Part shown: positions 1 through 64,000 of the stretch, piece by piece
Position numbering within the stretch: the first letter of the stretch is position 1
Layout of the letters: the number at the start of each line of letters is the position of its first letter
Source of the DNA: Prosthecobacter sp.
Lineage (GTDB): Bacteria > Verrucomicrobiota > Verrucomicrobiia > Verrucomicrobiales > Verrucomicrobiaceae
Assembly (NCBI RefSeq): GCF_034366625.1
Contig: NZ_JAXMIH010000007.1
Coordinates: 62,001-126,000 of the forward strand
Direction: 5' to 3'
Length of the DNA stretch: 64,000 bases
Position numbers and translations under genes: made by a program
The notes under the pieces: generated by a model
The model's database searches: none
Seen by the model: the letters and a program-made list of their open reading frames with translations, nothing else
Told to the model about the DNA's origin: nothing

Positions 1-1322
1 TCGGCTCACGCTGGGAGCTTTTTGTCGATGAATTCCTCGTCGCACAGAAAAGCGGAGTCTCTTTGAAGCTCCACGAGCCCGTGCGGCGCGAGATCGTGCT
101 CACCACCGATAAACCCTGGGAAGGGCCGACGTGCGCTTACTTCTCCGTCATCCAGGATGGCAAGAAGGTGCTCTTGTATTACCGTGGCTCCTCCGGCGGC
201 TCGGATCACAGCGATGCCCAAGTCACCTGCGTTGCCGAAAGCACCGACGGCATCCATTTCACGCGTCCGAATCTCGGTTTGATCGAGGCTGGCGGCACGA
301 AGGACAACAACGTCATCTGGCGCGGGGTCGAGTCGCACAACTTCTCGCCATTCCTCGACAGAAACCCCAATTCCAAGCCTGAGGAACGCTACAAGGCTCT
401 TGGTGGGGTGAAGCAGCCTGGCAAGAACTGGCATCAAGGTGAAACGCCCGGAGGTTTGTATGCCTTCTCCTCGGCGGATGGCATCCATTGGAAGAAGATG
501 AAGGACAGTCCGGTCATCACCAAAGGTGCGTTCGACTCGCAGAACCTCGCCTTCTTCGACACCACGCGGAGCCGCTACGCCTGCTTCAGCCGAATCTTTA
601 GCAACAAAGTCCGTGCCGTACAGAGCTGCACTTCCGCCGACTTTCTCGCCTGGAGTGACGGCGTCCCGCATCGCTATGCCAAAGACGTGCCGATGGAGCA
701 TTTCTACACCAGCGCAACGGTGCCATGCCCCACTGCACCACATCTCTTTCTCTCATTCCCAAAACGTTTCGTCACCACACGGAAGAAGGTGCCTGAGCAC
801 GAAGGCCCCGGTGTCAGCGATGCCGTCTTCATGTCCAGCCGCGATGGCGTGAACTGGGATCGCCCCTTCCTCGAAGCCTGGGTGCGCCCCGGTCCCGATC
901 TCAAGAACTGGACTGACCGCAACAACATGACCGCCAACGGTGTCATCGAGAGCAGCGACACCGAGTGGTCGCTCTACATCAGCGAGCATTACCGCCACGC
1001 CGATCACCGCATCCGCCGCCTCACCGTGCGCAAGCAAGGCTTCGCCTCCATGCACGCCGACGCGAAAGGCGGCGAATTTACAACACATCCGATCAAGTTC
1101 ACCGGGAGCAAACTTCACCTGAACTATTCCACCTCCGCCGCCGGATCGATCCTGATCGAGGCTCAGGATGCAACTGGCAAGCCCCTTGCCCAAATGCCCG
1201 AACTCTATGGCGACGATCTCGATGCTTCCGTCCTCGATGTCAGCTCTCTCAAAGGCAAAGCCATCCAACTTCGAGTGAAACTTAAAGACGCCGATCTCTA
1301 TGCGCTCCGCTTCGCCGACTAA
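1..1322 (+). CDS. Glycoside-hydrolase-like five-bladed beta-propeller protein (5' end outside window)
   Basis: The frame is open from base 3, giving 440 codons; the real start lies upstream. A TTG at 63 is an internal codon, because the residues before it (ELFVDEF) match the same place in the paralogue at 9905 (ELFVDEH). Propeller-like repeats are visible, such as AESTDGIHFTRPNLGL and SSADGIHWKK, with SSRDGVNWDRP near residue 280, followed by a C-terminal beta-rich domain. This resembles GH32/GH43-type folds that handle glycans outside the cytoplasm; the substrate cannot be read from sequence. It is followed by a sialidase-like gene in the same direction. It is one of four such propellers in the window and is closest to the 9905 copy. 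Confidence 0.75.
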   Translation, partial: GSRWELFVDEFLVAQKSGVSLKLHEPVRREIVLTTDKPWEGPTCAYFSVIQDGKKVLLYYRGSSGGSDHSDAQVTCVAESTDGIHFTRPNLGLIEAGGTKDNNVIWRGVESHNFSPFLDRNPNSKPEERYKALGGVKQPGKNWHQGETPGGLYAFSSADGIHWKKMKDSPVITKGAFDSQNLAFFDTTRSRYACFSRIFSNKVRAVQSCTSADFLAWSDGVPHRYAKDVPMEHFYTSATVPCPTAPHLFLSFPKRFVTTRKKVPEHEGPGVSDAVFMSSRDGVNWDRPFLEAWVRPGPDLKNWTDRNNMTANGVIESSDTEWSLYISEHYRHADHRIRRLTVRKQGFASMHADAKGGEFTTHPIKFTGSKLHLNYSTSAAGSILIEAQDATGKPLAQMPELYGDDLDASVLDVSSLKGKAIQLRVKLKDADLYALRFAD

Positions 1323-1350
1323 CTCATTCATCATCTTGCCCTTCCTTATC

Positions 1351-2418
1351 ATGCGCTCCCTGATTCTCCTCTTCGCCCTCGCCTCGCTTCAAGCCGAGGA
1401 AGCCACCCCGCCATCCATCAAGCGCTTCGTCGCCATCGACAACGTCTGCGCCTGGCCGAACCTCACCCTGATGCCGGATGGCAGCATCAACACCACCATC
1501 TTTGGCAAACCGAGCCATGGTCAGGTCGCCGGAGCTGCGGAATGCTGGAATAGTCCTGATGGCGAGTTCTGGTCACTGCGCGGCATCCCCGCTCCAAACG
1601 ATGCGGACACCAACCGCATGAACGTCGCCGCCGGTCTCGCGAAGAACGGCGACCTCCTCGTGCTCTGCTCCGGCTGGACCGATGTGAAACAACCGCAGCG
1701 TCCGAAGCAGCCCGTCTTCCGCGATGACATCCTCAGCACCTGGGTCTGCCGCAGCAGCGATGGCGGCAAATCTTGGTCGCAGATCAAATCATTCCCCGCG
1801 CCTGATGACGGCTGGACGAGCTACATCCCCTTTGGCGACATCAAGATCGGCGCTGACGGCGCACTGCATGTCTCCTGCTACGGCGGCGAGTGGAAAGAGT
1901 TCGCCATCAGCACGAAGACAAAGGGTTACCGCTCCTGGCACTTCCGCAGCGATGACGATGGCAAAACGTGGGTGCGCACTGGCACCATCCACAAGACCGG
2001 CAACGAAACCACGCTTCTTCACCTCGGCGGCAAGCGCTGGATGGCAGCCGCACGTGAGACAGGCATGGATCTCTTCATCTCCGAAGACGATGGCGTGACC
2101 TGGGGTGAGCCGAATCGCGTCACTGCCAAGAACGAGATAAACGGACACCTTGTTCGTCTCAAAGATGGTCGTATCCTCCTTGTGCATGGCAGCCGTGTGA
2201 AAGGCCAGTTCGGCGTGCTCGCCAAGCTCACCAGCGATGAAGGCAAAACCTGGAGCACAACCATTCGCATCGCTCACACGCTCGAATCGGACTGCGGCTA
2301 TCCCAGCACCGTGCAACGTGCCGATGGAAAACTGGTGACCGCTTGGTATTCGAAGACCTCCGAGAACCACCAGCGCTATCACATGGGTGTGGCGATCTGG
2401 GAAGCGCCGATGCCATGA
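1351..2418 (+). CDS. Secreted sialidase-like protein with BNR/Asp-box repeats
   Basis: 355 residues. The ATG at 1351 is preferred because it opens directly with a signal peptide (MRSLILLFALASLQA, cleavage near residue 15); an in-frame ATG at 1300 lies inside the previous gene. Asp-box motifs (SxDxGxxW type) sit near residues 134-142, 200-207, 244-251 and 294-301, the hallmark of a sialidase-type six-bladed propeller. In this phylum such proteins often lack proven sialidase activity, so the substrate is open. The stop overlaps the start of the aldolase gene by ATGA (2415-2418), so it is translationally coupled to the DapA-like, dehydrogenase and dehydratase genes. Confidence 0.8.
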   Translation: MRSLILLFALASLQAEEATPPSIKRFVAIDNVCAWPNLTLMPDGSINTTIFGKPSHGQVAGAAECWNSPDGEFWSLRGIPAPNDADTNRMNVAAGLAKNGDLLVLCSGWTDVKQPQRPKQPVFRDDILSTWVCRSSDGGKSWSQIKSFPAPDDGWTSYIPFGDIKIGADGALHVSCYGGEWKEFAISTKTKGYRSWHFRSDDDGKTWVRTGTIHKTGNETTLLHLGGKRWMAAARETGMDLFISEDDGVTWGEPNRVTAKNEINGHLVRLKDGRILLVHGSRVKGQFGVLAKLTSDEGKTWSTTIRIAHTLESDCGYPSTVQRADGKLVTAWYSKTSENHQRYHMGVAIWEAPMP

Positions 2419-3335
2419 TCTCTCCTCGTTACCGCCCCTGCGTCCTCGCCACATGCTGCATACCGTGGAATGAACGCTTTGAGTTCGAAGAGGTCATTTT
2501 TCGCCGGTCGGTGCGGCTGCAAATCGCCAGCGGCATTCGGGATCTCTATATCTTTGGCACCGCAGGTGAAGGCTATGCAGTCACCGAAACGCAATTCGAC
2601 GCGGTCACGCGTGTGTTTCTCGATGAAACGCGAATCGACGGCGTGCAGGCGATGATTGGTCTCATCAGCCAGTCGCTGCCGATGGTGATCGAGCGCATCG
2701 AGCGTGCTCGCGACATGGGCGCGAGGCGATTTCAGCTCAGTTTGCCGAGTTGGGGCGTTTTGAACGACGCGGAGCTGAAAACCTTCTTTCGTGAGACCTG
2801 CGGCCGCTTCCCCGACTGCGAGTTTTTGCACTACAACCTCATGCGCACCGGACGAATCGTCACCGGAGCCGAGTACGGCCTCCTGGCTGGCGAGTATGAA
2901 AATCTCGTCGCCACCAAGAACAGCACCGCGGATGAGGCCAGGCTCACGAGCCTGATGACGGCGTCTCCGCAGCTCCAGCACTTCATCACCGAGGCAGGAT
3001 TCGCCAAAGCTGCGTTGATGGGCGAGTGTGGCTTCCTCATCTCGTTCACTTCGACGAACTTTGTTCGTGCTAGCGAGTACTTCCGCGCGGGTTGTGAACA
3101 GGATGCTGCGAAGCTTGCTGCCATCGCCCGTGATTTCGACGGCCTCATCGCCGCCTTCAAAGAGGCTGTCGGCAGCACCGCGCACATGGACGGGGCTTTC
3201 GACAAGCTCTTCTGCCGCGTCCACGATCCCAAGTTCCCCCTGCGCCTGCTGCCGCCGTATGAAGGCGTGAGCGACGAGCGTTTCGACCGCTATCTCGCGC
3301 TGCTCCGTCAAAATCTGCCCCACTGGCTGCCATGA
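2415..3335 (+). CDS. Dihydrodipicolinate synthase / N-acetylneuraminate lyase family aldolase
   Basis: 306 residues, the usual size for this class I aldolase TIM barrel. Start at 2415 overlaps the preceding stop by ATGA. The GT-x-GE motif is present (GTAGEG near residues 48-53), the catalytic tyrosine is probably Tyr140 (in FLHYN), and the Schiff-base lysine is probably Lys168 (in NLVATKN). Members cleave or form 2-keto acids, for example 2-keto-3-deoxy sugar acids, sialic acid or dihydrodipicolinate. Coupling to an enolase-superfamily dehydratase and a 2-hydroxyacid dehydrogenase favours a sugar-acid catabolic aldolase over lysine biosynthesis. A neuraminate lyase role next to the sialidase-like gene is possible but unproven. 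Confidence 0.85.
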   Translation: MISPRYRPCVLATCCIPWNERFEFEEVIFRRSVRLQIASGIRDLYIFGTAGEGYAVTETQFDAVTRVFLDETRIDGVQAMIGLISQSLPMVIERIERARDMGARRFQLSLPSWGVLNDAELKTFFRETCGRFPDCEFLHYNLMRTGRIVTGAEYGLLAGEYENLVATKNSTADEARLTSLMTASPQLQHFITEAGFAKAALMGECGFLISFTSTNFVRASEYFRAGCEQDAAKLAAIARDFDGLIAAFKEAVGSTAHMDGAFDKLFCRVHDPKFPLRLLPPYEGVSDERFDRYLALLRQNLPHWLP

Positions 3336-4330
3336 AGCCCCTCTGCCTCACCACCGCGCTGCCATTCGCCACGGCGGAGCCTGACATCGACGAACTCGAC
3401 GTGCGTGTGCTGCGCGGACTGCCTGCCGATGCTCCGTGGCCTGAAGACGATGCCGATAAAGTTGAAGTCATGTTTTGCACCCATGCACCGCCGAATATCG
3501 CGGCCTTCAAGAACCTGCGCTGGCTGCAAATCGAGTCGGCGGGTTTCTCGCACTTGTTTCCGCATCGGCTGGGCGAACGCGGTGTCCTGGTGACGAATGC
3601 TCGCGGCATTTTTGATTGTCCCATCGCGGAATGGAACATCGCGATGATGATCAATCTCGTGCGGGATGTGCGCACGCTGATCCGGCATCAGGATGCGGGC
3701 ATCTGGGAGAGGTCGGCGCAGTTCACGGGCGAGGTGCGTGGCAAAACGGTGGGCATCTGGGGTTACGGCGGCATTGGGCGCGAGACGGCGCGGCTGGCGA
3801 AGACCATGGGCATGACGGTGCATGTGCTGACACGCTCGGGTGTGAAGTCGCGGGCAGACTCGACGTTCATCGCGGGCACGGGCGATCTGGATGGCTCGTT
3901 GCCGGATCGCTACTTCACCGAGGAAGAAACAACGGCGTTTCTCAGCGGCCTCGACTTCCTGATTCTCGCTTTGCCGCTCACCACGAAGACGGAAGGCATC
4001 ATCGGCGAGCCAGAGCTGCGCACGTTGCCGCGAGGAGCCTTCGTGCTGAATCCCGCACGCGGCACGCTCATTCGAGAAGCTGCGTTGCTCGCCGTGCTGC
4101 GTGACGGGCATCTTGGCGGCGCGGCCATCGACACGCATTATCAGTATCCGCTGCCGCCGGAGCATCCGCTGTGGGCCTTTCCGCATGTCATTCTCACGCC
4201 GCACATTTCAGGCACCTCGTTCTCGCCGAACTACAGTGCGGGCTTGCTGAACATCTTCCGCCAAAACGCCCGCCGTTTCGCCGCGGGCGAGCCTTTGCTG
4301 AATGTCATCCCACCTGACGACCTCCAATGA
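3332..4330 (+). CDS. D-2-hydroxyacid dehydrogenase family NAD(P)-binding oxidoreductase
   Basis: 332 residues. The start overlaps the upstream stop by ATGA, and its own stop overlaps the next gene the same way. The Rossmann motif GYGGIG is at residues 144-149, preceded by GKTVGIW. The substrate arginine is Arg243 (LNPARGT) and the catalytic histidine is His291 (LTPHISG). The glutamate normally found in the D-V-F-x-x-E-P motif aligns with Tyr272 (HYQYPLPP), so the Glu-His pair of classic family members is incomplete. It probably reduces or oxidises a 2-keto/2-hydroxy acid made by the neighbouring aldolase and dehydratase; the direction and substrate are inference. Confidence 0.82.
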   Translation: MKPLCLTTALPFATAEPDIDELDVRVLRGLPADAPWPEDDADKVEVMFCTHAPPNIAAFKNLRWLQIESAGFSHLFPHRLGERGVLVTNARGIFDCPIAEWNIAMMINLVRDVRTLIRHQDAGIWERSAQFTGEVRGKTVGIWGYGGIGRETARLAKTMGMTVHVLTRSGVKSRADSTFIAGTGDLDGSLPDRYFTEEETTAFLSGLDFLILALPLTTKTEGIIGEPELRTLPRGAFVLNPARGTLIREAALLAVLRDGHLGGAAIDTHYQYPLPPEHPLWAFPHVILTPHISGTSFSPNYSAGLLNIFRQNARRFAAGEPLLNVIPPDDLQ

Positions 4331-5574
4331 AAATCACCAAAGTCCGCACCATTCTCTCCACCGCGCCACAGCGGGATGTTTTCATGAAATCACGCGTGCG
4401 ACGCTCGGCGGCGTTCATCGTGATCGAGACGGACACGGAGTTGACCGGCCTCGGCGAAACGTATGCGGGCTATTTCGTGCCGGAGTGCGTGCCAGACATC
4501 GTGGCGTTTTACGAGCCCATTTTGATCGGACAATCGCCGCTGGATGTGGATGCGCTGTATCGCCGCATGTTCATAGCGGGGAAGTTTTGGGCGCGTGTCG
4601 GGCTGGGCAGCATCGTGCTGAGCGGGATTGAGGCGGCGTTGCTCGATCTGAAGGGAAAAATGCTCGGCGTGCCGGTGTATGAGTTGCTCGGCGGGCGCTG
4701 TCATGAGTCGCTGCCGTGCTACGCGACGGGCGGCACGAGCCCGCATGATCGCGGCGAACTAGAGGGCAAGGTGGAGGCGTATTTGAGCTGCGGATTCAAT
4801 GCGGTGAAGCTCGGCGCGGGCTTGTATCGGCCCGGACATCCGATCCTGGCCTCACGCACGCCGCAGGAAGCGCGTGATGTCGAGGTGAGCAAGGTGGAGT
4901 TCCTCCGCGAGCGCTTCGGCGACACCTTCCAGCTCAATCTCGACGCGCACATGGACAACCTCGCCGAGGGCGATCACCTGTGGGACGTGGCGACGGCGAA
5001 GTTCGTGCTGAACGCGCTCGAAGCCTATCCCATCGGCTTCTTCGAGGAGGCGCTGCCTTATACCGACATGCGCGCGTATGCCGAGTTGCGCAAAGCAACG
5101 ACCATCCCCGTCGCGGGTGGCGAATGCCTCAGCAGCATGGAGGAATGGCGCGACTGGCTGGAGCACAAGCCCTTCGCGCTCGCCCAGCTCGACGCGAGCT
5201 TCATGGGCGGCCTGATGAGCTTCATCAAGATCGCGCGACTGTGCGAGTTGCAGGGCGTGAACATCGCCACTCATGCCTGGAGTGCCACGCCTGGAGCCGC
5301 AGCGAACCTCCACGCCGCCTTTGCCAGCCGAAACACGGCCATCTGCGAAATGGCAGCCTACAATCCCTCCCGTCCCGAACTGAACAAACACATCGAAGCG
5401 CCGCTCATGACTGAGTTGTGGATCGAGCCCCCCGTTTTGGAAAACGGTCGCGTGAAGCTCGCGGACACGCCTGGCCTCGGCGTGCGACTGCCCGATGGCT
5501 TCGCCGAAAAATACCCGTTTGAGCCCGGCAGCGGCGAGTTCTGCTCCGTGAAAGGGAAAGTGCTGCTGCCGTGA
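4327..5574 (+). CDS. Mandelate racemase / muconate lactonizing enzyme family protein (sugar-acid dehydratase-like)
   Basis: 415 residues, full length for the enolase superfamily, with an N-terminal capping domain and C-terminal barrel. Metal ligands are likely Asp206 (LNLDAH), Glu240 or Glu241 (FFEEALP) and Glu266 (GGECLSS); His316 (ATHAWS) fits the general base of the galactonate/gluconate dehydratase group. Lys161 (NAVKLG) occupies the first lysine of the KxK motif and the second is Gly163. The expected reaction is dehydration of an aldonic acid to a 2-keto-3-deoxy acid, which the aldolase at 2415 could cleave. Last gene of the coupled run starting at 1351. Confidence 0.85.
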   Translation: MKITKVRTILSTAPQRDVFMKSRVRRSAAFIVIETDTELTGLGETYAGYFVPECVPDIVAFYEPILIGQSPLDVDALYRRMFIAGKFWARVGLGSIVLSGIEAALLDLKGKMLGVPVYELLGGRCHESLPCYATGGTSPHDRGELEGKVEAYLSCGFNAVKLGAGLYRPGHPILASRTPQEARDVEVSKVEFLRERFGDTFQLNLDAHMDNLAEGDHLWDVATAKFVLNALEAYPIGFFEEALPYTDMRAYAELRKATTIPVAGGECLSSMEEWRDWLEHKPFALAQLDASFMGGLMSFIKIARLCELQGVNIATHAWSATPGAAANLHAAFASRNTAICEMAAYNPSRPELNKHIEAPLMTELWIEPPVLENGRVKLADTPGLGVRLPDGFAEKYPFEPGSGEFCSVKGKVLLP

Positions 5575-5625
5575 AGTTGTGGCAGGACATCAACGCCGAG
5601 GTGGGGGCGGGAGGTCGTGACGTTT

Positions 5626-8600
5626 TCAATCATCCGGCCATGGTGACTGTTCTTCTTCGGCACGTTTGATCGCGCGTTCGCTGTTTTGCACGATTTCCAA
5701 ATAAAAGGCTCGCAAAAGGGGACGCTGGCGGTGTAGCGCAGACATTTCGAGTGCCTTGTCCCGATTATGAAGGTCGTGACCACGAGCTTGGCCTGGTTGC
5801 GCAGAGAATGAACGCGGGTGCAGGGAACTACGGAGACAGCGGCGCACGGTTTCCTGGCATGAAGCGCTCTGTTTGGCGGCCTGTTGGAGGATTCTTTCCG
5901 TGAGATCAGGATTGTTAAACGGCAGGCACGATTCGAGGCGCACTGGTTGTAGGGCGAAGGTCAGTTCTTCCTCATGAAGTGCGGACAGATGATCGCTTAG
6001 CCAGTGCTGGTAGGTTTGCCACGCGCCTTCGCCCAGGATATGAAACCAGTTACTCAGTTTGTCGGCCAGGGTAAGGTCTTGGGAGTGATGTGCGCCGATA
6101 AGTTGCTGGAAAGCGCTGTCGATCCTCTCGATAATCGCTGGGACAGAATCAAGCGAGTTCAGGTCGAGGTAGCCGAAGGGCTGATATTCGGCGTTTGGGG
6201 TGAGTTGCCAATGATCAAGACGTGCTCGGAGATAATCGACGACTTGTTGTGGATCGTGACGGCTCCAGGCTTCGATGAGATCATCCAAGCGCAGTTTTTG
6301 CAAATCGGGGATGAGCAGCAGCTTTTGGAGGATTTCTGCGCCGTGCGGAACGCCCTCGTAAGGAGGCCAGCCGAACCAAGTCATGATGCAGTCGCGGAGT
6401 TCTCCGCCAAGCCTGGGTTCCTCGACTTTGACCTTCACGGCAGCGATGATGCCGAAAACGACTTCGAGATGCGTAAAGTAGGTGTGCGCCTCTTTGGTCC
6501 AAGAAAAGACGTGAGAGCGAAATTCCACATCTTCATGGCTGGCGTAGCGTTTCAAAGCTGCCAGCTCATCGGTGGTGAGTTCGCGTCGATAGCGAAGACT
6601 GCGCAGCGCTTCCAGAGCGAGTGTTTTGCGTGGGCTTTGCAATGCTCGGAGCGTCCACTCGGTGCGGGTGGTTGGTTCGTCTTTCCAGGCATGATCGAGG
6701 GCTTGGTAAAGCCTGTCTAGCGTGCTGCTCTCGGAGGCCAAGAGGTGTTCTGCTAGCTGGGGAAGTAGCTCGGGCTGCTGTTTGCCGATGGAGCCAACAA
6801 ATGCCCAAAAACTCATGCTGCCGAGCTTTTCGAGTTTTGGGTGCCATTCTTCAAGAAAGCGCCAGAGGCCACTGGCGTCGCTCGTGAGCTTCACAACCTC
6901 GTGAGTGGTGTGATCGACGAAGGCAGCCCACGTTTGGCGCTTTAAGGCGATTTCATCCTGGATGCTGTCATAACTTTCTTTGGAAGTGAGCTGCTTACCA
7001 GCTTGGTAAAGTGCCCTGCGACTGCATTCGGCGACACTTTGAGGCACATCGGATTCCTCAGAGGAAAGGAAGAGGCGATGAATCCGCAGTTCCAAAGTGT
7101 CAGGGAAGGCTTCCAGCAGGTCATGGATGCCGTGGCGGCCCGATTTTTCCTGGAGGGCTGATTGCAGGCTGTTGATGAGCGTTTGCCGCAGAGCCCAGAG
7201 TGTGGCGGCATCTTCGATGGCTGGAATGGCCTTCTTGAGTGCGCTGACTGCCCGCGCTTGCTCCTGTCGCCATGCCTTGCGGTCCTCGGCTCTTGCCCCA
7301 TCTGCTTTCACTGGCATTTGGTCAGGCACGAAGAAGTGGCGGAAGTAATGAGCGGCGGATTGCCTCGCCTGCCAGATGGGGGAATGCAGCCAGTTCAGAC
7401 AGATCGTGAGGACTTCCTTTCGCAAATGCTTCGAGGGGCCGAGTGGCAGCAGGTAGTTGTGAAACTGGAGTGTGCGCTGATCTGCCCACTCGTTCTCCAT
7501 CTTGGTAAGTTGGAAGCATCCATCTAGCATGGCATGGAGAAGTGCTCCGAGCCTTTCATGTGATGGCAGAAGTGCAGGGTCGTAGATGCGGGCCTTGATC
7601 CACGGCATGGCTTGATTGGCAAAAACGGGCGGGCCAAAGCAGGCGACGGAGCAGATGGTGCTGATCTTGGACAAAAGGTCGCCGTATTGGCCGCCATCGA
7701 TTTCCCAGAGCAGATCAAGGCAGGTGGTGACGTACTCCAGTTGAATGCTGCCGATGGTTTCGGCGATGCCAGCAGATACTTCGAGGATTTGGGCGAATGA
7801 AGGGGGCGCTGTGGCGAATGCTTCTTCAATTTCATTCGGCGACTCGGCAGGTTGGTCATTCTTCAAGCGCAAGGCTTCACGCGCCTGTAAAAGAGACTCG
7901 TGCGGCTGTAGCTCGCAGATGCCTTGCCACAGATTGAGGATACCTACACGACGACGCCAGCCAGCCTGGCGATATTCGCTTTTCAGCGCCTCGACGAGAG
8001 GTGTGGTGACACGCGAGGCTTGCGGGTGAATGAGGCGGGTGATGTATTCGGCCTCGGAGAGGTTTCGCAGCACTGCTGGCAGCAAGGTGTCACTTCCTAG
8101 TTGAGTCCAAAATCTCGCTGGCAATGGCTTTGCGTGCCCCTTTTCATCAAAACAAGCCTCGCAGGCACGGTAGTCTGCCGCTAGGTCGGGAATGAGCCTC
8201 CAGGTGCTCTGCTGCAAACCAGCATCCGCTTTGATCTGGAGGTGGCCAGACTCCTTCAAGACATCCAACAACCGACGAAAGTCTGGTGGAGTCAGGCCCA
8301 TGAATGAAGCTGCTTTTTCCTCCAATACGGCGTCCACGGGCGCGGAAGATAGTAGGGCAAGAAGATCCAATGCTTCCTCAATCACAAACTCGGAGACTCC
8401 GTGTGTGGTAGCGAGCTTGGGCGTGTCAAAGAGGCTATGAAGCACCTCGCGGCGAAAATGCGCGTCCTGGTGCAGGTTGACCTTTCCGTCGTGTTTGTTG
8501 AGATGTTCAGCACCCGTCAGAATGATGAGAGGACTGCCACCCGCAGCATCCACGAGCGCTTTGGCAAGCTGTGTGAGGTTTGGAGCAAGCGCAGCTTTGG

Positions 8601-9660
8601 CGAGTTTTAGCTGCGCAGGCCGCTTGATCGAAGCTAGGGCAGGGAGGGGGTGGATCGGGCGAATTTCGGCCTGTCTGAGTTCGATCTGCAAATGGCGGAG
8701 GCAGTAAGGCCGTGTGCCGATGACCAGCCGGAGACGCGCACCCCAGCGGAGGCGCATTCTCTCGAAATGCGCCCGCAGCTCTGGCTGCCACCTGTGGGCG
8801 TCGTCCAGGATAATGACTGCTTCATCACACGGAGGCATCCATTGCATGGCTTCGTCGAGTTCCGTGGGCGTGCATGGCAGCAGAAAACGCACGCAGCGAC
8901 GGATCGGCTGCTCAGCGGCTTCCTTGGCAAATTCAAGCAGGAGGCGCGTCTTTCCTTCGCCGCCAGGAGCAGGCAGAAGGATGGCTTGATGGCCTGCGTC
9001 GAGAGCATCCAGCAGCGATTTCTTTTCAGCGTCCCGGCCGAAAAGTTTTTGCTTATGGCTGAATGAGCCCTGAAATCCTTCCATCATCGCCAACTCGGTG
9101 ATCAGTGGGCTGGCTTCGGTCATGCCGAGCACATCGAAAGATGTGCCCCTTCCGAAGTATTTGGTAAGGAGTCTGGCTCCTTGCGGGGTCTTGAGGTTTT
9201 GCCCGATGTGGCGCTCAATATCGCTGATGAAAAAAACATGCCAGTGAGGCTGCCCGGCTGCTTTGGTGCGATTATGCTCGTTAATGGCGCTCTGGATCGG
9301 GCCATCACCACCACCGCCAGCATCCATCGCTAGCACGAGCACACACTCGTCCGCCGCTACGGTGACTTTGGAGATCGCTGTGCGTGTTTTGTCTGCATCC
9401 CAGTCGCGGGTGCGTTTGCACTGGAAGACGACGCGCACTCGTTTTTCCTCTCCGGTCGGGTCATGTCTGAGCACATCAGTCTGGATGTCGATACCATCCT
9501 GATTCTGGCCGGAGCGGGCAAAAGGCTGGGCATGGATCACCTCGCCGCCGAGCAGCGGTGTGCAGGGGCTGAGCTGGAGCCATTCGCAGCAGAATTGCTC
9601 GAACAACGGCCCAGAAAGCGTGTGAACCCGGGTCGGCAGGGTATTGTTTTCGCCATTCAT
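5626..9660 (-). CDS. PD-(D/E)xK nuclease - STAND NTPase - repeat-rich C-terminus (Avs-like candidate antiviral protein)
   Basis: 1344 residues from the ATG at 9660. Residues 14-170 look like an Mrr-type nuclease: a helix with Glu21 (LFEQFC), DGID at 55-58 and QCK at 80-82 as catalytic residues. The P-loop GGEGKT is at 233-238, Walker B VIILDD at 282-287, a sensor arginine in IGTRP near 314-318, and a GGSP motif at 374-377 typical of STAND/NACHT NTPases. The remaining 950 residues are helix-rich, leucine- and tryptophan-rich repeats without a named domain. The architecture of effector, STAND switch and long sensor is that of Avs phage-sensing proteins. Hand-counted 60-base lines here are about 50-57% GC, against 58-67% in flanking genes. 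An alternative ATG at 9825, with AGAGG nine bases upstream, adds 55 low-complexity residues. It stands alone between two parts of a sugar cluster. Antiviral role is inference. Confidence 0.8.
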   Translation of the reverse strand: MNGENNTLPTRVHTLSGPLFEQFCCEWLQLSPCTPLLGGEVIHAQPFARSGQNQDGIDIQTDVLRHDPTGEEKRVRVVFQCKRTRDWDADKTRTAISKVTVAADECVLVLAMDAGGGGDGPIQSAINEHNRTKAAGQPHWHVFFISDIERHIGQNLKTPQGARLLTKYFGRGTSFDVLGMTEASPLITELAMMEGFQGSFSHKQKLFGRDAEKKSLLDALDAGHQAILLPAPGGEGKTRLLLEFAKEAAEQPIRRCVRFLLPCTPTELDEAMQWMPPCDEAVIILDDAHRWQPELRAHFERMRLRWGARLRLVIGTRPYCLRHLQIELRQAEIRPIHPLPALASIKRPAQLKLAKAALAPNLTQLAKALVDAAGGSPLIILTGAEHLNKHDGKVNLHQDAHFRREVLHSLFDTPKLATTHGVSEFVIEEALDLLALLSSAPVDAVLEEKAASFMGLTPPDFRRLLDVLKESGHLQIKADAGLQQSTWRLIPDLAADYRACEACFDEKGHAKPLPARFWTQLGSDTLLPAVLRNLSEAEYITRLIHPQASRVTTPLVEALKSEYRQAGWRRRVGILNLWQGICELQPHESLLQAREALRLKNDQPAESPNEIEEAFATAPPSFAQILEVSAGIAETIGSIQLEYVTTCLDLLWEIDGGQYGDLLSKISTICSVACFGPPVFANQAMPWIKARIYDPALLPSHERLGALLHAMLDGCFQLTKMENEWADQRTLQFHNYLLPLGPSKHLRKEVLTICLNWLHSPIWQARQSAAHYFRHFFVPDQMPVKADGARAEDRKAWRQEQARAVSALKKAIPAIEDAATLWALRQTLINSLQSALQEKSGRHGIHDLLEAFPDTLELRIHRLFLSSEESDVPQSVAECSRRALYQAGKQLTSKESYDSIQDEIALKRQTWAAFVDHTTHEVVKLTSDASGLWRFLEEWHPKLEKLGSMSFWAFVGSIGKQQPELLPQLAEHLLASESSTLDRLYQALDHAWKDEPTTRTEWTLRALQSPRKTLALEALRSLRYRRELTTDELAALKRYASHEDVEFRSHVFSWTKEAHTYFTHLEVVFGIIAAVKVKVEEPRLGGELRDCIMTWFGWPPYEGVPHGAEILQKLLLIPDLQKLRLDDLIEAWSRHDPQQVVDYLRARLDHWQLTPNAEYQPFGYLDLNSLDSVPAIIERIDSAFQQLIGAHHSQDLTLADKLSNWFHILGEGAWQTYQHWLSDHLSALHEEELTFALQPVRLESCLPFNNPDLTERILQQAAKQSASCQETVRRCLRSSLHPRSFSAQPGQARGHDLHNRDKALEMSALHRQRPLLRAFYLEIVQNSERAIKRAEEEQSPWPDD

Positions 9661-9904
9661 AGCTTGGCAGTGGGCTTGGGTTTCATCGGTGTTTGCGGGA
9701 CGAAACGATCTATGGTGTGGCGTGCATCTCTGGATGGTGGCAAGCGCCGGAATGGTGGCAAGCCGGGAAGGAGTATCCGCTGTCGCGTGATGGGGGGCGA
9801 ACTGACGCGACAGGAGCAAACTCATCGGTTTGTGCCTCTAGTTGCTTTTCATTTGGTCCTTCAAATGAGCCAGAAGGTGCGGACGGAAACGGTCGTTTGC
9901 ATGG

Positions 9905-11356
9905 GTGATGTCTGCTTTCTTCTCCTCTGTCTCGCGCTCATTGTCGGTTCTCCCATGTATCTGCATGCTGTGGCTGGTCGGTTTTGGCATGGCCGCTGAG
10001 CCGATCCAACTCGATTCACGCAGCGAGTTGTTCGTGGACGAGCACCTCATCGAATCGAAGAACGGCGTGACTTTGAAGCTGCACAAGCCGCAGGCGCAGA
10101 ATGTGGCGTTGATTTGCGATGCGCCATGGGAGGGCAATACGTCGGGCTACTTCACGCTGCTTCAAGATGGCGATCTTTACCGCTGCTACTACCGAGGCTC
10201 GCATCATGGTGAGGAAGGCGGGAGGCCGAGTCAGTCAGGCGTGACCTGCTACGCGGAAAGCCGCGATGGCATCACCTGGACGAAGCCGAATCTCGGGCTG
10301 CATGAGTTTGAGGGATCGAAGGACAACAACATCACGCACATGGGCGATGGCTGCTCCACCTTTGCCCCGTTCCTCGACACGAACCCGAACTGCCCGCCCG
10401 AGTCACGCTACAAAGCGCTCGCCACCACGGGCGACAACGTCGAGCGCAAAAAGAACCCGTCCCTGCAAGCCTGGCATTCCGCCGATGGTCTGCGCTGGTC
10501 GGTGATGCGCGAAAAGCCGGTGATCACCGCAGGTTCGTTTGACTCGCAAAACACCGCGTTCTTTGACAATGAACTCGGAGCCTATCGCGCTTACTGGCGT
10601 TATTTCACCGGCGGTTATACCGATGAGCGCGGCTGGAAGCCCGCTGGTGTCCGCGCCATTCGCACAGCAACTTCGAAGGACTTCCTTTCCTGGGAAAATC
10701 AGGCCGACCTCGCCTACGGCAAGGATGCGCCAACCGTGCAGCTTTACACGAATGCCGTGCGTCCGTATGCGCGAGCGCCGCATCTATTGCTCGGCTTTCC
10801 CACGCGCTATCAGCCGAAGGGATCGCAAGTCGAGCCTGTGCTCATGACCAGCCGCGATGGCGTAAATTTCAAGCGCTGGGAAGAGCCGCTCATCCCCATC
10901 ACCGCACCCAAAGATCGTGACTGGAACCGCAGCAACTACATGACCATCGGCGTGCTCTCGCTGCCAGGAAAGCCGAACGAACTCAGCGTCTATGCCAGCG
11001 AAGCCTACTACCAAGGTCCCGGCAGCCGCATCCGCCGCTTCACCTTCCGCGTGGATGGTTTTGTCTCCGCTTCATCGGCGAAAGGCGAACTCATCACCAA
11101 GCCGCTGACCTTTGAAGGAACGAAACTCATGCTGAATCTGCTCAGCGGCGGCGAAACGCGTGTGGAAGTGCAAGATGAGGCTGGCAAAGCCATTCCAGGC
11201 TTCGCGCTCGATGACTGCACGCCACTGAAAGGCGATCTCATGGATCAAGCCGTCACCTGGAAAGGCGGCAGCCTCGCCACGCTGGCTGCAAAGCCCGTGC
11301 GGCTGAGGTTTGAGCTGCGCGGGGCTGATTTGTTCGCGTTGCAGTTTGTTCCGTGA
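9905..11356 (+). CDS. Secreted glycoside-hydrolase-like five-bladed beta-propeller protein
   Basis: 483 residues. The N-terminus has a basic stretch, a hydrophobic core (VLPCICMLWLVGFGMA) and a likely cleavage before AEP, so export is expected; ATGs at 9908 or 9965 are alternative starts. The mature protein begins QLDSRSELFVDEHL and carries blades such as CYAESRDGITWTKPNLGL, HSADGLRWS and TSRDGVNFKRW, with a C-terminal beta-sandwich. It is the closest relative of the truncated gene at the window start, sharing the FDSQN-AFFD block near the middle. The two copies flank the sialidase-like operon and the STAND gene. Catalytic residues cannot be assigned with certainty. Confidence 0.78.
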   Translation: MMSAFFSSVSRSLSVLPCICMLWLVGFGMAAEPIQLDSRSELFVDEHLIESKNGVTLKLHKPQAQNVALICDAPWEGNTSGYFTLLQDGDLYRCYYRGSHHGEEGGRPSQSGVTCYAESRDGITWTKPNLGLHEFEGSKDNNITHMGDGCSTFAPFLDTNPNCPPESRYKALATTGDNVERKKNPSLQAWHSADGLRWSVMREKPVITAGSFDSQNTAFFDNELGAYRAYWRYFTGGYTDERGWKPAGVRAIRTATSKDFLSWENQADLAYGKDAPTVQLYTNAVRPYARAPHLLLGFPTRYQPKGSQVEPVLMTSRDGVNFKRWEEPLIPITAPKDRDWNRSNYMTIGVLSLPGKPNELSVYASEAYYQGPGSRIRRFTFRVDGFVSASSAKGELITKPLTFEGTKLMLNLLSGGETRVEVQDEAGKAIPGFALDDCTPLKGDLMDQAVTWKGGSLATLAAKPVRLRFELRGADLFALQFVP

Positions 11357-11428
11357 ATCAACGCCATGGAGGCAGGAGAACGCGATGAATCGAATGCCAC
11401 TTAAATTCAACTGTCTCCACCTTCCATC

Positions 11429-12718
11429 GTGACCCCAACCACTCCTGATCTCGCCATCCGTGTCCGCAACCGAGTGATGGGGCGGTTGATGCCGTATTTG
11501 ATCCTGCTGTATGTGGTGGCGTATCTGGACCGGGTGAATGTGAGCTATGCAGCGTTGGAGATGACGGCGGATCTTGGGTTCACGGCGGAGATGTATGGGC
11601 TGGGCGCGGGGATTTTCTTTGTGGGGTATTTTTTGCTGGAGGTGCCTGGGGCGGTGATCGCGCAGCGCTGGGGCGTGCGGGTGCTGGTGTGCCGGATCAT
11701 GATCACCTGGGGCGTGCTGGCAGCGGCGATGGGATTCATCCAAAACGCGACGCAGTTTTACTGGCTGCGTTTCCTCATCGGTGCGGCGGAGGCGGGCTTT
11801 TTCCCGGCGATGATTGTGTATCTCGGGCATTGGTTCCGCGCGGCGGATCGCGGGAAGGCGGTGGCGCTGTTCATGTCAGCCATTTCACTGGCGATGGTGA
11901 TCGGTGGGCCGGTTTCGGGCGCGTTGCTAAAGCTGGACTGGCTGGGGCTGGAGGGATGGCGGTGGTTGTTCATCCTGGAAGGAATGCCGGCGGTCGTGCT
12001 GGGCATCACGAGCTGGTTTTTCCTCACGGAACGGCCTGCGGACGCGAAGTGGCTGCCGGACGATGAAAAAGCCTGGCTCGTGGCCGAACTGGAGCGCGAG
12101 CGCATGTCGCGTGAGGCCTTGCAGACTCGCAAACCGACGGTGTGGCAGGCATTGTGTGATCCGCGCGTGCTGATCTTTTCAGCGGCGTATTTCTTCGGAC
12201 TGCTGGCCTCGAACGGCCTCGGCTACTGGCTGCCGACGATGATCAAGTCGCTCTCCGGTTTCTCGAACTTCACGGTGGGGCTGCTCGTGTCGCTGCCTTA
12301 CTCGCTGGGAGTGATCGCGAAGGTGCTCGCAGGCTGGTCATCGGATCGCACGGGCGAGCGGCGCTGGCACACGGCGGGTCTGCTGCTGCTCGGTGGCGCG
12401 GGTCTCGCGGCGGTGGCGATGCTGGAGGCGCATCTCGCCTTCGCGCTGCTTTTTCTCTGCATCGCCGTGATCGGCCTCACAGGCTACACACCGAGCTTCT
12501 GGGCCTATGCAACGAGCTTCCTCGCAGGCACGGCCAATGCGGCCGCCATCGGCCTCATCAACAGCATCGGCAATCTCGGCAGCTTCGCGGGCCCGTATGC
12601 GATGGGCTGGCTGAAGGAGCACACCACGGGCTATGCGGCAGGTGTGTGGATGCTGGCAGCTTCATCGGTGATAACGGCACTGTTGGTGCTGGCTGCTCGG
12701 GGGAACCCGAAATCGTGA
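11429..12718 (+). CDS. MFS transporter, anion:cation symporter (sugar-acid/phthalate) type
   Basis: 429 residues from a GTG start at 11429, 72 bases after the propeller gene. The N-terminus has the family signature R-x-MPYLILLYVVAYLDRVNVSYA, a pattern shared by ACS-family permeases for galactonate, glucarate, tartrate and phthalate. Twelve hydrophobic segments are visible, with a long cytoplasmic loop near residues 195-235 (ERPADAKWLPDDEKAWL), a sequence style common in this subfamily. It is an inner-membrane proton symporter, probably importing the acid sugar used by the dehydratase/aldolase set nearby. Substrate is inference from neighbours. Confidence 0.88.
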   Translation: MTPTTPDLAIRVRNRVMGRLMPYLILLYVVAYLDRVNVSYAALEMTADLGFTAEMYGLGAGIFFVGYFLLEVPGAVIAQRWGVRVLVCRIMITWGVLAAAMGFIQNATQFYWLRFLIGAAEAGFFPAMIVYLGHWFRAADRGKAVALFMSAISLAMVIGGPVSGALLKLDWLGLEGWRWLFILEGMPAVVLGITSWFFLTERPADAKWLPDDEKAWLVAELERERMSREALQTRKPTVWQALCDPRVLIFSAAYFFGLLASNGLGYWLPTMIKSLSGFSNFTVGLLVSLPYSLGVIAKVLAGWSSDRTGERRWHTAGLLLLGGAGLAAVAMLEAHLAFALLFLCIAVIGLTGYTPSFWAYATSFLAGTANAAAIGLINSIGNLGSFAGPYAMGWLKEHTTGYAAGVWMLAASSVITALLVLAARGNPKS

Positions 12719-12727
12719 CTGATCGGC

Positions 12728-14047
12728 TCACTGCAACAGCCAGCGCCACATGCGAAGGTGCTCGATTCCTGCCGGGATGACGGCACCTCGCGGCAGATCG
12801 CTTTCGGTCAGCAATAATCGACGGGCATCGGGAAAGGTGGCAGCGGTTCCCACCAACGAACGCACTTCGCGTTCAAAGGTGGCTGGCGAAGTCACGTCGG
12901 CTGAGACTTGAATCAGGCAGCGTGAGCCATCAAACATCGTGGCGAGAAAATCGACCTCGTGACCGTCTTTGGTCTTCACATAAGCCACATCGCTGCATTG
13001 CCGTGCGAGTTCGCAGGCGACGATGTTTTCCAGCAAGTGCCCGCGATCTAGTCCCGGCCCGGCACTGAAGGCACGAGCGAGTCCGTGATCAGCCAGATAA
13101 AGTTTTCGCGGGTTTACCTGCCGCCTGCGCTCGGAGCGCGAAGCAAGAGGCACGGTGAAAACGAGGAAGGCGTCCTCAAGGTGCGCCAGCATGTCGAGCA
13201 GTGTCTCCTTGGAAACTCCGACGCCGCGCGAGTGAAAGTCGGCGTGAATCTTGCTGACGCTGAACGTGGTGGATGGCTGGCGTAAAAGTTGGCGCACAAA
13301 GGCACGTAGGGCCACAAGATTGACCACACCATGACGCTCCGCCACATCGCGGAACAAAACGCTGTCCACATAGCCTTGCAGCAGCGCCGTTCGCTCGCGT
13401 GGCTGCTCGAAACGGCCCGCCTCTGGAAAGCCGCCGATTTCCAAATATGCGTCAAGGTGTGCCAGCCATGCCGACTGAGCAGCAGAACTCACGAGTTTGC
13501 CCGCAGGCGGTGTGGCACCACGCGCACGAGCAAACTCGCGGAAACTAAATGGCGTGATGATCGTCTCCAGCGCTCGTCCGCGCATGGTTGTCGCAACCTC
13601 ACGGCTCAGCATTCGCGCGGATGATCCACTCAGCAGCACCTCCACGTTTTCTGAGTCGAGCATGCGGCGCACAAATTTCTCCCAGCCCGGCACAAGCTGG
13701 ATTTCATCCAGGCACCACGTCACACACGACTCCCGACGATGACGGGGAAAGTCGCGGTAGTAGGTTTCCAAAATCATGCCGAGGTCTGCCGCCTCAAGCC
13801 CTTCCAACCGCTCATCCTCAAAGTTGAAATAGACCAGCCGCTCACGCGCAACACCTGCGGCAAGCCGGTCTGCCAGGCATTGATACAAAAATGAGGTCTT
13901 CCCGGCACGCCTCATGCCGATGACCGCACGCGCTTTTCCAGATGGCAATGCGGAACCCGGAGCATCCCGCCGCGTCAGCTTTGGAAATGGGAGAGTGATG
14001 GCATCCCCGAGCTTCTGCTGGATGGCTTGGAGCGTTTGGTCTTTCAT
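12728..14047 (-). CDS. AAA-type ATP-binding protein with DUF4143 domain
   Basis: 439 residues from the ATG at 14047; a TTG three codons earlier is less likely. The P-loop GMRRAGKTS spans residues 44-52 and the Walker B/DEIQ box is at about 111-117 (WCLDEIQ). A winged-helix stretch follows, then the DUF4143 C-terminal domain with NPRKLYLADHGLARAF and a nuclease-like GHEVDFLA-(11)-IQVS block (D-x(n)-QxS, lysine missing). Proteins of this type are common, often sporadic, and lack a settled role. It converges on the MFS gene at 12718, nine bases away. A perfect dyad GTCTTT-AGC-AAAGAC lies just upstream and could be an operator. Confidence 0.85.
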   Translation of the reverse strand: MKDQTLQAIQQKLGDAITLPFPKLTRRDAPGSALPSGKARAVIGMRRAGKTSFLYQCLADRLAAGVARERLVYFNFEDERLEGLEAADLGMILETYYRDFPRHRRESCVTWCLDEIQLVPGWEKFVRRMLDSENVEVLLSGSSARMLSREVATTMRGRALETIITPFSFREFARARGATPPAGKLVSSAAQSAWLAHLDAYLEIGGFPEAGRFEQPRERTALLQGYVDSVLFRDVAERHGVVNLVALRAFVRQLLRQPSTTFSVSKIHADFHSRGVGVSKETLLDMLAHLEDAFLVFTVPLASRSERRRQVNPRKLYLADHGLARAFSAGPGLDRGHLLENIVACELARQCSDVAYVKTKDGHEVDFLATMFDGSRCLIQVSADVTSPATFEREVRSLVGTAATFPDARRLLLTESDLPRGAVIPAGIEHLRMWRWLLQ

Positions 14048-14071
14048 GGCGACCAAAATACCTCAAAACCA

Positions 14072-14086
14072 GTCTTTAGCAAAGAC
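14072..14086. promoter_or_regulatory. Perfect dyad GTCTTT-N3-AAAGAC upstream of the DUF4143 ATPase
   Basis: A 15-bp perfect inverted repeat with 6-bp arms sits 25 bases upstream of the ATPase start (14047) and 20 bases beyond the stop of the MFS gene (14107). Position and AT-rich flanks fit an operator for the ATPase; a small terminator hairpin is the other reading. No regulator for it is visible nearby. Confidence 0.35.
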
Positions 14087-14106
14087 CGCTTTTAAAGTGA
14101 GCCCGA

Positions 14107-15351
14107 TCACTCGCTCCGCGCAGGACGCACGGCGGCGAGCAGCACTCCGCTGAGCAGCACGCCGAAGGCGGAGGCCATGAGGATGTAGCTGAGGTCCACG
14201 TTGCGTTCCTTGAGCCAGCCGCCGAGATACGCGGCCACCGCTCCGACGAGGCAGGCGATGAAATTCAGAATACCGTAGCCAGTGGCGCGATGGCGTGGAT
14301 CAGCCACCTGACAAAGGATAGGCATCATGTTTGAGTCGGAGCAGCCGCGCGCGAAACCGAACACCACGAGACAGGCGGCGACGATCCACAGGGTGTCGCT
14401 ATTGGCGCTGATGAAAACGAAGGGCGAGGCCAGCGTGAGGGCGATCATCGGCACAAAGATGCGTCCACGCGGATGCCTGCGGCTCCAGCGGTCCGCCAAG
14501 ACGCCGCCGCAGAGCACCCCCGCGAGCGCGGCGGCCTGCATGTAGGCCGTGGCGGTGAATCCGGCCTTCGTTTGCGTGAGATCGAAGTGCTCACGCAGAT
14601 AACTAGGCATCCATGTGACGAAGGCCCAGCCTGCAAAGCCGAGCAGGCTCCAATGCAGTGTCAGCAGCCAGAGCTGCCTGTTGCGGCCTAGCACGGCGAG
14701 GGTTTGGAAAAGCGGCACCGTTTCGACCACGTTGTCCTCGTTTTGTACACGCGGCACATCGCGCAGAAAGGCCGCCAGCACGACTGCATACGCCACGCCA
14801 AACACGCCAAACACGAGAAACCCGGACGACCAGCCGTGGGTGTCCGCCATCCAGCCGCCGAGCCCGCCGAGCGCCATGCCGGCATACACGCCGCTGATGT
14901 TGATGCCCGTGGCGAGCGAGCGCGTGCTGCCACGATGATAGTCCGCGATGAGCGCCAGCGCCGCCGGAATGTAGCAGGCCTCGCTCACGCCCATGAGCAC
15001 GCGAGTTGCGAGCAGTTGATTGTAGGTTTGCACATAAGCCGTGGCCCACGTCACGGTGGACCACACAGCCAGACTGACCAAGATGACACCGCTGCGGCTG
15101 AAACGATCCGCGCACCATCCGCCGAGCGGACTGAGCAGGCCATACACAATCAAGAAGGCCATTGTCAGCGCACCGAAATCATCATCGCCCATCGGGATCG
15201 CCGCCTTGATGGAATCACGCATCGTCGTGAGCAGCACGCGGTCGAGGTAGTTCAGACAACCCACCACCCACAGCAGGCCCACGATCAGCCAAGCGCGTGG
15301 CAGCGGGGCCGTGTCCGCAGCGCGGGAGGTGGAGAGAGAGTCTGCGGACAT
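14107..15351 (-). CDS. MFS transporter (hexuronate/glucarate-like)
   Basis: 414 residues from the ATG at 15351 (MSADSLSTSR); further upstream codons in frame, up to 15450, read through the promoter region and look non-coding. The first transmembrane block has the pattern WLIVGLLWVVGCLNYLDRVLL, typical of major facilitator permeases in the ExuT/GudP neighbourhood, and about twelve hydrophobic segments follow with DRFSRSG and DRWSRRHPRGR between TM2-3 and TM8-9. It is divergent from the ceramidase-N-like gene at 15454, and the 102-base gap holds a 21-bp CTGGTCT-N7-GAACCAG dyad. Import of a product released by the secreted neighbours is a reasonable guess. Confidence 0.87.
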   Translation of the reverse strand: MSADSLSTSRAADTAPLPRAWLIVGLLWVVGCLNYLDRVLLTTMRDSIKAAIPMGDDDFGALTMAFLIVYGLLSPLGGWCADRFSRSGVILVSLAVWSTVTWATAYVQTYNQLLATRVLMGVSEACYIPAALALIADYHRGSTRSLATGINISGVYAGMALGGLGGWMADTHGWSSGFLVFGVFGVAYAVVLAAFLRDVPRVQNEDNVVETVPLFQTLAVLGRNRQLWLLTLHWSLLGFAGWAFVTWMPSYLREHFDLTQTKAGFTATAYMQAAALAGVLCGGVLADRWSRRHPRGRIFVPMIALTLASPFVFISANSDTLWIVAACLVVFGFARGCSDSNMMPILCQVADPRHRATGYGILNFIACLVGAVAAYLGGWLKERNVDLSYILMASAFGVLLSGVLLAAVRPARSE

Positions 15352-15398
15352 GTGCAAAACCAAACGCGCGGGAGGCGGCTGAACTTCGATCCGGATTC

Positions 15399-15419
15399 CT
15401 GGTCTTTTGATTGAACCAG
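15399..15419. promoter_or_regulatory. 21-bp dyad CTGGTCT-N7-GAACCAG, copy 1
   Basis: Located in the divergent gap between the MFS gene (starts 15351, minus) and the ceramidase-N-like gene (starts 15454, plus). The dyad extends outward to TCCTGGT...ACCAGGA. Two more copies with exactly the same 21-bp length occur at 20110 and 32925. The spacing is the same in all three, as expected for a dimeric repressor or activator site. The binding protein is unknown. Confidence 0.5.
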
Positions 15420-15453
15420 GAAACTGCGGAGCCTTTGCCACGTTACGCAACGG

Positions 15454-16983
15454 ATGAAATCATTGACCTGTGCTCTCACGGCCCTGCTGCTCCACGGCGG
15501 ACTCAGCACTGCGCACGCCGCTCCTGCCTTGGAGGCAGCCGCGTTGGAGTTCAGCATCACGCCGGGCACGGGCGGCCACACATCGAGCAAAGTCGGCGCG
15601 CTGGTGCAGAAGGTGGAGGGACCGCTGAAAACGGCGGTCACGCTGCTGAAAGCGGGCGAGACACGCGTGTGCCTCATCACTCCGCACATGAACTCGCCGA
15701 AAGGTGCGAACATCAGCCCGCTCATCCGGCGCACGGCGGCGGAGGCTCTCAATTTGCCGCTGAGTCATGTGCTGCTCATGGTCTCGCACAACCACACGGA
15801 CCTCAATCTCGTGAGCAATCACATCGAGGCCTACTCAGCCATCTCGATGAAGCCGGAGGAACTTCCAGCGCCGAAACTGGTGCCTGCGGGCGAGGAGTTT
15901 TTGAAACAACTCACCGCCACGGCAAAACAACTGCCCGCGCTGCTGCAACCCGTGACCGTCTGGTGGGCGGAGGGCACGGAAGGTCGCATCAGCTATAATC
16001 GCAAAGGTCGCTATGCCGATGGCACGAGCTACCTCATCCGCGAGGAGGATCGCGACCTGCTCGGCGTCGATTTCAATGGCGACATGGACAGGCAGGCACC
16101 TATCGTGGTGCTAAAAAACGAGCGCGGCGAGGTCGTCACAGCGATCACACACTTCACCAGCCATCCGTGCTCCTGCTTTCGTCCTGAGAAGCCGATCATC
16201 TTCGGCGACTGGCCGCAAGTGGCCTGCGAGCACGTTGCACAGCACCTATCGCCATCGAAGCCGATCACCGTGAGCTTTCTGCAAGGCTGCGCCGGTGATG
16301 TGAACTCCAAAGGCATGTTTCGCGGCGACGCCGATCTCTCGCGCAAATATGGCCGCATGCTCGCCGACAGCTACATCACTGCATTGGCTGACTTGAAAGC
16401 ATCGAAGCGAGACGGTCTCGATTTTGCCACCGAGAAGGTGCGCATCCCGCTCGCGCCGCTGCCGTCAGAAGAAGCGCTGAAGGCTGAAATCGCCGAGATG
16501 GAGGATTTCATCAAGCGCGCAACCGCAGGCGATGAAAACACGCTGCGCTGCATCGGGCATAATTTCCCGCGCGAGCTTACGCCTGCCTATCGCGGCAAGT
16601 TGATCGAGATGATCCTGCCCTGGAGCAAGTGGGCGCTCGATTTGCGACAGCAGGGCAAGGCGGACACCGTGGACAAATTTCTCGAAGTGGACATCCAGGT
16701 GCTGCGCCTCGGCGATGTGGGCATCGTCGGCATGCCCTTCGAGCCATTTCAAGGCATCGGGCGGCAAATCCGCGCCGGATCACCGCTGCCACTCGTCCTT
16801 CCCTGCGGCTACACGAATCTCTCGTATGGCTATCTCACCGACGGCGCGAACACCAACCCCGGCGACGGCGAATACATGAGCGCCCACTACCGCTACAGCA
16901 AGTTCCGCGCTCCTTATGCCAAGCCTGCGGGCGATGTCATCGCGGTCAAAGCGGTGGAGGTGCTGAACCGCTTCGCGAAGTAA
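15454..16983 (+). CDS. Secreted neutral/alkaline ceramidase N-domain-like protein
   Basis: 509 residues with a clear signal peptide (MKSLTCALTALLLHGGLSTAHA). The zinc-binding style motif SHNHTD is at residues 111-116, followed later by FTSHPCSCF and FLQGCAGDVNSKG, blocks seen in neutral ceramidase N-terminal domains. The C-terminal immunoglobulin-like domain of true ceramidases is absent, and the length is well below the roughly 650-760 residues of those enzymes. Proteins of this kind are numerous in Verrucomicrobiota and Planctomycetota and probably hydrolyse other amide or ester substrates. It leads a same-strand run with the SGNH-like, acyltransferase and two propeller genes. Confidence 0.78.
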   Translation: MKSLTCALTALLLHGGLSTAHAAPALEAAALEFSITPGTGGHTSSKVGALVQKVEGPLKTAVTLLKAGETRVCLITPHMNSPKGANISPLIRRTAAEALNLPLSHVLLMVSHNHTDLNLVSNHIEAYSAISMKPEELPAPKLVPAGEEFLKQLTATAKQLPALLQPVTVWWAEGTEGRISYNRKGRYADGTSYLIREEDRDLLGVDFNGDMDRQAPIVVLKNERGEVVTAITHFTSHPCSCFRPEKPIIFGDWPQVACEHVAQHLSPSKPITVSFLQGCAGDVNSKGMFRGDADLSRKYGRMLADSYITALADLKASKRDGLDFATEKVRIPLAPLPSEEALKAEIAEMEDFIKRATAGDENTLRCIGHNFPRELTPAYRGKLIEMILPWSKWALDLRQQGKADTVDKFLEVDIQVLRLGDVGIVGMPFEPFQGIGRQIRAGSPLPLVLPCGYTNLSYGYLTDGANTNPGDGEYMSAHYRYSKFRAPYAKPAGDVIAVKAVEVLNRFAK

Positions 16984-17002
16984 CTTCAAGCCCATCAAAC
17001 CC

Positions 17003-17899
17003 ATGACTGCGCTGACTCACTGCCGACTAGCCACCCACCTGCTCATCTCGTGGGTCGCCACCGTGCTGAGCTTCGTGTGGCAGGCTTCGGCAAGCGCTGA
17101 ATCCGTCGCGGAGCCGGTCAAAGGTCAGCGCGTGTTCACCGCCGGGCACAGTCTCTTGATGTACATGCCGCCAGTGCTCGCGGAAGTCGCGGCGGCGGCC
17201 AAAGCCGAAGGTCATGTGCAGGCGGGCATACAGAGCATCGGTGGTTCGCAGGTGATTCGGCATTGGGATCTGTCGGGCGCGAAGAACACCGTGAAACCGG
17301 CACTACGCAGAGCCGCGGTGGATGTGCTGATGCTCTCGCCGATCTATCTGCCGGATGAGGGCATCGAAAAACTCGTGATGCTGGGTGCACAGCACAACCC
17401 GGACATCCGCGTGCTCGTGCAGGAGTTTTGGATTCCGTATGATGATCCCACCGTGCTGAAAGCTGGCGCAGGCCCGAAGATCGTGGATCGTGATTCGCGG
17501 ACCCTGGACGAGCTGCGCACGATGCATGCGGCCTACTTTCAGAGCATGGACGATCACGCCAGCGCGCTGAATGCGAAGCTGGGCAAGCGCACGGTGTTCA
17601 TCGTGCCCGTGGGCCAGGCGGTGATGGCGCTGCGCGGCAAGATCATCGCGCATGAAGCACCGGGCCTCACCAAGCAGAGCGCGCTCTTCACGGATGGCCT
17701 GGGCCATGCGGGGCCGGTGGTGAAGGTGCTCGCCACCTACTGCCATTTCGCCGTCATCTATCGCCGCAGTCCCATCGGTCTGCCCGTGCCAACGATGCTA
17801 GCCAGCCAGCTCGAGGCGGAGAAACTCAACCGCTTGCTCCAAGAACTCGCATGGGAAGCAGTGACGGCACATCCTTTGAGCGGGATGAAAAATAATTGA
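17003..17899 (+). CDS. Secreted SGNH/GDSL-hydrolase-like protein
   Basis: 298 residues with a hydrophobic N-terminal segment ending in ASASAES, so exported. The block TAGHSLLMYM has Ser50 where SGNH hydrolases carry their nucleophile, with GHS in place of GDS. DGLGH gives Asp231 and His235, spaced like the catalytic D-x-x-H pair at the end of such enzymes (here one residue longer). A candidate esterase or acetyl-esterase acting on decorated glycans. It starts 19 bases after the ceramidase-like gene and ends 14 bases before the acyltransferase, so an operon is likely. Overall similarity to characterised enzymes appears weak. Confidence 0.65.
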   Translation: MTALTHCRLATHLLISWVATVLSFVWQASASAESVAEPVKGQRVFTAGHSLLMYMPPVLAEVAAAAKAEGHVQAGIQSIGGSQVIRHWDLSGAKNTVKPALRRAAVDVLMLSPIYLPDEGIEKLVMLGAQHNPDIRVLVQEFWIPYDDPTVLKAGAGPKIVDRDSRTLDELRTMHAAYFQSMDDHASALNAKLGKRTVFIVPVGQAVMALRGKIIAHEAPGLTKQSALFTDGLGHAGPVVKVLATYCHFAVIYRRSPIGLPVPTMLASQLEAEKLNRLLQELAWEAVTAHPLSGMKNN

Positions 17900-17913
17900 A
17901 GCCTCTCCACCCC

Positions 17914-18573
17914 ATGAGTCTCCCCACACAACCTTTCCACGAAGTCGGCGCGAACGCGCAGATCGATCCCGATGTCATCCTCGGCTATCGCTACCCCGGC
18001 GACTCACAGCCCACGCGCATCGGCGATCACGCCATCATCCGCAGCGGCAGCATCATCTACGCGAGCACGACCATCGGGCATCGCTTTCAATGCGGCCATC
18101 AGGTGCTCATTCGTGGTGAGATCGTGATCGGCAACCGCTGCGTGGTGCATCACAAATGCACACTGGAGGGCCGGCTCAAGATCGGCAACGGAGTCAAAAT
18201 CATGGCGCACGTCTATGTACCCAGCCGCACCACCATCGGCGACTATGTCTTCATCGGCCCCGGCACCACGTTTTTGAACGCGAAGTATCCCATGCGCGAA
18301 GGCACCGTGCAGGGCGCGACCATCGAGGAGCATGTCTGCATCGGCGGTGGAGTCACGATCTGCCCCGGCGTGACCATCGGACGCGGTTCCTTCATTGCCG
18401 CCGGAGCTGTCGTGAACAAAGACGTGCCGCCCGGCATGATCGCCATGGGTGTTCCCGCACGATTCAAGCCCCTGCCGCCCAACATCCTGCCTGAGAACCT
18501 GATGGAGCAGCTTTTACCGCAGACGGATTTGTTTGGAGCCCACCACGACGACACCTGGAAAGACGAACTATGA
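17914..18573 (+). CDS. Left-handed beta-helix (hexapeptide repeat) acyltransferase
   Basis: 219 residues from the ATG at 17914; a TTG at 17896 would overlap the previous stop and is less likely. Isoleucine-rich hexapeptide repeats run from about residue 15 to 180 (for example IGHRFQCGHQVLI, IGNRCVVHH, IGDYVFIGPG, IGGGVTICPGVTIG, GAVVNKDVPPG), the fold of LpxA/WbbJ-type O- or N-acyltransferases using acetyl-CoA. The closing MGVPARFKPLP is typical of WbbJ/NeuD-like enzymes that acetylate amino sugars. Its stop overlaps the next propeller start by ATGA. Why a sugar acyltransferase sits among secreted hydrolases is unclear. Confidence 0.87.
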   Translation: MSLPTQPFHEVGANAQIDPDVILGYRYPGDSQPTRIGDHAIIRSGSIIYASTTIGHRFQCGHQVLIRGEIVIGNRCVVHHKCTLEGRLKIGNGVKIMAHVYVPSRTTIGDYVFIGPGTTFLNAKYPMREGTVQGATIEEHVCIGGGVTICPGVTIGRGSFIAAGAVVNKDVPPGMIAMGVPARFKPLPPNILPENLMEQLLPQTDLFGAHHDDTWKDEL

Positions 18574-20105
18574 AACGAATCGCCCTCCTTCTCGCCATCA
18601 GCCTCTCGACTGTTGAAGCTGCCGACTACTTCGATGAAACGAAGGCCACGACACTGTTTGCTTTCGACACCGTCTCCATTCCGCACACGCAGAACCTGCG
18701 GATCGAAATGCGCCAGCCTGCGCGGCATCCGGCGAATCCGGTGGTGAAGCGTGGAGCGCCGGGCACGGCGGATGCGCATGGCGTGCAGTTTTATGGTTCC
18801 ATTATCAAGGACAACGGCAAATACCGGCTCTGGTATGTGGCCTTTGATGATGATCCTAACAACAAGGTGGCCTCATCACGCTGGCGCGCGGCCTACGCGG
18901 AGAGCGTGGATGGTTTGAACTGGGTGAAACCGGATCTCGGACTCGTCGAGTTCCATGGCAGCAAGAAAAATAACCTTCTCGACATGTGCGGCGAGTCCTG
19001 GGGCTTTGTGAATCTCAAAGTCCTCAAAGACGACGCCGATCCTGATCCTGCGCGGCGCTACAAAATGACCACGCACGTTTATTATCGCCACACGCGACGC
19101 CTCGGCACGCTGCTGCCGTTCGTGAGCGCGGACGGGCTGCGTTGGAAGCCGGTGAAGGACGTGAAGCCGCTCAAGGCGGAACTGCGCAAGGAAGACCTCT
19201 TCATCCCCGGCTTTCACTTCGAGCCCAGCGGCGGCCTTTACCAATGGGACGGCCAGTTTGTCATCTCCGGGCAAAACGCCATGCCTGGCATTCATCCGTA
19301 TCAGGGCCGCTCAGTCCGGCACTATCGCAGCGCCGACTTCGTGAACTGGTCAGCCACCAACAATATCGCCTTCGTGCGCGCGTCGCAATATGAATGGCTG
19401 GGTCCAAATCGCAGCCGCGAGGGCGAGCAGTGTCACGAAGGCATCAGTGTGTGGAATCGCAGCAACGTGCTGCTTGGCATCTATGGTCTCTGGCATGGCG
19501 CGTCAGAGTGGAAGGATGTGCGCATTGATCTCGGCCTCGTGATGAGCAACGATGGTCTCAACTTCCGCGAACCCAAACACGAATGGACCTTCCTCGAACG
19601 CGGCAAGGATGGCGAATGGGACCAGGGCGGTCTGATCCAAGGCCAGGGCTTCGAGAACATCGGCGAGCAAACTTTTGTTTATTACGGCACCTGGGATCCA
19701 AGGCCGACGGGTGGCCCCGAAGTGCCGCGCGGCGGTGTCGGGATCGCCGTTATACCAAGAGATCGTTTCGCGGGCCTCATGGTGGACACAAGCGGTGAAG
19801 GGCCGGGTGACTACCAATTGCCGAAAGTAACTGCGGAACTGGTCACCCACTCGTTTGCCGTGACCAAACCGAGCTTCTTTATCAATGCAGATGGTTTGGG
19901 TGATGAGGCGGCTTTGCGCGTGGAACTGCTCGATCACCTTGAGCGGCCCGTTCCAGCATACAGCAGCGTTGTTCGTCAAAGTGGCTTTCAAACGCCGGTG
20001 GTTTTCAAAAGCGACGTGAAGCTTCCGGATCGTGTGAGGCTGCGAATCGTGTTTGAAGGCTCAAAGCGCCGGGACATTCGCTTGAGCGCGATCTATGTGA
20101 AATGA
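18570..20105 (+). CDS. Secreted glycoside-hydrolase-like beta-propeller protein (second subtype)
   Basis: 511 residues, coupled by ATGA to the acyltransferase. Signal peptide MKRIALLLAISLSTVEA. Mature blades include KDNGKYRLWYVAF, AYAESVDGLNWVKPDLGLVEF, WNRSNVLLGIYGLWHG and DLGLVMSNDGLNFREP, followed by a C-terminal beta domain. It shares the blocks HPANPV-x-RGAPG and NDGLNFREP with the gene at 20175 and is more distant from the pair at 1 and 9905. The VEFHGSKKNN stretch parallels VEFNGSTKNN and EAGGTKDNN in the paralogues, so the fold is the same in all four. Likely GH43/GH32-like; activity unknown. Confidence 0.78.
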   Translation: MKRIALLLAISLSTVEAADYFDETKATTLFAFDTVSIPHTQNLRIEMRQPARHPANPVVKRGAPGTADAHGVQFYGSIIKDNGKYRLWYVAFDDDPNNKVASSRWRAAYAESVDGLNWVKPDLGLVEFHGSKKNNLLDMCGESWGFVNLKVLKDDADPDPARRYKMTTHVYYRHTRRLGTLLPFVSADGLRWKPVKDVKPLKAELRKEDLFIPGFHFEPSGGLYQWDGQFVISGQNAMPGIHPYQGRSVRHYRSADFVNWSATNNIAFVRASQYEWLGPNRSREGEQCHEGISVWNRSNVLLGIYGLWHGASEWKDVRIDLGLVMSNDGLNFREPKHEWTFLERGKDGEWDQGGLIQGQGFENIGEQTFVYYGTWDPRPTGGPEVPRGGVGIAVIPRDRFAGLMVDTSGEGPGDYQLPKVTAELVTHSFAVTKPSFFINADGLGDEAALRVELLDHLERPVPAYSSVVRQSGFQTPVVFKSDVKLPDRVRLRIVFEGSKRRDIRLSAIYVK

Positions 20106-20109
20106 TCGA

Positions 20110-20130
20110 CTGGTCTGCCAACTGAACCAG
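20110..20130. promoter_or_regulatory. 21-bp dyad CTGGTCT-N7-GAACCAG, copy 2
   Basis: It lies in the 69-base gap between the propeller genes ending at 20105 and starting at 20175. The outer seven bases on both sides are identical to copy 1 at 15399 and copy 3 at 32925. It is 44 bases upstream of the ATG at 20175, a sensible position for control of that gene. Confidence 0.5.
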
Positions 20131-20174
20131 GAACTTGTACTGGTAGGGGTATGGTCGAGGATCAGAATCACAGC

Positions 20175-21683
20175 ATGAAGTACATCTTTTGCCTCTTGAG
20201 TTGTCTCGCGCTCCAGGTTCATGCCGTCGAGCAGGTGTTTTTTGCTTTTGATGACCACAACATCGCCTGGCAGCACAATCTGAAGGTCACGCTGGAGGTG
20301 GCAAAGAAGCATCCAGCAAACCCGGTGCTTCGCAGCGGAGCGCCCGGCTCGCCTGATGCAGGCCATGCCATCCTCTACGGCACCGTTTTGAAGCAGGGCG
20401 ACACCTTCCGCATGTGGTATCTCGGCATGCATGAGCCGGAGATCAAAGCCGGGCAGGCTCCGGGCTGGTGGCGGCCGATGTGCTACGCGGAGAGCAAGGA
20501 CGGCGTGACGTGGACGAAGCCGGAACTGGGCCTCGTGGAGTTTAATGGCAGCACGAAGAACAACATTTGCCTGATCGAGGGCGACCCGAATTCGATGACT
20601 CGGGTGAATGATTTTCTCTCCGTGCTTTACGAGCCCAATGAACCTGATCCATCGAAGCGTTACAAGTGCGCCTACATCGCGCACATGCCGATTGAAGAGG
20701 TGAAGGGAGGGCGCAGTAAGATCGGGCCGAATGAAAAGCGCTGGGGTTCCTTCGTCACGGCGACGAGTGCGGATGGTCTGAAGTGGAAGTGCGTCGGAGA
20801 TCGCCCGGCAAACGCGGGCGGAGAGCGCTTCGAGGTGAGCGGCTTGTATCGCTTCGGCGATTTCTATTATGCCACAGGTCAGCTTCTCAGCCCGTGGTCG
20901 TGGCGGCCGGATGGTAGTGACATCGGGCGTGACATGCTGGCGTATCGCTCACCAGACTTTGTGACGTGGTCGAAGGCGAAGGCGATGTCGTATGCACGGC
21001 CCGGCCAGCTTTCCAATCCGCCCGTGGAAGGCCAGCAGATGCACATGGGCGCGGGCCTATGGAATCGAGGCAACGTCATGGTCGGCCTGCACGGCATGTG
21101 GCAGGACGCGGAGCAACCGCCGCCGAAGGGCAAGAGCTGGAACTACGGTGTGCGCGTCGATCTCGGCCTGATGATCAGCAACGACGGCGTGCATTTCCGC
21201 GAGCCTGTGCCGGGTTTTCAAATCATCCCGCGCGGCAAAGAAGGCGAGTGGGATGATGTCGCGATCCTCCAAGGCCTCGCCTTCGTGAACGAGGGTGACA
21301 AGACGATGATCTGGTATTCGCACTGGGACACCGGCGGCGTGCTCGAAGACATGGACATCGGCCTCGCCACGCTGCGACGCGATGGTTTCGGCTCGCTGTC
21401 ACGCAAGGTGGCTGAGGAAGAGGGGCATTTCATCACGAGCACGTTCGAAGCGAAGCAGATCGCACTGAACGTCGATGGCATCACCGCAGAGTCGCCGCTC
21501 TCTGTCCAACTGCTTGACCATCTTGACCATGTTCTTGACGGCTACGAGGCCAAGGTGACCACGAATGGTGTGCGTGTGCCGCTTACCTTTTCGAAATCGC
21601 TGCCAGAAGGCAAAAAGCTGGCTCTGCGTGTGAACTTTGCCGCTAACTGCGGAGCGAAAGTCTATACCGTGTATGTAGAATAG
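20175..21683 (+). CDS. Secreted glycoside-hydrolase-like beta-propeller protein (second subtype)
   Basis: 502 residues. The ATG at 20175 is chosen because it opens with a signal peptide (MKYIFCLLSCLALQVHA); an upstream ATG at 20151 adds eight residues before it. Blades include YGTVLKQGDTFRMWYLGM, CYAESKDGVTWTKPELGL, TSADGLKWKC, WNRGNVMVGLHGMW and DLGLMISNDGVHFREP, then a C-terminal beta domain. It is a tandem duplicate of the gene at 18570, with about the same length and the same order of motifs. A 21-bp dyad sits just upstream and a palindromic repeat straddles its stop codon. Confidence 0.78.
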   Translation: MKYIFCLLSCLALQVHAVEQVFFAFDDHNIAWQHNLKVTLEVAKKHPANPVLRSGAPGSPDAGHAILYGTVLKQGDTFRMWYLGMHEPEIKAGQAPGWWRPMCYAESKDGVTWTKPELGLVEFNGSTKNNICLIEGDPNSMTRVNDFLSVLYEPNEPDPSKRYKCAYIAHMPIEEVKGGRSKIGPNEKRWGSFVTATSADGLKWKCVGDRPANAGGERFEVSGLYRFGDFYYATGQLLSPWSWRPDGSDIGRDMLAYRSPDFVTWSKAKAMSYARPGQLSNPPVEGQQMHMGAGLWNRGNVMVGLHGMWQDAEQPPPKGKSWNYGVRVDLGLMISNDGVHFREPVPGFQIIPRGKEGEWDDVAILQGLAFVNEGDKTMIWYSHWDTGGVLEDMDIGLATLRRDGFGSLSRKVAEEEGHFITSTFEAKQIALNVDGITAESPLSVQLLDHLDHVLDGYEAKVTTNGVRVPLTFSKSLPEGKKLALRVNFAANCGAKVYTVYVE

Positions 21684-21731
21684 GCTTTCTAGCCTGTTTC
21701 AGAAACCCACAGGCTAGAAAGCCTATGCTAC
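21675..21731. repeat. Palindromic repeat, GTAG-type, arms of 22 bases
   Basis: Left arm 21675-21696 and right arm 21710-21731 are complementary at 21 of 22 positions; each arm begins GTAG and contains the smaller dyad GGCTTTCTAGCC. The propeller stop codon at 21681-21683 lies inside the left arm. Related elements at 29288, 38431 and 59351 have the same design. It could end transcription before the amidohydrolase fusion gene or be a REP-like dispersed repeat. Confidence 0.7.
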
Positions 21732-21738
21732 GAATCTC

Positions 21739-24042
21739 ATGTCCCTCAAACTTGTCACTGAACTCAACGATACTGACCGCAAGCTGCTGAACCGTGCTTT
21801 GGACGGCTTTGTGCCGCAGAAGGTCTTCGATGCGCATACGCACCTGTTTCATTCGCGGAATTTCGCGGAAGGAAAGCGGCCGGCGTTCCTGGATGAAGAT
21901 CACGGCTATGGCATGGCCGATTTCCAGGCGGCGATGCGGCTATGGATGCCGGGCAGGGAAGTCGAAGGGCTGTTCTTTGGCTATCCGAGCGCTGGTAATG
22001 ATCGAGCAGGCGAGAATGCGTGGGTGCAATCCCAGATCGACATGACGACAAACTCGCGCGCTCTGGTACTGGCTGCACCGACGGATAATCCGGCGGAGAT
22101 GCGGCGGCTGATGAGCACGGGCGCGTTTGTGGGCATCAAGCCGTATCGTCTTTATGCCGATGTGCCGGACACGCGGGAGGCAGAAATAGAATCCTTCGCG
22201 CCGGAGTGGATGTGGGAGATCTGCCACGATCACGATGGCATCATGGTGCTGCACATCATGTTAGCGGGCGGCATCACCGATCCGCGCAACGTGGAGGCCA
22301 TTCAGCGACTGTGCCGCCGCTATCCACGCTGCAGGCTGATCCTGGCGCATGTGGCGCGGTCTTTTAATTATCGTCATGCCCGTGAGGGGCTGCATCACCT
22401 CGTCGATCTCGACAACGTGGTCGTGGACACTTCGGCGGTGACACAAGCGGGCGCGTTTCGAGCAGCGATTGAGATATTGGGGCCGCAGCGCGTCCTCTGG
22501 GGCAGCGATTACATGGTCAGCGAGCTGCGCGGCTCCTGCATCACGCAGGGCGACGGCTTCACCTGGATTCACCCGGAGATTGCAGGCGATAAACTGACGA
22601 TCTTCGGCCAATACACGACCGTGGGCATCGAATCGCTCATGTGCATGCGTGAAGCATGTGAAGACACAGGCATGACGCAGGGTGATCTGGAGGACATTTT
22701 CTGCGAGAACGCCCTGCGGCTACTCAAGCCGGCCTCCGAGGTCAAAACCGGCCCAAAATTGTGGGAAGAAGCGAAAACGAAAATCTCTTGTGGCACGGGG
22801 CTCCTTTCGAAGCGGGCGCATCTCTTCGATCCGCAGTCGTGGCCGTCGTATTTCTCGCGGGCGAAAGGCGGGAGCATCTGGGATCTGGATGGGCGGCGCT
22901 ACACGGACTTCACGGGCGGTGTCGGAGCCATTTTGCTCGGTCATGCGGACGATGAGGTGAACGCGGCAGTGAAGCGTCGCGTGAATCTCGGTAGTTACGC
23001 CACACTGGCGTCGCCAGATGAGGTGAAGCTCGCGGATCTGCTGCTCGATCTGCATCCGTGGGCTGGCAAGGTGCGTTATGCGCGCGGTGGCGGCGAGGCG
23101 CTCGGACTCGCGGTGCGCATCGCGAGAGCGGCCACGGGCAAAAGCGGCATCGCCTTCTGCGGCTACCATGGCTGGAGCGATTGGTATCTCGCAGCGAACC
23201 TCGGCGATGATGCCGCGCTCGATGGTCATCTGCTGCCCGGTTTGCAGCCGCTGGGTGTGCCGCGTGAGCTGGCGGGAACGGCGGTGCCGTTTCGCTACAA
23301 CGACCTCTATTCCTTCCGCGCTGCCTTACAAAGGCTCGATGGTAAACTGGCCGCCGTGGTGATGGAGCCGATGCGCAGCGAGTGGCCGCGTGACGGCTTC
23401 ATGCAAAACGTGATCGACGCCTGCCATGCTGCTGGCGCGGTGTTTGTGCTTGATGAAGTGACGAGCGGCTGGCGCTTTGGCTTCCCCGGCGCAGCGCCGG
23501 TGCTCGGCATCGAGCCAGATCTCGCCGTGTATGCGAAGGCGATGTCGAATGGCTATCCCGCCGGGGCGATCATCGGCAAAAATGAGGTCATGGATGCCTC
23601 GAACAGCAGTTTCATCTCCAGCAGCTACTGGACGGACGGCGTGGGCACGGCTGCCTCATTGGCCTGCATTGGCAAAATGCAGCGCGAAGGCGTCCAGCAG
23701 CACGTTTGGGAGCTTGGAGGACGATTGCAGAGCGGTTTGCGTGAGGTGGCGGCACGGTATCCGGCACTGCAACTCAAGATCGGCGGCATGCCATGCGCGC
23801 CTTCGCTCGGCTTTGCCGATCCGGCAGCAAAAGTGCTCATGATTCGCCACATGCTCCAACGCGGTTATCTGATGTCGAGCCAGCTCTATGTGGCTTGGCC
23901 GCACACGGATGAACTGATTGCTGGAATGCTCGCGGCGCTGGATGAATCGCTCGCTCTCGTTGCCAAAATGCAGGAACGAGGCGAGTTGAAGGCCGAAGCG
24001 GGCGTTGAGGTCGTTCCGCAAGGCTTTGCGCGTCTTGTCTAA
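21739..24042 (+). CDS. Amidohydrolase fused to class III aminotransferase
   Basis: 767 residues in one uninterrupted frame. Residues about 25-335 are an amidohydrolase-2 type barrel: FDAHTHLFH carries the metal-binding His-x-His, LILAHVAR and VLWGSDYM supply further expected ligands. Residues about 365-767 are a PLP-dependent class III aminotransferase related to glutamate-1-semialdehyde aminomutase, with VLDEVTSGWRFG for the PLP aspartate and AKAMSNGYPAG carrying the Schiff-base Lys600. No signal peptide, so cytoplasmic. Fourteen bases separate it from a second amidohydrolase and an SDR, suggesting one pathway. I know of no characterised enzyme with this domain pair; the two activities could pass an intermediate. 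Confidence 0.82.
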   Translation: MSLKLVTELNDTDRKLLNRALDGFVPQKVFDAHTHLFHSRNFAEGKRPAFLDEDHGYGMADFQAAMRLWMPGREVEGLFFGYPSAGNDRAGENAWVQSQIDMTTNSRALVLAAPTDNPAEMRRLMSTGAFVGIKPYRLYADVPDTREAEIESFAPEWMWEICHDHDGIMVLHIMLAGGITDPRNVEAIQRLCRRYPRCRLILAHVARSFNYRHAREGLHHLVDLDNVVVDTSAVTQAGAFRAAIEILGPQRVLWGSDYMVSELRGSCITQGDGFTWIHPEIAGDKLTIFGQYTTVGIESLMCMREACEDTGMTQGDLEDIFCENALRLLKPASEVKTGPKLWEEAKTKISCGTGLLSKRAHLFDPQSWPSYFSRAKGGSIWDLDGRRYTDFTGGVGAILLGHADDEVNAAVKRRVNLGSYATLASPDEVKLADLLLDLHPWAGKVRYARGGGEALGLAVRIARAATGKSGIAFCGYHGWSDWYLAANLGDDAALDGHLLPGLQPLGVPRELAGTAVPFRYNDLYSFRAALQRLDGKLAAVVMEPMRSEWPRDGFMQNVIDACHAAGAVFVLDEVTSGWRFGFPGAAPVLGIEPDLAVYAKAMSNGYPAGAIIGKNEVMDASNSSFISSSYWTDGVGTAASLACIGKMQREGVQQHVWELGGRLQSGLREVAARYPALQLKIGGMPCAPSLGFADPAAKVLMIRHMLQRGYLMSSQLYVAWPHTDELIAGMLAALDESLALVAKMQERGELKAEAGVEVVPQGFARLV

Positions 24043-24056
24043 CCTAATTCACCTCC

Positions 24057-25031
24057 ATGATCATTGATTGTCACAACCACGTCGGTTCCGATCTGCTGTT
24101 TTACCTGCACGGCGACTTTCCCTATGCCCAGCACCTCGTAGCGATGCACGACGAGGGCCGGGCGCTTGGGATCGACCGCTGGATCGTCTTTCCGTTCGTC
24201 AGCCACCTCGCGCTCGATGTGACGGCATTCATGGACAACGAGATCAAGGACGAGAAGGGCCGCCTGCACGACATTCCGTATGCTTTCGAGAACCGCCGGC
24301 TCATGAAGGAGTGCTACGAGCTGTTTCCCGACGAAGGGAAGCGCATGCTGCCCTTCGTGATGGCTGATCCGATGCGGAACACGGCGGCGCAGGCTGTGGA
24401 ACTACGCAAGCTGCGCGGCGAATACCGTTTCCACGGCATCAAGATGCAGACGACGATCCTCCAGGCGGACATCAAGCACCTGCGGGACCGCGGAAAGGTC
24501 TTCGTGGAACTCGCGGCTGAGTGGGATGTGCCGTTTTTGATTCATTCGAGTGTGGCGGAGAGTGATCTGTGGGCGCAGGCGAGCGACATCCTCGACATCG
24601 CGGAAGAAAATCCGGGCGTGCGCTTCTGCCTTGCTCACTCGTGCCGCTACGACAAGGAATGCCTCGACCGGGTGCAAGCGCTGCCGAACACTTGGTTCGA
24701 CAACTCGGCGCATTGCATTCATTGCGTGGGTGCGGTGAAGGACATGCCCTACATTGCGCCGAAAGCCCGCCGCTTTGACAGTGACTACACGAATCCGGCC
24801 CGCGTGATCGCCGATCTGGCGGCGGCGTATCCGCGAAAATTCATGTGGGGCAGCGATTCGCCGTTTTACAGCTATGCCGCCGAGATCAATCACGAAGTCG
24901 TGCGCCTGATCAGCACCTACAAGGCTGAGGTCGATGCGTTGACCGCCGCTGGCGAGACCGTGGTGGCCCGCATTGCGAACACAAACATCCGCGATTACCT
25001 CAAGCTCCATGATGAAAGCATTCTCTCTTGA
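24057..25031 (+). CDS. Amidohydrolase-2 family metal-dependent hydrolase or decarboxylase
   Basis: 324 residues. The N-terminal IIDCHNHVG gives the metal pair His6 and His8; later FLIHSS, FCLAHSC and MWGSDSPF match the other metal and catalytic positions of the ACMSD/2-pyrone-4,6-dicarboxylate hydrolase group. It is a stand-alone relative of the N-terminal domain of the upstream fusion protein. Start 24057 is 14 bases after the fusion gene, and its end overlaps the SDR start by about 20 bases. The substrate is not evident; a lactone or dicarboxylate from sugar or aromatic breakdown is possible. Confidence 0.82.
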   Translation: MIIDCHNHVGSDLLFYLHGDFPYAQHLVAMHDEGRALGIDRWIVFPFVSHLALDVTAFMDNEIKDEKGRLHDIPYAFENRRLMKECYELFPDEGKRMLPFVMADPMRNTAAQAVELRKLRGEYRFHGIKMQTTILQADIKHLRDRGKVFVELAAEWDVPFLIHSSVAESDLWAQASDILDIAEENPGVRFCLAHSCRYDKECLDRVQALPNTWFDNSAHCIHCVGAVKDMPYIAPKARRFDSDYTNPARVIADLAAAYPRKFMWGSDSPFYSYAAEINHEVVRLISTYKAEVDALTAAGETVVARIANTNIRDYLKLHDESILS

Positions 25032-25761
25032 AGGCCATGCCGCATTGGTGACCGGATCATCGCAGGGCATCGGCTTGGCGATGGGCAAGGCCTTGCAGCA
25101 AGCTGGAGCCAAAGTGGTGTTTCATGGCCTTCAGGATGCCGTGGAAGGCCTTTCCAGTTATGTGAAGGCCGATTTGATGGAAAACGATGGGCCGCAGAGC
25201 CTCGTCGAGCAAGCTTTTGTGCTTCAACCCGGCCTCGACACGCTCATCTGCAATGCAGGCAGCTTTTTCGATCTACCGCTGCTGGAGATGACGCGTGAGC
25301 GCTGGGACAAGACGATGCAGCTCAATCTGGCGTCGGCGTTTTTCACGGCGCAGGCCTTTGCGAAGCGTCTTGTGGCCGAGAAGCGTGGTGGCAGCATTGT
25401 CATCACGTCCTCAACGAATGGATTCCAGGCAGAAGCGGATTCGTGCGCGTATGACGCGAGCAAAGGAGCGCTGGTGATGCTGACGAAGTCGCTCGCGGTG
25501 TCGCTGGCGGATCACGGCATTCGTGTGAACGGCATCGCGCCCGGTTTGATCAAAACGCCGCTGACTTCGCAGTGGATGGAGTCGCGGGACCGCTCGGTGC
25601 TGGAGCACTACGAGAAGAAAATTCTACTGCGTCGGGTGGGTGCGCCGGAAGATGTGGCCGGGGCAGCGGTGTTTCTGTGCTCAGACGCCGCCAGCTACAT
25701 CACCGGCGAGATCATTGTCATTGATGGGGGACTGACGGTTTCGCAAATCGGCCGGATGTGA
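25009..25761 (+). CDS. SDR family NAD(P)-dependent oxidoreductase
   Basis: 250 residues from the ATG at 25009 (a second ATG follows immediately). The cofactor motif TGSSQGIG is near residues 15-22, NAG appears in LICNAGS, and the catalytic Ser and Tyr-x-x-x-Lys are in ITSSTNG and AYDASKG. The C-terminus ends GEIIVIDGG. This is a classical SDR of normal length that oxidises an alcohol or reduces a ketone. It overlaps the upstream amidohydrolase gene by 23 bases, so it is translationally coupled. Its last 44 bases overlap the end of the convergent symporter gene. Confidence 0.88.
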   Translation: MMKAFSLEGHAALVTGSSQGIGLAMGKALQQAGAKVVFHGLQDAVEGLSSYVKADLMENDGPQSLVEQAFVLQPGLDTLICNAGSFFDLPLLEMTRERWDKTMQLNLASAFFTAQAFAKRLVAEKRGGSIVITSSTNGFQAEADSCAYDASKGALVMLTKSLAVSLADHGIRVNGIAPGLIKTPLTSQWMESRDRSVLEHYEKKILLRRVGAPEDVAGAAVFLCSDAASYITGEIIVIDGGLTVSQIGRM

Positions 25762-27175
25762 CATGACCAGTGATCATGGTCACAATGGCGCTGAACATCG
25801 TGATCCAGAGGAAGGAAACGTGGAAATAGAAATAGAGGCTTGAGGCCAGGCCAACGACGCAGCCTATGATGGCACCTCGCTGGTCCGCTTTCTTGGTGAA
25901 CATGCCGAGAAGGAACAGCCCTAACATCGGTCCACCGATGACGCCCATGATGACGTTGATGGATTCGACCAGATTTGTCTGAAACTGGGAGATGACAAAG
26001 GCGAACATGGTCACGAGGACGCCATAGATCAGCGTCCACCAGCGTGCGCGGCGCACCTGCACGGCTTCGGGGACTTTGTCCTTCTCCAGGGTCTGGTAAA
26101 AGTCGCAGAGTGTCGCCGAAGTAAGCGAGTTCACCCCGGCGGAGACGGTGGACATGCTGGCGGCGAAGATGGCGGCAACGAGCAGGCCAGGCAGGCCGGA
26201 GGGGAGCTGCGTGATCACGAAGTAGGGGAGAATCTGGTCTGCCCTCTGGATGAGTCCGGCGGCAATCGGGTCACCGTGCTGTTGGTAGAAGGCATGGAGC
26301 ACAAAGCCCGTGCCGAGGAAGATCAGAAAGACAGGGACAAACATCCACAGCTTGATCCAGAGCGCGCGTTGCGCGTCGCGCAGGCTGCCCGCTGTGAGGT
26401 AGCGCTGCACGGAGACCTGGTCGGTGGCCATTTGCACGAGATTGAGGAAGGTGCCGCCAATGAGCGCTGCCCATACGGTGATGCGCGCCTGGGGATCGAG
26501 CGAAAAATTCAAATCCAGCTTTCCTGCCGCCTTCGCTGTGTCCCATGCTCCGGCGAAGCCGCCGTCCACCATGCCAGCCGCCACGAGCATGATGAGGAAC
26601 TGCCCGCCAAAAAGCACGCCGAGTTGCATGACATCCGTCCAGATCACGGCCTTCATGCCGCCCTTCATGGTGTAGAGGGTGGAGATGAGGCCGGTGCTGA
26701 GGATGGTGAAAGGCAGCGGCAATCCAGTGACGGCTCCGATCGCCAGCGCTGGCGCAAAGATCGCCCCGCCCAGCCACAGTGACACACGCAAGATGAAGAG
26801 TCCTGACGCCAGCAGCCGGACGGAAAGGCCGAAGCGATCCTGAAAAAAGTGGTAGGCCGTGAAATAGCGCGCGTTGTAGAAAAACGGCATCAGGAACACG
26901 GCGGTGAAGGGCGTGGCAATGAAGAATGACAGGAGGACAAAGGAGAAACCGATGCCGTTCAGATACATCTCCGCCGGTGTCGCGATGTAGCTGATGCCGG
27001 AAAACAGCGACGCGAGCACCGTCATGGCAACGACGTAGCGGTTCACACCGCGGCCAGCGAGGAAGTAATCGGAGAGCGTCTTCCCCTTGCCTCCAGCCAT
27101 CAGGCCGACAACCGTCGTGGCAACGAGATAGACGCCGAAGATGGTGTAGTCGAGCCAGGAGAAATGATGCGTCAT
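25718..27175 (-). CDS. Sodium:solute symporter (SSS family)
   Basis: 485 residues starting MTHHFSWLDYTIFGVYLV, the usual SSS opening. About thirteen transmembrane segments are visible; SDYFLAGRGVN between TM1 and TM2 and GISYIATPAE after TM2 are family landmarks, and SMSTVSAGVNSLTSATLCDFY matches the sodium-binding TM8-9 region. Inner-membrane uptake of a sugar, sialic acid or other organic solute with sodium. It converges on the SDR gene with a 44-base antisense overlap and is divergent from the cysteine-rich pair at 27291, across a 115-base gap that must hold its promoter. Confidence 0.9.
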   Translation of the reverse strand: MTHHFSWLDYTIFGVYLVATTVVGLMAGGKGKTLSDYFLAGRGVNRYVVAMTVLASLFSGISYIATPAEMYLNGIGFSFVLLSFFIATPFTAVFLMPFFYNARYFTAYHFFQDRFGLSVRLLASGLFILRVSLWLGGAIFAPALAIGAVTGLPLPFTILSTGLISTLYTMKGGMKAVIWTDVMQLGVLFGGQFLIMLVAAGMVDGGFAGAWDTAKAAGKLDLNFSLDPQARITVWAALIGGTFLNLVQMATDQVSVQRYLTAGSLRDAQRALWIKLWMFVPVFLIFLGTGFVLHAFYQQHGDPIAAGLIQRADQILPYFVITQLPSGLPGLLVAAIFAASMSTVSAGVNSLTSATLCDFYQTLEKDKVPEAVQVRRARWWTLIYGVLVTMFAFVISQFQTNLVESINVIMGVIGGPMLGLFLLGMFTKKADQRGAIIGCVVGLASSLYFYFHVSFLWITMFSAIVTMITGHVTSGRFAKPSVPHQ

Positions 27176-27290
27176 GAGGGAGATGTTACTGGAGGCGGTT
27201 TTCCCGAAGCAATCGCTGTTTGCGAGCGTTTAGTATTGCGTGCGGTTGCGGCATCTTTCACAATCGTCTCAAGTTCTGAAATTACGGCTC

Positions 27291-27806
27291 ATGATCGACC
27301 CCCAACCCATGTCCCAAGCGCTGCCCTACACCGACACGAAGCCGGTCGGACACGCGGATTTCTATTTTGCGGTCAATGCGACGTTTCGCTTCATCCTGAA
27401 ACGCTTCGGCTATGAAAAGCTACGGGAATACTGGCAGGACATCGGCACCAGCTATTACAAACCGGTCTCCGAGCAGTGGCGTGATCATGGCTTCGCCGGT
27501 GTGGCGGAATATTGGCGTGTATTCTTCAAAGCGGAGCCCGGTGCGGAGGTGGCGGTGCATGAGTCGGCTGATGAAGTTCGTCTCGAAGTGCAGCGATGCC
27601 CGGCGATCCATCATCTGCACGAGAACAAGCGCGAGATCGTGCCCTGCTTTTGTCAGCACTGCTTTTTTGTGAACGAAGCCATCGCCGCACCTGCCGGCAT
27701 GACCGTTCGCGTCCAAGGCGGGAATGGCAGTTGTGTGCAGCGCTTCATGAAACGCACCGCGGAACTGCCGCCGCAAAGCCTGGAGGACATCGCCACGGCA
27801 TCATGA
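27291..27806 (+). CDS. Small cysteine-rich protein, paralogue A (unknown function)
   Basis: 171 residues from the ATG at 27291; ATGs at 27240 and 27309 are alternatives. I do not recognise a named function. It aligns by eye with the next gene: RFGYEKLREYW, a WRDHGFAGVAEYW block, a CP pair (QRCPAI), then CFCQHC and a final GNGSCVQRF. The spacing of Cys-Pro, C-x-x-C and a last Cys is conserved, which suggests metal binding or a cofactor pocket. Its stop overlaps the paralogue start by ATGA, so the two are made together and may form a heterodimer. It resembles ATC-hydrolase-like families only loosely. Confidence 0.6.
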   Translation: MIDPQPMSQALPYTDTKPVGHADFYFAVNATFRFILKRFGYEKLREYWQDIGTSYYKPVSEQWRDHGFAGVAEYWRVFFKAEPGAEVAVHESADEVRLEVQRCPAIHHLHENKREIVPCFCQHCFFVNEAIAAPAGMTVRVQGGNGSCVQRFMKRTAELPPQSLEDIATAS

Positions 27807-28357
27807 TCGGCTGTTACGATTTCTGCGGGCATTACGAGTGGACTTTCGAGTGGTTGCGAAAGCAGGGCGGGCATGAACTGGTGAAAGCCTACTGGGACGA
27901 GGCGATTCATCACGATTCACAGCTTCACGCCTCGAAACTGATCGGCGAAAAGGGCATTGAGGGCATGAAGGAGTACTGGGGCCCGACGCTGGCGGATGAG
28001 GGGGCGGTGTACGAACGCACGGTGACGGAGGATGTGTTCCGCATCGACATGCATGAGTGCCCATCCAAGGGATTTCTTCTGCGCAACGGACTGGAGCAAT
28101 ACCGTGACTACTGCGATCACTGCATGGGTTGGATCGGACCGCTGATGAAGCAGGCGGGCTTTGTGGTGGATCATGAGCACAATCACTGCGGGCAGTGCTG
28201 GTGGGAAATCCGCCGCAAAGACGATTCCACGCCAGCCAGCGCTCCGGGAGACCTCAGTGGCGATCACGACGTGCGCCTGCGTCCCGGCTGGAAATCCACT
28301 CACACCGACCACTATGACCGCACGACCGACCCTGATGACAAGAGCACTCTGTCTTAG
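27803..28357 (+). CDS. Small cysteine-rich protein, paralogue B (unknown function)
   Basis: 184 residues from the ATG at 27803, coupled to paralogue A by ATGA. Conserved positions with A are LRKQGGHELVKAYW, KGIEGMKEYW, the Cys-Pro in MHECPSKG, YCDHC, and the closing HNHCGQCWWEI, which has one more cysteine than A. Residues after about 150 (DDSTPASAPGD onwards) are low-complexity and may be dispensable. No signal peptide. The pair sits between a symporter gene and a kelch-protein gene whose start lies inside this gene's 3' end, so all three may be one transcript. Function not assigned. Confidence 0.6.
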   Translation: MIGCYDFCGHYEWTFEWLRKQGGHELVKAYWDEAIHHDSQLHASKLIGEKGIEGMKEYWGPTLADEGAVYERTVTEDVFRIDMHECPSKGFLLRNGLEQYRDYCDHCMGWIGPLMKQAGFVVDHEHNHCGQCWWEIRRKDDSTPASAPGDLSGDHDVRLRPGWKSTHTDHYDRTTDPDDKSTLS

Positions 28358-29291
28358 CCTCACTGCTGCATTCGCCGCCAGTCATGCTGGTGAATGGGAG
28401 GCGCTGCCTTCGATGCCGGAGCCGAATGGGGGATTCTTCTGCGGCGTGGCGCATGGGAAAATCTGCGTCGTGGGTGGCACAAACTGGGAAGGCGGGAAGA
28501 AGAACTGGCTCAAGGCGGTTCGAGCGTATGATCCCATGACGAGAACTTGGACAAAGCTCAAAGACCTTGAAAATCCGGTGGCCTACGGTGCCGTGCTTCG
28601 AGACGGCGACGTTTTTGCCTACGTTGGCGGAAGTGATGGCAAGCAGGCGGTCAAAACGCTTGCAAGCATTGAAGAAAAGATGTCGCCAGTTCATCTGCCC
28701 GGACTGCCTGCTTCGGTCGTTTCGATCGCAGGGGGATCTGTGGGAAACCGACACATCATCGCTGGCGGCACTGACGACGCCTTGAATGTGGCAGGGGTTC
28801 AGCGCGCAACGCATGCAATCGAGTTTGTGGCTGGAAGCTGGAAGGTGGGCAAACTGGCTGACTACCCTGGCAAACCTTTCTCCACGGCCGCATCCGCTGT
28901 TGTGGGTGATGAGCTGTTGATCTTCGGTGGCATGAACTACGTTGAAGCTACCCAGCAGGTGGTGAACACGACCGAGGCATATGCTTTCTCGCCTGAAAAG
29001 AACGTCTGGCGCAGACTGAAGCCGCTGGTTATCGCGCGTCGTGGCATGTGTGCGGTGGCGTTGGATGAGGGGCTGGTGTATCTTGCTGGCGGTTACGCGG
29101 AGGAGTTTACGACCGATGCGTTCATCTATGATGCGAAGACGGACAGCTACCGGCCCGCGAAATCGCTGCCGTATGCCGCGATGGTGTCGCTGGTGAAGCA
29201 CGATGGCTTTGTGTATTGCCTCGGCGGCGAGGACAAGAAGCAGTCGCGCACGGACAAGTTCTTCCGCATTCCGCTGGCGGAGCTAAAGTAG
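28335..29291 (+). CDS. Secreted kelch-repeat beta-propeller protein (NanM-like)
   Basis: 318 residues from the ATG at 28335, which opens a signal peptide (MTRALCLSLTAAFAASHA); an ATG at 28314 is seven codons upstream. Kelch blades recur, for example GKICVVGGTN, FAYVGGSDG, ELLIFGGMNYV, LVYLAGGYAEE and FVYCLGGED, each followed by a tyrosine/tryptophan pattern. The layout resembles N-acetylneuraminate epimerase and related mutarotase-like kelch proteins, but I cannot confirm the active-site residues. It starts inside the upstream cysteine-rich gene. The stop codon falls within a palindromic repeat at 29288. Confidence 0.75.
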   Translation: MTRALCLSLTAAFAASHAGEWEALPSMPEPNGGFFCGVAHGKICVVGGTNWEGGKKNWLKAVRAYDPMTRTWTKLKDLENPVAYGAVLRDGDVFAYVGGSDGKQAVKTLASIEEKMSPVHLPGLPASVVSIAGGSVGNRHIIAGGTDDALNVAGVQRATHAIEFVAGSWKVGKLADYPGKPFSTAASAVVGDELLIFGGMNYVEATQQVVNTTEAYAFSPEKNVWRRLKPLVIARRGMCAVALDEGLVYLAGGYAEEFTTDAFIYDAKTDSYRPAKSLPYAAMVSLVKHDGFVYCLGGEDKKQSRTDKFFRIPLAELK

Positions 29292-29341
29292 TAATGAGCT
29301 TCAGCTCGCCATTCCAGGCACGGGCTAAAGCCCATGACTAC
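29288..29341. repeat. Palindromic repeat, GTAG-type, between convergent genes
   Basis: Left arm 29288-29308 and right arm 29321-29341 pair at most of 21 positions; both, read outward-in, begin GTAGT and contain a GGGCTTTAGCCC-like minor dyad. It fills the 51-base gap between the kelch gene (ends 29291) and the SDR gene (ends 29343, minus). It may act as a terminator for both. Same family as the elements at 21675, 38431 and 59351. Confidence 0.65.
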
Positions 29342-29342
29342 T

Positions 29343-30119
29343 TTATTTCGCCGTGTAACCGCCATCGACGGGCAGATTGACGCCGGTGATGTAGCGGGAG
29401 GCGTCGCTGAGCAGGAAGATGACGGAGCCGCCGAGATCGGAGTCGTCCGCCATGCGGTTGAGCATGGTGTGCTCACAGTAGCGTTGCAGGAATGGTTCTG
29501 GCTGATTGTTGAAGAAGCCGCCGGGGGAGAGGCAGTTCACTCGGACGCTCTTCGGGCCGTAAAGCGCGGCGTAAAAACGAGTGAGGTTCAGCATGCCGCC
29601 TTTGTGGAAGAAATAATCGGGCGGCATATCGCCCATGTTCGTGCCGGTGTAGAGTTCGTAGCTGGGGCCGATCATGCCCTGGATGCTGCCGATGTTCACG
29701 ATGCTGCCGCGTCCGGCCTCGGCCATCGTTTTGCCAAAGTGGCGATGCATGAGCATGATGCCGGTGGCGTTCACGCGCATGGACTCGGCGAATTGTTCCG
29801 CAGCTCCGTTTGCGCCCTTCATCGGGCGTAGCACGGCGTTGTTCACGAGGCCGTCCAGAGCGCCGAATTTGGCTGTTACTCTTTCATGAAGGGCCAAAAC
29901 GGAGGCTTCATCGCCTTGATCGAGTGATTCGGCGAAGACGCGATGACCTTTGGCGGTTTCTTCATCGGCCACGAATTGCAATTTTACCACGTCGCGGGCC
30001 GCCAGGATGATCGTGGCACCCGTTTGAGCCAGCATTGCGGCCAGACCGCGGCCGTAGAGCCCAGCACCGCCAGTGAGGAGGATGGTTTTGTCCTGGAGGG
30101 AGAAGAGGACGGCAGACAT
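29343..30119 (-). CDS. SDR family oxidoreductase
   Basis: 258 residues. The cofactor loop is TGGAGLYGRG near residues 16-25, NNA is present in GLVNNAVL, and the catalytic residues are Ser in NIGSIQG and the Tyr-x-x-x-Lys in DYFFHKGG. An insertion between them (YELYTGTNMGDMPPD) makes the active-site loop longer than usual. The end GVNLPVDGGYTAK is typical of SDRs. It is the last gene of a four-gene minus-strand operon, five bases after the aldolase. Probably acts on a sugar or sugar acid handled by the Gfo/Idh enzymes upstream. Confidence 0.85.
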   Translation of the reverse strand: MSAVLFSLQDKTILLTGGAGLYGRGLAAMLAQTGATIILAARDVVKLQFVADEETAKGHRVFAESLDQGDEASVLALHERVTAKFGALDGLVNNAVLRPMKGANGAAEQFAESMRVNATGIMLMHRHFGKTMAEAGRGSIVNIGSIQGMIGPSYELYTGTNMGDMPPDYFFHKGGMLNLTRFYAALYGPKSVRVNCLSPGGFFNNQPEPFLQRYCEHTMLNRMADDSDLGGSVIFLLSDASRYITGVNLPVDGGYTAK

Positions 30120-30124
30120 GATGG

Positions 30125-30934
30125 TTACTTGGATTGGTAAACAGAATCACTGCTTGGTGCCGCTGACCCGCCGCCGAAGTCTTTGACTATTTTGTGGAAG
30201 GCGTTGCCGAGTTCGATGACATCGGCTCCGAGGGTGAAGATGCGAGTGCCTTCTTCGATGAGCTGGTCCTTTTGACCGAAGAGCGAGGCGACAGCGACAT
30301 ACTTCCCTTGCTTGATGGCGGCGGCATGGACGCGTTTGCGAGCAGCGACGACTTCGGGGCAGGTGGCCTGGCCGAGTTTGCCGATGCGGTGGCTGAAGTC
30401 GCCCGCGCCGAAGAGCAGCATGTCGAATCCGGGCACGGCGGCGATTTCATCGACGACTTCGAGGGCCTCGGGACTTTCGATTTGGAGGATGACGAACTTC
30501 TCGGTGTTGCAGTGATGCGCGTAATCAGCCAGCGGCACCTGGCAGAAAAGGCCGTCCATGTTGCCGGCGTCGAGGGCTTTGCTGCCAAGCGGGCGGGTGC
30601 GGACCATATCGACCACATGGCGTGCTTCATCGGCGCTCGTCACGTGCGGGACCATGATGCCGGTGGCGTCGCACTCGAAGGGCTTGATGTAGTCGCTGTA
30701 GCTGCCTTTGCTGACGCGGACGATGGTGTCCATGTCGTAGAGCTTGGCCGCGCGGATCTGGTGCTCCAGATTGAGCCAGTCATTCGGCACATGCTCATTG
30801 CAAAGCCACACGCTGCTGGCCCCGGAGAGTCCTGCAAGTTCGACGATGCGGGGATCACCCATGTTGAGCTTGATGACAGTGCTGTTTTGACCGGCGCGGA
30901 GTTCGCGGAGAATGCGGGAGGGGCGGAGTTTCAT
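30125..30934 (-). CDS. HpcH/HpaI (2-dehydro-3-deoxyglucarate-type) aldolase
   Basis: 269 residues, normal for this class II, metal-dependent pyruvate aldolase family. Characteristic stretches are IVRVSKGSYSDYIKPFE, GIMVPHVTSADEA and ILQIESPEALE (metal-binding Glu), then LLFGAGDFSHRIG with the metal Asp. Family members split 2-keto-3-deoxy acids into pyruvate or a related 2-keto acid and an aldehyde. Start at 30934 overlaps the stop of the upstream Gfo/Idh gene by ATGA. It offers a second aldolase route beside the DHDPS-type enzyme at 2415. Confidence 0.85.
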   Translation of the reverse strand: MKLRPSRILRELRAGQNSTVIKLNMGDPRIVELAGLSGASSVWLCNEHVPNDWLNLEHQIRAAKLYDMDTIVRVSKGSYSDYIKPFECDATGIMVPHVTSADEARHVVDMVRTRPLGSKALDAGNMDGLFCQVPLADYAHHCNTEKFVILQIESPEALEVVDEIAAVPGFDMLLFGAGDFSHRIGKLGQATCPEVVAARKRVHAAAIKQGKYVAVASLFGQKDQLIEEGTRIFTLGADVIELGNAFHKIVKDFGGGSAAPSSDSVYQSK

Positions 30935-31893
30935 GAGTGAAGTTCGGAAAGAATGTCTGCGATGTGAATGAGCGCGCCATTTTGCTCACGGCTGCGGCGT
31001 CCCGCGATGATGACAGCCATGAGTTCGACGGTTTCGTCGAAGGGCAGGGGACGCGTGCCCGTTTGGAGCATGTCGATGAAGGCGACGAGCTGAGAGCGGA
31101 AGGCGTTGTAGGTGTCGGTGAGGCGCAGCGGGAGCTGCCCTTTCGTGCCGTAGAGATGCACGGCTCCGAAGCTGCCGTAAGCGTCGTGGATCGCGCCGAT
31201 GGTGACGCGGACGCCTCTGCGATGCGTCAGGTGCATGACATCGCCGCCGGAGTCGCTGTGAGCCTGTACGGTTAGAAAGCCGGGCCCTAGGAGCGGTTCG
31301 ATGGCTTCTAGGGCATGGATGCCGTAACGCTCCCATGTTTTGCAGGTGAAGCTGGTGATCCAGCGCAGATCACCGAGCTGGGTGAGCTGTTCATCGCTCA
31401 AACGCATCTCCGGTGCGTACCTCATGCCGCTGGTGGAGAGCAGGGTGGCGCCAGCCTGATGCCAGCGAACGAACTGGCGAAGATCGGCGATGTTGGTGGC
31501 CATGGGCTTGTCCACGAAGACGGGCAGGCCGGCTTCGATGAACGGTTTCACGCGGAGTATGTGGTCATCGCCGTCATCAGTCGCAACGATCACGGCATCA
31601 ACGTGTCCAATTACATCCTCGGGTTTGGTGACGATGTTTTCGATCAAGCTGGCCGCTGCGACTTTCGGTGCGTCGGCGCGATCGTCGGTCCAGAGATGCG
31701 TGACTCGTGCACTGGGGATCCGCACGGACTCCAGTGGCTGCAGGTCCATGTAGGCGGAAATGCCCGGGTAGGGACACTTCGCCATCTCGACCGGATTGTA
31801 GCCATTGATGATGCCGCTCCATGAATACGGATGGCCGTTGCCTTCGATCATGCCCAGCATCGCGAGGCGTAGTTCTTTGCTGCTGCCGCTCAT
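30931..31893 (-). CDS. Gfo/Idh/MocA family oxidoreductase (atypical Rossmann loop)
   Basis: 320 residues from the ATG at 31893, which overlaps the previous stop by ATGA. It keeps the family layout, with a DAVIVATDD strand, VFVDKPMATN (the usual EKP as DKP) and TSGMRYAPE, but the nucleotide loop reads AMLGMIEGNGHPYSW, without the ordinary GxGxxG. Such a loop is seen in a subgroup of these proteins in the same phyla; cofactor binding may differ. The catalytic His region could not be pinned down. Second gene of the operon that also holds another Gfo/Idh protein, the aldolase and the SDR. Confidence 0.82.
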   Translation of the reverse strand: MSGSSKELRLAMLGMIEGNGHPYSWSGIINGYNPVEMAKCPYPGISAYMDLQPLESVRIPSARVTHLWTDDRADAPKVAAASLIENIVTKPEDVIGHVDAVIVATDDGDDHILRVKPFIEAGLPVFVDKPMATNIADLRQFVRWHQAGATLLSTSGMRYAPEMRLSDEQLTQLGDLRWITSFTCKTWERYGIHALEAIEPLLGPGFLTVQAHSDSGGDVMHLTHRRGVRVTIGAIHDAYGSFGAVHLYGTKGQLPLRLTDTYNAFRSQLVAFIDMLQTGTRPLPFDETVELMAVIIAGRRSREQNGALIHIADILSELHS

Positions 31894-32879
31894 GGAAGGT
31901 CGATGGGAAGTCCGGTGGTGGAGGATTCGAGAGCGGTTCGATTGAAGCGCAATGTTTGCACGGCTTCGTCGAAGGTGCTGAGAGCACACGGCTTGCCTTC
32001 CATGCCATCCAAGAAGGCATTGGCCTGGACAATGAAGAGTTCATCGCGCTCAAGCGGCGGTGTGACGTGCCAGGTCCAGTCTTTGTCTCCAAGTTTCATG
32101 GTTCCCCAGCGCTGCGCATGGGATTCGATTTTCACGCTGCCGTGTTCGCAGTGGATGAGCAACGTTGTTTCGTTGGGGGCCTGAAATTGCGTCATCGCAT
32201 AGCTGGCGAGGACGTTCCCGTGACGCGCGGTGACATTGACCGTGTCTTCGACGGTCACGCCTTCGAGTCTTTGGTGCGAGGCATCGCAAAACACGCGCGT
32301 CATCGGGCCGATGAGCCATTCCATGGCATTCACGAGATGCGTGAGGGCATCCTGAATAGCTCCACCGCCAGTTTCATGGCGGGTGTAGTAGATTTCACGA
32401 TACGCAGGACGAAACGTGGGGAAATGCTGTCCGGAAGCCACGCTGGCATGCAGCGGGGCACCCAACGAGCCACCAAGCAAAAAATCACGAGCGGCCGCGA
32501 CCCACGGGAAGCAGTGATAGACATACGCCACGGCGGTGAACCGTCCGCTGTGGACGATAGCCGACCGGGTTTCCTCGATGCCATCCAAAGTCACAGACAG
32601 CGGCTTTTCGATCAGCAAGGCGGCTCCGTGTGCCGCACCTTCACGCGCAATGGCGAGATGCGTGTGTGCGGGCGTGCAGATGACCAAGGCATCGAAACGT
32701 TGTGCGCCAAGGGCTTCCTGAAGACTGGCAAACGCTGGCACAGCATAGCGCTGGCTGACATCGGTCAGCAGCTTGGCATTCGCATCACAGGCACTGACCT
32801 TGCATCTGCCGGTCTTTTGAAAACAGCGCAAGTGGCGCTCGCCAATGCTGCCGCAGCCGATGATCAGGATGGAATGCAT
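31890..32879 (-). CDS. Gfo/Idh/MocA family oxidoreductase
   Basis: 329 residues. The N-terminal dinucleotide motif is GCGSIG in ILIIGCGSIGERH, and the hallmark EKP is in LLIEKPLSVT. The sequence DALVICTPAHTH between them is the standard third strand. Ends by ATGA overlap with the next Gfo/Idh gene. It is the first gene of the minus-strand operon down to 29343, and a 21-bp dyad lies 46 bases upstream of its ATG. Likely NAD(P)-dependent oxidation of a sugar or inositol-type substrate. Confidence 0.88.
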   Translation of the reverse strand: MHSILIIGCGSIGERHLRCFQKTGRCKVSACDANAKLLTDVSQRYAVPAFASLQEALGAQRFDALVICTPAHTHLAIAREGAAHGAALLIEKPLSVTLDGIEETRSAIVHSGRFTAVAYVYHCFPWVAAARDFLLGGSLGAPLHASVASGQHFPTFRPAYREIYYTRHETGGGAIQDALTHLVNAMEWLIGPMTRVFCDASHQRLEGVTVEDTVNVTARHGNVLASYAMTQFQAPNETTLLIHCEHGSVKIESHAQRWGTMKLGDKDWTWHVTPPLERDELFIVQANAFLDGMEGKPCALSTFDEAVQTLRFNRTALESSTTGLPIDLP

Positions 32880-32924
32880 GAATGGGAGTAAACGCGGAGC
32901 AAAGACTGCTCAAAGGTGAATCGT

Positions 32925-32945
32925 CTGGTCTGTGCAAAGAACCAG
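32925..32945. promoter_or_regulatory. 21-bp dyad CTGGTCT-N7-GAACCAG, copy 3
   Basis: Sits in the 75-base gap upstream of the Gfo/Idh operon (first ATG at 32879, minus) and beyond the stop of the DUF1592 gene at 32955. Half-sites and spacing are identical to copies at 15399 and 20110. It would place this operon under the same regulator as the MFS/ceramidase-like genes and the propeller at 20175. Confidence 0.5.
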
Positions 32946-32954
32946 TGAGCCGGA

Positions 32955-35666
32955 TCACTCGGCGGCTTGATTGACGCGCATCTTTTGAAACGGCACGCTT
33001 TCACAAACAGCGAGGATGATGTCCTGGAAGCGATTGCCGGAGGCCTTCGCCTTGCGCAGAATCTCTTCAACCGTTGGTTTGTCCGAGTATTCGACACCGC
33101 GGCCCAAGGCATAGGTCAGGAGGTTCTCCGCGAGGTTTTTGACAAACTGGTCACCCATGTCTCGCACGAGGATGGTGCGCAGATCGGTGAGGTTTTGGAA
33201 GGTCTGGCCACGCACGAGGCTGCCGGAGGCATCAATGGGCTGGTTCTTCTCCTGATCACGCCAGCGGCCGATGGCGTCGTAGTTTTCAAACGCGAATCCC
33301 ATGGGATCGAGGAAGGCGTGGCATCCAGCACAGGAGGCGTTGTTGCGATGCTCGGCGAACTGCTGGCGCAGTGTGAGATTGGAGCGGCGGGCCTGTTGTT
33401 CATCCAGCGGTGGCACGCCGCCCGGAGCAGGCGGCGGCGGGGTGCCGAGGATGTTTTCGAGCAGATACTTGCCGCGCTTCACCGGCGAGGTGCGCGTGGG
33501 GTTGGAGGTGAGCGTGAGGATGCTGCCCTGCGTGAGGATGCCGCCGCGTGGCGTGCCTTGCAGCGAGACTTTTTGGTATTTGTCTCCTTTGACGCCATCG
33601 ATGCCGTAGTAGCGGGCGAGTTTGTCATTCAAGAAGGTGTAGTCGGCATTCAGGAACTCAATCACGCTGCGATTCTCACGCAGGATGTGATCGACGAATG
33701 TTTGTGACTCCTTTTTCATCGCATAGGCGATGCCGCCTTTCCAATCTGGGAAGGCACGTTCGCTGGGGGAGGCGAGATCGATGTCGCGGAGTTGCAGCCA
33801 CTGGCCGGCGAAGTCCTCAGTAAGGCTCCAGGCGCGATAGTCGCCAATCATGCGCTTCACTTCGGCGGCAAGGTTTTTGCGCAGTTCGCCTTTGGCCGCG
33901 AGTTGCATGAGCTTGTCATCGGGTGGGGCCGACCAGAGGAAAAATGAGAGCCTCGAAGCGAGACTGTATTCATCAATCAAGGCGATGCCGTTTTGCGCAT
34001 CGCCCACAGGCTGGGGTGAGCCGCGATAGAGAAAGGCGGGAGAAACCAGCATGCCGCGCAGCACATAGCCGAGTGATTCCATCGGCTGGAGGCCTTCCTT
34101 GATGCCTAGATCGACGAGGCCACGCCACTTTGCCTTCTCATCCTCACGCAAAGGACGGCGGAAGAGGCGCTGACCGAGTTTGTCGATCAAGGGGTGAGCA
34201 TCCGTCGCGGCGATGCCCGCAGGCTGATCGACCGGACCTTCAACTGTGAACTGGTGCAGCCAGAAATTGCGGTCCTGCTGCGTTTTTTCGTCATAGAAAT
34301 CGTTCAGGAACCACACCTGAATCTCGTGTTTGCCAGCGGGTAGATCGACTTCTGCTTTGAACCACTGGGGAGCCTGATTCTTGGCGGTGATGGAGAATGA
34401 GCCTGCGTTTTTTCCAGCGAGTCGCACGTCAAACTTCGCCGGTTCGCTTCCTGCCTGCTGAGCGCCAGCTTTGACAATGAGGCGATATTTGCCCGGCTTC
34501 TCGATAGTGAGGGGATGCTTCACATATCCGCTGCTGGCGAGTTGAATGGCACCGGTGTCACGATGGGAGTCACCTTCGCCACGCTCGAAGTCCTCTCCGC
34601 TCAGCTTCATGGCGGGCAGACCGGCGGGTTTGCCATCCAGCAGCCATTGCATGAGGCGTGAACCACGCGGTGGGAGCAGACCGTCGGGGCCTTCGATCTC
34701 GATTTTGTCGAGGGCGAGGTTGCGGTCGCGTTTTTCAGGATCGGGATTCTGTGGATCGCTGAAATCATTCAAAAACCGTACCACGACTTTGTGTTCACCG
34801 CCTTTAAGCGGGACTTCCTGGCGGATCGTCTGCCACGGGCCTTTTTCGCCGTGGTAACGGGCGGTCACGTCGAAAGTGCCGAGTTCCTTGTCATCCACAC
34901 GCAGCGCCACTTTGGCCGCATCAGGCCCGGCCTGCGTGGCGGAGACGCTAAACTTTAACTCATAGGTGCCGCTGGCGGGCACGGTGAATTTGGTGGCGGC
35001 ATCCGCATTGCTGTGAAACCAGCGGATGCCCTCCCACTCCTTCGTTTCGCCCTTCTGGTTCCAGAACTTTTTCGCTCCCAGCTCGAGATCGACGCGTTCG
35101 ACATCGGAGGTGTCCATGGCCTTTTCAGCCACGGCTTTGGCGGCGCGGATGTATTTCTCCATCAGCATCGGTGAGATGGTGAGGACGTCGCCGATGTTAT
35201 CGTAGCCGTAACCCGTGTCGTCGGGTGGGAATTCATTCGCCGGGCGCATGTCCACCATGAGCGCGTCACGGATGGTGTTGTTGTATTCCGTGCGGTTGAG
35301 ACGGCGATAGGTGATGTGGCCGGGATCAATCTTCTGTGGATCAAACCAGAACACAGTGCTGTCGATCCAGGCGACGATCTCATCGCGCTCTGGGAGCGAG
35401 GGTTTGTCCTTTTTCTCCGGCGGCATCACATGCGTGACGAGCTGTTGGCGTGTGTGGTCCCACAGCACCTTGTCAGAGATCAGCTTGGAATATTCGGGGT
35501 ATTCGTCCAAAGCGAAGTCGCCTTTGTCCGAACCGTCGCCGTGGCAGTCGTAGCAGAATTTTTGCAGCAGCGGCAGGATGCGCTGGTTGTAGGCTTCCTG
35601 ACCGCGTTCAGCGGCGGTGAGCAGGGACGGCAGGGCGATGCACGCGAATGTGAGGCGTCGGAGCAT
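32955..35666 (-). CDS. Secreted PSCyt1-DUF1587-DUF1592-DUF1588-DUF1585 protein with two carbohydrate-binding-like inserts
   Basis: 903 residues from the ATG at 35666 (MLRRLTFACIALPSLLTAAE, signal peptide); the frame stays open much further upstream but that part is non-coding and antisense to the FKBP gene. CYDCH at 38-42 is a c-type heme motif, and a second CAGCH occurs near residue 775. Domains in order: cytochrome-like, DUF1587 (about 118-180), two similar beta-sandwich modules (about 212-326 and 362-477, each ending RFLNDF or WFLNDF then a VEGP/IEGP turn), DUF1595, DUF1592, DUF1588, DUF1585. Large families of these proteins in this phylum are linked to degradation of complex polysaccharides, but no activity is proven. 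Confidence 0.85.
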   Translation of the reverse strand: MLRRLTFACIALPSLLTAAERGQEAYNQRILPLLQKFCYDCHGDGSDKGDFALDEYPEYSKLISDKVLWDHTRQQLVTHVMPPEKKDKPSLPERDEIVAWIDSTVFWFDPQKIDPGHITYRRLNRTEYNNTIRDALMVDMRPANEFPPDDTGYGYDNIGDVLTISPMLMEKYIRAAKAVAEKAMDTSDVERVDLELGAKKFWNQKGETKEWEGIRWFHSNADAATKFTVPASGTYELKFSVSATQAGPDAAKVALRVDDKELGTFDVTARYHGEKGPWQTIRQEVPLKGGEHKVVVRFLNDFSDPQNPDPEKRDRNLALDKIEIEGPDGLLPPRGSRLMQWLLDGKPAGLPAMKLSGEDFERGEGDSHRDTGAIQLASSGYVKHPLTIEKPGKYRLIVKAGAQQAGSEPAKFDVRLAGKNAGSFSITAKNQAPQWFKAEVDLPAGKHEIQVWFLNDFYDEKTQQDRNFWLHQFTVEGPVDQPAGIAATDAHPLIDKLGQRLFRRPLREDEKAKWRGLVDLGIKEGLQPMESLGYVLRGMLVSPAFLYRGSPQPVGDAQNGIALIDEYSLASRLSFFLWSAPPDDKLMQLAAKGELRKNLAAEVKRMIGDYRAWSLTEDFAGQWLQLRDIDLASPSERAFPDWKGGIAYAMKKESQTFVDHILRENRSVIEFLNADYTFLNDKLARYYGIDGVKGDKYQKVSLQGTPRGGILTQGSILTLTSNPTRTSPVKRGKYLLENILGTPPPPAPGGVPPLDEQQARRSNLTLRQQFAEHRNNASCAGCHAFLDPMGFAFENYDAIGRWRDQEKNQPIDASGSLVRGQTFQNLTDLRTILVRDMGDQFVKNLAENLLTYALGRGVEYSDKPTVEEILRKAKASGNRFQDIILAVCESVPFQKMRVNQAAE

Positions 35667-35807
35667 GAAAAAGCAGGTTTTGGGGGCTTGAAAGGTTACG
35701 TCTGGAAAGTGGCCCGGATTTCGCCGAATCCAACGGCGCATTGTGCGGGATTTGCGGTTGCAACGGTGCGGTCCCGCAGGAAGAACACAGGCCCAACTTC
35801 TCATCGC

Positions 35808-36212
35808 ATGTCCCAATCTGCTCTCGAACTCGGCAAAGCCTTCCTCACTGAAAACGCCCGCAAACCGGGCATCACCACCACCGCCAGCGGCCTGCAATAT
35901 GAGGTTTTGCACGAAGGCACCGGCCCAAGCCCGAAGGCGAAGGACACCGTGGTGGTGAATTATCGCGGCACTTTGCTCAATGGCGTGGAGTTTGACAGCT
36001 CCTATCTCGCGGGGCGCGAACCGGCGGAGTTTCCGCTGAAGCGTGTGATCAAAGGCTGGACCGAGGGACTGCAGCTCATGCAGGAAGGAGCAAAATTCCG
36101 CTTCTTCATCCCGGCAGAGCTTGCGTATGGCAAGCGCGGCGCTGGGATCGACATCGGCCCGAATGAGACGCTCATCTTTGAGGTGGAACTGCTGAAAGTC
36201 TGGGAGGACTAG
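35808..36212 (+). CDS. FKBP-type peptidyl-prolyl cis-trans isomerase
   Basis: 134 residues from the ATG at 35808; the frame is open upstream but that stretch lies over the DUF1592 gene on the other strand. ASGLQYEVLHEGTG, VVVNYRGTLLNGVEFDSS, VIKGWTEGLQLM and ELAYGKRGAG-x-IGPNETLIFEVELL are the full FKBP domain. No signal peptide, and a short N-terminal helix like that of FkpA/FklB proteins. It speeds proline isomerisation during folding. It is divergent from the DUF1592 gene across 141 bases, and 19 bases upstream of an SDR gene. Confidence 0.92.
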   Translation: MSQSALELGKAFLTENARKPGITTTASGLQYEVLHEGTGPSPKAKDTVVVNYRGTLLNGVEFDSSYLAGREPAEFPLKRVIKGWTEGLQLMQEGAKFRFFIPAELAYGKRGAGIDIGPNETLIFEVELLKVWED

Positions 36213-36231
36213 GCACGATTGCTCTGCCCTC

Positions 36232-36984
36232 ATGAATCAAATCGACCTTAAAGACAGAGTTGCCATCATCACCGGCGGTGCGCGTGGCATCGGCTATGCC
36301 ATCGCGGAACGACTGCTTCAATCCGGCGCTCATGTCTGCCTGTGGGACATGGATGCTTCGGCGCTGGATGCTGCCAAAGGCGAACTCTCCGCTCTCGGCA
36401 AAGTTCATACCGCCACCGTGGATGTGACGAGCCTGGCATCGGTCGAAGCCGGAGCAGCTTCCACCATTGGAGCTTTTGGCAAGATCGACATCCTCGTGAA
36501 CAACGCTGGCATCGCCGGGACGAACGCGAAGACTTGGGAAACCGACCCGGCCGACTGGCAGCGTGTGATGGCGATCAATCTGAACGGTCCGTTCCATTGC
36601 TGCCATGCCGTAGTGCCGCACATGCTCAAGAACGGCTACGGCCGCATCGTGAACATCGCCTCCATCGCCGGCAAAGAAGGCAATCCGAACGCGGCGCACT
36701 ACAGCGCCTCGAAGGCGGGTGTCGTTGCTTTGACTAAGTCGCTGGGCAAAGAACTCGCGACCAGCAACATCATCGTTAATGCCGTCACGCCTGCGGTGAT
36801 CGAGACCGACATTCTGAAGCAGCTCACGCAGCAGCACATCGACTACATGCTCTCGAAGATTCCGATGAACCGCTTTGGCAAGAGGGAAGAAGCTGCGGCG
36901 CTCGTTGCGTGGCTGAGTTCCGAGGATTGCTCGTTCACCACCGGCGCGGTCTTTGATTTGTCCGGTGGCAGAGCGACCTACTGA
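36232..36984 (+). CDS. SDR family oxidoreductase (3-oxoacyl-ACP reductase-like)
   Basis: 250 residues. TGGARGIG near residues 15-22 binds the cofactor, NNAG is in ILVNNAGIAG, and Ser plus Tyr-x-x-x-Lys appear in NIASIAGKEG and AHYSASKAG. It is the classical FabG-like length, yet the context (FKBP gene upstream, DMFase-like gene downstream) gives no fatty-acid synthesis partners, so a sugar or alcohol dehydrogenase is as likely. The ending GAVFDLSGGRATY is standard. Nineteen bases separate it from the FKBP gene. Confidence 0.88.
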   Translation: MNQIDLKDRVAIITGGARGIGYAIAERLLQSGAHVCLWDMDASALDAAKGELSALGKVHTATVDVTSLASVEAGAASTIGAFGKIDILVNNAGIAGTNAKTWETDPADWQRVMAINLNGPFHCCHAVVPHMLKNGYGRIVNIASIAGKEGNPNAAHYSASKAGVVALTKSLGKELATSNIIVNAVTPAVIETDILKQLTQQHIDYMLSKIPMNRFGKREEAAALVAWLSSEDCSFTTGAVFDLSGGRATY

Positions 36985-37016
36985 TCGTTCTGGCCCCAAA
37001 GCCGCGTAATCAGGTC

Positions 37017-38435
37017 ATGTCCCTGATCACCGAAGAAAACGCGAAGCCCGGATCGAACGACTGGCAGCTCACCCGCATGCGGCTGGACAAGAACGACAGC
37101 TTTCGTTCACCTTTGATCGAAGGCTACTGCTCGCGGCAATCGGTGAGGGCAGGGGAATCGTTAGACATCTTCGTCAGCACGAAGCCGACGGCTCGATTCA
37201 AGATCGAAATCTACCGCACGGGTTACTATGGCGGCAAAGGAGCGCGTTTGATGACGGAACTCGGGCCGTTTGAGGGCAAGGAGCAGTCCGTGCCTGAGAT
37301 CGGCGAGAAGCGGCTGCGCGAGTGCCGCTGGGAGAAGACGACCTCGCTCACGATTCCGGCGGACTGGGTGAGTGGAGTGTATCTTGGCAGGCTCATGACC
37401 TTGCCCGCGTCGAAGGACGAACCGTACTGGCAGAGTTACATCGTCTTCATCGTCACCGATGACCGCAAGGCGGACATCCTGTTTCAATGCAGCGACAACA
37501 CCTGGCAGGCCTACAATCGCTGGCCGGATAATTATTCGCTCTATACCGATCCGAAGGGCAATCAGGGGCCGTGGTCGGATGTGAGTTTCGACCGGCCGTA
37601 TGCGAAGTATGCGCAGATCTATGAGAACCCGCAGTCCGTGGGCAGCGGCGAGTGGTTGTGCTTCGAATTTCCCGCCGCCTACTGGCTGGAGAAGGAAGGC
37701 TACGACGTGACCTACTGCTCCAACGCCGACATGATCACGCCGGATCACGGTTTGAAGTGCAAAGCCTTCATCAGCATCGGCCACGACGAGTATTGGGACA
37801 TCCGCCAGTATCAAAGCGTGGAGAAGATGCGCGATGCGGGTGTGAACCTGCTCTTTCTCTCCGGGAATTCCGTCTGCTGGGTCACGCCGTTTTCACCCAA
37901 CGCCGCTGGCGAGCCGAATCGCCGCATCTTCCGCGGCGGCCCCTATGGCGGTGACTACAAGTATGCCGTGGATCGTGAGAAGGATCACGGACCGTATCCG
38001 CATCGCGGCCCGGATGAGGGTTATCTCATGGGCGTGCGCAACATCGACCCCGTGAACGGCGGCGGCGACTGGATTTGCACGAAGCCCGAGCATTGGATCT
38101 TTGAAGGCACAGGTATGAAGAAAGGCGACTCGATCCCTGGCATGATCGGTTGGGAATACCACGGCGATCCTCCCAAGGACATCCCCAGCCTGGAGATCGT
38201 GGCAGGCGGCACCGCCTTCCAAGGCGGACGCAATCCGCAGCAGTGGCAGGCGGTCATCTTCGACGGCCCAAAGAACAACTTCATCTTCAACGCCTCCACC
38301 ATCTGGTGGGCGCAGGGTTTGAGCAAACCGCCGGGCCACATGCCGGTGTGGAGCCACTACTCACGCCCGCATGGCACGGACGAGCGCGTGCAGCGCATCA
38401 CGGCAAATCTGCTGAAGCGGGCGATCAAAGCGTAG
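37017..38435 (+). CDS. N,N-dimethylformamidase beta-subunit-like protein
   Basis: 472 residues, no signal peptide. An N-terminal beta domain (EGYCSRQSVRAGESLDIFVS and IEIYRTGYYGGKGARL) precedes the large DMFase-like region with FQCSDNTWQAYNRWPDNYSLY, ISIGHDEYWD and LLFLSGNSVCW, blocks typical of the dimethylformamidase large subunit and its many uncharacterised relatives. The small alpha subunit of true DMFase is not encoded nearby, so activity on DMF is not implied. Thirty-two bases after the SDR gene. Related proteins in other bacteria are mostly of unknown substrate. Confidence 0.78.
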   Translation: MSLITEENAKPGSNDWQLTRMRLDKNDSFRSPLIEGYCSRQSVRAGESLDIFVSTKPTARFKIEIYRTGYYGGKGARLMTELGPFEGKEQSVPEIGEKRLRECRWEKTTSLTIPADWVSGVYLGRLMTLPASKDEPYWQSYIVFIVTDDRKADILFQCSDNTWQAYNRWPDNYSLYTDPKGNQGPWSDVSFDRPYAKYAQIYENPQSVGSGEWLCFEFPAAYWLEKEGYDVTYCSNADMITPDHGLKCKAFISIGHDEYWDIRQYQSVEKMRDAGVNLLFLSGNSVCWVTPFSPNAAGEPNRRIFRGGPYGGDYKYAVDREKDHGPYPHRGPDEGYLMGVRNIDPVNGGGDWICTKPEHWIFEGTGMKKGDSIPGMIGWEYHGDPPKDIPSLEIVAGGTAFQGGRNPQQWQAVIFDGPKNNFIFNASTIWWAQGLSKPPGHMPVWSHYSRPHGTDERVQRITANLLKRAIKA

Positions 38436-38486
38436 ATCGAGTTTTCCAACTCGATCCTCCGACCGAACTGGAAAGTTCGGTTTACG
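38431..38486. repeat. Palindromic repeat between convergent genes
   Basis: Left arm 38431-38456 and right arm 38461-38486 are largely complementary over 26 bases and begin CGTA; each arm also holds its own small hairpin (CGAGTTTTCCAACTCG and CGAACTGGAAAGTTCG). It overlaps the stop codons of both the DMFase-like gene (38435) and the DUF1501 gene (38482, minus). Design matches the GTAG-type elements elsewhere. Possible bidirectional terminator. Confidence 0.65.
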
Positions 38487-39831
38487 CGAGGATGTCCTTC
38501 GCCACCTCACCATGCACGTCGGTGAGGCGGAAATTGCGTCCCGCATACCGATACGTCAGCCGCTCGTGATTGATGCCTAGGAGGTGAAGCACTGTGGCAT
38601 GCAAATCATGCGTGGTGATGATGCCGGTTTCGGCGGTATCGCCCATGGCGTTAGTGCTGCCATAAGTAAAACCGCCTTTCACGCCGCCGCCGGCCATCCA
38701 CATGGTGTAGCCGCCGCCGTTGTGACCGCGGCCGTTGTAGGGTTCGTTGTCGTAACCGCTGCCGCGGCCGAATTCGCCGCCCCAAATGATGAGCGTGTCC
38801 TTGAGCATGTCGCGCTGCTTCAGATCGGCGATGAGACCGGCGATGGGTTTGTCGATGCTGGTGGCCTGACGAGTGATGCCCTCGCGAAGCTGCTGGTGAT
38901 GGTCCCAGCCGGTGCTGGTAAGCTGGATGAAGCGCACGCCTTTCTCGGCCATGCGGCGGGCCATGAGGCATTGGGTGCCGAAGCGCTCGGTTTCGCCATC
39001 ATCGAGGCCGTACATGTCGCGGATGTGCTGGGGTTCTTGGTCGAGATCCAGCACGGCAGGCACGCTGGTCTGCATTTTGTAGGCGAGTTCGTAGCTCTGG
39101 ATGACACCTTCGAGTTCCGGGTTGCCCGGATCGCCCGAGAGTAGCCTGCGATTGGCTTTTTGGATGAATTCGATCTGCTTCCGCTGTTGCGCGTCGCTGA
39201 GGCGGCCATTCGAGAGATCGGGAACGCCGCCACCGCCGCTGCTGAGACGCGTGCCTTGAAAGCTGGCGGGCAGGAAGGCCGAGCCGTAGTTCATCGCACC
39301 GCCGGTGTCGGCCACGGGATTGATGGTGACAAAGCCGGGCAGATCCTCCGCTTCGGTGCCGAGGCCATAGACGATCCACGCGCCCATTGAGGGCCGCACA
39401 AACGTCTCGCTGCCGATGTGCAGCGCCACGGTGGCCATCTGATGCGCGTTGGTGCGTGTCTGCATGCCGTTGAGCAGGCAGAGGTCGTCCGCGTGTTTTG
39501 AAAGCTCGGGGAAGGCTTCGGAAATCATGATTCCGCTCTTGCCGCGCGGTTTGAACTCAAACGCCGAGCCCATGTACTTCTGAATCTTCTGCTCCTCGGC
39601 TTTCGCGAGTTCCGGTTTGTAATCAAACGTGTCCAGATGGCTCGGCCCGCCCTGCATGAACATGAAGATCACCCGCTTCGCCTTCGGCGCGAAGTGCGGT
39701 GGCTTCGGTGCAAGAGGATTGATCGTCTTCGGCGGCGCGGCGGCATTCGCCCACTGCTGATGCAGCGCATTGAAAGCCAGCCAGCCGAAACCAGCGCTGG
39801 TGGATTGGAGGATGGAGCGGCGTGTGGTCAT
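38482..39831 (-). CDS. DUF1501 domain-containing protein (Tat-exported, sulfatase-like fold)
   Basis: 449 residues from the ATG at 39831. The N-terminus MTTRRSILQSTSAGFGWLAF is a twin-arginine signal. MFMQGGPSHLDTFDYKP, GRGSGYDNEPYNGRGHNGGGY and ITTHDLHATVLHLLGI are the hallmark blocks of DUF1501, related to alkaline-phosphatase/sulfatase folds. These proteins are nearly always paired with DUF1549/DUF1553 proteins, as here (39934-41925), and are found almost only in this superphylum. No enzymatic activity has been proven. A palindromic repeat lies in the 102-base gap to its partner. Confidence 0.9.
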   Translation of the reverse strand: MTTRRSILQSTSAGFGWLAFNALHQQWANAAAPPKTINPLAPKPPHFAPKAKRVIFMFMQGGPSHLDTFDYKPELAKAEEQKIQKYMGSAFEFKPRGKSGIMISEAFPELSKHADDLCLLNGMQTRTNAHQMATVALHIGSETFVRPSMGAWIVYGLGTEAEDLPGFVTINPVADTGGAMNYGSAFLPASFQGTRLSSGGGGVPDLSNGRLSDAQQRKQIEFIQKANRRLLSGDPGNPELEGVIQSYELAYKMQTSVPAVLDLDQEPQHIRDMYGLDDGETERFGTQCLMARRMAEKGVRFIQLTSTGWDHHQQLREGITRQATSIDKPIAGLIADLKQRDMLKDTLIIWGGEFGRGSGYDNEPYNGRGHNGGGYTMWMAGGGVKGGFTYGSTNAMGDTAETGIITTHDLHATVLHLLGINHERLTYRYAGRNFRLTDVHGEVAKDILA

Positions 39832-39849
39832 GGCAGTTGAATGGGATTC

Positions 39850-39920
39850 ACCACAGAGTTCACAGAGGAACACAGAGGTTCTGAATTCTGATCTCTGTGC
39901 TTCTCTGTGAACTCTGTGGT
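39850..39920. repeat. Palindromic repeat ACCACAGAG-type, 28-base arms
   Basis: Left arm 39850-39877 and right arm 39893-39920 pair at all but two or three positions; both ends read ACCACAGAGTTCACAGAG outward. It lies between the DUF1501 and DUF1549/DUF1553 genes. A second, related element begins at 45916 (with ACCACAGAG at the ends but a different middle). The two form a dispersed family distinct from the GTAG-type repeats. Confidence 0.75.
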
Positions 39921-39933
39921 TAAAAATGGCTGA

Positions 39934-41925
39934 TTAGAAAACATACCTGAACTCCGCTGTGCCCAGAAGGGCTTGCACGAGCGTTTGGAGGTCCAAGTCC
40001 CTCGCATCGGCGATTTCTTCGAGACTTGGTTCGCGGCCCAGAACGAGCTTGTAGGCCGTTTTGAGGTCTTTCCCGGCTCTGTCGGCGATCTCGGCGGCGA
40101 GTTCCTCGACGAGCGGGTTGTTCATGAAAAAGAGAGCCTGTGGAGCGACGGTGGTGACATCGCGCTGGCCTTTGATTTGCGTGGGGCCGGGGAAGTCGAA
40201 GGTGCTGAAGAGTTCGGGGATGTTGTCGCGGACGACGGGGAGGAAGATGGTGCGATACGGATCTTCGACGCTCAGCAGGCCGCGCGTGATGCCGTGGCGG
40301 CCTTTGCCACCCGAGCCGGCGACTTGGATGCCTTCGGGGCGGTCGAAGGTGAGTTTGCCGGCGAGTTGCAGCAAGGTGTCGCGCAGCGGTTCGAGTTCGA
40401 GGCGCTTCGGGTTCATGCGCCAGCGGAGTTTGTTGCCGGCGTCGGGATGTTCGGGGTTGCCGGTGGTGGCGAGTCGGTAGGCGCGGCTCAGCATCATCAC
40501 GCGGATCATTTTCTTCACGCTCCAGCCGTTTTCGACAAAACGAATCGCCAAATGATCGAGCAGCTCGGGATGCGTGGGATCAGCGCCGGTGTGGCCGAAG
40601 TCATCGGGCGTGCGCACGAGGCCTTCGCCGAAAAGATGCTGCCAGAGGCGGTTCACCATGACGCGGGAGGTGAGCGGATGCGTGGGCTGCGTCATCCATT
40701 GCGCGAGCTCCATGCGGCCCGATGATTTGGGTGGAATGACCGGCATCGGCGGCAGCGCGGGCATTTTCATTTTGCCACGATCCGGCGCGGATTCGCGCTC
40801 ATAGGGATCACCGCCGACGGCGAGTTCGCAGTCCTTGATCTCGCCATCAATGACGCCCATGCAGAAGTGCGGATCGTGGTCGTAGCGGATGGTTCCTTTG
40901 GGATTGCCGAGTTCGCGGAGGTCATCCATCGAGTGAATGCCCGCAGGCAGTTTCGTGGGCGGGCCGACGGGTTCATCAAGCGCAGTGGGGAGATCGACCA
41001 GCGCTTGCGGGCTCACATAACCACCGCTGACTCCATCGTTGCGGTTCGGCGTGCCGCTGAGGGTGCGGCTGCTGTAAAAGATGCCCGCCAGCGCATAGTA
41101 GTCCTTCTGGCTCACGGGCTCGGTTTTGTGATCGTGACAGCGCGCGCAGGCCAGCGTGAGGCCGAGGAAGGCGCGGGAGACGACGTCGATCTGGTCATCG
41201 ACCTGATCGAGCACGAACTGCTCGTAGTTGCCCTCCTGCACGTTCATGCTGCCGAGCGCCAACATGCCGGTGCCGACGATCTGATCGCGGCGCTGGAGCA
41301 CGGTCTTCGCAGGAATCAGATCTCCGGCGATCTGCTCGGCGACGAAGCGGTTGTAGGGTTTGTCGGCGTTGAGCGAATCAATGACCCAGTCGCGATAGCG
41401 AGCGGCATACAGAAACGGTGCGTTCCAAACGCGGCCGATGCTGTCAGCGTAACGAACGACATCGAGCCAATGCCGCGCCCAGCGCTCGCCGAAGCGCTCG
41501 GATTGGAGAAAAGCGTCCACGACTTTGGCAAAGGCGGCGTCATCAGGAGAAGGATCGCGCAGGAAGGCGTCGATCTCGGTTTGGGAAGGCGGCAGGCCGC
41601 GCAGATCGAAGGACGCTCGACGGATGAGGATGGCGCGTGGTGCATCGCCGATGGGGCGGAGGTTTTCTTTTTCAAGTCGCGCCAGGATGAAACGGTCGAG
41701 GTCGTCTTTGGGCCACGCAGCGTCTTTCGTGGAGGGAATAGGATGACGGAAGATGCGCTGGTAGGACCAGGGCGTGGGGTTTTCGTATTTCTCGGCGGCT
41801 TGGGCTGGAAAGAGGCCAAGGAGACAAAAAATCAGAAGGATGGCAGTAGAATGAGGGCAGTAGAATTTTTCAGTTTCAACCATTCTGCTGCCACCATTCT
41901 GCTGCCATTTGGATTGGGTTCTCAT
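39934..41925 (-). CDS. DUF1549/DUF1553 domain protein (PSD1-type), exported
   Basis: 663 residues from the ATG at 41925, which overlaps the upstream pectate lyase stop by ATGA; an ATG at 41883 is the other candidate. Hydrophobic signal segment STAILLIFCLLGLFPAQA. DUF1549 is recognised by LDRFILARLEKENL, RRASFDLRGLPPS, ERWARHWLDVVRYADS and CARCHDHK (a c-type heme-like CxxCH); DUF1553 follows with HPLTSRVMVNRLWQHLFGEGLVRTPDDFG and LELEPLRDTLL. Role in polysaccharide use is inferred from its pectate lyase and DUF1501 neighbours. Its N-terminus is encoded within a palindromic repeat (41840-41908). Confidence 0.87.
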   Translation of the reverse strand: MRTQSKWQQNGGSRMVETEKFYCPHSTAILLIFCLLGLFPAQAAEKYENPTPWSYQRIFRHPIPSTKDAAWPKDDLDRFILARLEKENLRPIGDAPRAILIRRASFDLRGLPPSQTEIDAFLRDPSPDDAAFAKVVDAFLQSERFGERWARHWLDVVRYADSIGRVWNAPFLYAARYRDWVIDSLNADKPYNRFVAEQIAGDLIPAKTVLQRRDQIVGTGMLALGSMNVQEGNYEQFVLDQVDDQIDVVSRAFLGLTLACARCHDHKTEPVSQKDYYALAGIFYSSRTLSGTPNRNDGVSGGYVSPQALVDLPTALDEPVGPPTKLPAGIHSMDDLRELGNPKGTIRYDHDPHFCMGVIDGEIKDCELAVGGDPYERESAPDRGKMKMPALPPMPVIPPKSSGRMELAQWMTQPTHPLTSRVMVNRLWQHLFGEGLVRTPDDFGHTGADPTHPELLDHLAIRFVENGWSVKKMIRVMMLSRAYRLATTGNPEHPDAGNKLRWRMNPKRLELEPLRDTLLQLAGKLTFDRPEGIQVAGSGGKGRHGITRGLLSVEDPYRTIFLPVVRDNIPELFSTFDFPGPTQIKGQRDVTTVAPQALFFMNNPLVEELAAEIADRAGKDLKTAYKLVLGREPSLEEIADARDLDLQTLVQALLGTAEFRYVF
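41840..41908. repeat. Palindromic repeat inside the 5' coding end of the DUF1549 gene
   Basis: Left arm 41840-41870 and right arm 41878-41908 (loop 7) are complementary at about 25 of 31 positions. Each arm contains two tandem copies of a unit like GGCAGCAGAATGGT. It covers the codons for roughly residues 6-28 of the DUF1549 protein as started at 41925, so the N-terminal part of the signal peptide is repeat-derived. Confidence 0.65.
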
Positions 41926-43439
41926 TTCGTGCCTCCTTTCGCTTTCAGCCACGCGCTTAGCGCTTTCACGTTCTGCGTGAAGTCGAGGCTGTAGATCACG
42001 CCGCCGGTGGGCTTTTGCTTTTTGCCGTTCGCATCGCGCATGACGCCGCGTTCATCGTCGGTGACGGGCCAGGAGCCGTTGGGGGCTTGTTCTTTGAGGA
42101 TGGTGGCGATGTCGGCGTCGGTGGGCGGGGAGGACCAGCGTTCTTTTTCGGTGCGGGGGAAGGTGACTTTTTCTCCACGGGCGATCTGGCTGCCGGTGGC
42201 TTGCAGGGCGTCGAGTTCGCTGTCCCAGACCCAGCCGTAGTTGGAGGAGGCTTTTTTGTCGGAGTAGGTCAGCTCGAAGCCTTTGCCGCCGGGGCCGCGC
42301 TCGAAGTAGAGGGGCTTGTTGGTATTGAGTTCGTAGAAGCGGGCGAGCTTGTTGCCGGGCAGCAACACCGTGCGCAGATACGGGATGGCTTTGGCGACGG
42401 GCGGGAGATATTTTTTATCACCCGTGGCGGCGGTGAGCTTCAGCAGCGCCCACATGGCGGCCTGGCTTTCGCGACCGCTGATGGCGGTGGGCTCGAACTG
42501 GCGGCTCCACACGGGCTGCATCTCGGCGTTGTATTGCTGGCCCCAGGCGGGCTGCGGATCGGGCATCTGGGCGGTGACGAGGAAATCGCCGCCGCGTTTC
42601 GCCGCGTCGAGGCATTTTTGATCGCCGCGAAGCTCCCAGGCGAGCAGCAGCGTGCTCATGAGCGTGGCGTGCGTGTTGTCATTGAGCACATAGCAGCCGC
42701 TGAAGTCCTTCGGCCACTTGCGCGGCCAGTCGGCGGGGTAGTTGCCGGGCTTGATCGGATACTTGTCCGCAGGCGGAGGCGATGTGGGCGCGTCGTCGAA
42801 ATTCGCGCTCCAACCGCCCGCCGGATACTGCGTCATGATGATCGTGTGCAGCGCGAAGTCGGCGGCTTCTTTGATCTCTGCATCCTTGCCGCCGAGCGCG
42901 TGATCCACACGCACGAGCAGGCGCGTGGCGGCCTGGGAGACATCGTCGTCATAAGTGGAGTAGTTGTTTTTTTCCTGACGACGCCAGTTATGCCAGCCAG
43001 CCTCGCGGGTGGCGGTTTGCGGTCGTGGAATGAGCTTTCCGTCCGAATCACGGCGATAGAGCTTCGATTCGCGGCCTTTGGCATCGAAGTGGCCCGAGTA
43101 GTCCCAACCACCCGAGGCGAGCTGCGTGCGCGAAACACATCGAGCGGCCTCCACGGCGGCTGCCAGGCACTTTTCATCCTTCGTGGCCTCATAAGCATCC
43201 AGCATCGCCATCGCGACGGCAGGCGTCCCCGGCGGCTGAATCCAGACCGTGTCCGGGCCGGGAATGCCTTCCGCTTCACGCAGCGTGAAGTCAGCGCTGT
43301 AGCGATAGACGTAGCCGCCGTGGGCCGCCGCTTTGGCGTGGTAGAAGGAGACGGCCTTGATCAATACCGAACTCACCTCGGCTGGCGAAGCCGCACCAAC
43401 TTGGAAGGCGACTGACAGGAAAATGAAAATGCGGTGCAT
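41922..43439 (-). CDS. Pectate lyase (PL10-like), secreted
   Basis: 505 residues with signal peptide MHRIFIFLSVAFQVGA. The alpha/alpha toroid of polysaccharide lyase family 10 is suggested by ASGGWDYSG, MTQYPAGGWSANFDD, YVLNDNTHATLMSTLLLA, PAWGQQYNAEMQPVWSRQFEP and AISGRES, matching the usual order in Pel10-type enzymes. It would cleave polygalacturonate by beta-elimination outside the cytoplasm. Start of an operon with the DUF1549/DUF1553 gene (ATGA overlap) and DUF1501. Nine bases follow the small membrane protein gene. Sequence is longer at the C-terminus than the core domain. Confidence 0.82.
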   Translation of the reverse strand: MHRIFIFLSVAFQVGAASPAEVSSVLIKAVSFYHAKAAAHGGYVYRYSADFTLREAEGIPGPDTVWIQPPGTPAVAMAMLDAYEATKDEKCLAAAVEAARCVSRTQLASGGWDYSGHFDAKGRESKLYRRDSDGKLIPRPQTATREAGWHNWRRQEKNNYSTYDDDVSQAATRLLVRVDHALGGKDAEIKEAADFALHTIIMTQYPAGGWSANFDDAPTSPPPADKYPIKPGNYPADWPRKWPKDFSGCYVLNDNTHATLMSTLLLAWELRGDQKCLDAAKRGGDFLVTAQMPDPQPAWGQQYNAEMQPVWSRQFEPTAISGRESQAAMWALLKLTAATGDKKYLPPVAKAIPYLRTVLLPGNKLARFYELNTNKPLYFERGPGGKGFELTYSDKKASSNYGWVWDSELDALQATGSQIARGEKVTFPRTEKERWSSPPTDADIATILKEQAPNGSWPVTDDERGVMRDANGKKQKPTGGVIYSLDFTQNVKALSAWLKAKGGTK

Positions 43440-43447
43440 CGGAAATT

Positions 43448-44101
43448 CTAGTTCTCTGAGTTGTTATCCTTAGCGACGAAAACGCGAAAAATGCTCCCAA
43501 CGTCCTCTTTGCGATGTGTTGGCAGATTACTCGGAAAAAAATGAGGGAACCAAGTGTTACCACACCAATACTGTATGCGAGACTCACCAACATAGCCGCA
43601 TGGGAATGCGGGATCCGACGTGGCTGCAAATTTTAGCGGTGTTTTTTTGTAGCCGAGCAAAGCCTGGACTCGATCAGGAGGAAATTGGTTCATTTCGGCA
43701 ACAAAGGTCACTCCACGCAGTATGTGCCTTGAGCCATCAGTGGCGATGAGAACGTTTGGGGGGGCCACGCGATCCAGTGTCAGTGGTGATTCGATCAAAG
43801 GGCGATTGTCTTTAAGTGCTGGCTGTCCAAGAAGTTTAAAACCTGCCAAATGACAGCCTATTATAACAACTGCGACAAGCAATGGTGCCGCAGCCAACAA
43901 CCTCGGCCTTAATCTTAGCGATAGCCGAACTCCCCAAAAGGCGACAAAACCAAGCCAGACGATTTCTGCCATGAGAATCATGCCCAGCACCAAGATCGCC
44001 AGAGAAATCACCAACGGTGCTATGCTGCGCCCCGAAAGCCTTTCGCCAATCAACAGAATGATTAGCAAGGCGAATGCAATCAAGATGATGACGCCGTCCA
44101 T
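43448..44101 (-). CDS. Membrane protein of unknown function
   Basis: 217 residues. Three hydrophobic segments in the first 90 residues (VIILIAFALLIILLI, LVISLAILVLGMILMAEIVWLGFVAFW, LLAAAPLLVAVVIIG) are followed by a soluble domain of about 120 residues with no recognised motif except two well separated cysteine pairs (FPCG, YWCG). Base composition is lower in GC than its neighbours (hand-counted lines near 52-55%), so it may be a recent arrival. It lies 32 bases from the M56 peptidase gene, eight bases before the pectate lyase, all on the minus strand. I cannot assign a function. Confidence 0.6.
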   Translation of the reverse strand: MDGVIILIAFALLIILLIGERLSGRSIAPLVISLAILVLGMILMAEIVWLGFVAFWGVRLSLRLRPRLLAAAPLLVAVVIIGCHLAGFKLLGQPALKDNRPLIESPLTLDRVAPPNVLIATDGSRHILRGVTFVAEMNQFPPDRVQALLGYKKTPLKFAATSDPAFPCGYVGESRIQYWCGNTWFPHFFPSNLPTHRKEDVGSIFRVFVAKDNNSEN

Positions 44102-44133
44102 GACAGAGGGGGCTATGGTGAGTGTGCTCTAAA

Positions 44134-45894
44134 TTACTCCGTCTTGATGCCCACGTTCTTGTTCCCGTTGTCGCGGACGGCATCGACGATTTCGTGGAGG
44201 GATTTGAGCGGGGTGTCGGGATCGCCGGAGACGACGACTTTGGCACCGGGGTGGTCGGGGAGGAAGGTGCTGAGGTGGCCGCGGATGCCGCTGAGGGGCT
44301 GCTTTTCGCCGTTGATCAGGACCGTGTCGCCGCTGGCGGCGACGTGCATGGTGATGACCTCACTGCTTTTCACGGAGGCGGAGTCGCCTTCGCCTTTGCG
44401 TGTCTTGGTGCCACCTTCACCGTCGCGTGAACCCGTGCGAGGTTTTTCGCCATCACGCTCGCCAGTGCGCGGCTTCTCACCATCGCGTTCGCCGGTTCTG
44501 GGTTTCTCGCCGTCCTTCATGCCGGGTTTGCGGGAGCCTTCGCCATCGCCGCTGCCAGGTTTCTTGACTCCGCCTTCACCATCGCGGGCACCGGGCTTCT
44601 TGGTGCCTTCGCCGTCACCGGTGCCGGGCTTTTTGACTCCGCCTTCGCCATCGCGAGCGCCGGGTTTCTTGGTGCCGCCGTCACGTTCAGCGGAAGGTTT
44701 GCCGCCCTCGCGTTCGCCATCACCGGTTTTCTTCATGCCGCCTTCGCCTTCGCGGGTGGCGGGCTTTTTGCCAGGAGTCTCGGAGTCGCCGGACGCGGCG
44801 GTTTTTTTGAGGGTTTCACCTTCGCGGACTTTCGGCGGGACTTCTTTTTCCTGCGCACGGGCAGTGGTGAAAGAGTAACAAACGAGGACGCTGAGCGTGA
44901 GGACGAGCAGCGCGTGGAGCCAGGGCTGGCGGGTGGTTGGGTGCGTGATCATGAGAATGCGTTGACGCAGGGTGGGATGGTTACGCACACATGGAGCCAA
45001 CCCTGCAATGGCCGGTGGTGCGAAAAAGGTCTCTTGTATGCGGAGGAGGGTGTGTCCGTAGTCCAGACGCTCGGCGGGCGAGAGCAGCGCGAGCGCCCCG
45101 GCATCGCAACGCAGCTCACGGTCCGCCTGGAAGCGTGACACAACAAACCACACGAGCGGATTGAACCAATGCAGCGCCTGCACGGCGATGGCGGCCCAGT
45201 TCCAGAGCAGATCACGCTGCTTCACATGCAGCAACTCATGCAGCACGACATGGCGCAGGCTGCGGTCATCAAAACGCGACTCCCAGTCCTCCGGCAGCAG
45301 CAGCTTTGGCCTGCGGACGCCGACCATGGCTGGCGTGGTGCCTCCTGGCATGAGGAGGATGCTCACAGGCATTTTGACACCAGCTTTCTGCGCGAGGCTG
45401 GCAACGAGGGCGCGAAGGTATGGGGATGTGGCGCGAGGACGACGGCGCAGAACGGCGTCGAAGAGGCGCTGGCGAAGAAGGGCAGCGAGGATCACGGAAG
45501 CAGCACCCGTGAGCCAGATCGCGAGGAGGATCAGGTTTCCAGAAAGGATTCCCGCAGATTCAGAAAACCCGCCGATTGATTCAGAAGCATTCATCTGCGG
45601 GTTTTCTGAATCTGTGGGAAAAACGGATTCAGAGCCATGCACAGGGGCGATTATATTCGTGGACGAGACAGTCTGGACCACCTCCTCAGCCTGAAGCCAG
45701 CCGCCGAGGCCGAAGCCTGCGGGAATGAAGGCGGGCAGCATGAGCTTCATACCGACGAGCATCCAAAGGCCGATGCGCCACGCGGGACTCAAGCGCGTAC
45801 CGAGCATCAGGCGCAGGCCGAGCACAGCGAGAATCAAGATGCTGGCCTCAAGGGAGGTGCGCAGGAGCCAGTGGAGGAGGGCGTCGGTGCTCAT
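44134..45894 (-). CDS. BlaR1-like M56 metallopeptidase with repeat linker and ExbD/TolR-like C-terminal domain
   Basis: 586 residues. Four transmembrane segments surround the zinc protease site: HELLH at 219-223 with Glu260 in FQADRELRCD, the M56/BlaR1 signature. After the last membrane helix (about 328-346) comes a 165-residue linker of short charged repeats (DGEGGVKKPG and DGEKPRTGER units). The final 75 residues (ITMHVAASGDTVLINGEKQ, then VVVSGDPDTPLKSLHEIVDAV, NKNVGIKTE) have the pattern of the ExbD/TolR periplasmic domain. The penicillin-binding sensor domain of BlaR1 is absent. BlaI lies upstream on the same strand. Presumably senses an envelope signal and cleaves BlaI; the ligand is unknown. 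Confidence 0.8.
   Translation of the reverse strand: MSTDALLHWLLRTSLEASILILAVLGLRLMLGTRLSPAWRIGLWMLVGMKLMLPAFIPAGFGLGGWLQAEEVVQTVSSTNIIAPVHGSESVFPTDSENPQMNASESIGGFSESAGILSGNLILLAIWLTGAASVILAALLRQRLFDAVLRRRPRATSPYLRALVASLAQKAGVKMPVSILLMPGGTTPAMVGVRRPKLLLPEDWESRFDDRSLRHVVLHELLHVKQRDLLWNWAAIAVQALHWFNPLVWFVVSRFQADRELRCDAGALALLSPAERLDYGHTLLRIQETFFAPPAIAGLAPCVRNHPTLRQRILMITHPTTRQPWLHALLVLTLSVLVCYSFTTARAQEKEVPPKVREGETLKKTAASGDSETPGKKPATREGEGGMKKTGDGEREGGKPSAERDGGTKKPGARDGEGGVKKPGTGDGEGTKKPGARDGEGGVKKPGSGDGEGSRKPGMKDGEKPRTGERDGEKPRTGERDGEKPRTGSRDGEGGTKTRKGEGDSASVKSSEVITMHVAASGDTVLINGEKQPLSGIRGHLSTFLPDHPGAKVVVSGDPDTPLKSLHEIVDAVRDNGNKNVGIKTE
44400..44790 (-). repeat. Tandem short repeats encoding the linker of the M56 peptidase
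   Basis: Degenerate 15- to 30-base units, read on the minus strand, encode GARDGEGGVKKPG-like and DGEKPRTGER peptides; three almost identical copies of the latter sit at 44410-44520. Such arrays change length by slippage, so linker length may vary between strains. Coordinates are approximate. Confidence 0.7.
45551..45618. repeat. Palindromic repeat within the M56 peptidase coding region
   Basis: Left arm 45551-45572 and right arm 45597-45618 are complementary at 21 of 22 bases. The element is read in frame as residues near 92-115 (SENPQMNASESIGGFSESAG), in the extracytoplasmic loop between the second and third membrane segments. It has the look of a palindromic element inserted without breaking the gene. 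Confidence 0.7.
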
Positions 45895-45915
45895 GGTTGG
45901 ATGCGGTGTGTTGGT

Positions 45916-45994
45916 TTAACCACAGAGACACGATGGACGCAGAGGTCGGAATTCTGAGTGCTGTTCTCTGTGTTCATCGTGCCTCTGTGGTTAA
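45916..45994. repeat. Palindromic repeat, CCACAGAG-type, 29-base arms
   Basis: Left arm 45916-45944 and right arm 45966-45994 pair at about 26 of 29 positions, with ends TTAACCACAGAG. It fills most of the 126-base gap between blaI (ends 46021) and the M56 peptidase gene (starts 45894). Related to the element at 39850. It may reduce read-through from blaI or shape mRNA stability. Confidence 0.75.
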
Positions 45995-46020
45995 AAAGAA
46001 TGGAGTGGTGGCGCGTAAGG

Positions 46021-46425
46021 CTACTTTTTGAGCTTCTTCTCGGCTTCGGCGAGCATCTGACGAAGGGCGGTGAGGTCATCTTTCGACACTTCTTCCCGCT
46101 CCATCATCCCCGCTACGAATGGCGTGAGGCGGCCGTTGAAGACGCGATCGAGGAAACTGACGCTCTCCTCATGCTGACACTGATCCTGGGCCACGGCGGG
46201 CGAGTAGCGGAACTCGCGGCCCACAGCCTCGACCGCCAGGGCGCCTTTGTCGGTAAGGCGGCGAATGAGCGACTGCACTGTGCGCGGCTTCCAAGCCAGA
46301 CGGCCTTCGAGATCCTTTACCACTTCGGCCAGAGTGCTCGTGCCGCGCTCCCAAAGCACCTTCATCACCGTCCATTCGGCGTCGGAGATTTTGGGGGAGG
46401 GTGGTGTTTCGGGACGGCGTGCCAT
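46021..46425 (-). CDS. blaI: BlaI/MecI/CopY family transcriptional repressor
   Basis: 134 residues, the standard size. An N-terminal winged helix (ISDAEWTVMKVLWERGTSTLAEV, then KPRTVQSLIRRLTDKGAL) is followed by the helical dimerisation region ending SKDDLTALRQMLAEAEKKLKK. These repressors bind dyads and are released when a BlaR1-type protease is activated, and the M56 gene is downstream on the same strand. Two dyads of GGATTACA type sit 7-46 bases upstream of its start, so it most likely represses itself and its partner, and perhaps the divergent murA. Resistance to beta-lactams is not implied: no beta-lactamase is present. Confidence 0.9.
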   Translation of the reverse strand: MARRPETPPSPKISDAEWTVMKVLWERGTSTLAEVVKDLEGRLAWKPRTVQSLIRRLTDKGALAVEAVGREFRYSPAVAQDQCQHEESVSFLDRVFNGRLTPFVAGMMEREEVSKDDLTALRQMLAEAEKKLKK

Positions 46426-46431
46426 GGTGGT

Positions 46432-46471
46432 GGATTACAGATGTGATCCACGGATTACGCATGTAATCCGT
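46432..46471. promoter_or_regulatory. Two adjacent dyads, probable BlaI operators, between blaI and murA
   Basis: Dyad 1 at 46432-46449 reads GGATTACA-GATGTGATCC (one mismatch pair). Dyad 2 at 46450-46471 has perfect 9-base arms ACGGATTAC and GTAATCCGT around GCAT. Both contain the ACA/TGT-like core seen in MecI/BlaI sites. They are 7 bases upstream of blaI and about 94 upstream of the murA ATG. A minus-strand -35-like TTGCCA at 46474-46479 would put the blaI -10 inside dyad 2. Confidence 0.7.
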
Positions 46472-46564
46472 GTTGGCAAATACTTTTTTCAAACAGCCAT
46501 TCTCTGCCTCGGAAACCGAAGAAGCGCTTGCCACTGCGCCATTCCGCAGCACAAAGCCTGCAAC

Positions 46565-47827
46565 ATGGAAAAACTCATCGTTCACGGCGGCGCTCCGCTG
46601 AAAGGTCGCATCAACATCAGCGGATCGAAGAACTCGTCGCTGCCCATCCTCGCTGCCACGCTGCTCACGAAGGACACCTGCACCATTCGACGTGTGCCTG
46701 ACCTCTCGGACACGAATTACATGCTGCAAATTCTTGGCGAACTCGGTGCCGAGGTCGAACGTGCTAGCGGTGTCGTCGTCGTCAAAGCAGAGAAGATCAA
46801 ATCCGTCGCGCCTTACGACCTCGTGCGCAAAATGCGCGCTTCCATCTGCGTGCTCGGACCGCTCACAGGCCGTTTGAAAAAATGTACCGTCTCCTTGCCC
46901 GGTGGCTGCGTCATCGGCGACCGTCCGGTTGATTTGCATCTCAAGGGCCTCGAAGCGCTCGGCGCACAGATCACCGTGGAAGGCGGCGACATCTTTGTGA
47001 ACGCCAAAAAAGGCTTCAAAGGCGGCCCGATGAACCTCATGGGCAAACATGGCTCCACCGTGCTCGGCACCGACAACGTCATGATGGCCGCCGTGCTCGC
47101 CAAAGGCACCACCATCATCGAAGGCGCTGCCGCCGAGCCGGAAGTCGAAGACCTTGCCAATTTCCTCATCAAAATGGGTGCGAAGATTCAAGGCGCGGGC
47201 ACCAACCGCATCGTCATCGAAGGCGTGAAGGAACTCCACGGCGCGGAGCACATCGTCATCCCGGATCGCATCGAGGCCGGAACCTTCCTCGTGGCCGGGG
47301 CGATGCTTGGTGACGGCGTCACTTTGAAGCGTGTCATGCCGGAGCACATGAAATCCGTCACCGATGCGATGATCAAATGCGGCTTCCCGTTGGAGATCAC
47401 GAAGGACAGCATCACCGTGCGCCCGAACCCGAACGCCAAGGGCTTCGACCTCACCACGCTCTGCTATCCCGGCTTCCCCACCGACATGCAGGCGCAGTTC
47501 TGCGCTCTCGCCTGCGTCATCAATGACACCAGCACGATCACCGAGACCATCTTCCCGCAGCGCTTCATGCATGTGGCTGAAATGAACCGCATGGGCACCA
47601 AGATCGAGATTCAAGGCGCAACCGCGCGCATTCGTGGCGGTGAGAAGATGAAAGGCGCACCCGTCATGGCTTCCGATCTGCGTGCTTCTGCGGCGCTCGT
47701 GCTCGCCGGTCTCGTTGCCGAGGGTAAAACCGAGATCAATCGTCTCTACCACATTGATCGTGGCTACGAGCACCTGGATGACAAACTGGCGGCGCTCGGT
47801 GCGCAGTTGGAACGCGTGCAAGGTTAA
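46565..47827 (+). CDS. murA: UDP-N-acetylglucosamine 1-carboxyvinyltransferase
   Basis: 420 residues from the ATG at 46565; the frame is open upstream but across the BlaI operators. It makes the first committed step of peptidoglycan synthesis, transferring enolpyruvate to UDP-GlcNAc in the cytoplasm. [25 protein letters not shown] and [15 protein letters not shown] match MurA, and [18 protein letters not shown] holds the active-site cysteine to which fosfomycin binds. The 3' end converges with the LysR gene and overlaps it by four bases. It is divergent from blaI, across a 139-base gap with two operator-like dyads, so it may be under BlaI control. Confidence 0.95.
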
Positions 47828-48684
47828 GGAATCAGTTTCAGCAAAGCTTGGGCGGCGGGCGAGAGCACGCTGTCCTTCTGCCACACGGCAGCGATCTGGC
47901 GCTGCATCTTCGGTTCACGAATTGTGATCGCTTGAATGGTCTTGGGCAGATTTCCGGCGGCCAATTGCGGCACGATGGCTAAGCCGAGACCTACCGCTAC
48001 CAACGCACGCACCGTTTCGAGTTCGCCACTCTCACAGGCGATGCGCGGCTCGAACCCGGCCTTGCGGCAGGTTTCCAGCGCGGTGTCACGCGCACGGCCT
48101 TTGTAGAAGATGAAGGATTCCGCCGCGAGTTTCTTCAACAGCACTTCCTTCGGCTTCGCCAGCGCATGCGACTTCGCGACGAGCAGCACGAACGGTTCGG
48201 TGATGATCGTCCGCGTCTCAAACGCCGCTTTGCTGGCCGGGAGTTGAAGAAAACCGACATCGGCCAGACCGGATTCGACGCTGGCAGCCACGCGCTCGGA
48301 ACTGTCCTCGATCAATTGCACCTCCACCTTGTCATGCAGCCTGCTGAAACTGCGAATGACCTCCGGCAGCAGGCAGGCGCTCACGCTTGGGATGGCGGCA
48401 ATGATCAGTTTGCCGCCGCGAAGCTGCGCCACATCGGAAACGATGGCCTTCGCCGCCTCGGCTTGAGTGAGCAGCGCCTCCGCACGCGGCAAGAAGGCTT
48501 TCCCGGCGGCAGTGAGTTGAACTTCTTTGCGACCACGAATGAACAAGGCAGTTCCAAGCTCCGCTTCGAGATTCTTCATCTGCTGACTCAAAGCCGGCTG
48601 CGCCATGTGTAAACGCTCCGCCGCCCGCGTAAAACTGCGCTGCCGGGCGATCTCGATGAAGTAGCCGAGTTGGTAGAGTTCCAT
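47824..48684 (-). CDS. LysR family transcriptional regulator
   Basis: 286 residues. The N-terminal winged helix is textbook LysR (YQLGYFIEIARQRSFTRAAERLHMAQPALSQQMKNLE), followed by a substrate-binding domain of two Rossmann-like lobes. It overlaps murA by four bases at its 3' end and is divergent from the sugar isomerase gene at 48753, which it probably controls together with the oxidoreductase at 49617. In the 68-base gap two CGAGCATC copies are 22 bases apart. The inducer is unknown. Confidence 0.9.
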   Translation of the reverse strand: MELYQLGYFIEIARQRSFTRAAERLHMAQPALSQQMKNLEAELGTALFIRGRKEVQLTAAGKAFLPRAEALLTQAEAAKAIVSDVAQLRGGKLIIAAIPSVSACLLPEVIRSFSRLHDKVEVQLIEDSSERVAASVESGLADVGFLQLPASKAAFETRTIITEPFVLLVAKSHALAKPKEVLLKKLAAESFIFYKGRARDTALETCRKAGFEPRIACESGELETVRALVAVGLGLAIVPQLAAGNLPKTIQAITIREPKMQRQIAAVWQKDSVLSPAAQALLKLIP

Positions 48685-48687
48685 GAT

Positions 48688-48717
48688 CGAGCATCAGTAT
48701 TTCCAATCCCGAGCATC
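48688..48717. promoter_or_regulatory. Direct repeat CGAGCATC, 22-base spacing, in the LysR/isomerase gap
   Basis: Copies at 48688-48695 and 48710-48717, two helical turns apart on the same face. It is four bases upstream of the LysR gene start and 36 bases upstream of the isomerase start, so it fits a LysR-type binding region, though the typical T-N11-A dyad is not obvious. Confidence 0.3.
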
Positions 48718-48752
48718 GTAAAATCATCTTTTTCTTATGAGTGGTCGCTGCC

Positions 48753-49580
48753 ATGATCGTTCCCATGCGCCGACTTTGCGTCCACACCATCACCACCAAG
48801 CCCCTGAGCATCGAGGAATGCCTCGTGCAGTTTCCCAAGCGCGGCGTGACCGGCATCACGATCTGGCGGCAAGCGCTCGAAGGCCGTGATTTGAGCACGG
48901 TGAAGCGCCAGACGAGCGAAGCGGGCCTCGAAGTCGTCAGTTTGTGCCGTGGCGGCTTTTTTCCGGCCACATCGGCTGCTGCGAGGCAAACCGCCATCGA
49001 CGACAATCTGAAAGCCATCGAGCAGGCACACGCGATTGGCGCTCCGCTGATCGTGTTGGTCTGTGGGGCCGTTCCAGTCCAGTCTCTTCTCGAATCTCGG
49101 AAACAGATCACGGATGGCATCGCTGCGGTGCTGCCTGCGGCGGAGAAAGCGGGTGTGAAACTCGCCATCGAGCCGCTGCATCCGATGTATGCGGATGATC
49201 GCAGCGCGGTGAACACGATGCGGCAGGCACATGAGATTTGTGATGCACTCGGTTCGCCGAAATCCCTCGGCATTGCCGTGGATGTGTATCACGTCTGGTG
49301 GGATCCCGAATTGAAGGCGCAAATCGATCTTGCCGGCAAAACGGGCCGCTTGCATGCCTTTCACATCTGCGATTGGAAGACACCGACCACTGATCTCCTT
49401 AATGATCGCGGTTTGATGGGCGAAGGCTGCATCAACATCCGCGAAATCAGCGACTGGGTGGACGCCACCGGCTTCACCGGCCATCGCGAAGTCGAAATCT
49501 TCTCCAACAAATGGTGGAGCGTCGATCAAAACGACTTCCTCGACCAAATCGCCACCAGTTACTCGCAGCTCTACTCTTGA
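48753..49580 (+). CDS. Sugar phosphate isomerase/epimerase (AP endonuclease 2-like TIM barrel)
   Basis: 275 residues from the ATG at 48753; a GTG at 48741 and an ATG at 48765 are alternatives. Expected metal ligands: Glu in LAIEPLHP, Asp/His in AVDVYHVWWD, His in AFHICDW and Glu in HREVEIFS. The fold is that of xylose isomerase-like proteins acting on sugars or inositols. It is divergent from the LysR gene, and 36 bases upstream of a Gfo/Idh/MocA gene, a frequent pair in inositol or keto-sugar pathways. Cytoplasmic; substrate not determined. Confidence 0.85.
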   Translation: MIVPMRRLCVHTITTKPLSIEECLVQFPKRGVTGITIWRQALEGRDLSTVKRQTSEAGLEVVSLCRGGFFPATSAAARQTAIDDNLKAIEQAHAIGAPLIVLVCGAVPVQSLLESRKQITDGIAAVLPAAEKAGVKLAIEPLHPMYADDRSAVNTMRQAHEICDALGSPKSLGIAVDVYHVWWDPELKAQIDLAGKTGRLHAFHICDWKTPTTDLLNDRGLMGEGCINIREISDWVDATGFTGHREVEIFSNKWWSVDQNDFLDQIATSYSQLYS

Positions 49581-49616
49581 CCCCAACTTGACCAACCCTT
49601 GACCTCTTAACACACC

Positions 49617-50768
49617 ATGGAAACCAAACGAATCGGCATCATCATGAACGGCGTCACCGGACGCATGGGCACCAATCAGCACCTCATCCGCTCCATCAAG
49701 GCGATCCGCGATCAAGGCGGCCTTCGCGTGAACGACGATCTCACCTTGATGCCTGATCCTATCCTCACGGGCCGCAATCATGACAAACTCCAAGCTCTTG
49801 CCCAGCGCACGGGCGTCAGTCGTTTCACGACGGATGTCGATGCCGCGCTCGCCAACAAAGACGACACCATTTTCTTTGACGCCTCCGGCACCTTGCAACG
49901 CGCAGGCTTTATCGAAAAGGCGGTGGCCGCTGGCAAAGCCATCTACTGTGAGAAACCCACCGCCGTCGAAACCAGCGAAGCGCTACGCCTTGCCAAGCTT
50001 TGCGAGGACGCGGGCGTGAAGAACGGCTGCGTGCAGGACAAGCTCTGGCTGCCCGGCATTCGCAAGTTCCGCACGCTGCGTGATCAAGGTTTCTTCGGCC
50101 GCATTCTCAGCGTGCGCGGTGAATTCGGCTACTGGGTCTTCACCGGCGAGGATGGCGACCAGCCTGCGCAGCGTCCGTCATGGAACTACCGCAAGGAAGA
50201 CGGCGGTGGCATCATCGTCGATATGCTCTGCCACTGGCGCTATGTGATCGACAATCTGTTTGGCAAGGTGAAGGCCGTGAGCTGCCTCGGCGCCACACAC
50301 CTGCCGAAACGCCTCGACGAGCGCGGCAAACCCTACGCCTGCACCAGCGACGACGCCTGCTACGCCACGTTTGAATGCGAAGGCGATGTCATCTGCCAGT
50401 TCAACAGCTCCTGGACCGTGCGCGTGCGTCGTGATGATCTGCTGACGATGCAGGTCGATGGCACGCACGGCAGCGCCATCGTCGGCCTGCGCAAATGCTG
50501 GGTGCAAAGCATCGGCACCACGCCACGTCCGACGTGGAATCCCGACATCGACCAGCCGATCAATTTCTTCGGCGGCTGGCAGGAAGTCCCCGACGCCACG
50601 ACTTACGACAACGCCTTCAAGATCCAGTGGGAGGAGTTCCTCAAGCACGTCGTGCTCGACACGCCGTTCCCATGGACGCTGCATGAAGGGGCCAAAGGCG
50701 TGCAACTCGCCGAACTCGGCCTGCAAAGCTGGGAACAGCGCAAGTGGCTGCCGGTTGAGGCCTTGTGA
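49617..50768 (+). CDS. Gfo/Idh/MocA family oxidoreductase
   Basis: 383 residues. The cofactor loop is IMNGVTGRMGTNQH, a GxTGxMG variant more like DapB than the usual GxGxxG; the family EKP is in IYCEKPTAVE. DGGGIIVDMLCHWRYVIDNLFG is the catalytic-domain block with a histidine typical of these dehydrogenases. The long first domain insert (RVNDDLTLMPDPILTGRNHDK) is unusual. It likely oxidises the product of the isomerase upstream. Twenty-five bases later, the mla operon begins, but the functions differ and I would not join them. Confidence 0.85.
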   Translation: METKRIGIIMNGVTGRMGTNQHLIRSIKAIRDQGGLRVNDDLTLMPDPILTGRNHDKLQALAQRTGVSRFTTDVDAALANKDDTIFFDASGTLQRAGFIEKAVAAGKAIYCEKPTAVETSEALRLAKLCEDAGVKNGCVQDKLWLPGIRKFRTLRDQGFFGRILSVRGEFGYWVFTGEDGDQPAQRPSWNYRKEDGGGIIVDMLCHWRYVIDNLFGKVKAVSCLGATHLPKRLDERGKPYACTSDDACYATFECEGDVICQFNSSWTVRVRRDDLLTMQVDGTHGSAIVGLRKCWVQSIGTTPRPTWNPDIDQPINFFGGWQEVPDATTYDNAFKIQWEEFLKHVVLDTPFPWTLHEGAKGVQLAELGLQSWEQRKWLPVEAL

Positions 50769-50856
50769 GTGTGATTGAGCACAGCGAGGAATATTGAAGT
50801 GTGCTCGCTGCGGCGTTGCACAATTCCAGCGCGTGGGCGAGGGTGACTGTTATCGC

Positions 50857-51633
50857 ATGTTGCGCATCGTTGGCAGTTACTCACTCTCCATTGTCCATGA
50901 ACTGGGCGATTTTGCCCTTTTCACGGGACGAGCTTTTCGTTCTGCCGTGGGATCCAGACGTCTAGGCAAACGGATCGTCCGCGCGGGTTTTGAGCAAGGT
51001 GTGCGCTGTTTGCCGGTGATTCTGATTGTCGGCATGTTCACCGGCTTGGTGCTTGGCTTGCAGGGTTATTATGTGCTGAATCGCTTTGGATCAGAGAGCT
51101 TGCTCGGAACGCTGGTTTCGCTGAGTCTGGTGCGCGAATTGGGGCCGGTGCTGGCGGCATTGATGCTGGTGGGGCAGGCGGGGTCCGCGCTGGCCGCCGA
51201 ACTGGGCATCCAACGCAACACGGAACAGATCGCGGCGCTGGAGACGATGGGCGTGAGCAGTCATGCGTATTTGGTGACACCACGATTGATCGCAGCGCTG
51301 CTGGTGTATCCGATGCAAACAGCGCTGTTCATCACCGTGGGGTTGTGGGGCGGCAGTCTTTCAGGTTCGCTGCTGCTGGGGTTGGAGCCGGGCGTTTACT
51401 GGTCTTCGGTGGAGCGTGCGATTGAATCTCAGGATGTGCGGGAATGCTTCACCAAGGCTGCCACCTTTGGTCTGCTGACGATCGGACTGTGCGCCTACCA
51501 CGGCTTCAACGCGCACCGTTGCCGCTCGGCCACGGGAGCGCGAGCAGTCAGCGCGTCCACCACGCGTGCGGTGGTGCAGTCGAGCATCATTGTTCTGGCA
51601 GCCGATTACGTCATCACCTCCTTTCTGGTCTGA
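50857..51633 (+). CDS. mlaE: MlaE-type lipid ABC transporter permease
   Basis: 258 residues from the ATG at 50857, with GAGGG about 14-18 bases upstream; a TTG at 50794 would add 21 doubtful residues. About five or six transmembrane segments, with LIVGMFTGLVLGLQGYYVL and SLVRELGPVLAALMLVGQAGSALAAELG as strong MlaE signatures. It is the inner-membrane permease that moves phospholipids between the membranes. Three bases precede the ATPase gene. First gene of the operon mlaE-F-D-C-A; MlaB is not in the operon. Confidence 0.92.
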   Translation: MLRIVGSYSLSIVHELGDFALFTGRAFRSAVGSRRLGKRIVRAGFEQGVRCLPVILIVGMFTGLVLGLQGYYVLNRFGSESLLGTLVSLSLVRELGPVLAALMLVGQAGSALAAELGIQRNTEQIAALETMGVSSHAYLVTPRLIAALLVYPMQTALFITVGLWGGSLSGSLLLGLEPGVYWSSVERAIESQDVRECFTKAATFGLLTIGLCAYHGFNAHRCRSATGARAVSASTTRAVVQSSIIVLAADYVITSFLV

Positions 51634-51635
51634 TC

Positions 51636-52445
51636 ATGAGCGCCGCCACACCTGACCTGCTGCTGCAAATTGATGGCCTGCACAAACGCTTCGACGACAA
51701 CGTCGTGCTCGCTGGTGCGAGCCTCGAAGTGCCGCGTGGGAGCCTGGTCACCGTGCTGGGCCGCAGTGGCACGGGGAAATCCGTGCTGCTGAAGTGTCTG
51801 GCCGATGTGATTCGCCCGGATGAGGGAGTCATCCGTTTCGATGGCAAGCCTCTTGGGGTGGACGATGCCGCCGCTCGTGCCGACTTTCGCCGTCGCTGCA
51901 GTTTTTTGTTTCAAAGCAACGCGTTGTTCGACTCGCTGAGCGCGTTGGAAAATGTGTCGCTGCCGCTGGAGCAGACCACCGACCTGTCTGACAAGGAGAT
52001 CCGTGAGCGCAGCCTGGAAGCGCTGAAACAGCTTGAGCTTGATGCGCATCAGGACCGATATCCCAGCCAGCTTTCCGGTGGCATGCAGAAACGTCTGGCC
52101 CTGGCTCGTGCGATCGTGACGCGGCCTGAACTGGTGCTTTTCGACGAGCCGACGGCAGGACTGGATCCTCTGCGGCGTAATGCGGTCTTTGCCATGATCG
52201 CCAAATATCAGCGTCAATTCCGTTTCACGGCGCTCGTGGTCACGCATGATCTGACGGAGGCGCTGATCGCCAGCGACCGTGTGGCGCTGCTTGACAAGGG
52301 GCGGATGTGCTTTGAAGGCACTCCTGCTGAATTTTCCGCCTCCACCGAGCCGGTGGTGTGCGACTTTCGCGACAGCGCGGCGGCACTTGGCAGTTCTCTT
52401 GCTGCCATTCGTCGCGGCGAGGCCATTCATTCCGAAGACTCATGA
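51636..52445 (+). CDS. mlaF: MlaF-type ABC transporter ATP-binding protein
   Basis: 269 residues. Walker A GRSGTGKS, signature LSGGMQKR, Walker B LVLFDEPTAGLDP and the switch histidine in VVTHD are all present. The RRCSFLFQSNALFDSLSALENV block after Walker A is typical of MlaF. It powers lipid movement by the MlaE permease. Starts two bases after the mlaE stop; its own stop overlaps mlaD by ATGA, so subunits are coupled in translation. Confidence 0.93.
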   Translation: MSAATPDLLLQIDGLHKRFDDNVVLAGASLEVPRGSLVTVLGRSGTGKSVLLKCLADVIRPDEGVIRFDGKPLGVDDAAARADFRRRCSFLFQSNALFDSLSALENVSLPLEQTTDLSDKEIRERSLEALKQLELDAHQDRYPSQLSGGMQKRLALARAIVTRPELVLFDEPTAGLDPLRRNAVFAMIAKYQRQFRFTALVVTHDLTEALIASDRVALLDKGRMCFEGTPAEFSASTEPVVCDFRDSAAALGSSLAAIRRGEAIHSEDS

Positions 52446-52921
52446 AACAATCCAAGCTGGAACTTTTCGTCGGTGCCTTTGTGCTCCTGGGCATTGCCGC
52501 CGTCGCCTACCTCACCGTCAAACTCGGCTCTGGATCGCTGATTGGGGGTGACACCTACATGATTGAGGCGCGCTTCACCAATGCGGGCGGCCTCAACAGC
52601 GGATGCAGCGTGCTGGTGGCCGGTGTGCCCGTCGGGCGCGTCGAAGACATCCGTGTGGATGACACGGACTACACTGCCATGGTCACGATGCGTGTACTCG
52701 TCGGTCTGCGCCTGCCGACGGACACGATGGCATCAATCAAAACCACCGGTCTCATTGGCGACAAGTATGTGGCCCTCGCTCCTGGAGCAGATGAAACTTA
52801 TCTTGAATCAGGCGCACGAATCACCATGACTGAATCTTCGGTCGATCTTGAGTCATTGATTGGCAAGATGGCCTTTGGTAGTGTCGATAAAGCAAAAGAC
52901 GAAAAAGAACCCCTTCCATGA
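52442..52921 (+). CDS. mlaD: MlaD-type lipid-binding MCE protein
   Basis: 159 residues from the ATG at 52442, coupled to mlaF by ATGA. A single N-terminal membrane anchor (ELFVGAFVLLGIAAVAYLTVKL) is followed by one MCE domain (IEARFTNAGGLNSGCSVLVAGVPVGRVEDI, VLVGLRLPTDTMASIKTTGLIGDKYV). It forms a hexameric ring that carries phospholipids. The short tail after the MCE domain is normal for MlaD. Its stop overlaps the mlaC start by ATGA. Confidence 0.92.
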   Translation: MKQSKLELFVGAFVLLGIAAVAYLTVKLGSGSLIGGDTYMIEARFTNAGGLNSGCSVLVAGVPVGRVEDIRVDDTDYTAMVTMRVLVGLRLPTDTMASIKTTGLIGDKYVALAPGADETYLESGARITMTESSVDLESLIGKMAFGSVDKAKDEKEPLP

Positions 52922-53496
52922 CCACGCGCCTGTTCCTCACCCTTCTTCTGGCTGCAACACCACTGGCCGTCTCAGCCCAGGTCGCTGAAGCACAGACACG
53001 CCTCAAATCAGCCGTGAATGAGGTGCTCGCTGTCGCCGACCGCACTGCCAATCGCAACGCTCTGGCGGAGAATGTGCGACCGGTTCTCCTCAAGCACGTG
53101 AGCTTTGAAACCATGACCAAACGTGCGGTCGGGCCCGGCTGGCGGCAGTTCACACCGGCCCAGCAGAAGCAGGCCACGCAGCTTTTCTCGACGCTGATCA
53201 TCCGTACCTACAGCAACAAATTCACTCCGGGCGAGCATCCGGTCATCACTTATCAAACGGCAGTGACTCCTGCGGCTGGTCGTGTCGATGTGCCCACCAG
53301 CATGGTTTACAAAGGCAGTCATTACAGCGTCACCTACCGCATGGAGCAGATAGGAGGCTGGCGCATCAGTGATGTGGTGATCGAAGGGGTCAGTCTGATC
53401 GCCAATTATCGCAGTCAACTTGATGCCCAATTTAAAAAGGGTGGCGCAAACGCCGTGTTAAGCTCTCTTACGCAATCCGTCTCCCGTCCCCAATGA
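52918..53496 (+). CDS. mlaC: MlaC-type periplasmic phospholipid-binding protein
   Basis: 192 residues, with signal peptide MTTRLFLTLLLAATPLAVSA. The toluene-tolerance/Ttg2D block FETMTKRAVGPGWRQFTPAQQKQATQLF and the AGRVDVPTSMVYKGSHYSVTYRMEQIGGWRI strand-turn region mark this family. It shuttles lipids across the periplasm between MlaA and the MlaFED complex. Overlaps mlaD and mlaA by ATGA at both ends. Confidence 0.9.
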   Translation: MTTRLFLTLLLAATPLAVSAQVAEAQTRLKSAVNEVLAVADRTANRNALAENVRPVLLKHVSFETMTKRAVGPGWRQFTPAQQKQATQLFSTLIIRTYSNKFTPGEHPVITYQTAVTPAAGRVDVPTSMVYKGSHYSVTYRMEQIGGWRISDVVIEGVSLIANYRSQLDAQFKKGGANAVLSSLTQSVSRPQ

Positions 53497-54320
53497 AAAC
53501 CAGTTCATTCGTCCTTCGCCTTCTTCTCCTGGCCGTCTCTCCATTCCTGACCGATTGCAGTACGCTGTCGAAAAAGACAGACGCTCAGCAGTCGGTTGCT
53601 GCCGGTTCTGCCACGAAGACCGCCGCCGCTGCTGACAAGCCTGTCAAAGGTGCCGCCGACCAGATCGAAGAGGAGGATGAATACGCTGTTGAAGTCGTCG
53701 ATCCGCTGCAGCCGCTCAACCGAGCCATGTTCTGGTTCAATGACGGTCTCTATACTGTGATCGTACGCCCCATCTCGAAAGGTTATGAGAAAGTGCTCCC
53801 CAAACCTGTGCGCAAGGGCATCGACAACGTCTTCGACAACGTGAAATTTCCCGTGCGCTTTGTGAACTGCGCCCTGCAGGGCAAGTTCAAACGTGCCGGG
53901 CAGGAGACAGGCAAGTTCTTCGTCAACACCATCGGTGGTTTCGGCGGCCTGCTGCGTCAGTCCGACCGCATCCCGGCCCTTGCCGACGTGCCGGCCGAGG
54001 ATTTGGGCCAGACACTCGCCACCTGGGGCATCGGCCACGGCCCTTACATCGTCCTGCCGCTGTTCGGCCCGAGCAGCCTGCGTGAGACCGTGGGACTGGC
54101 CGGTGATTACGCCGCCAATCCGATTAACTGGGGCATCTTCTGGCATGGCGGTCATGATTGGGAGCACGACTGGACCATGGTGCCGCCATCGGCGAACACC
54201 CTGCGTCTGCTGCCCAGCCAGCTCGCCACCTACGACGACGCCACCAAGGACGCCATCGATGCCTACCTGTCCGCGCGCAGCGCTTACATTCAAAATCGCG
54301 CCGAAGCGGCGAGGAAGTAA
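53493..54320 (+). CDS. mlaA: MlaA (VacJ) outer-membrane lipoprotein
   Basis: 275 residues. The signal ends in a lipobox LTDC near residues 18-21, so it is a lipoprotein. PLQPLNRAMFWFNDGLY, VNTIGGFGGLLRQSD, DLGQTLATWGIGHGPYIVLPLFGPSSLRETVG is the full VacJ block. A 40-residue Ala/Lys/Glu-rich tether links lipid anchor and domain. It removes mislocalised phospholipid from the outer leaflet in known systems. Last gene of the operon; a hairpin follows at 54351. Confidence 0.93.
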   Translation: MKTSSFVLRLLLLAVSPFLTDCSTLSKKTDAQQSVAAGSATKTAAAADKPVKGAADQIEEEDEYAVEVVDPLQPLNRAMFWFNDGLYTVIVRPISKGYEKVLPKPVRKGIDNVFDNVKFPVRFVNCALQGKFKRAGQETGKFFVNTIGGFGGLLRQSDRIPALADVPAEDLGQTLATWGIGHGPYIVLPLFGPSSLRETVGLAGDYAANPINWGIFWHGGHDWEHDWTMVPPSANTLRLLPSQLATYDDATKDAIDAYLSARSAYIQNRAEAARK

Positions 54321-54350
54321 CAGCCAGGACATTCTGTTTCACTTGGATAC

Positions 54351-54381
54351 AAACAGCCGGAGCCTGCCGCTTCGGTTGTTT
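54351..54381 (+). terminator. Hairpin after the mla operon, possible terminator
   Basis: Arms AAACAGCCGGAGC (54351-54363) and GCTTCGGTTGTTT (54369-54381) pair with a few G-U wobbles around a 5-base loop, 31 bases after mlaA. Only a short T-rich run follows, so rho-independent function is uncertain; it sits in the gap between convergent mlaA and secretin genes. Confidence 0.4.
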
Positions 54382-54447
54382 GCTTTGAACGCACAGCCAT
54401 CCGCTTGTGTTCTCCTGGCAGGACAAACTTGGCGGTGGTGAAGAGCC

Positions 54448-56802
54448 TCACTCCCGCACCGGCAGCGCACGCGGTATGTCCTCAAGCGCGGGCGAGCCGA
54501 ACTGCATCGACTCGTGAAAGAGGTCGGTGCGGCCGCTCTCGATGCGGTTGGGGCTGTCGAGCGGGTCGCTCGACTTGATGATGTGCGGCTGGATGAAGAT
54601 GAGCAGCTCCTCGCGGATGTTTTCTTTGCTGGTGGTGCCAAACAGGTGCTTCAAGATCGGGATGCGGCGCAGGAAGATGGCGCCGCGCTCGGTGGTGTTG
54701 ACGCGCTCGGTGATCAGGCCGCCGAGGACGACGGTGGCGCCGTTTTTGATCGCCACCTCGGTCACCAGTTCCTGCGTGCCGATGGTGGGCACGGTGTTGC
54801 CGGAGATGGTCTGCGTACCGACGATGTTGTCGTTGATCTGGGCGATTTTGAGCGTGACTTCGTCGTCGGAGTTGATGAGCGGGACGACTTCGAGCTTGAG
54901 CAACACGTCACGGTATTCCACGCTGACGCTGGTGCTGGCGATGCCTGCGGAGAAACCGCCGTTGGAGAGAATTTGAGCGGGCACAGCGATGCGCTGGCCG
55001 GAGGAGATGACGGACTTGGCGGCGTTTTTCGCATACACGCTGGGCGTGGCGAGCACCTTGAAGTTGCGGTTGCCGTCCACGAGTTTGATGTAGTTGCTCA
55101 ACGAGCCGATCTGGCCGTAAAAATTCAACTGGTTGAACGAGAAGTTGGAGAAGTTCGCGGGGAACTGGATGCTGCCGTTGGCGAGTGCGCCGGTGCTGCC
55201 CGTTGAACCGGATGTGGACAAGGTCGCATCATCCACTCTGCGCACGCTGAAATCATCGAGGAGCTTGAGGAAGTCGAAGCCGTAATTGTAGTCTTTGCCC
55301 AGGCTGAGCTGGCCGATGATGGCGGAGATGTAGATCTGCTGCGGCCGCACGTCCATTTCCTGCAGGAGCTGGTCGATGCGGGCGATGTGCTCGGGCGAAC
55401 CGGAGACGACGAGGCTGTTGGACTGCGGATCGGCGATGAGCAGTGTTTTGCCGACAATCATGGATTCCGGTGCGCCGACTTCCTCGGGTGCGTCGAGACC
55501 GGTGCGGTTGCTACCGTTTGAGCCGGTGTTCATGCCGCTGCTGCTGCCGAAGTTGTTATTGGTGCCAAAGGCGGAGTTGCTGCCGCCGGAACTGCTGTTT
55601 CTCGCATCGGTCGAAGGAGAGTTGGAGCTGGACCCAGAACGACGGCTGCTGCTGCTTTTACCGCCACCGTTGGAGGCGCCGCCGTCGCTGGACTGAATGT
55701 CGGTGTCCTTCGCCAGCGCATTGTAGGCCACAGGCAAAAAATCCTGAACATCCAGGTATTTGAGGCGGCGCTTGAGGAAATTGGCACCGTCGTCCTGCTT
55801 GTCGAGTTTTTCGACCAACCCTCTGATGTACGTGATGTCCACCGGGCGTCCGATGACGAGGAGCTCGTTCGTGCGGCGGTAGGGGAAGATTTTGACGCGG
55901 GAGGCGGCGGGATTGGTGGCGGAAGTGTTCGTGCTGCCTGCGGGATTCATGACAGGCACGGGCGGCGAGCCCGGACGCGCGGCAGGATTCGCCACAGCGG
56001 CCACGGGAACTGAAGAGGGGGCGCTTTGAGCCTTTTCCTCTTGCTCAAAGATGCTGCTCACGATCTCGGCGATAAGTTCCACATCGGAGCGCTCCAGCTT
56101 GATCATCTCATTGGCGATCTCGGCGGGTGGCACATCGACGATCTGGGCAATCTCGCAGATGCTGCGGATGGTGGCGCTGTTTTCGGTGATGATGAGGGCC
56201 GAGTCGTTCGAGATCGGTGTCATCGCGCCATAAGCATGCAGTTTGATCACCTGTTGGAAGGCCTTGGATGCCTGATCCGCCGAAATGTGCTGGAGTGGCA
56301 GGACATAATGGCAGATTTCCTCGCTCTCCGGCAGATCGCGCAGGGAGTTGTACACCTTCAAACCGTCGGCGGTGGGGCTTTTGCCGCCGGCATGGTTGAT
56401 CAGCTTGGCGGTGGTGGCATCGACGTTGATGATGGCGTAACCGTTGAGCAGCAGAGTGGCCTCAATGAAGGCGATGGCGTCCTTCTTGGTGAGCATCTGC
56501 GGGGAGACGATGCGGAGCTGTTCCCCCTGCAAGGCGGAGTCGAGGATGAGTTTTTTACCGGTGAGCTGGATGTAGAAGGGGATGATCGCCTGGATCGGGG
56601 CGCTGGGGAAATTGACTTTGATCGTGGCTCCTTCGCCGACGGGCACGTAAATGCCCGCATTGGCCTGCCCTGCCGGAACGGGTACCGTGGGGGCCAGTCC
56701 GGGCTGCTGGGCCTTCGTGGCATGCTTGGCACCCAGAAGAAAAAGCACCAGCAGCACGGCAAAGCGCAGGCGGCTGGGCAGTTGAGAGGGAAAGTGGGGC
56801 AT
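54448..56802 (-). CDS. Type II secretion-type secretin (GspD-like)
   Basis: 784 residues with signal peptide (FAVLLVLFLLGAKHATKA). N-domains: PIQAIIPFYIQLTGKKLILDS (N0-like) from about residue 65, then ring-building N1-N3 repeats such as LLPLQ-type and KIFPYRRTNELLVIGRPVDITYI. The secretin core has LIVSGSPEHIARIDQLLQEMD, VPTIGTQELVTEVAIKNGATVVLGGLI and FGTTSKENIREELLIFIQPHII. A Ser/Asn/Gly-rich insertion (about residues 375-440) interrupts N3, as in many secretins. It builds an outer-membrane channel for protein export or pili. No other gsp or pil gene is next to it. Confidence 0.88.
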   Translation of the reverse strand: MPHFPSQLPSRLRFAVLLVLFLLGAKHATKAQQPGLAPTVPVPAGQANAGIYVPVGEGATIKVNFPSAPIQAIIPFYIQLTGKKLILDSALQGEQLRIVSPQMLTKKDAIAFIEATLLLNGYAIINVDATTAKLINHAGGKSPTADGLKVYNSLRDLPESEEICHYVLPLQHISADQASKAFQQVIKLHAYGAMTPISNDSALIITENSATIRSICEIAQIVDVPPAEIANEMIKLERSDVELIAEIVSSIFEQEEKAQSAPSSVPVAAVANPAARPGSPPVPVMNPAGSTNTSATNPAASRVKIFPYRRTNELLVIGRPVDITYIRGLVEKLDKQDDGANFLKRRLKYLDVQDFLPVAYNALAKDTDIQSSDGGASNGGGKSSSSRRSGSSSNSPSTDARNSSSGGSNSAFGTNNNFGSSSGMNTGSNGSNRTGLDAPEEVGAPESMIVGKTLLIADPQSNSLVVSGSPEHIARIDQLLQEMDVRPQQIYISAIIGQLSLGKDYNYGFDFLKLLDDFSVRRVDDATLSTSGSTGSTGALANGSIQFPANFSNFSFNQLNFYGQIGSLSNYIKLVDGNRNFKVLATPSVYAKNAAKSVISSGQRIAVPAQILSNGGFSAGIASTSVSVEYRDVLLKLEVVPLINSDDEVTLKIAQINDNIVGTQTISGNTVPTIGTQELVTEVAIKNGATVVLGGLITERVNTTERGAIFLRRIPILKHLFGTTSKENIREELLIFIQPHIIKSSDPLDSPNRIESGRTDLFHESMQFGSPALEDIPRALPVRE

Positions 56803-56820
56803 ATTATTGAAATTATATTC

Positions 56821-56848
56821 AGTATAATCAATTCAAGTCTGGCGGCAA
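56821..56848 (-). promoter_or_regulatory. Candidate sigma70-type promoter for the secretin gene
   Basis: On the minus strand a TTGCCG -35-like hexamer (56843-56848) is 16 bases from TATACT (56821-56826), 18 bases before the ATG at 56802. The AT-rich stretch here also holds TTGATT and TATAAT-like strings, so this is one reading among several. Confidence 0.3.
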
Positions 56849-56940
56849 GGATTTAGTTAATACCTATTAAAATTCATCCCGCCTGCCTTTCGCCGCGAGC
56901 AACCTTGCAACCACCTCCCAGCCATGGATCATCCGGCCCC

Positions 56941-57711
56941 ATGATCTCCATCCAGGGTCTCACGAAGCGCTTCGGCGCTCAAACCGCCGTCGATCACCTC
57001 ACGCTGGATGTCCCGCCGGGTATGATCGTGGGTTTGCTGGGACCGAACGGGGCAGGGAAGACCACCACGCTGAAAATGATCACCGGCATGCTTCAGCCGG
57101 ACGAAGGCGCGGCTCTGATCTGTGGCGTGAATGTGGTTACGCACCCCATGGAGGCGAAGCGGCTCCTCGGTTTCGTGCCGGATTCGGGCGCGGTCTATGA
57201 ATCCCTCACCGGACTCGAGTTCCTCCTCATGATCGGTGCTCTCTACGGCATCCACGAAGACGAGGCGCGACCCCGCATCCGCCAGTTCCTCGATTTCTTC
57301 GAGCTGGATGAGCAAACGCTCACCTCCAAGCTCCTCGGTGCTTATTCCAAAGGCATGCGGCGCAAGGTCGTCATCACCGCCGCCCTGCTGCACAATCCCA
57401 AGGTCGTGCTGCTCGACGAACCGCTCGATGGTCTCGATGCGAACGCCGCCGTCGGCTTCAAGGCCCTGCTCGAAACCCTCGCCCGCGAAGGGAAGACGAT
57501 CGTGTACAGCTCCCACGTGCTCGATGTCGTCGAGCGCGTGTGCAATCGCGTCGCCATCATCGCGGAGGGCAAACTGCTCGTGGAAGGCACCCCGCAAGAG
57601 CTTCAGCACCAGCACGGTGCCGACACGCTGGAGCAGCTCTTCACTCGCCTCACAGGCCTCAGCGGACATGAAGCGCGGGCCGAGACCTTTGCCAAAAACA
57701 TGCTGTCATGA
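56941..57711 (+). CDS. ABC transporter ATP-binding protein
   Basis: 256 residues from the ATG at 56941. Walker A GPNGAGKTT, Walker B VVLLDEPLDGLDA and the switch histidine in YSSHVLD are all present. The signature motif is YSKGMRRK instead of LSGGQ. This is an ABC-2 type exporter ATPase (ATPases such as YhaQ or the drug/sodium group), and its stop overlaps the next gene by ATGA. The pair may export a lipid, peptide or metabolite; nothing nearby says which. Confidence 0.9.
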   Translation: MISIQGLTKRFGAQTAVDHLTLDVPPGMIVGLLGPNGAGKTTTLKMITGMLQPDEGAALICGVNVVTHPMEAKRLLGFVPDSGAVYESLTGLEFLLMIGALYGIHEDEARPRIRQFLDFFELDEQTLTSKLLGAYSKGMRRKVVITAALLHNPKVVLLDEPLDGLDANAAVGFKALLETLAREGKTIVYSSHVLDVVERVCNRVAIIAEGKLLVEGTPQELQHQHGADTLEQLFTRLTGLSGHEARAETFAKNMLS

Positions 57712-59342
57712 GCACCGCTGTCGCACCATCGCCTGCCAAGGTTCTGCGCAGCCTATTTTGGAAACTCCTGTTTCGCGGTCGCGCCGCCCAGCAGGCCGGG
57801 TCGAACAAAACCAAGCGCCAGATCGGTCTGGGCTTCACCATGCTCATTTATGCGGGAGTGGGCATCCTTCCGGCCATGTTCGCGCGAAACGCGGACACCT
57901 TCGTCTTCGCCAGCGCTTTGCACGGCTTCACCTTCATGTTTGCCTCGCTCACCCTGGCCTCCAGCGCGGGCACAATGCTCTTTATGAAGGAGGAGGCGGA
58001 AATCCTGCTGCACCGGCCCGTCACCCCGCAGCAGATGCTGCGCGCGAAGTGCGCCGTGCTCGCCGGATTCGCGCTGATGCTCGCCCTGGCGCTCAATCTC
58101 GCCGGATTCGTCGCCGGATTGGGCTGCAAGGGCGCGACGTGGCGCTTCATCCCCGCGCATCTGTTTTCCACCACGCTGCTCATGCTGTTCTCCGCCGCCA
58201 GCATCGTGCTCGTTTACAATGTCTGCCTCAAGTGGTTCGGTCGGGAGCGCTTCGACAACCTCCTCGCCTCCGTCCAGTCGCTCCTCACCATCGTCATGAT
58301 CCTCAGCGGCCAGATCATGCCGCACATGCTGAAGCTGGACACCTTCAAGCATCTCGAAAACGTCAGTGGCTGGCTGCTGGCGCTGCCGCCGATGTGGTTC
58401 GGTGCGCTCGACGCCCTGATCGGCGGCACCACCTTGAATCCCGCCTCGCTCTGGCTGCCAGCGGCGCTCGCTATTCTCGTCACCGCCGTCACAAGCTGGC
58501 TCGCCCTCGAAAAACTCGGCAGCGCCTACGGCCAGGGCCTCATGAACCTGAACGAGTCCGAAGGCACCGCCAAGGGCAGCAGCAAGCCGCGTGGCGTCTG
58601 GCTTGCCGCGCTCGTCAAACTGCCGCCGCTGCGCTGGTGGCTGCGTGATCCGGTCGAGCGCCAGTCGTTCATGCTGACCTCCGCTTACCTCGTGCGGGAT
58701 CGCGAGATCAAACTGCGGCTCTATCCCGGCGTCGCCCCCATGCTCATCATGCCGCTCATCATGCTGTTTCCGGCTGGGGGACGTGGTGCCGCGGGTGCGC
58801 AGGCCGCGATGATGATGCAGGGCTTCGCCACCTGCTTTCTCGGCATGGTGTCCTTGCAGGCCATGATGTTTCTTGGCTGCTCCGAGCATTGGCGTGCCGC
58901 CGCGTTTTTCCGCACCGCGCCGCTGCCACATTGGACGCCGCTGTTTCACGGCTCGCGCAAGGCCGTGCTCTTCTGGCTGAGTTTCCCGGTGCTGATCGTT
59001 CAGACCGCCATCCTGTGCGGCATTCAGCGCTCGTTGGCACCGCTGGCGCTCAGTTTGCCCGCCGTGCTGTTTCTGCCCGCGTTCTCGCTTGTCAGCGGAA
59101 TCCTCGGCCAGTGGCTGCCGCTCTCCAAACCCTCTGAGGAGGTCAAAAACACCGCCGCAGGCTGTCTCATGATGGCCGGGGCCATGGTCGCCGCCGGCAT
59201 CGTCGGCGGACTCGCGAGCTGGATGTGGCATCTCGGCCACTTTGAATTTTTTCTCGTCATCGAAGCCGTCCTGATGCTCGGCTCCGCCTTCCTCATGAAA
59301 CACCTCATGCGCGGCACGCCCTGGGTGGAGGAGAAGGAGTGA
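57708..59342 (+). CDS. ABC-2-type transporter permease-like membrane protein
   Basis: 544 residues with about twelve to fourteen hydrophobic segments. No close match to a named permease comes to mind, but position and ATGA coupling to the ATPase make it the membrane partner. EEAEILLHRPVTPQQMLRAK near residues 95-114 resembles the loop after the second or third helix of ABC-2 permeases (YhaP/NatB-like). Unusually large for one half-transporter, so it may work as a monomer or with one ATPase pair. A palindromic repeat follows at 59351. Confidence 0.75.
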   Translation: MSTAVAPSPAKVLRSLFWKLLFRGRAAQQAGSNKTKRQIGLGFTMLIYAGVGILPAMFARNADTFVFASALHGFTFMFASLTLASSAGTMLFMKEEAEILLHRPVTPQQMLRAKCAVLAGFALMLALALNLAGFVAGLGCKGATWRFIPAHLFSTTLLMLFSAASIVLVYNVCLKWFGRERFDNLLASVQSLLTIVMILSGQIMPHMLKLDTFKHLENVSGWLLALPPMWFGALDALIGGTTLNPASLWLPAALAILVTAVTSWLALEKLGSAYGQGLMNLNESEGTAKGSSKPRGVWLAALVKLPPLRWWLRDPVERQSFMLTSAYLVRDREIKLRLYPGVAPMLIMPLIMLFPAGGRGAAGAQAAMMMQGFATCFLGMVSLQAMMFLGCSEHWRAAAFFRTAPLPHWTPLFHGSRKAVLFWLSFPVLIVQTAILCGIQRSLAPLALSLPAVLFLPAFSLVSGILGQWLPLSKPSEEVKNTAAGCLMMAGAMVAAGIVGGLASWMWHLGHFEFFLVIEAVLMLGSAFLMKHLMRGTPWVEEKE

Positions 59343-59350
59343 TCCCGCAC

Positions 59351-61458
<2,108 letters not shown>

Positions 61459-61572
61459 TCCAGAGCTTGGGCAATGGAGTGAGTGGCCGTGGAAGGTGCT
61501 TTGGCTCGGCGCGGATTGGGTGCGTCAACGGGGCGCGGGCCTCCAGACTTGGGCAAGCGAGGTGACAACTTC

Positions 61573-64000
61573 TCATTCTCTCACCCCAATCTTCTCCACG
61601 GGGATAGCCTTGAAGCCGAGCTTGAAGGCAGGTGACTCGGGTTTGAGGCGAAAGTCGTCGTTCTTCCAGTCCATGAAGAGTGGATCGGCGACGAGGCTGT
61701 GCTGGTCCCAGCCAGCGGCCTGCCACGCCGACCATTCGTCGAGAGGTTCGGCTTCGGTGATGCGAACGTCGTCGATGAAGACCTGTCCCTCCGGCTCGTG
61801 GCAATCGATGCGGAGCCAGAAGGCGGTCATCCACGGTTTCCAGCCGGTTTCGTTCTCGATCAACATGCGGCCCGTGGCTTCGACTTCGCGCCATTCGTTG
61901 GTGGCGGTGAGGCTGGTGCTGCCAGCCTGCCAGTAGCCTTCGCCATTTTTGAAGGAGGCAAAGGCGAGGCTGAACTTGGCCGTGGGTTCGCTGGATTTGA
62001 CGCGGAGTTTCACGCGATAGGCGGCACCGGGCTTGATCGGCACATCGGGGCCGTGGAAGACGCTCTTGGGGTTCTTCGGATCCTGGCCGAGGGCGCAATC
62101 AATGCGCAGGGCTCCGTCGGCGGTGACGAGTTGCACGTTGGGATTGGGCCGGTGGTTGAAGCCCCAGCCTTTGGGAAGCTTGCCGGGCTCGGCTTTGTCA
62201 AAACCCTCGACCAGGAGTGGCTCGCCTGCCTTGTCGGGCCCGACCTTGTTGATGCCGGTGACGATGGGGTGACCGTTGTTCCAAGCGAGGTTGTGATCAA
62301 TCGAGTTCCACTTCGGTGTGGCGTTGCGGATGTCGCCATACTTCACGCCGGGGGTGTCGCCGAACATGATGTTATGCTCAAAGACATTGCCGCTCATCAT
62401 GGTGCCGTCGTCGCGGATGGCGTCCTTCGGGTGGAGATTCATATTGCGCATGTTCTTCCACGCAGGCAGTCCAGCGACGGAGTCGTAGCCCTTGATCATG
62501 GTTTCGAGATGGTTGGTGTAAAAGCGCTGCTCCTTCGTCCAACCGTGGAGGTCGAACTGAAACTTCCCGCCGAGGGCGAAGATGTTGTTCTCCACGATGC
62601 AGTCACGCGAGTTGTGCATGTGGATGGGCGTGTGGGCCACGCGGAAGACGATGTTGCCGATGATGTCGAGGCCGCCGCTGTTGTCGTCGGGGTAGAGGCC
62701 GAAGGTGAACCACGGATGCTTCAAGCCTCCTGCCTCCTGGCCGCAGCCGACGATGTCGTGGATCAAATTATACCGCCACTTGCTGCCTCGGCTGCTGATC
62801 CAGTCGCGCCCGCCGGTGTAGATGGCACCGCCGTCCTGCGTCTCGAGGCAGAGGTGATGCAGGTGGTTGTATTCGATGATGAGGTTGTTCCCGCTCATCT
62901 GCACGCCCATGCGCGGGCCGTCGTGGATGTGATTGTGCCGCGCGGTGTTGTCCACGCCATACATGCTGATGCCGCAGGCGTTCTTGTTGAAGACGCCCAT
63001 GTGATGGATGTGGTTGTCCTCCGCGATGTGGCCCGGTCCCGTGAGCGTCTTGCGATCTCCACCACTCAAACCGATGCCGTTGCTGCCGGTGTAACTAATT
63101 TCGTTGTGCGAGAGGCGCACGTTCTTCCCGGTGCTCACACTGATGCCGCTGCCGTGGAAGTCCCCGACGTGCGTGATGACACAGCGCTCCACCACGCAAT
63201 CTTCCGAGCCATCGAACTTGATCGCCGAGCCGCTGCAGCCGATGAGTGTGAGACCGCGAATCGTGATCTTCTTCGCACCAGGCTTCACTTTGAAGAAGCC
63301 GTCGAGCGTGGGAATGCGCACTTCGCATTCGGAGATCGGCTTCGTCGGCCAGAAGTAGAGTGTGCCGGTGCGCTTGTCGTAAAACCACTCACCGGGGGCG
63401 TCCAACTCCTCAAGCGCGTTTTGGAAGTGGTAGCGGTTGTGCGGATGCAGGTCATAGCCGCAATCCTTCTTCAGCGTGAGCATCCGCGTGGCGGGATCGA
63501 GCGAGGCGACGGGCTCAAGGAAGTTCCACCAGCCGTATTGCGCGAAGATGTCGAGTTCCACATCCTCGGGATGCGCCCACTTCCGCACGTCTTCGGGCTT
63601 CACATACAGCGTGCGTTTCCAAAGATGCCCTTCCGGCGCACCCGCAGGCGGAAACTCCGCCACAAAGGCCCAGCCGCCGTAGAGCGGGTCTTTCGCGTCG
63701 AAGTTCGGATAGCGGGCGAGGATCTGTCGCTCGCCGTCGCAGAGCAGTTGTTTTGGCAGGAAGCCCTTCGGTAGCAGCTTCGAGACATCCGCTTTCACGA
63801 TCTCACCTTCGTGCTTTTTCCAGCCAGTGACGAGCGGAGCGCCGATCAGCGTGCTTTTCGTGCCGGTGATCGTCAGATTGGAGTCCTGCGCTTCGAGTTG
63901 GATCGGCTGCAAGAGTTCGCTGGTGCCTTCTGGCAAAACGATCGTGGCAGGAGACGCGTCACCGGCCTTGCGGGCCTCGCGCACTTGCTGCACGGCCTGT
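61573..64000 (-). CDS. Right-handed beta-helix protein (5' end outside window)
   Basis: At least 806 residues; the frame is open to the window edge and the first visible part (AVQQVREARKAG) matches the entry of beta-helix carbohydrate enzymes rather than a start. Coils of ITIRGLTLIGCSGSAIKFDG, VRLSHNEISYTGSNGIGLSGG, ARHNHIHDGPRMGVQMSGNN and IVENNIFALGG form a right-handed beta-helix. A C-terminal beta-sandwich (AYRVKLRVKSSEPTAKFSLAF) looks like a carbohydrate-binding module. Likely secreted and acting on polysaccharide; family membership cannot be set without a search. It converges on ligA. Confidence 0.8.
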   Translation of the reverse strand, partial: QAVQQVREARKAGDASPATIVLPEGTSELLQPIQLEAQDSNLTITGTKSTLIGAPLVTGWKKHEGEIVKADVSKLLPKGFLPKQLLCDGERQILARYPNFDAKDPLYGGWAFVAEFPPAGAPEGHLWKRTLYVKPEDVRKWAHPEDVELDIFAQYGWWNFLEPVASLDPATRMLTLKKDCGYDLHPHNRYHFQNALEELDAPGEWFYDKRTGTLYFWPTKPISECEVRIPTLDGFFKVKPGAKKITIRGLTLIGCSGSAIKFDGSEDCVVERCVITHVGDFHGSGISVSTGKNVRLSHNEISYTGSNGIGLSGGDRKTLTGPGHIAEDNHIHHMGVFNKNACGISMYGVDNTARHNHIHDGPRMGVQMSGNNLIIEYNHLHHLCLETQDGGAIYTGGRDWISSRGSKWRYNLIHDIVGCGQEAGGLKHPWFTFGLYPDDNSGGLDIIGNIVFRVAHTPIHMHNSRDCIVENNIFALGGKFQFDLHGWTKEQRFYTNHLETMIKGYDSVAGLPAWKNMRNMNLHPKDAIRDDGTMMSGNVFEHNIMFGDTPGVKYGDIRNATPKWNSIDHNLAWNNGHPIVTGINKVGPDKAGEPLLVEGFDKAEPGKLPKGWGFNHRPNPNVQLVTADGALRIDCALGQDPKNPKSVFHGPDVPIKPGAAYRVKLRVKSSEPTAKFSLAFASFKNGEGYWQAGSTSLTATNEWREVEATGRMLIENETGWKPWMTAFWLRIDCHEPEGQVFIDDVRITEAEPLDEWSAWQAAGWDQHSLVADPLFMDWKNDDFRLKPESPAFKLGFKAIPVEKIGVRE

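Follow-up and report, generated by a model that had tools for sequence, protein, structure and literature searches.

Switches of the BlaR1 type are known mainly as antibiotic sensors. In S. aureus, according to an excerpt of PMC9834060, SpsB cleaves BlaR1 past its last TM helix and thereby releases the sensor, a cut that is interpreted there as turnover and not as signalling. The window analysed here, a stretch of 64,000 nucleotides from Prosthecobacter sp., harbors a gene in which a BlaR1-like M56 protease is joined to an ExbD/TolR-type domain, and its architecture, fold, operator-like sites and conserved gene order were established computationally. We propose, with a probability of roughly 0.5, that the locus encodes a proteolytic BlaI/M56 switch whose receptor has been exchanged, in which the ExbD domain senses a periplasmic ligand and exported genes constitute the output.

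The fusion gene encodes a protein of 586 amino acids on the minus strand (44134..45894, stop codon included). Residues 10-316 (44947..45867, minus strand) comprise TM1-3 and the zinc protease of the Peptidase_M56 region (PF05569, 175.8 bits against a cut-off of 31 bits), and the helices and the protease fold are present in the predicted structure model. HExxH and a distal Glu, by which an M56 zinc protease is recognized, are both present: the zinc motif HELLH (residues 219-223; 45226..45240, minus strand) aligns with HEYAH of S. aureus BlaR1, and E260 of DREL (45115..45117, minus strand), the candidate third zinc ligand, aligns with the Glu of 'DNE' in the same protein and is invariant in 21/21 rows of alignment A2. 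These matches bear out the protease that the original prediction had read from the two motifs. An intact protease is not universal, since a short in-frame gap removes HExxH from one ortholog of full length (L035, genome G002). No transpeptidase or penicillin-binding Pfam domain is listed for the fusion protein at E-values up to 10, and the NCBIfam model blaR1_generic matches residues 17-341 only, with 125.3 bits, below its 400-bit cut-off. The EL1 loop, which docks in the receptor in BlaR1, has no conserved strand in the fusion proteins, and this counts against the exchanged-receptor explanation. The idea that EL1 acts as an internal D-box mimic was dropped, since its poor conservation leaves that idea without support.

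In place of the penicillin-binding domain, and as originally predicted, the protein ends in an ExbD/TolR-type periplasmic domain (residues 505-586; 44137..44382, minus strand). PF02472 matches these residues with 30.7 bits in a search with the full protein (cut-off 25.4) and the last 79 residues alone with 33.3 bits (E 5.9e-8). When fused tails alone are used for the prediction, the tail folds with a pLDDT of 89.6, and a PDB structure search with this model returned ExbD or TolR at all of ranks 1-7 (best E 4.6e-5), with a Z-score of 10.4 for 8p9r versus 7.5 for the best unrelated row. On sequence alone, the tail profile matches solved ExbD only weakly (E 0.27). Structural similarity to ExbD/TolR was the point on which the prediction had been staked, and it was found, as the passed Pfam cut-off, the pLDDT and the seven best matches together attest. 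The match to the ExbD profile covers only positions 45-126 of 128; the N-terminal TM helix with its conserved Asp is missing, and the stretch preceding the domain is disordered in the structure model. No ExbB/TolQ gene was found among those flanking genes within the window that Pfam or NCBIfam searches covered, other loci being scanned for neighbours only with queries drawn from this window. Since it lacks the membrane helix of ExbD, the tail is, as judged from its sequence, a receptor part rather than a motor subunit.

Evolution is faster in the tail than in the protease (pN/pS of 0.43 versus 0.20), with dN/dS >1 in some pairs, and this too counts against the exchanged-receptor explanation. 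The dimer-interface position of ExbD, Tyr112 in the E. coli protein, is hydrophobic in the tails by eye, mostly L, F or Y. An excerpt of PMC10907165 reports that the L132Q change in ExbD abolishes D-box binding, and the L132 position corresponds, upon extending the alignment by one residue, to an Ile that is invariant in 27/27 tails; in a wider set of tails, the residue is I, L or F. The tail might instead merely pair two M56 protomers as a dimerization or scaffold module, with the signal arriving from elsewhere, such as the EL1 loop, the membrane or protease turnover. The hydrophobic interface position would suit such a module, as would the dimeric state of the periplasmic domains of solved ExbD (excerpts of PMC10771500 and PMC10907165) and of S. 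aureus BlaR1 (excerpt of PMC9834060). However, the tail takes the position that the receptor domain holds in BlaR1, the edge-strand residue on which peptide capture depends remains hydrophobic, and a long linker would be superfluous for simple dimerization; we consider this reading improbable.

TM4 (44854..44925, minus strand), delineated from motif and structure model, has at its end an A-R-A motif (residues 345-347) that resembles a signal peptidase I site. An A-x-A motif is present at this point in 32/36 distinct fused windows versus 18/67 M56 proteins without ExbD, a control set that is unmatched in taxonomy and consists mostly of Firmicutes and Planctomycetes. This difference, along with the SpsB cut in S. 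aureus BlaR1, could be explained if signal peptidase I cut past TM4 and the freed linker-ExbD part competed with the real ExbD/TolR in the periplasm. With the S. aureus cut read as turnover, and the control proteins not matched in taxonomy, such a released effector seems very unlikely.

Following TM4, residues 348-510 (44365..44853, minus strand) form a glycine-rich, charged and, by pLDDT and composition, disordered linker. The predicted charged linker between protease and tail is thus present, with 39 K+R, 33 D+E and 40 G among its 163 residues. Its proposed role as a spring-like tether found no support: the charge is nearly balanced, residues 338-510 have a pLDDT <50 and are predicted to be disordered, and in a set of 43 proteins the linker can be as short as 71 or as long as 241 residues (leaving out five frames without HExxH, viz., the full-length L035 and the cut fragments L047, L049, L057 and L256), so that it fits no calibrated tether.

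The search for M56-ExbD fusions elsewhere, suggested along with the original prediction, revealed a conserved lineage. A strong match to the tail is found in 39 of 48 listed genomes of the genus. The frame that contains it spans at least 350 amino acids in 33 genomes, and in 33/33 of these M56 lies in the same frame as the tail, though L203 has its M56 part divided over two frames. In six genus genomes the frame with the tail is short, most of these cases being on broken contigs, and the nine without a strong tail include G010 and G025, in which the M56 gene runs off the contig. Beyond the genus, the fusion is present in at least 20 further genomes of the order, a count that leaves out one 401-amino-acid frame (G373). 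Outside the order, neither profile A3 in 387 genomes of the phylum nor profile A1 in 286 genomes of the class gave a strong match in a frame of at least 450 amino acids, and M56 is found in none of the four frames checked (L218, L221, L223, L230) among those of 317-405 amino acids. As L058, L060 and L061 are rows of profile A3, its matches to them arise by construction. With profile A1, which contains no distant tails, the domain is still detected in 11/13 distant frames (E <=0.01, 16-101 bits) and missed in L241 and L246 at E 0.01, and Pfam detects ExbD above cut-off in the distant frame L060. In the M56 tree, the fused proteins fall into a group of 40 rows (100/100) and another of seven (82/92), and the tree does not resolve whether the two join. 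Five rows of the larger group are labelled unfused but come from contigs that are cut or frameshifted. A chance or assembly fusion was rejected, since the single long frame shared by M56 and tail in 33 of the 48 listed genus genomes and at least 20 more of the order argues against an assembly error, and the seven best PDB matches together with the recurrence of the fusion argue against a chance tail. Among the matches listed in open-licence literature, we recognized no description of an M56-ExbD fusion.

Directly upstream of the fusion gene, on the same strand, lies blaI (46021..46425, minus strand), encoding a BlaI/MecI/CopY-type repressor of 134 amino acids (PF03965, E 9.8e-34). Its winged-helix domain scores 116.6 bits (cut-off 22.6), and the protein matches the MecI structure 1sd6 with an E-value of 8.3e-18. 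N101-F102, the cleavage site of MecI, aligns with G-M in the window's BlaI. Signal transfer through BlaI proteolysis, as originally predicted, is consistent with the data, and the M56 protein quite likely cleaves BlaI. The predicted pairing of sensor gene and BlaI extends to 17 of 18 distant fusions fetched, in which BlaI is again directly upstream; a contig end cuts the 18th. Upstream of blaI are two palindromes, putative operator 1, GGATTACATGCGTAATCC (46452..46469, minus strand), and putative operator 2, GGATCACATCTGTAATCC (46432..46449, minus strand). The region 44134-46471, to which the prediction referred, also spans blaI and both palindromes (46432-46469). Such tandem palindromes are found upstream of blaI in 34/34 loci (29 distinct) with at most three mismatches per site. 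The position of blaI and the two conserved palindromes make autorepression likely, and BlaI very probably represses its own operon via these putative operators. Within one mismatch, the operator pattern occurs in the 6.6-Mb genome only at the two local sites, with none elsewhere that would point to a wider regulon; two mismatches admit four further sites (L180-L183).

The divergent neighbour, murA (46565..47827, plus strand; TIGR01072, 524 bits), shares with blaI the intergenic region in which the putative operators sit here. It is present in 17/29 distinct loci and is no constant partner. This arrangement would be compatible with the envelope sensor of the original prediction, in which the ExbD domain would bind peptidoglycan glycan and a lost or strained contact would activate the protease, so that the switch reported the state of the cell wall; the periplasmic domains of ExbD and TolR do bind peptidoglycan, ExbD via glycan chains (excerpt of PMC10771500). 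Such an envelope sensor is nevertheless doubtful, as the operators stay beside blaI even without murA, no known cell-wall genes are among the conserved genes downstream, and the linker suits no calibrated tether. Though an appealing candidate here, murA was rejected as a regulated target because the operators and the operon persist in 12/29 distinct loci without it; we therefore regard it as a neighbour, any co-control of which would stem from its position alone.

Downstream of the sensor gene, a 217-amino-acid ORF (43448..44101, minus strand) without a Pfam or NCBIfam match, and without relatives at E 1e-6 in 26 loci, precedes the gene of a pectic-acid-lyase-like (PL10-like) protein (41922..43439, minus strand; PF09492, 49 bits, cut-off 22). 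The latter protein falls under the NCBIfam pectate lyase cut-off, and its start resembles a signal peptide by eye. Next are genes for a PSCyt2/PSD1 (DUF1549/DUF1553) protein (39934..41952, minus strand) and a DUF1501 protein with a Tat-like start by eye (38482..39873, minus strand). The PL10-like gene is found downstream in 18/19 genus loci, PSCyt2/PSD1 in 14/19 and DUF1501 in 13/19 (one a fragment); region ends are partly responsible for the five loci missing PSCyt2 and the six missing DUF1501. PSCyt2/PSD1 followed by DUF1501, downstream on the same strand, is also seen in L177 and in 11/18 distant fusions, seven of these 11 sharing only 31-35% M56 identity. The other seven of the 18 do not have this pair directly downstream on the same strand, L243, L245 and L255 reaching a contig edge there. 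DUF1501 has 95 matches in this genome, so one adjacency by itself means little. The closest stand-alone ExbD of the genome lies in the order DUF1501-ExbB-ExbD, which recurs in four of five other genus loci fetched; a TPR protein is encoded beside the stand-alone ExbD in, for example, L261. An excerpt of PMC5615132 describes PSCyt2/PSD1 and DUF1501 proteins as common in Verrucomicrobiota and Planctomycetota and of unknown function. No beta-lactamase or PBP2a was found among the neighbours identified. The conserved output of the switch is not a beta-lactamase, and what the switch seems to govern is not resistance but a few exported proteins; the downstream exported genes are probably under its control.

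Based on these observations, the exchanged-receptor switch would operate as follows. The M56 protein would be anchored in the inner membrane, the zinc protease facing inside, and past TM4 the disordered linker would carry the ExbD/TolR-type domain into the periplasm. When no signal is present, BlaI would occupy the two tandem operators and keep its own operon repressed. Engagement of a periplasmic ligand by the ExbD domain would free the protease to cut BlaI, and the derepressed operon would supply more of the switch along with the exported PL10-like, PSCyt2/PSD1 and DUF1501 proteins, a set that probably serves the use of an organic substrate. Tentatively, the ligand may be an extended peptide strand from the partner of an ExbBD-type system, captured as the TonB D-box is by ExbD, with glycan as the second choice. 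A bolder version, rather unlikely as a whole, is that the ExbD domain reads a periplasmic partner of the DUF1501-linked ExbBD motor, that the PSCyt2/PSD1-DUF1501 machinery is switched on by its own state, and that signal peptidase clipping past TM4 resets or caps the signal. A conserved lineage with ExbD in the receptor position shows that the receptor end of BlaR1-type switches is exchangeable and points to periplasmic peptide or glycan sensing. If a motor part has indeed turned receptor, BlaI/M56 switches would include a receptor class unrelated to antibiotics, and the abundant, unexplained planctomycete-type cytochrome/DUF1501 genes would gain a regulatory handle; one PSCyt2/PSD1-DUF1501 gene set becomes experimentally tractable through a switch of its own whose operator-like sites are clear.

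Like BlaR1/MecR1 and BlaI/MecI of S. aureus and B. licheniformis, the system combines an M56 zinc protease (HExxH...E), four TM helices (by model here), an extra domain past TM4, an adjacent BlaI repressor and palindromic sites beside blaI. Unlike them, the fusion has an ExbD/TolR domain on a long disordered linker instead of a penicillin-binding domain, and PSCyt2/PSD1 and DUF1501 genes lie downstream where no beta-lactamase or PBP2a is among the neighbours identified. The tail resembles the periplasmic domain of E. coli ExbD/TolR (8p9r, 8vgd, 5by4) in fold, in strand order and in having a hydrophobic residue where the peptide edge strand of ExbD has L132, but it is fused to a protease, lacks the N-terminal TM helix with the proton-path Asp and has no ExbB/TolQ among the neighbours identified. 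A regulator for a PSC2/PSD1 gene also has a precedent in RB10049/RB10051 of Rhodopirellula baltica, where an excerpt of PMC2754498 suggests an ECF sigma factor in this role, whereas the PSCyt2/PSD1 gene here is accompanied by a BlaI/M56 switch.

The M56-ExbD fusion gene of the window (44134-45894, minus strand) encodes a protein of 586 residues, in which Pfam places Peptidase_M56 at residues 10-316 (175.8 bits) and an ExbD/TolR domain at residues 505-586 (30.7 bits, cut-off 25.4). The protease is as originally predicted, with the zinc motif HELLH at residues 219-223 and the glutamate of DREL (E260) aligned with the 'DNE' glutamate of S. aureus BlaR1. The ExbD/TolR-type assignment of the C-terminal domain likewise holds in sequence and in structure. 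Searched alone, the last 79 residues match ExbD with 33.3 bits (Pfam; E 5.9e-8). Only fused tails (27, aligned) were used to predict the tail structure, so that stand-alone ExbD proteins could not steer the fold (pLDDT 89.6, pTM 0.79), and a Foldseek search of the PDB with this model returned ExbD and TolR periplasmic domains at ranks 1-7, the top match being ExbD in complex with TonB (PDB identifier 8p9r, E 4.6e-5). A second structure aligner superimposed the tail on 8p9r over 74 residues at 2.4 Å with a Z-score of 10.4, against 7.5 for the best unrelated chain. By sequence alone, a tail profile also placed ExbD first in the PDB, yet weakly (E 0.27 and 0.65). Positions 1-44 of the Pfam ExbD model, which include the transmembrane helix, are absent from the match, and this excludes the tail as a motor subunit.

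TM4 and the ExbD part are joined by a linker of 163 residues rich in Lys, Arg, Asp, Glu and Gly. In the full-length predicted model (mean pLDDT 61.7) the protease core is confident and residues 513-585 form a folded C-terminal domain, with the linker (residues 338-510) below a pLDDT of 50. The suggestion that the linker acts as a spring-like tether was not upheld: among 43 proteins its length varies between 71 and 241 residues (median 129) and its charged fraction between 0.36 and 0.58, with a net charge of about zero.

The occurrence of such fusions elsewhere in Verrucomicrobiota was confirmed within the order. A protein search of 56 related genomes, the own genome included, gave matches in 40. 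When 288 genomes of the order were scanned with a profile made from 16 diverse fused tails, 39 of the 48 same-genus genomes listed had strong tails (E 1.7e-29 or better); 33 of these 39 have the tail in a frame 350 or more residues long, and all 33 frames also contain M56. At E 1.2e-8 or better, at least 20 genomes of the order outside the genus carry the tail in a frame of that length. All 18 of these distant fusions that were examined have both M56 and ExbD, and blaI is directly upstream in 17, the eighteenth being cut by a contig end; the remaining two genomes (G036 and G219) were covered in other comparisons. Even a profile built without any distant tail picks up the domain in 11 of the 13 frames tried from distant members. 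The ExbD domain of distant members is sometimes located mid-protein with charged repeats on both sides, and its Pfam score ranges from above the cut-off (locus L060, 27.4 bits) to below it (L061, 20.1 bits), with no Pfam ExbD match in L058. Outside the order, neither the profile built without distant tails (286 genomes of the class) nor a second one (387 genomes of the phylum) gave a strong match in a long frame, and M56 was absent from the four mid-sized frames checked. In a tree of M56 the fused proteins fall into two groups, the junction between which is not settled by the tree.

Several variants were noted. L060 and L061 carry EF-hand motifs at the C-terminus, behind a second charged repeat stretch. 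A full-length ortholog (locus L035, genome G002) has lost HExxH through a short in-frame gap. The own genome also encodes a second M56 protein (L176:2213-5026, G000:C5:418491; a 938-residue frame) behind a gene that appears BlaI-like by eye, with neither an ExbD tail nor any other Pfam domain past M56.

The gene blaI (46021-46425) encodes a good BlaI/MecI/CopY protein, and two palindromes of the type GGATTACANNNGTAATCC are present just upstream of it (46432-46469). A scan of the 6.6-Mb genome found this pair to be the only sites within one mismatch, and the reversed pattern, used as a control, gave none. Two such palindromes, with at most three mismatches and no further than about 60 nt from the start of blaI, are found in all 34 loci (29 distinct) having at least 150 nt of upstream sequence. 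With a shorter pattern and up to two mismatches, 15 of 18 distant loci have at least one site, and every site detected in these stretches immediately precedes blaI; no site was seen in L247, and the sequences of L250 and L256 lack the upstream part. On a plain reading of these sequences, BlaI would repress its own gene via the two predicted operators. The divergent neighbour of blaI in the window is a true murA, which invites a cell-wall story; however, only 17 of 29 distinct loci have murA next to blaI, and the operators and operon persist at loci without it. The stimulus earlier proposed for the sensor, envelope tension or peptidoglycan contact, is a guess.

Close behind the sensor gene and on the same strand are a 217-residue ORF (43448-44101, minus strand) and PL10-like, PSCyt2/PSD1 and DUF1501 genes. 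The ORF lies inside the operon, has no Pfam or NCBIfam match and has no relative at E 1e-6 among 26 related loci, and the PL10-like protein scores under the NCBIfam cut-off for pectate lyase. Of 19 distinct genus loci that extend downstream, some of which stop too early to include all downstream genes, 18 have the PL10-like gene, 14 have PSCyt2/PSD1 and 13 have DUF1501, in one case as a fragment. PSCyt2/PSD1 followed by DUF1501, with order and strand kept, recurs in 11 of 18 distant loci, seven of which have an M56 identity of only 31-35%, and also in L177; the pair is absent at that place in the other seven, of which L243, L245 and L255 reach a contig end. The own genome has 95 DUF1501 matches, an extreme expansion of one family. 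As DUF1501 genes are this common, only the repeated gene order carries weight. In published work (PMC5615132), PSCyt genes are linked with the use of carbohydrates from their context and described as having no known function. Better supported as the output of the switch is a group of functionally uncharacterised proteins with signal-like N-termini.

The stand-alone ExbD of the own genome nearest to the fused tails (contig C5, 35.4 bits) is in a row DUF1501-ExbB-ExbD. This order is seen in five genomes of the genus including the own (L257:7498-10525, L260:5081-7864, L261:7769-10708, L262:4394-7366 and L263:7739-10528), which count as one orthologous arrangement and not as five independent ones; Pfam confirms ExbB in L257 and L260, and in the other three it was recognised by the start that they share. 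L266 has ExbD and the preceding gene with no DUF1501 match, and in L264 and L265, from another genus, no DUF1501 adjoins ExbD. Beside the row in L260 are a DUF1552 gene and a divergent gene with PSCyt1, PSCyt3 and PSD2-PSD5. From this gene order, DUF1501 systems may work together with Exb motors, which would offer a partner for the receptor domain of the fusion. A TPR protein gene comes next after the row in L261. Around another own-genome ExbD are a secretin-TPR protein on the opposite strand and a TonB_2 protein adjoining ExbD (L258:372-2990 and 10804-12087).

Overall, purifying selection acts on the tail, though less strictly than on the protease (pN/pS 0.43 for 22 tails versus 0.20 for 18 protease stretches), as expected of a receptor. 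A tail isoleucine, at what we take to be the position of E. coli ExbD L132 (PDB-profile alignment extended by one residue), is invariant in 27 tails, and a wider set has I, L or F there. A signal-peptidase-I-like A-x-A is present at the end of TM4 in 32 of 36 distinct stretches from fused proteins (44854-44862 here) and in 18 of 67 M56 proteins of a comparison set that was not taxonomically matched and has no ExbD. Published accounts describe ExbD dimers that capture the D-box, a single TonB strand, at their sheet edges, a capture abolished by L132Q (PMC10907165), and ExbD that also touches peptidoglycan through glycan chains (PMC10771500). The EL1 loop of S. aureus BlaR1 is described as occupying the receptor groove until displaced by beta-lactam, and the signal peptidase SpsB as cutting after the last transmembrane helix (PMC9834060). 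By analogy with these systems, and given the conserved isoleucine and the A-x-A, we favour a tail that would serve as a receptor binding a periplasmic strand or glycan, with clipping by signal peptidase after TM4 as its probable turnover, much as ExbD captures TonB and SpsB cuts BlaR1.
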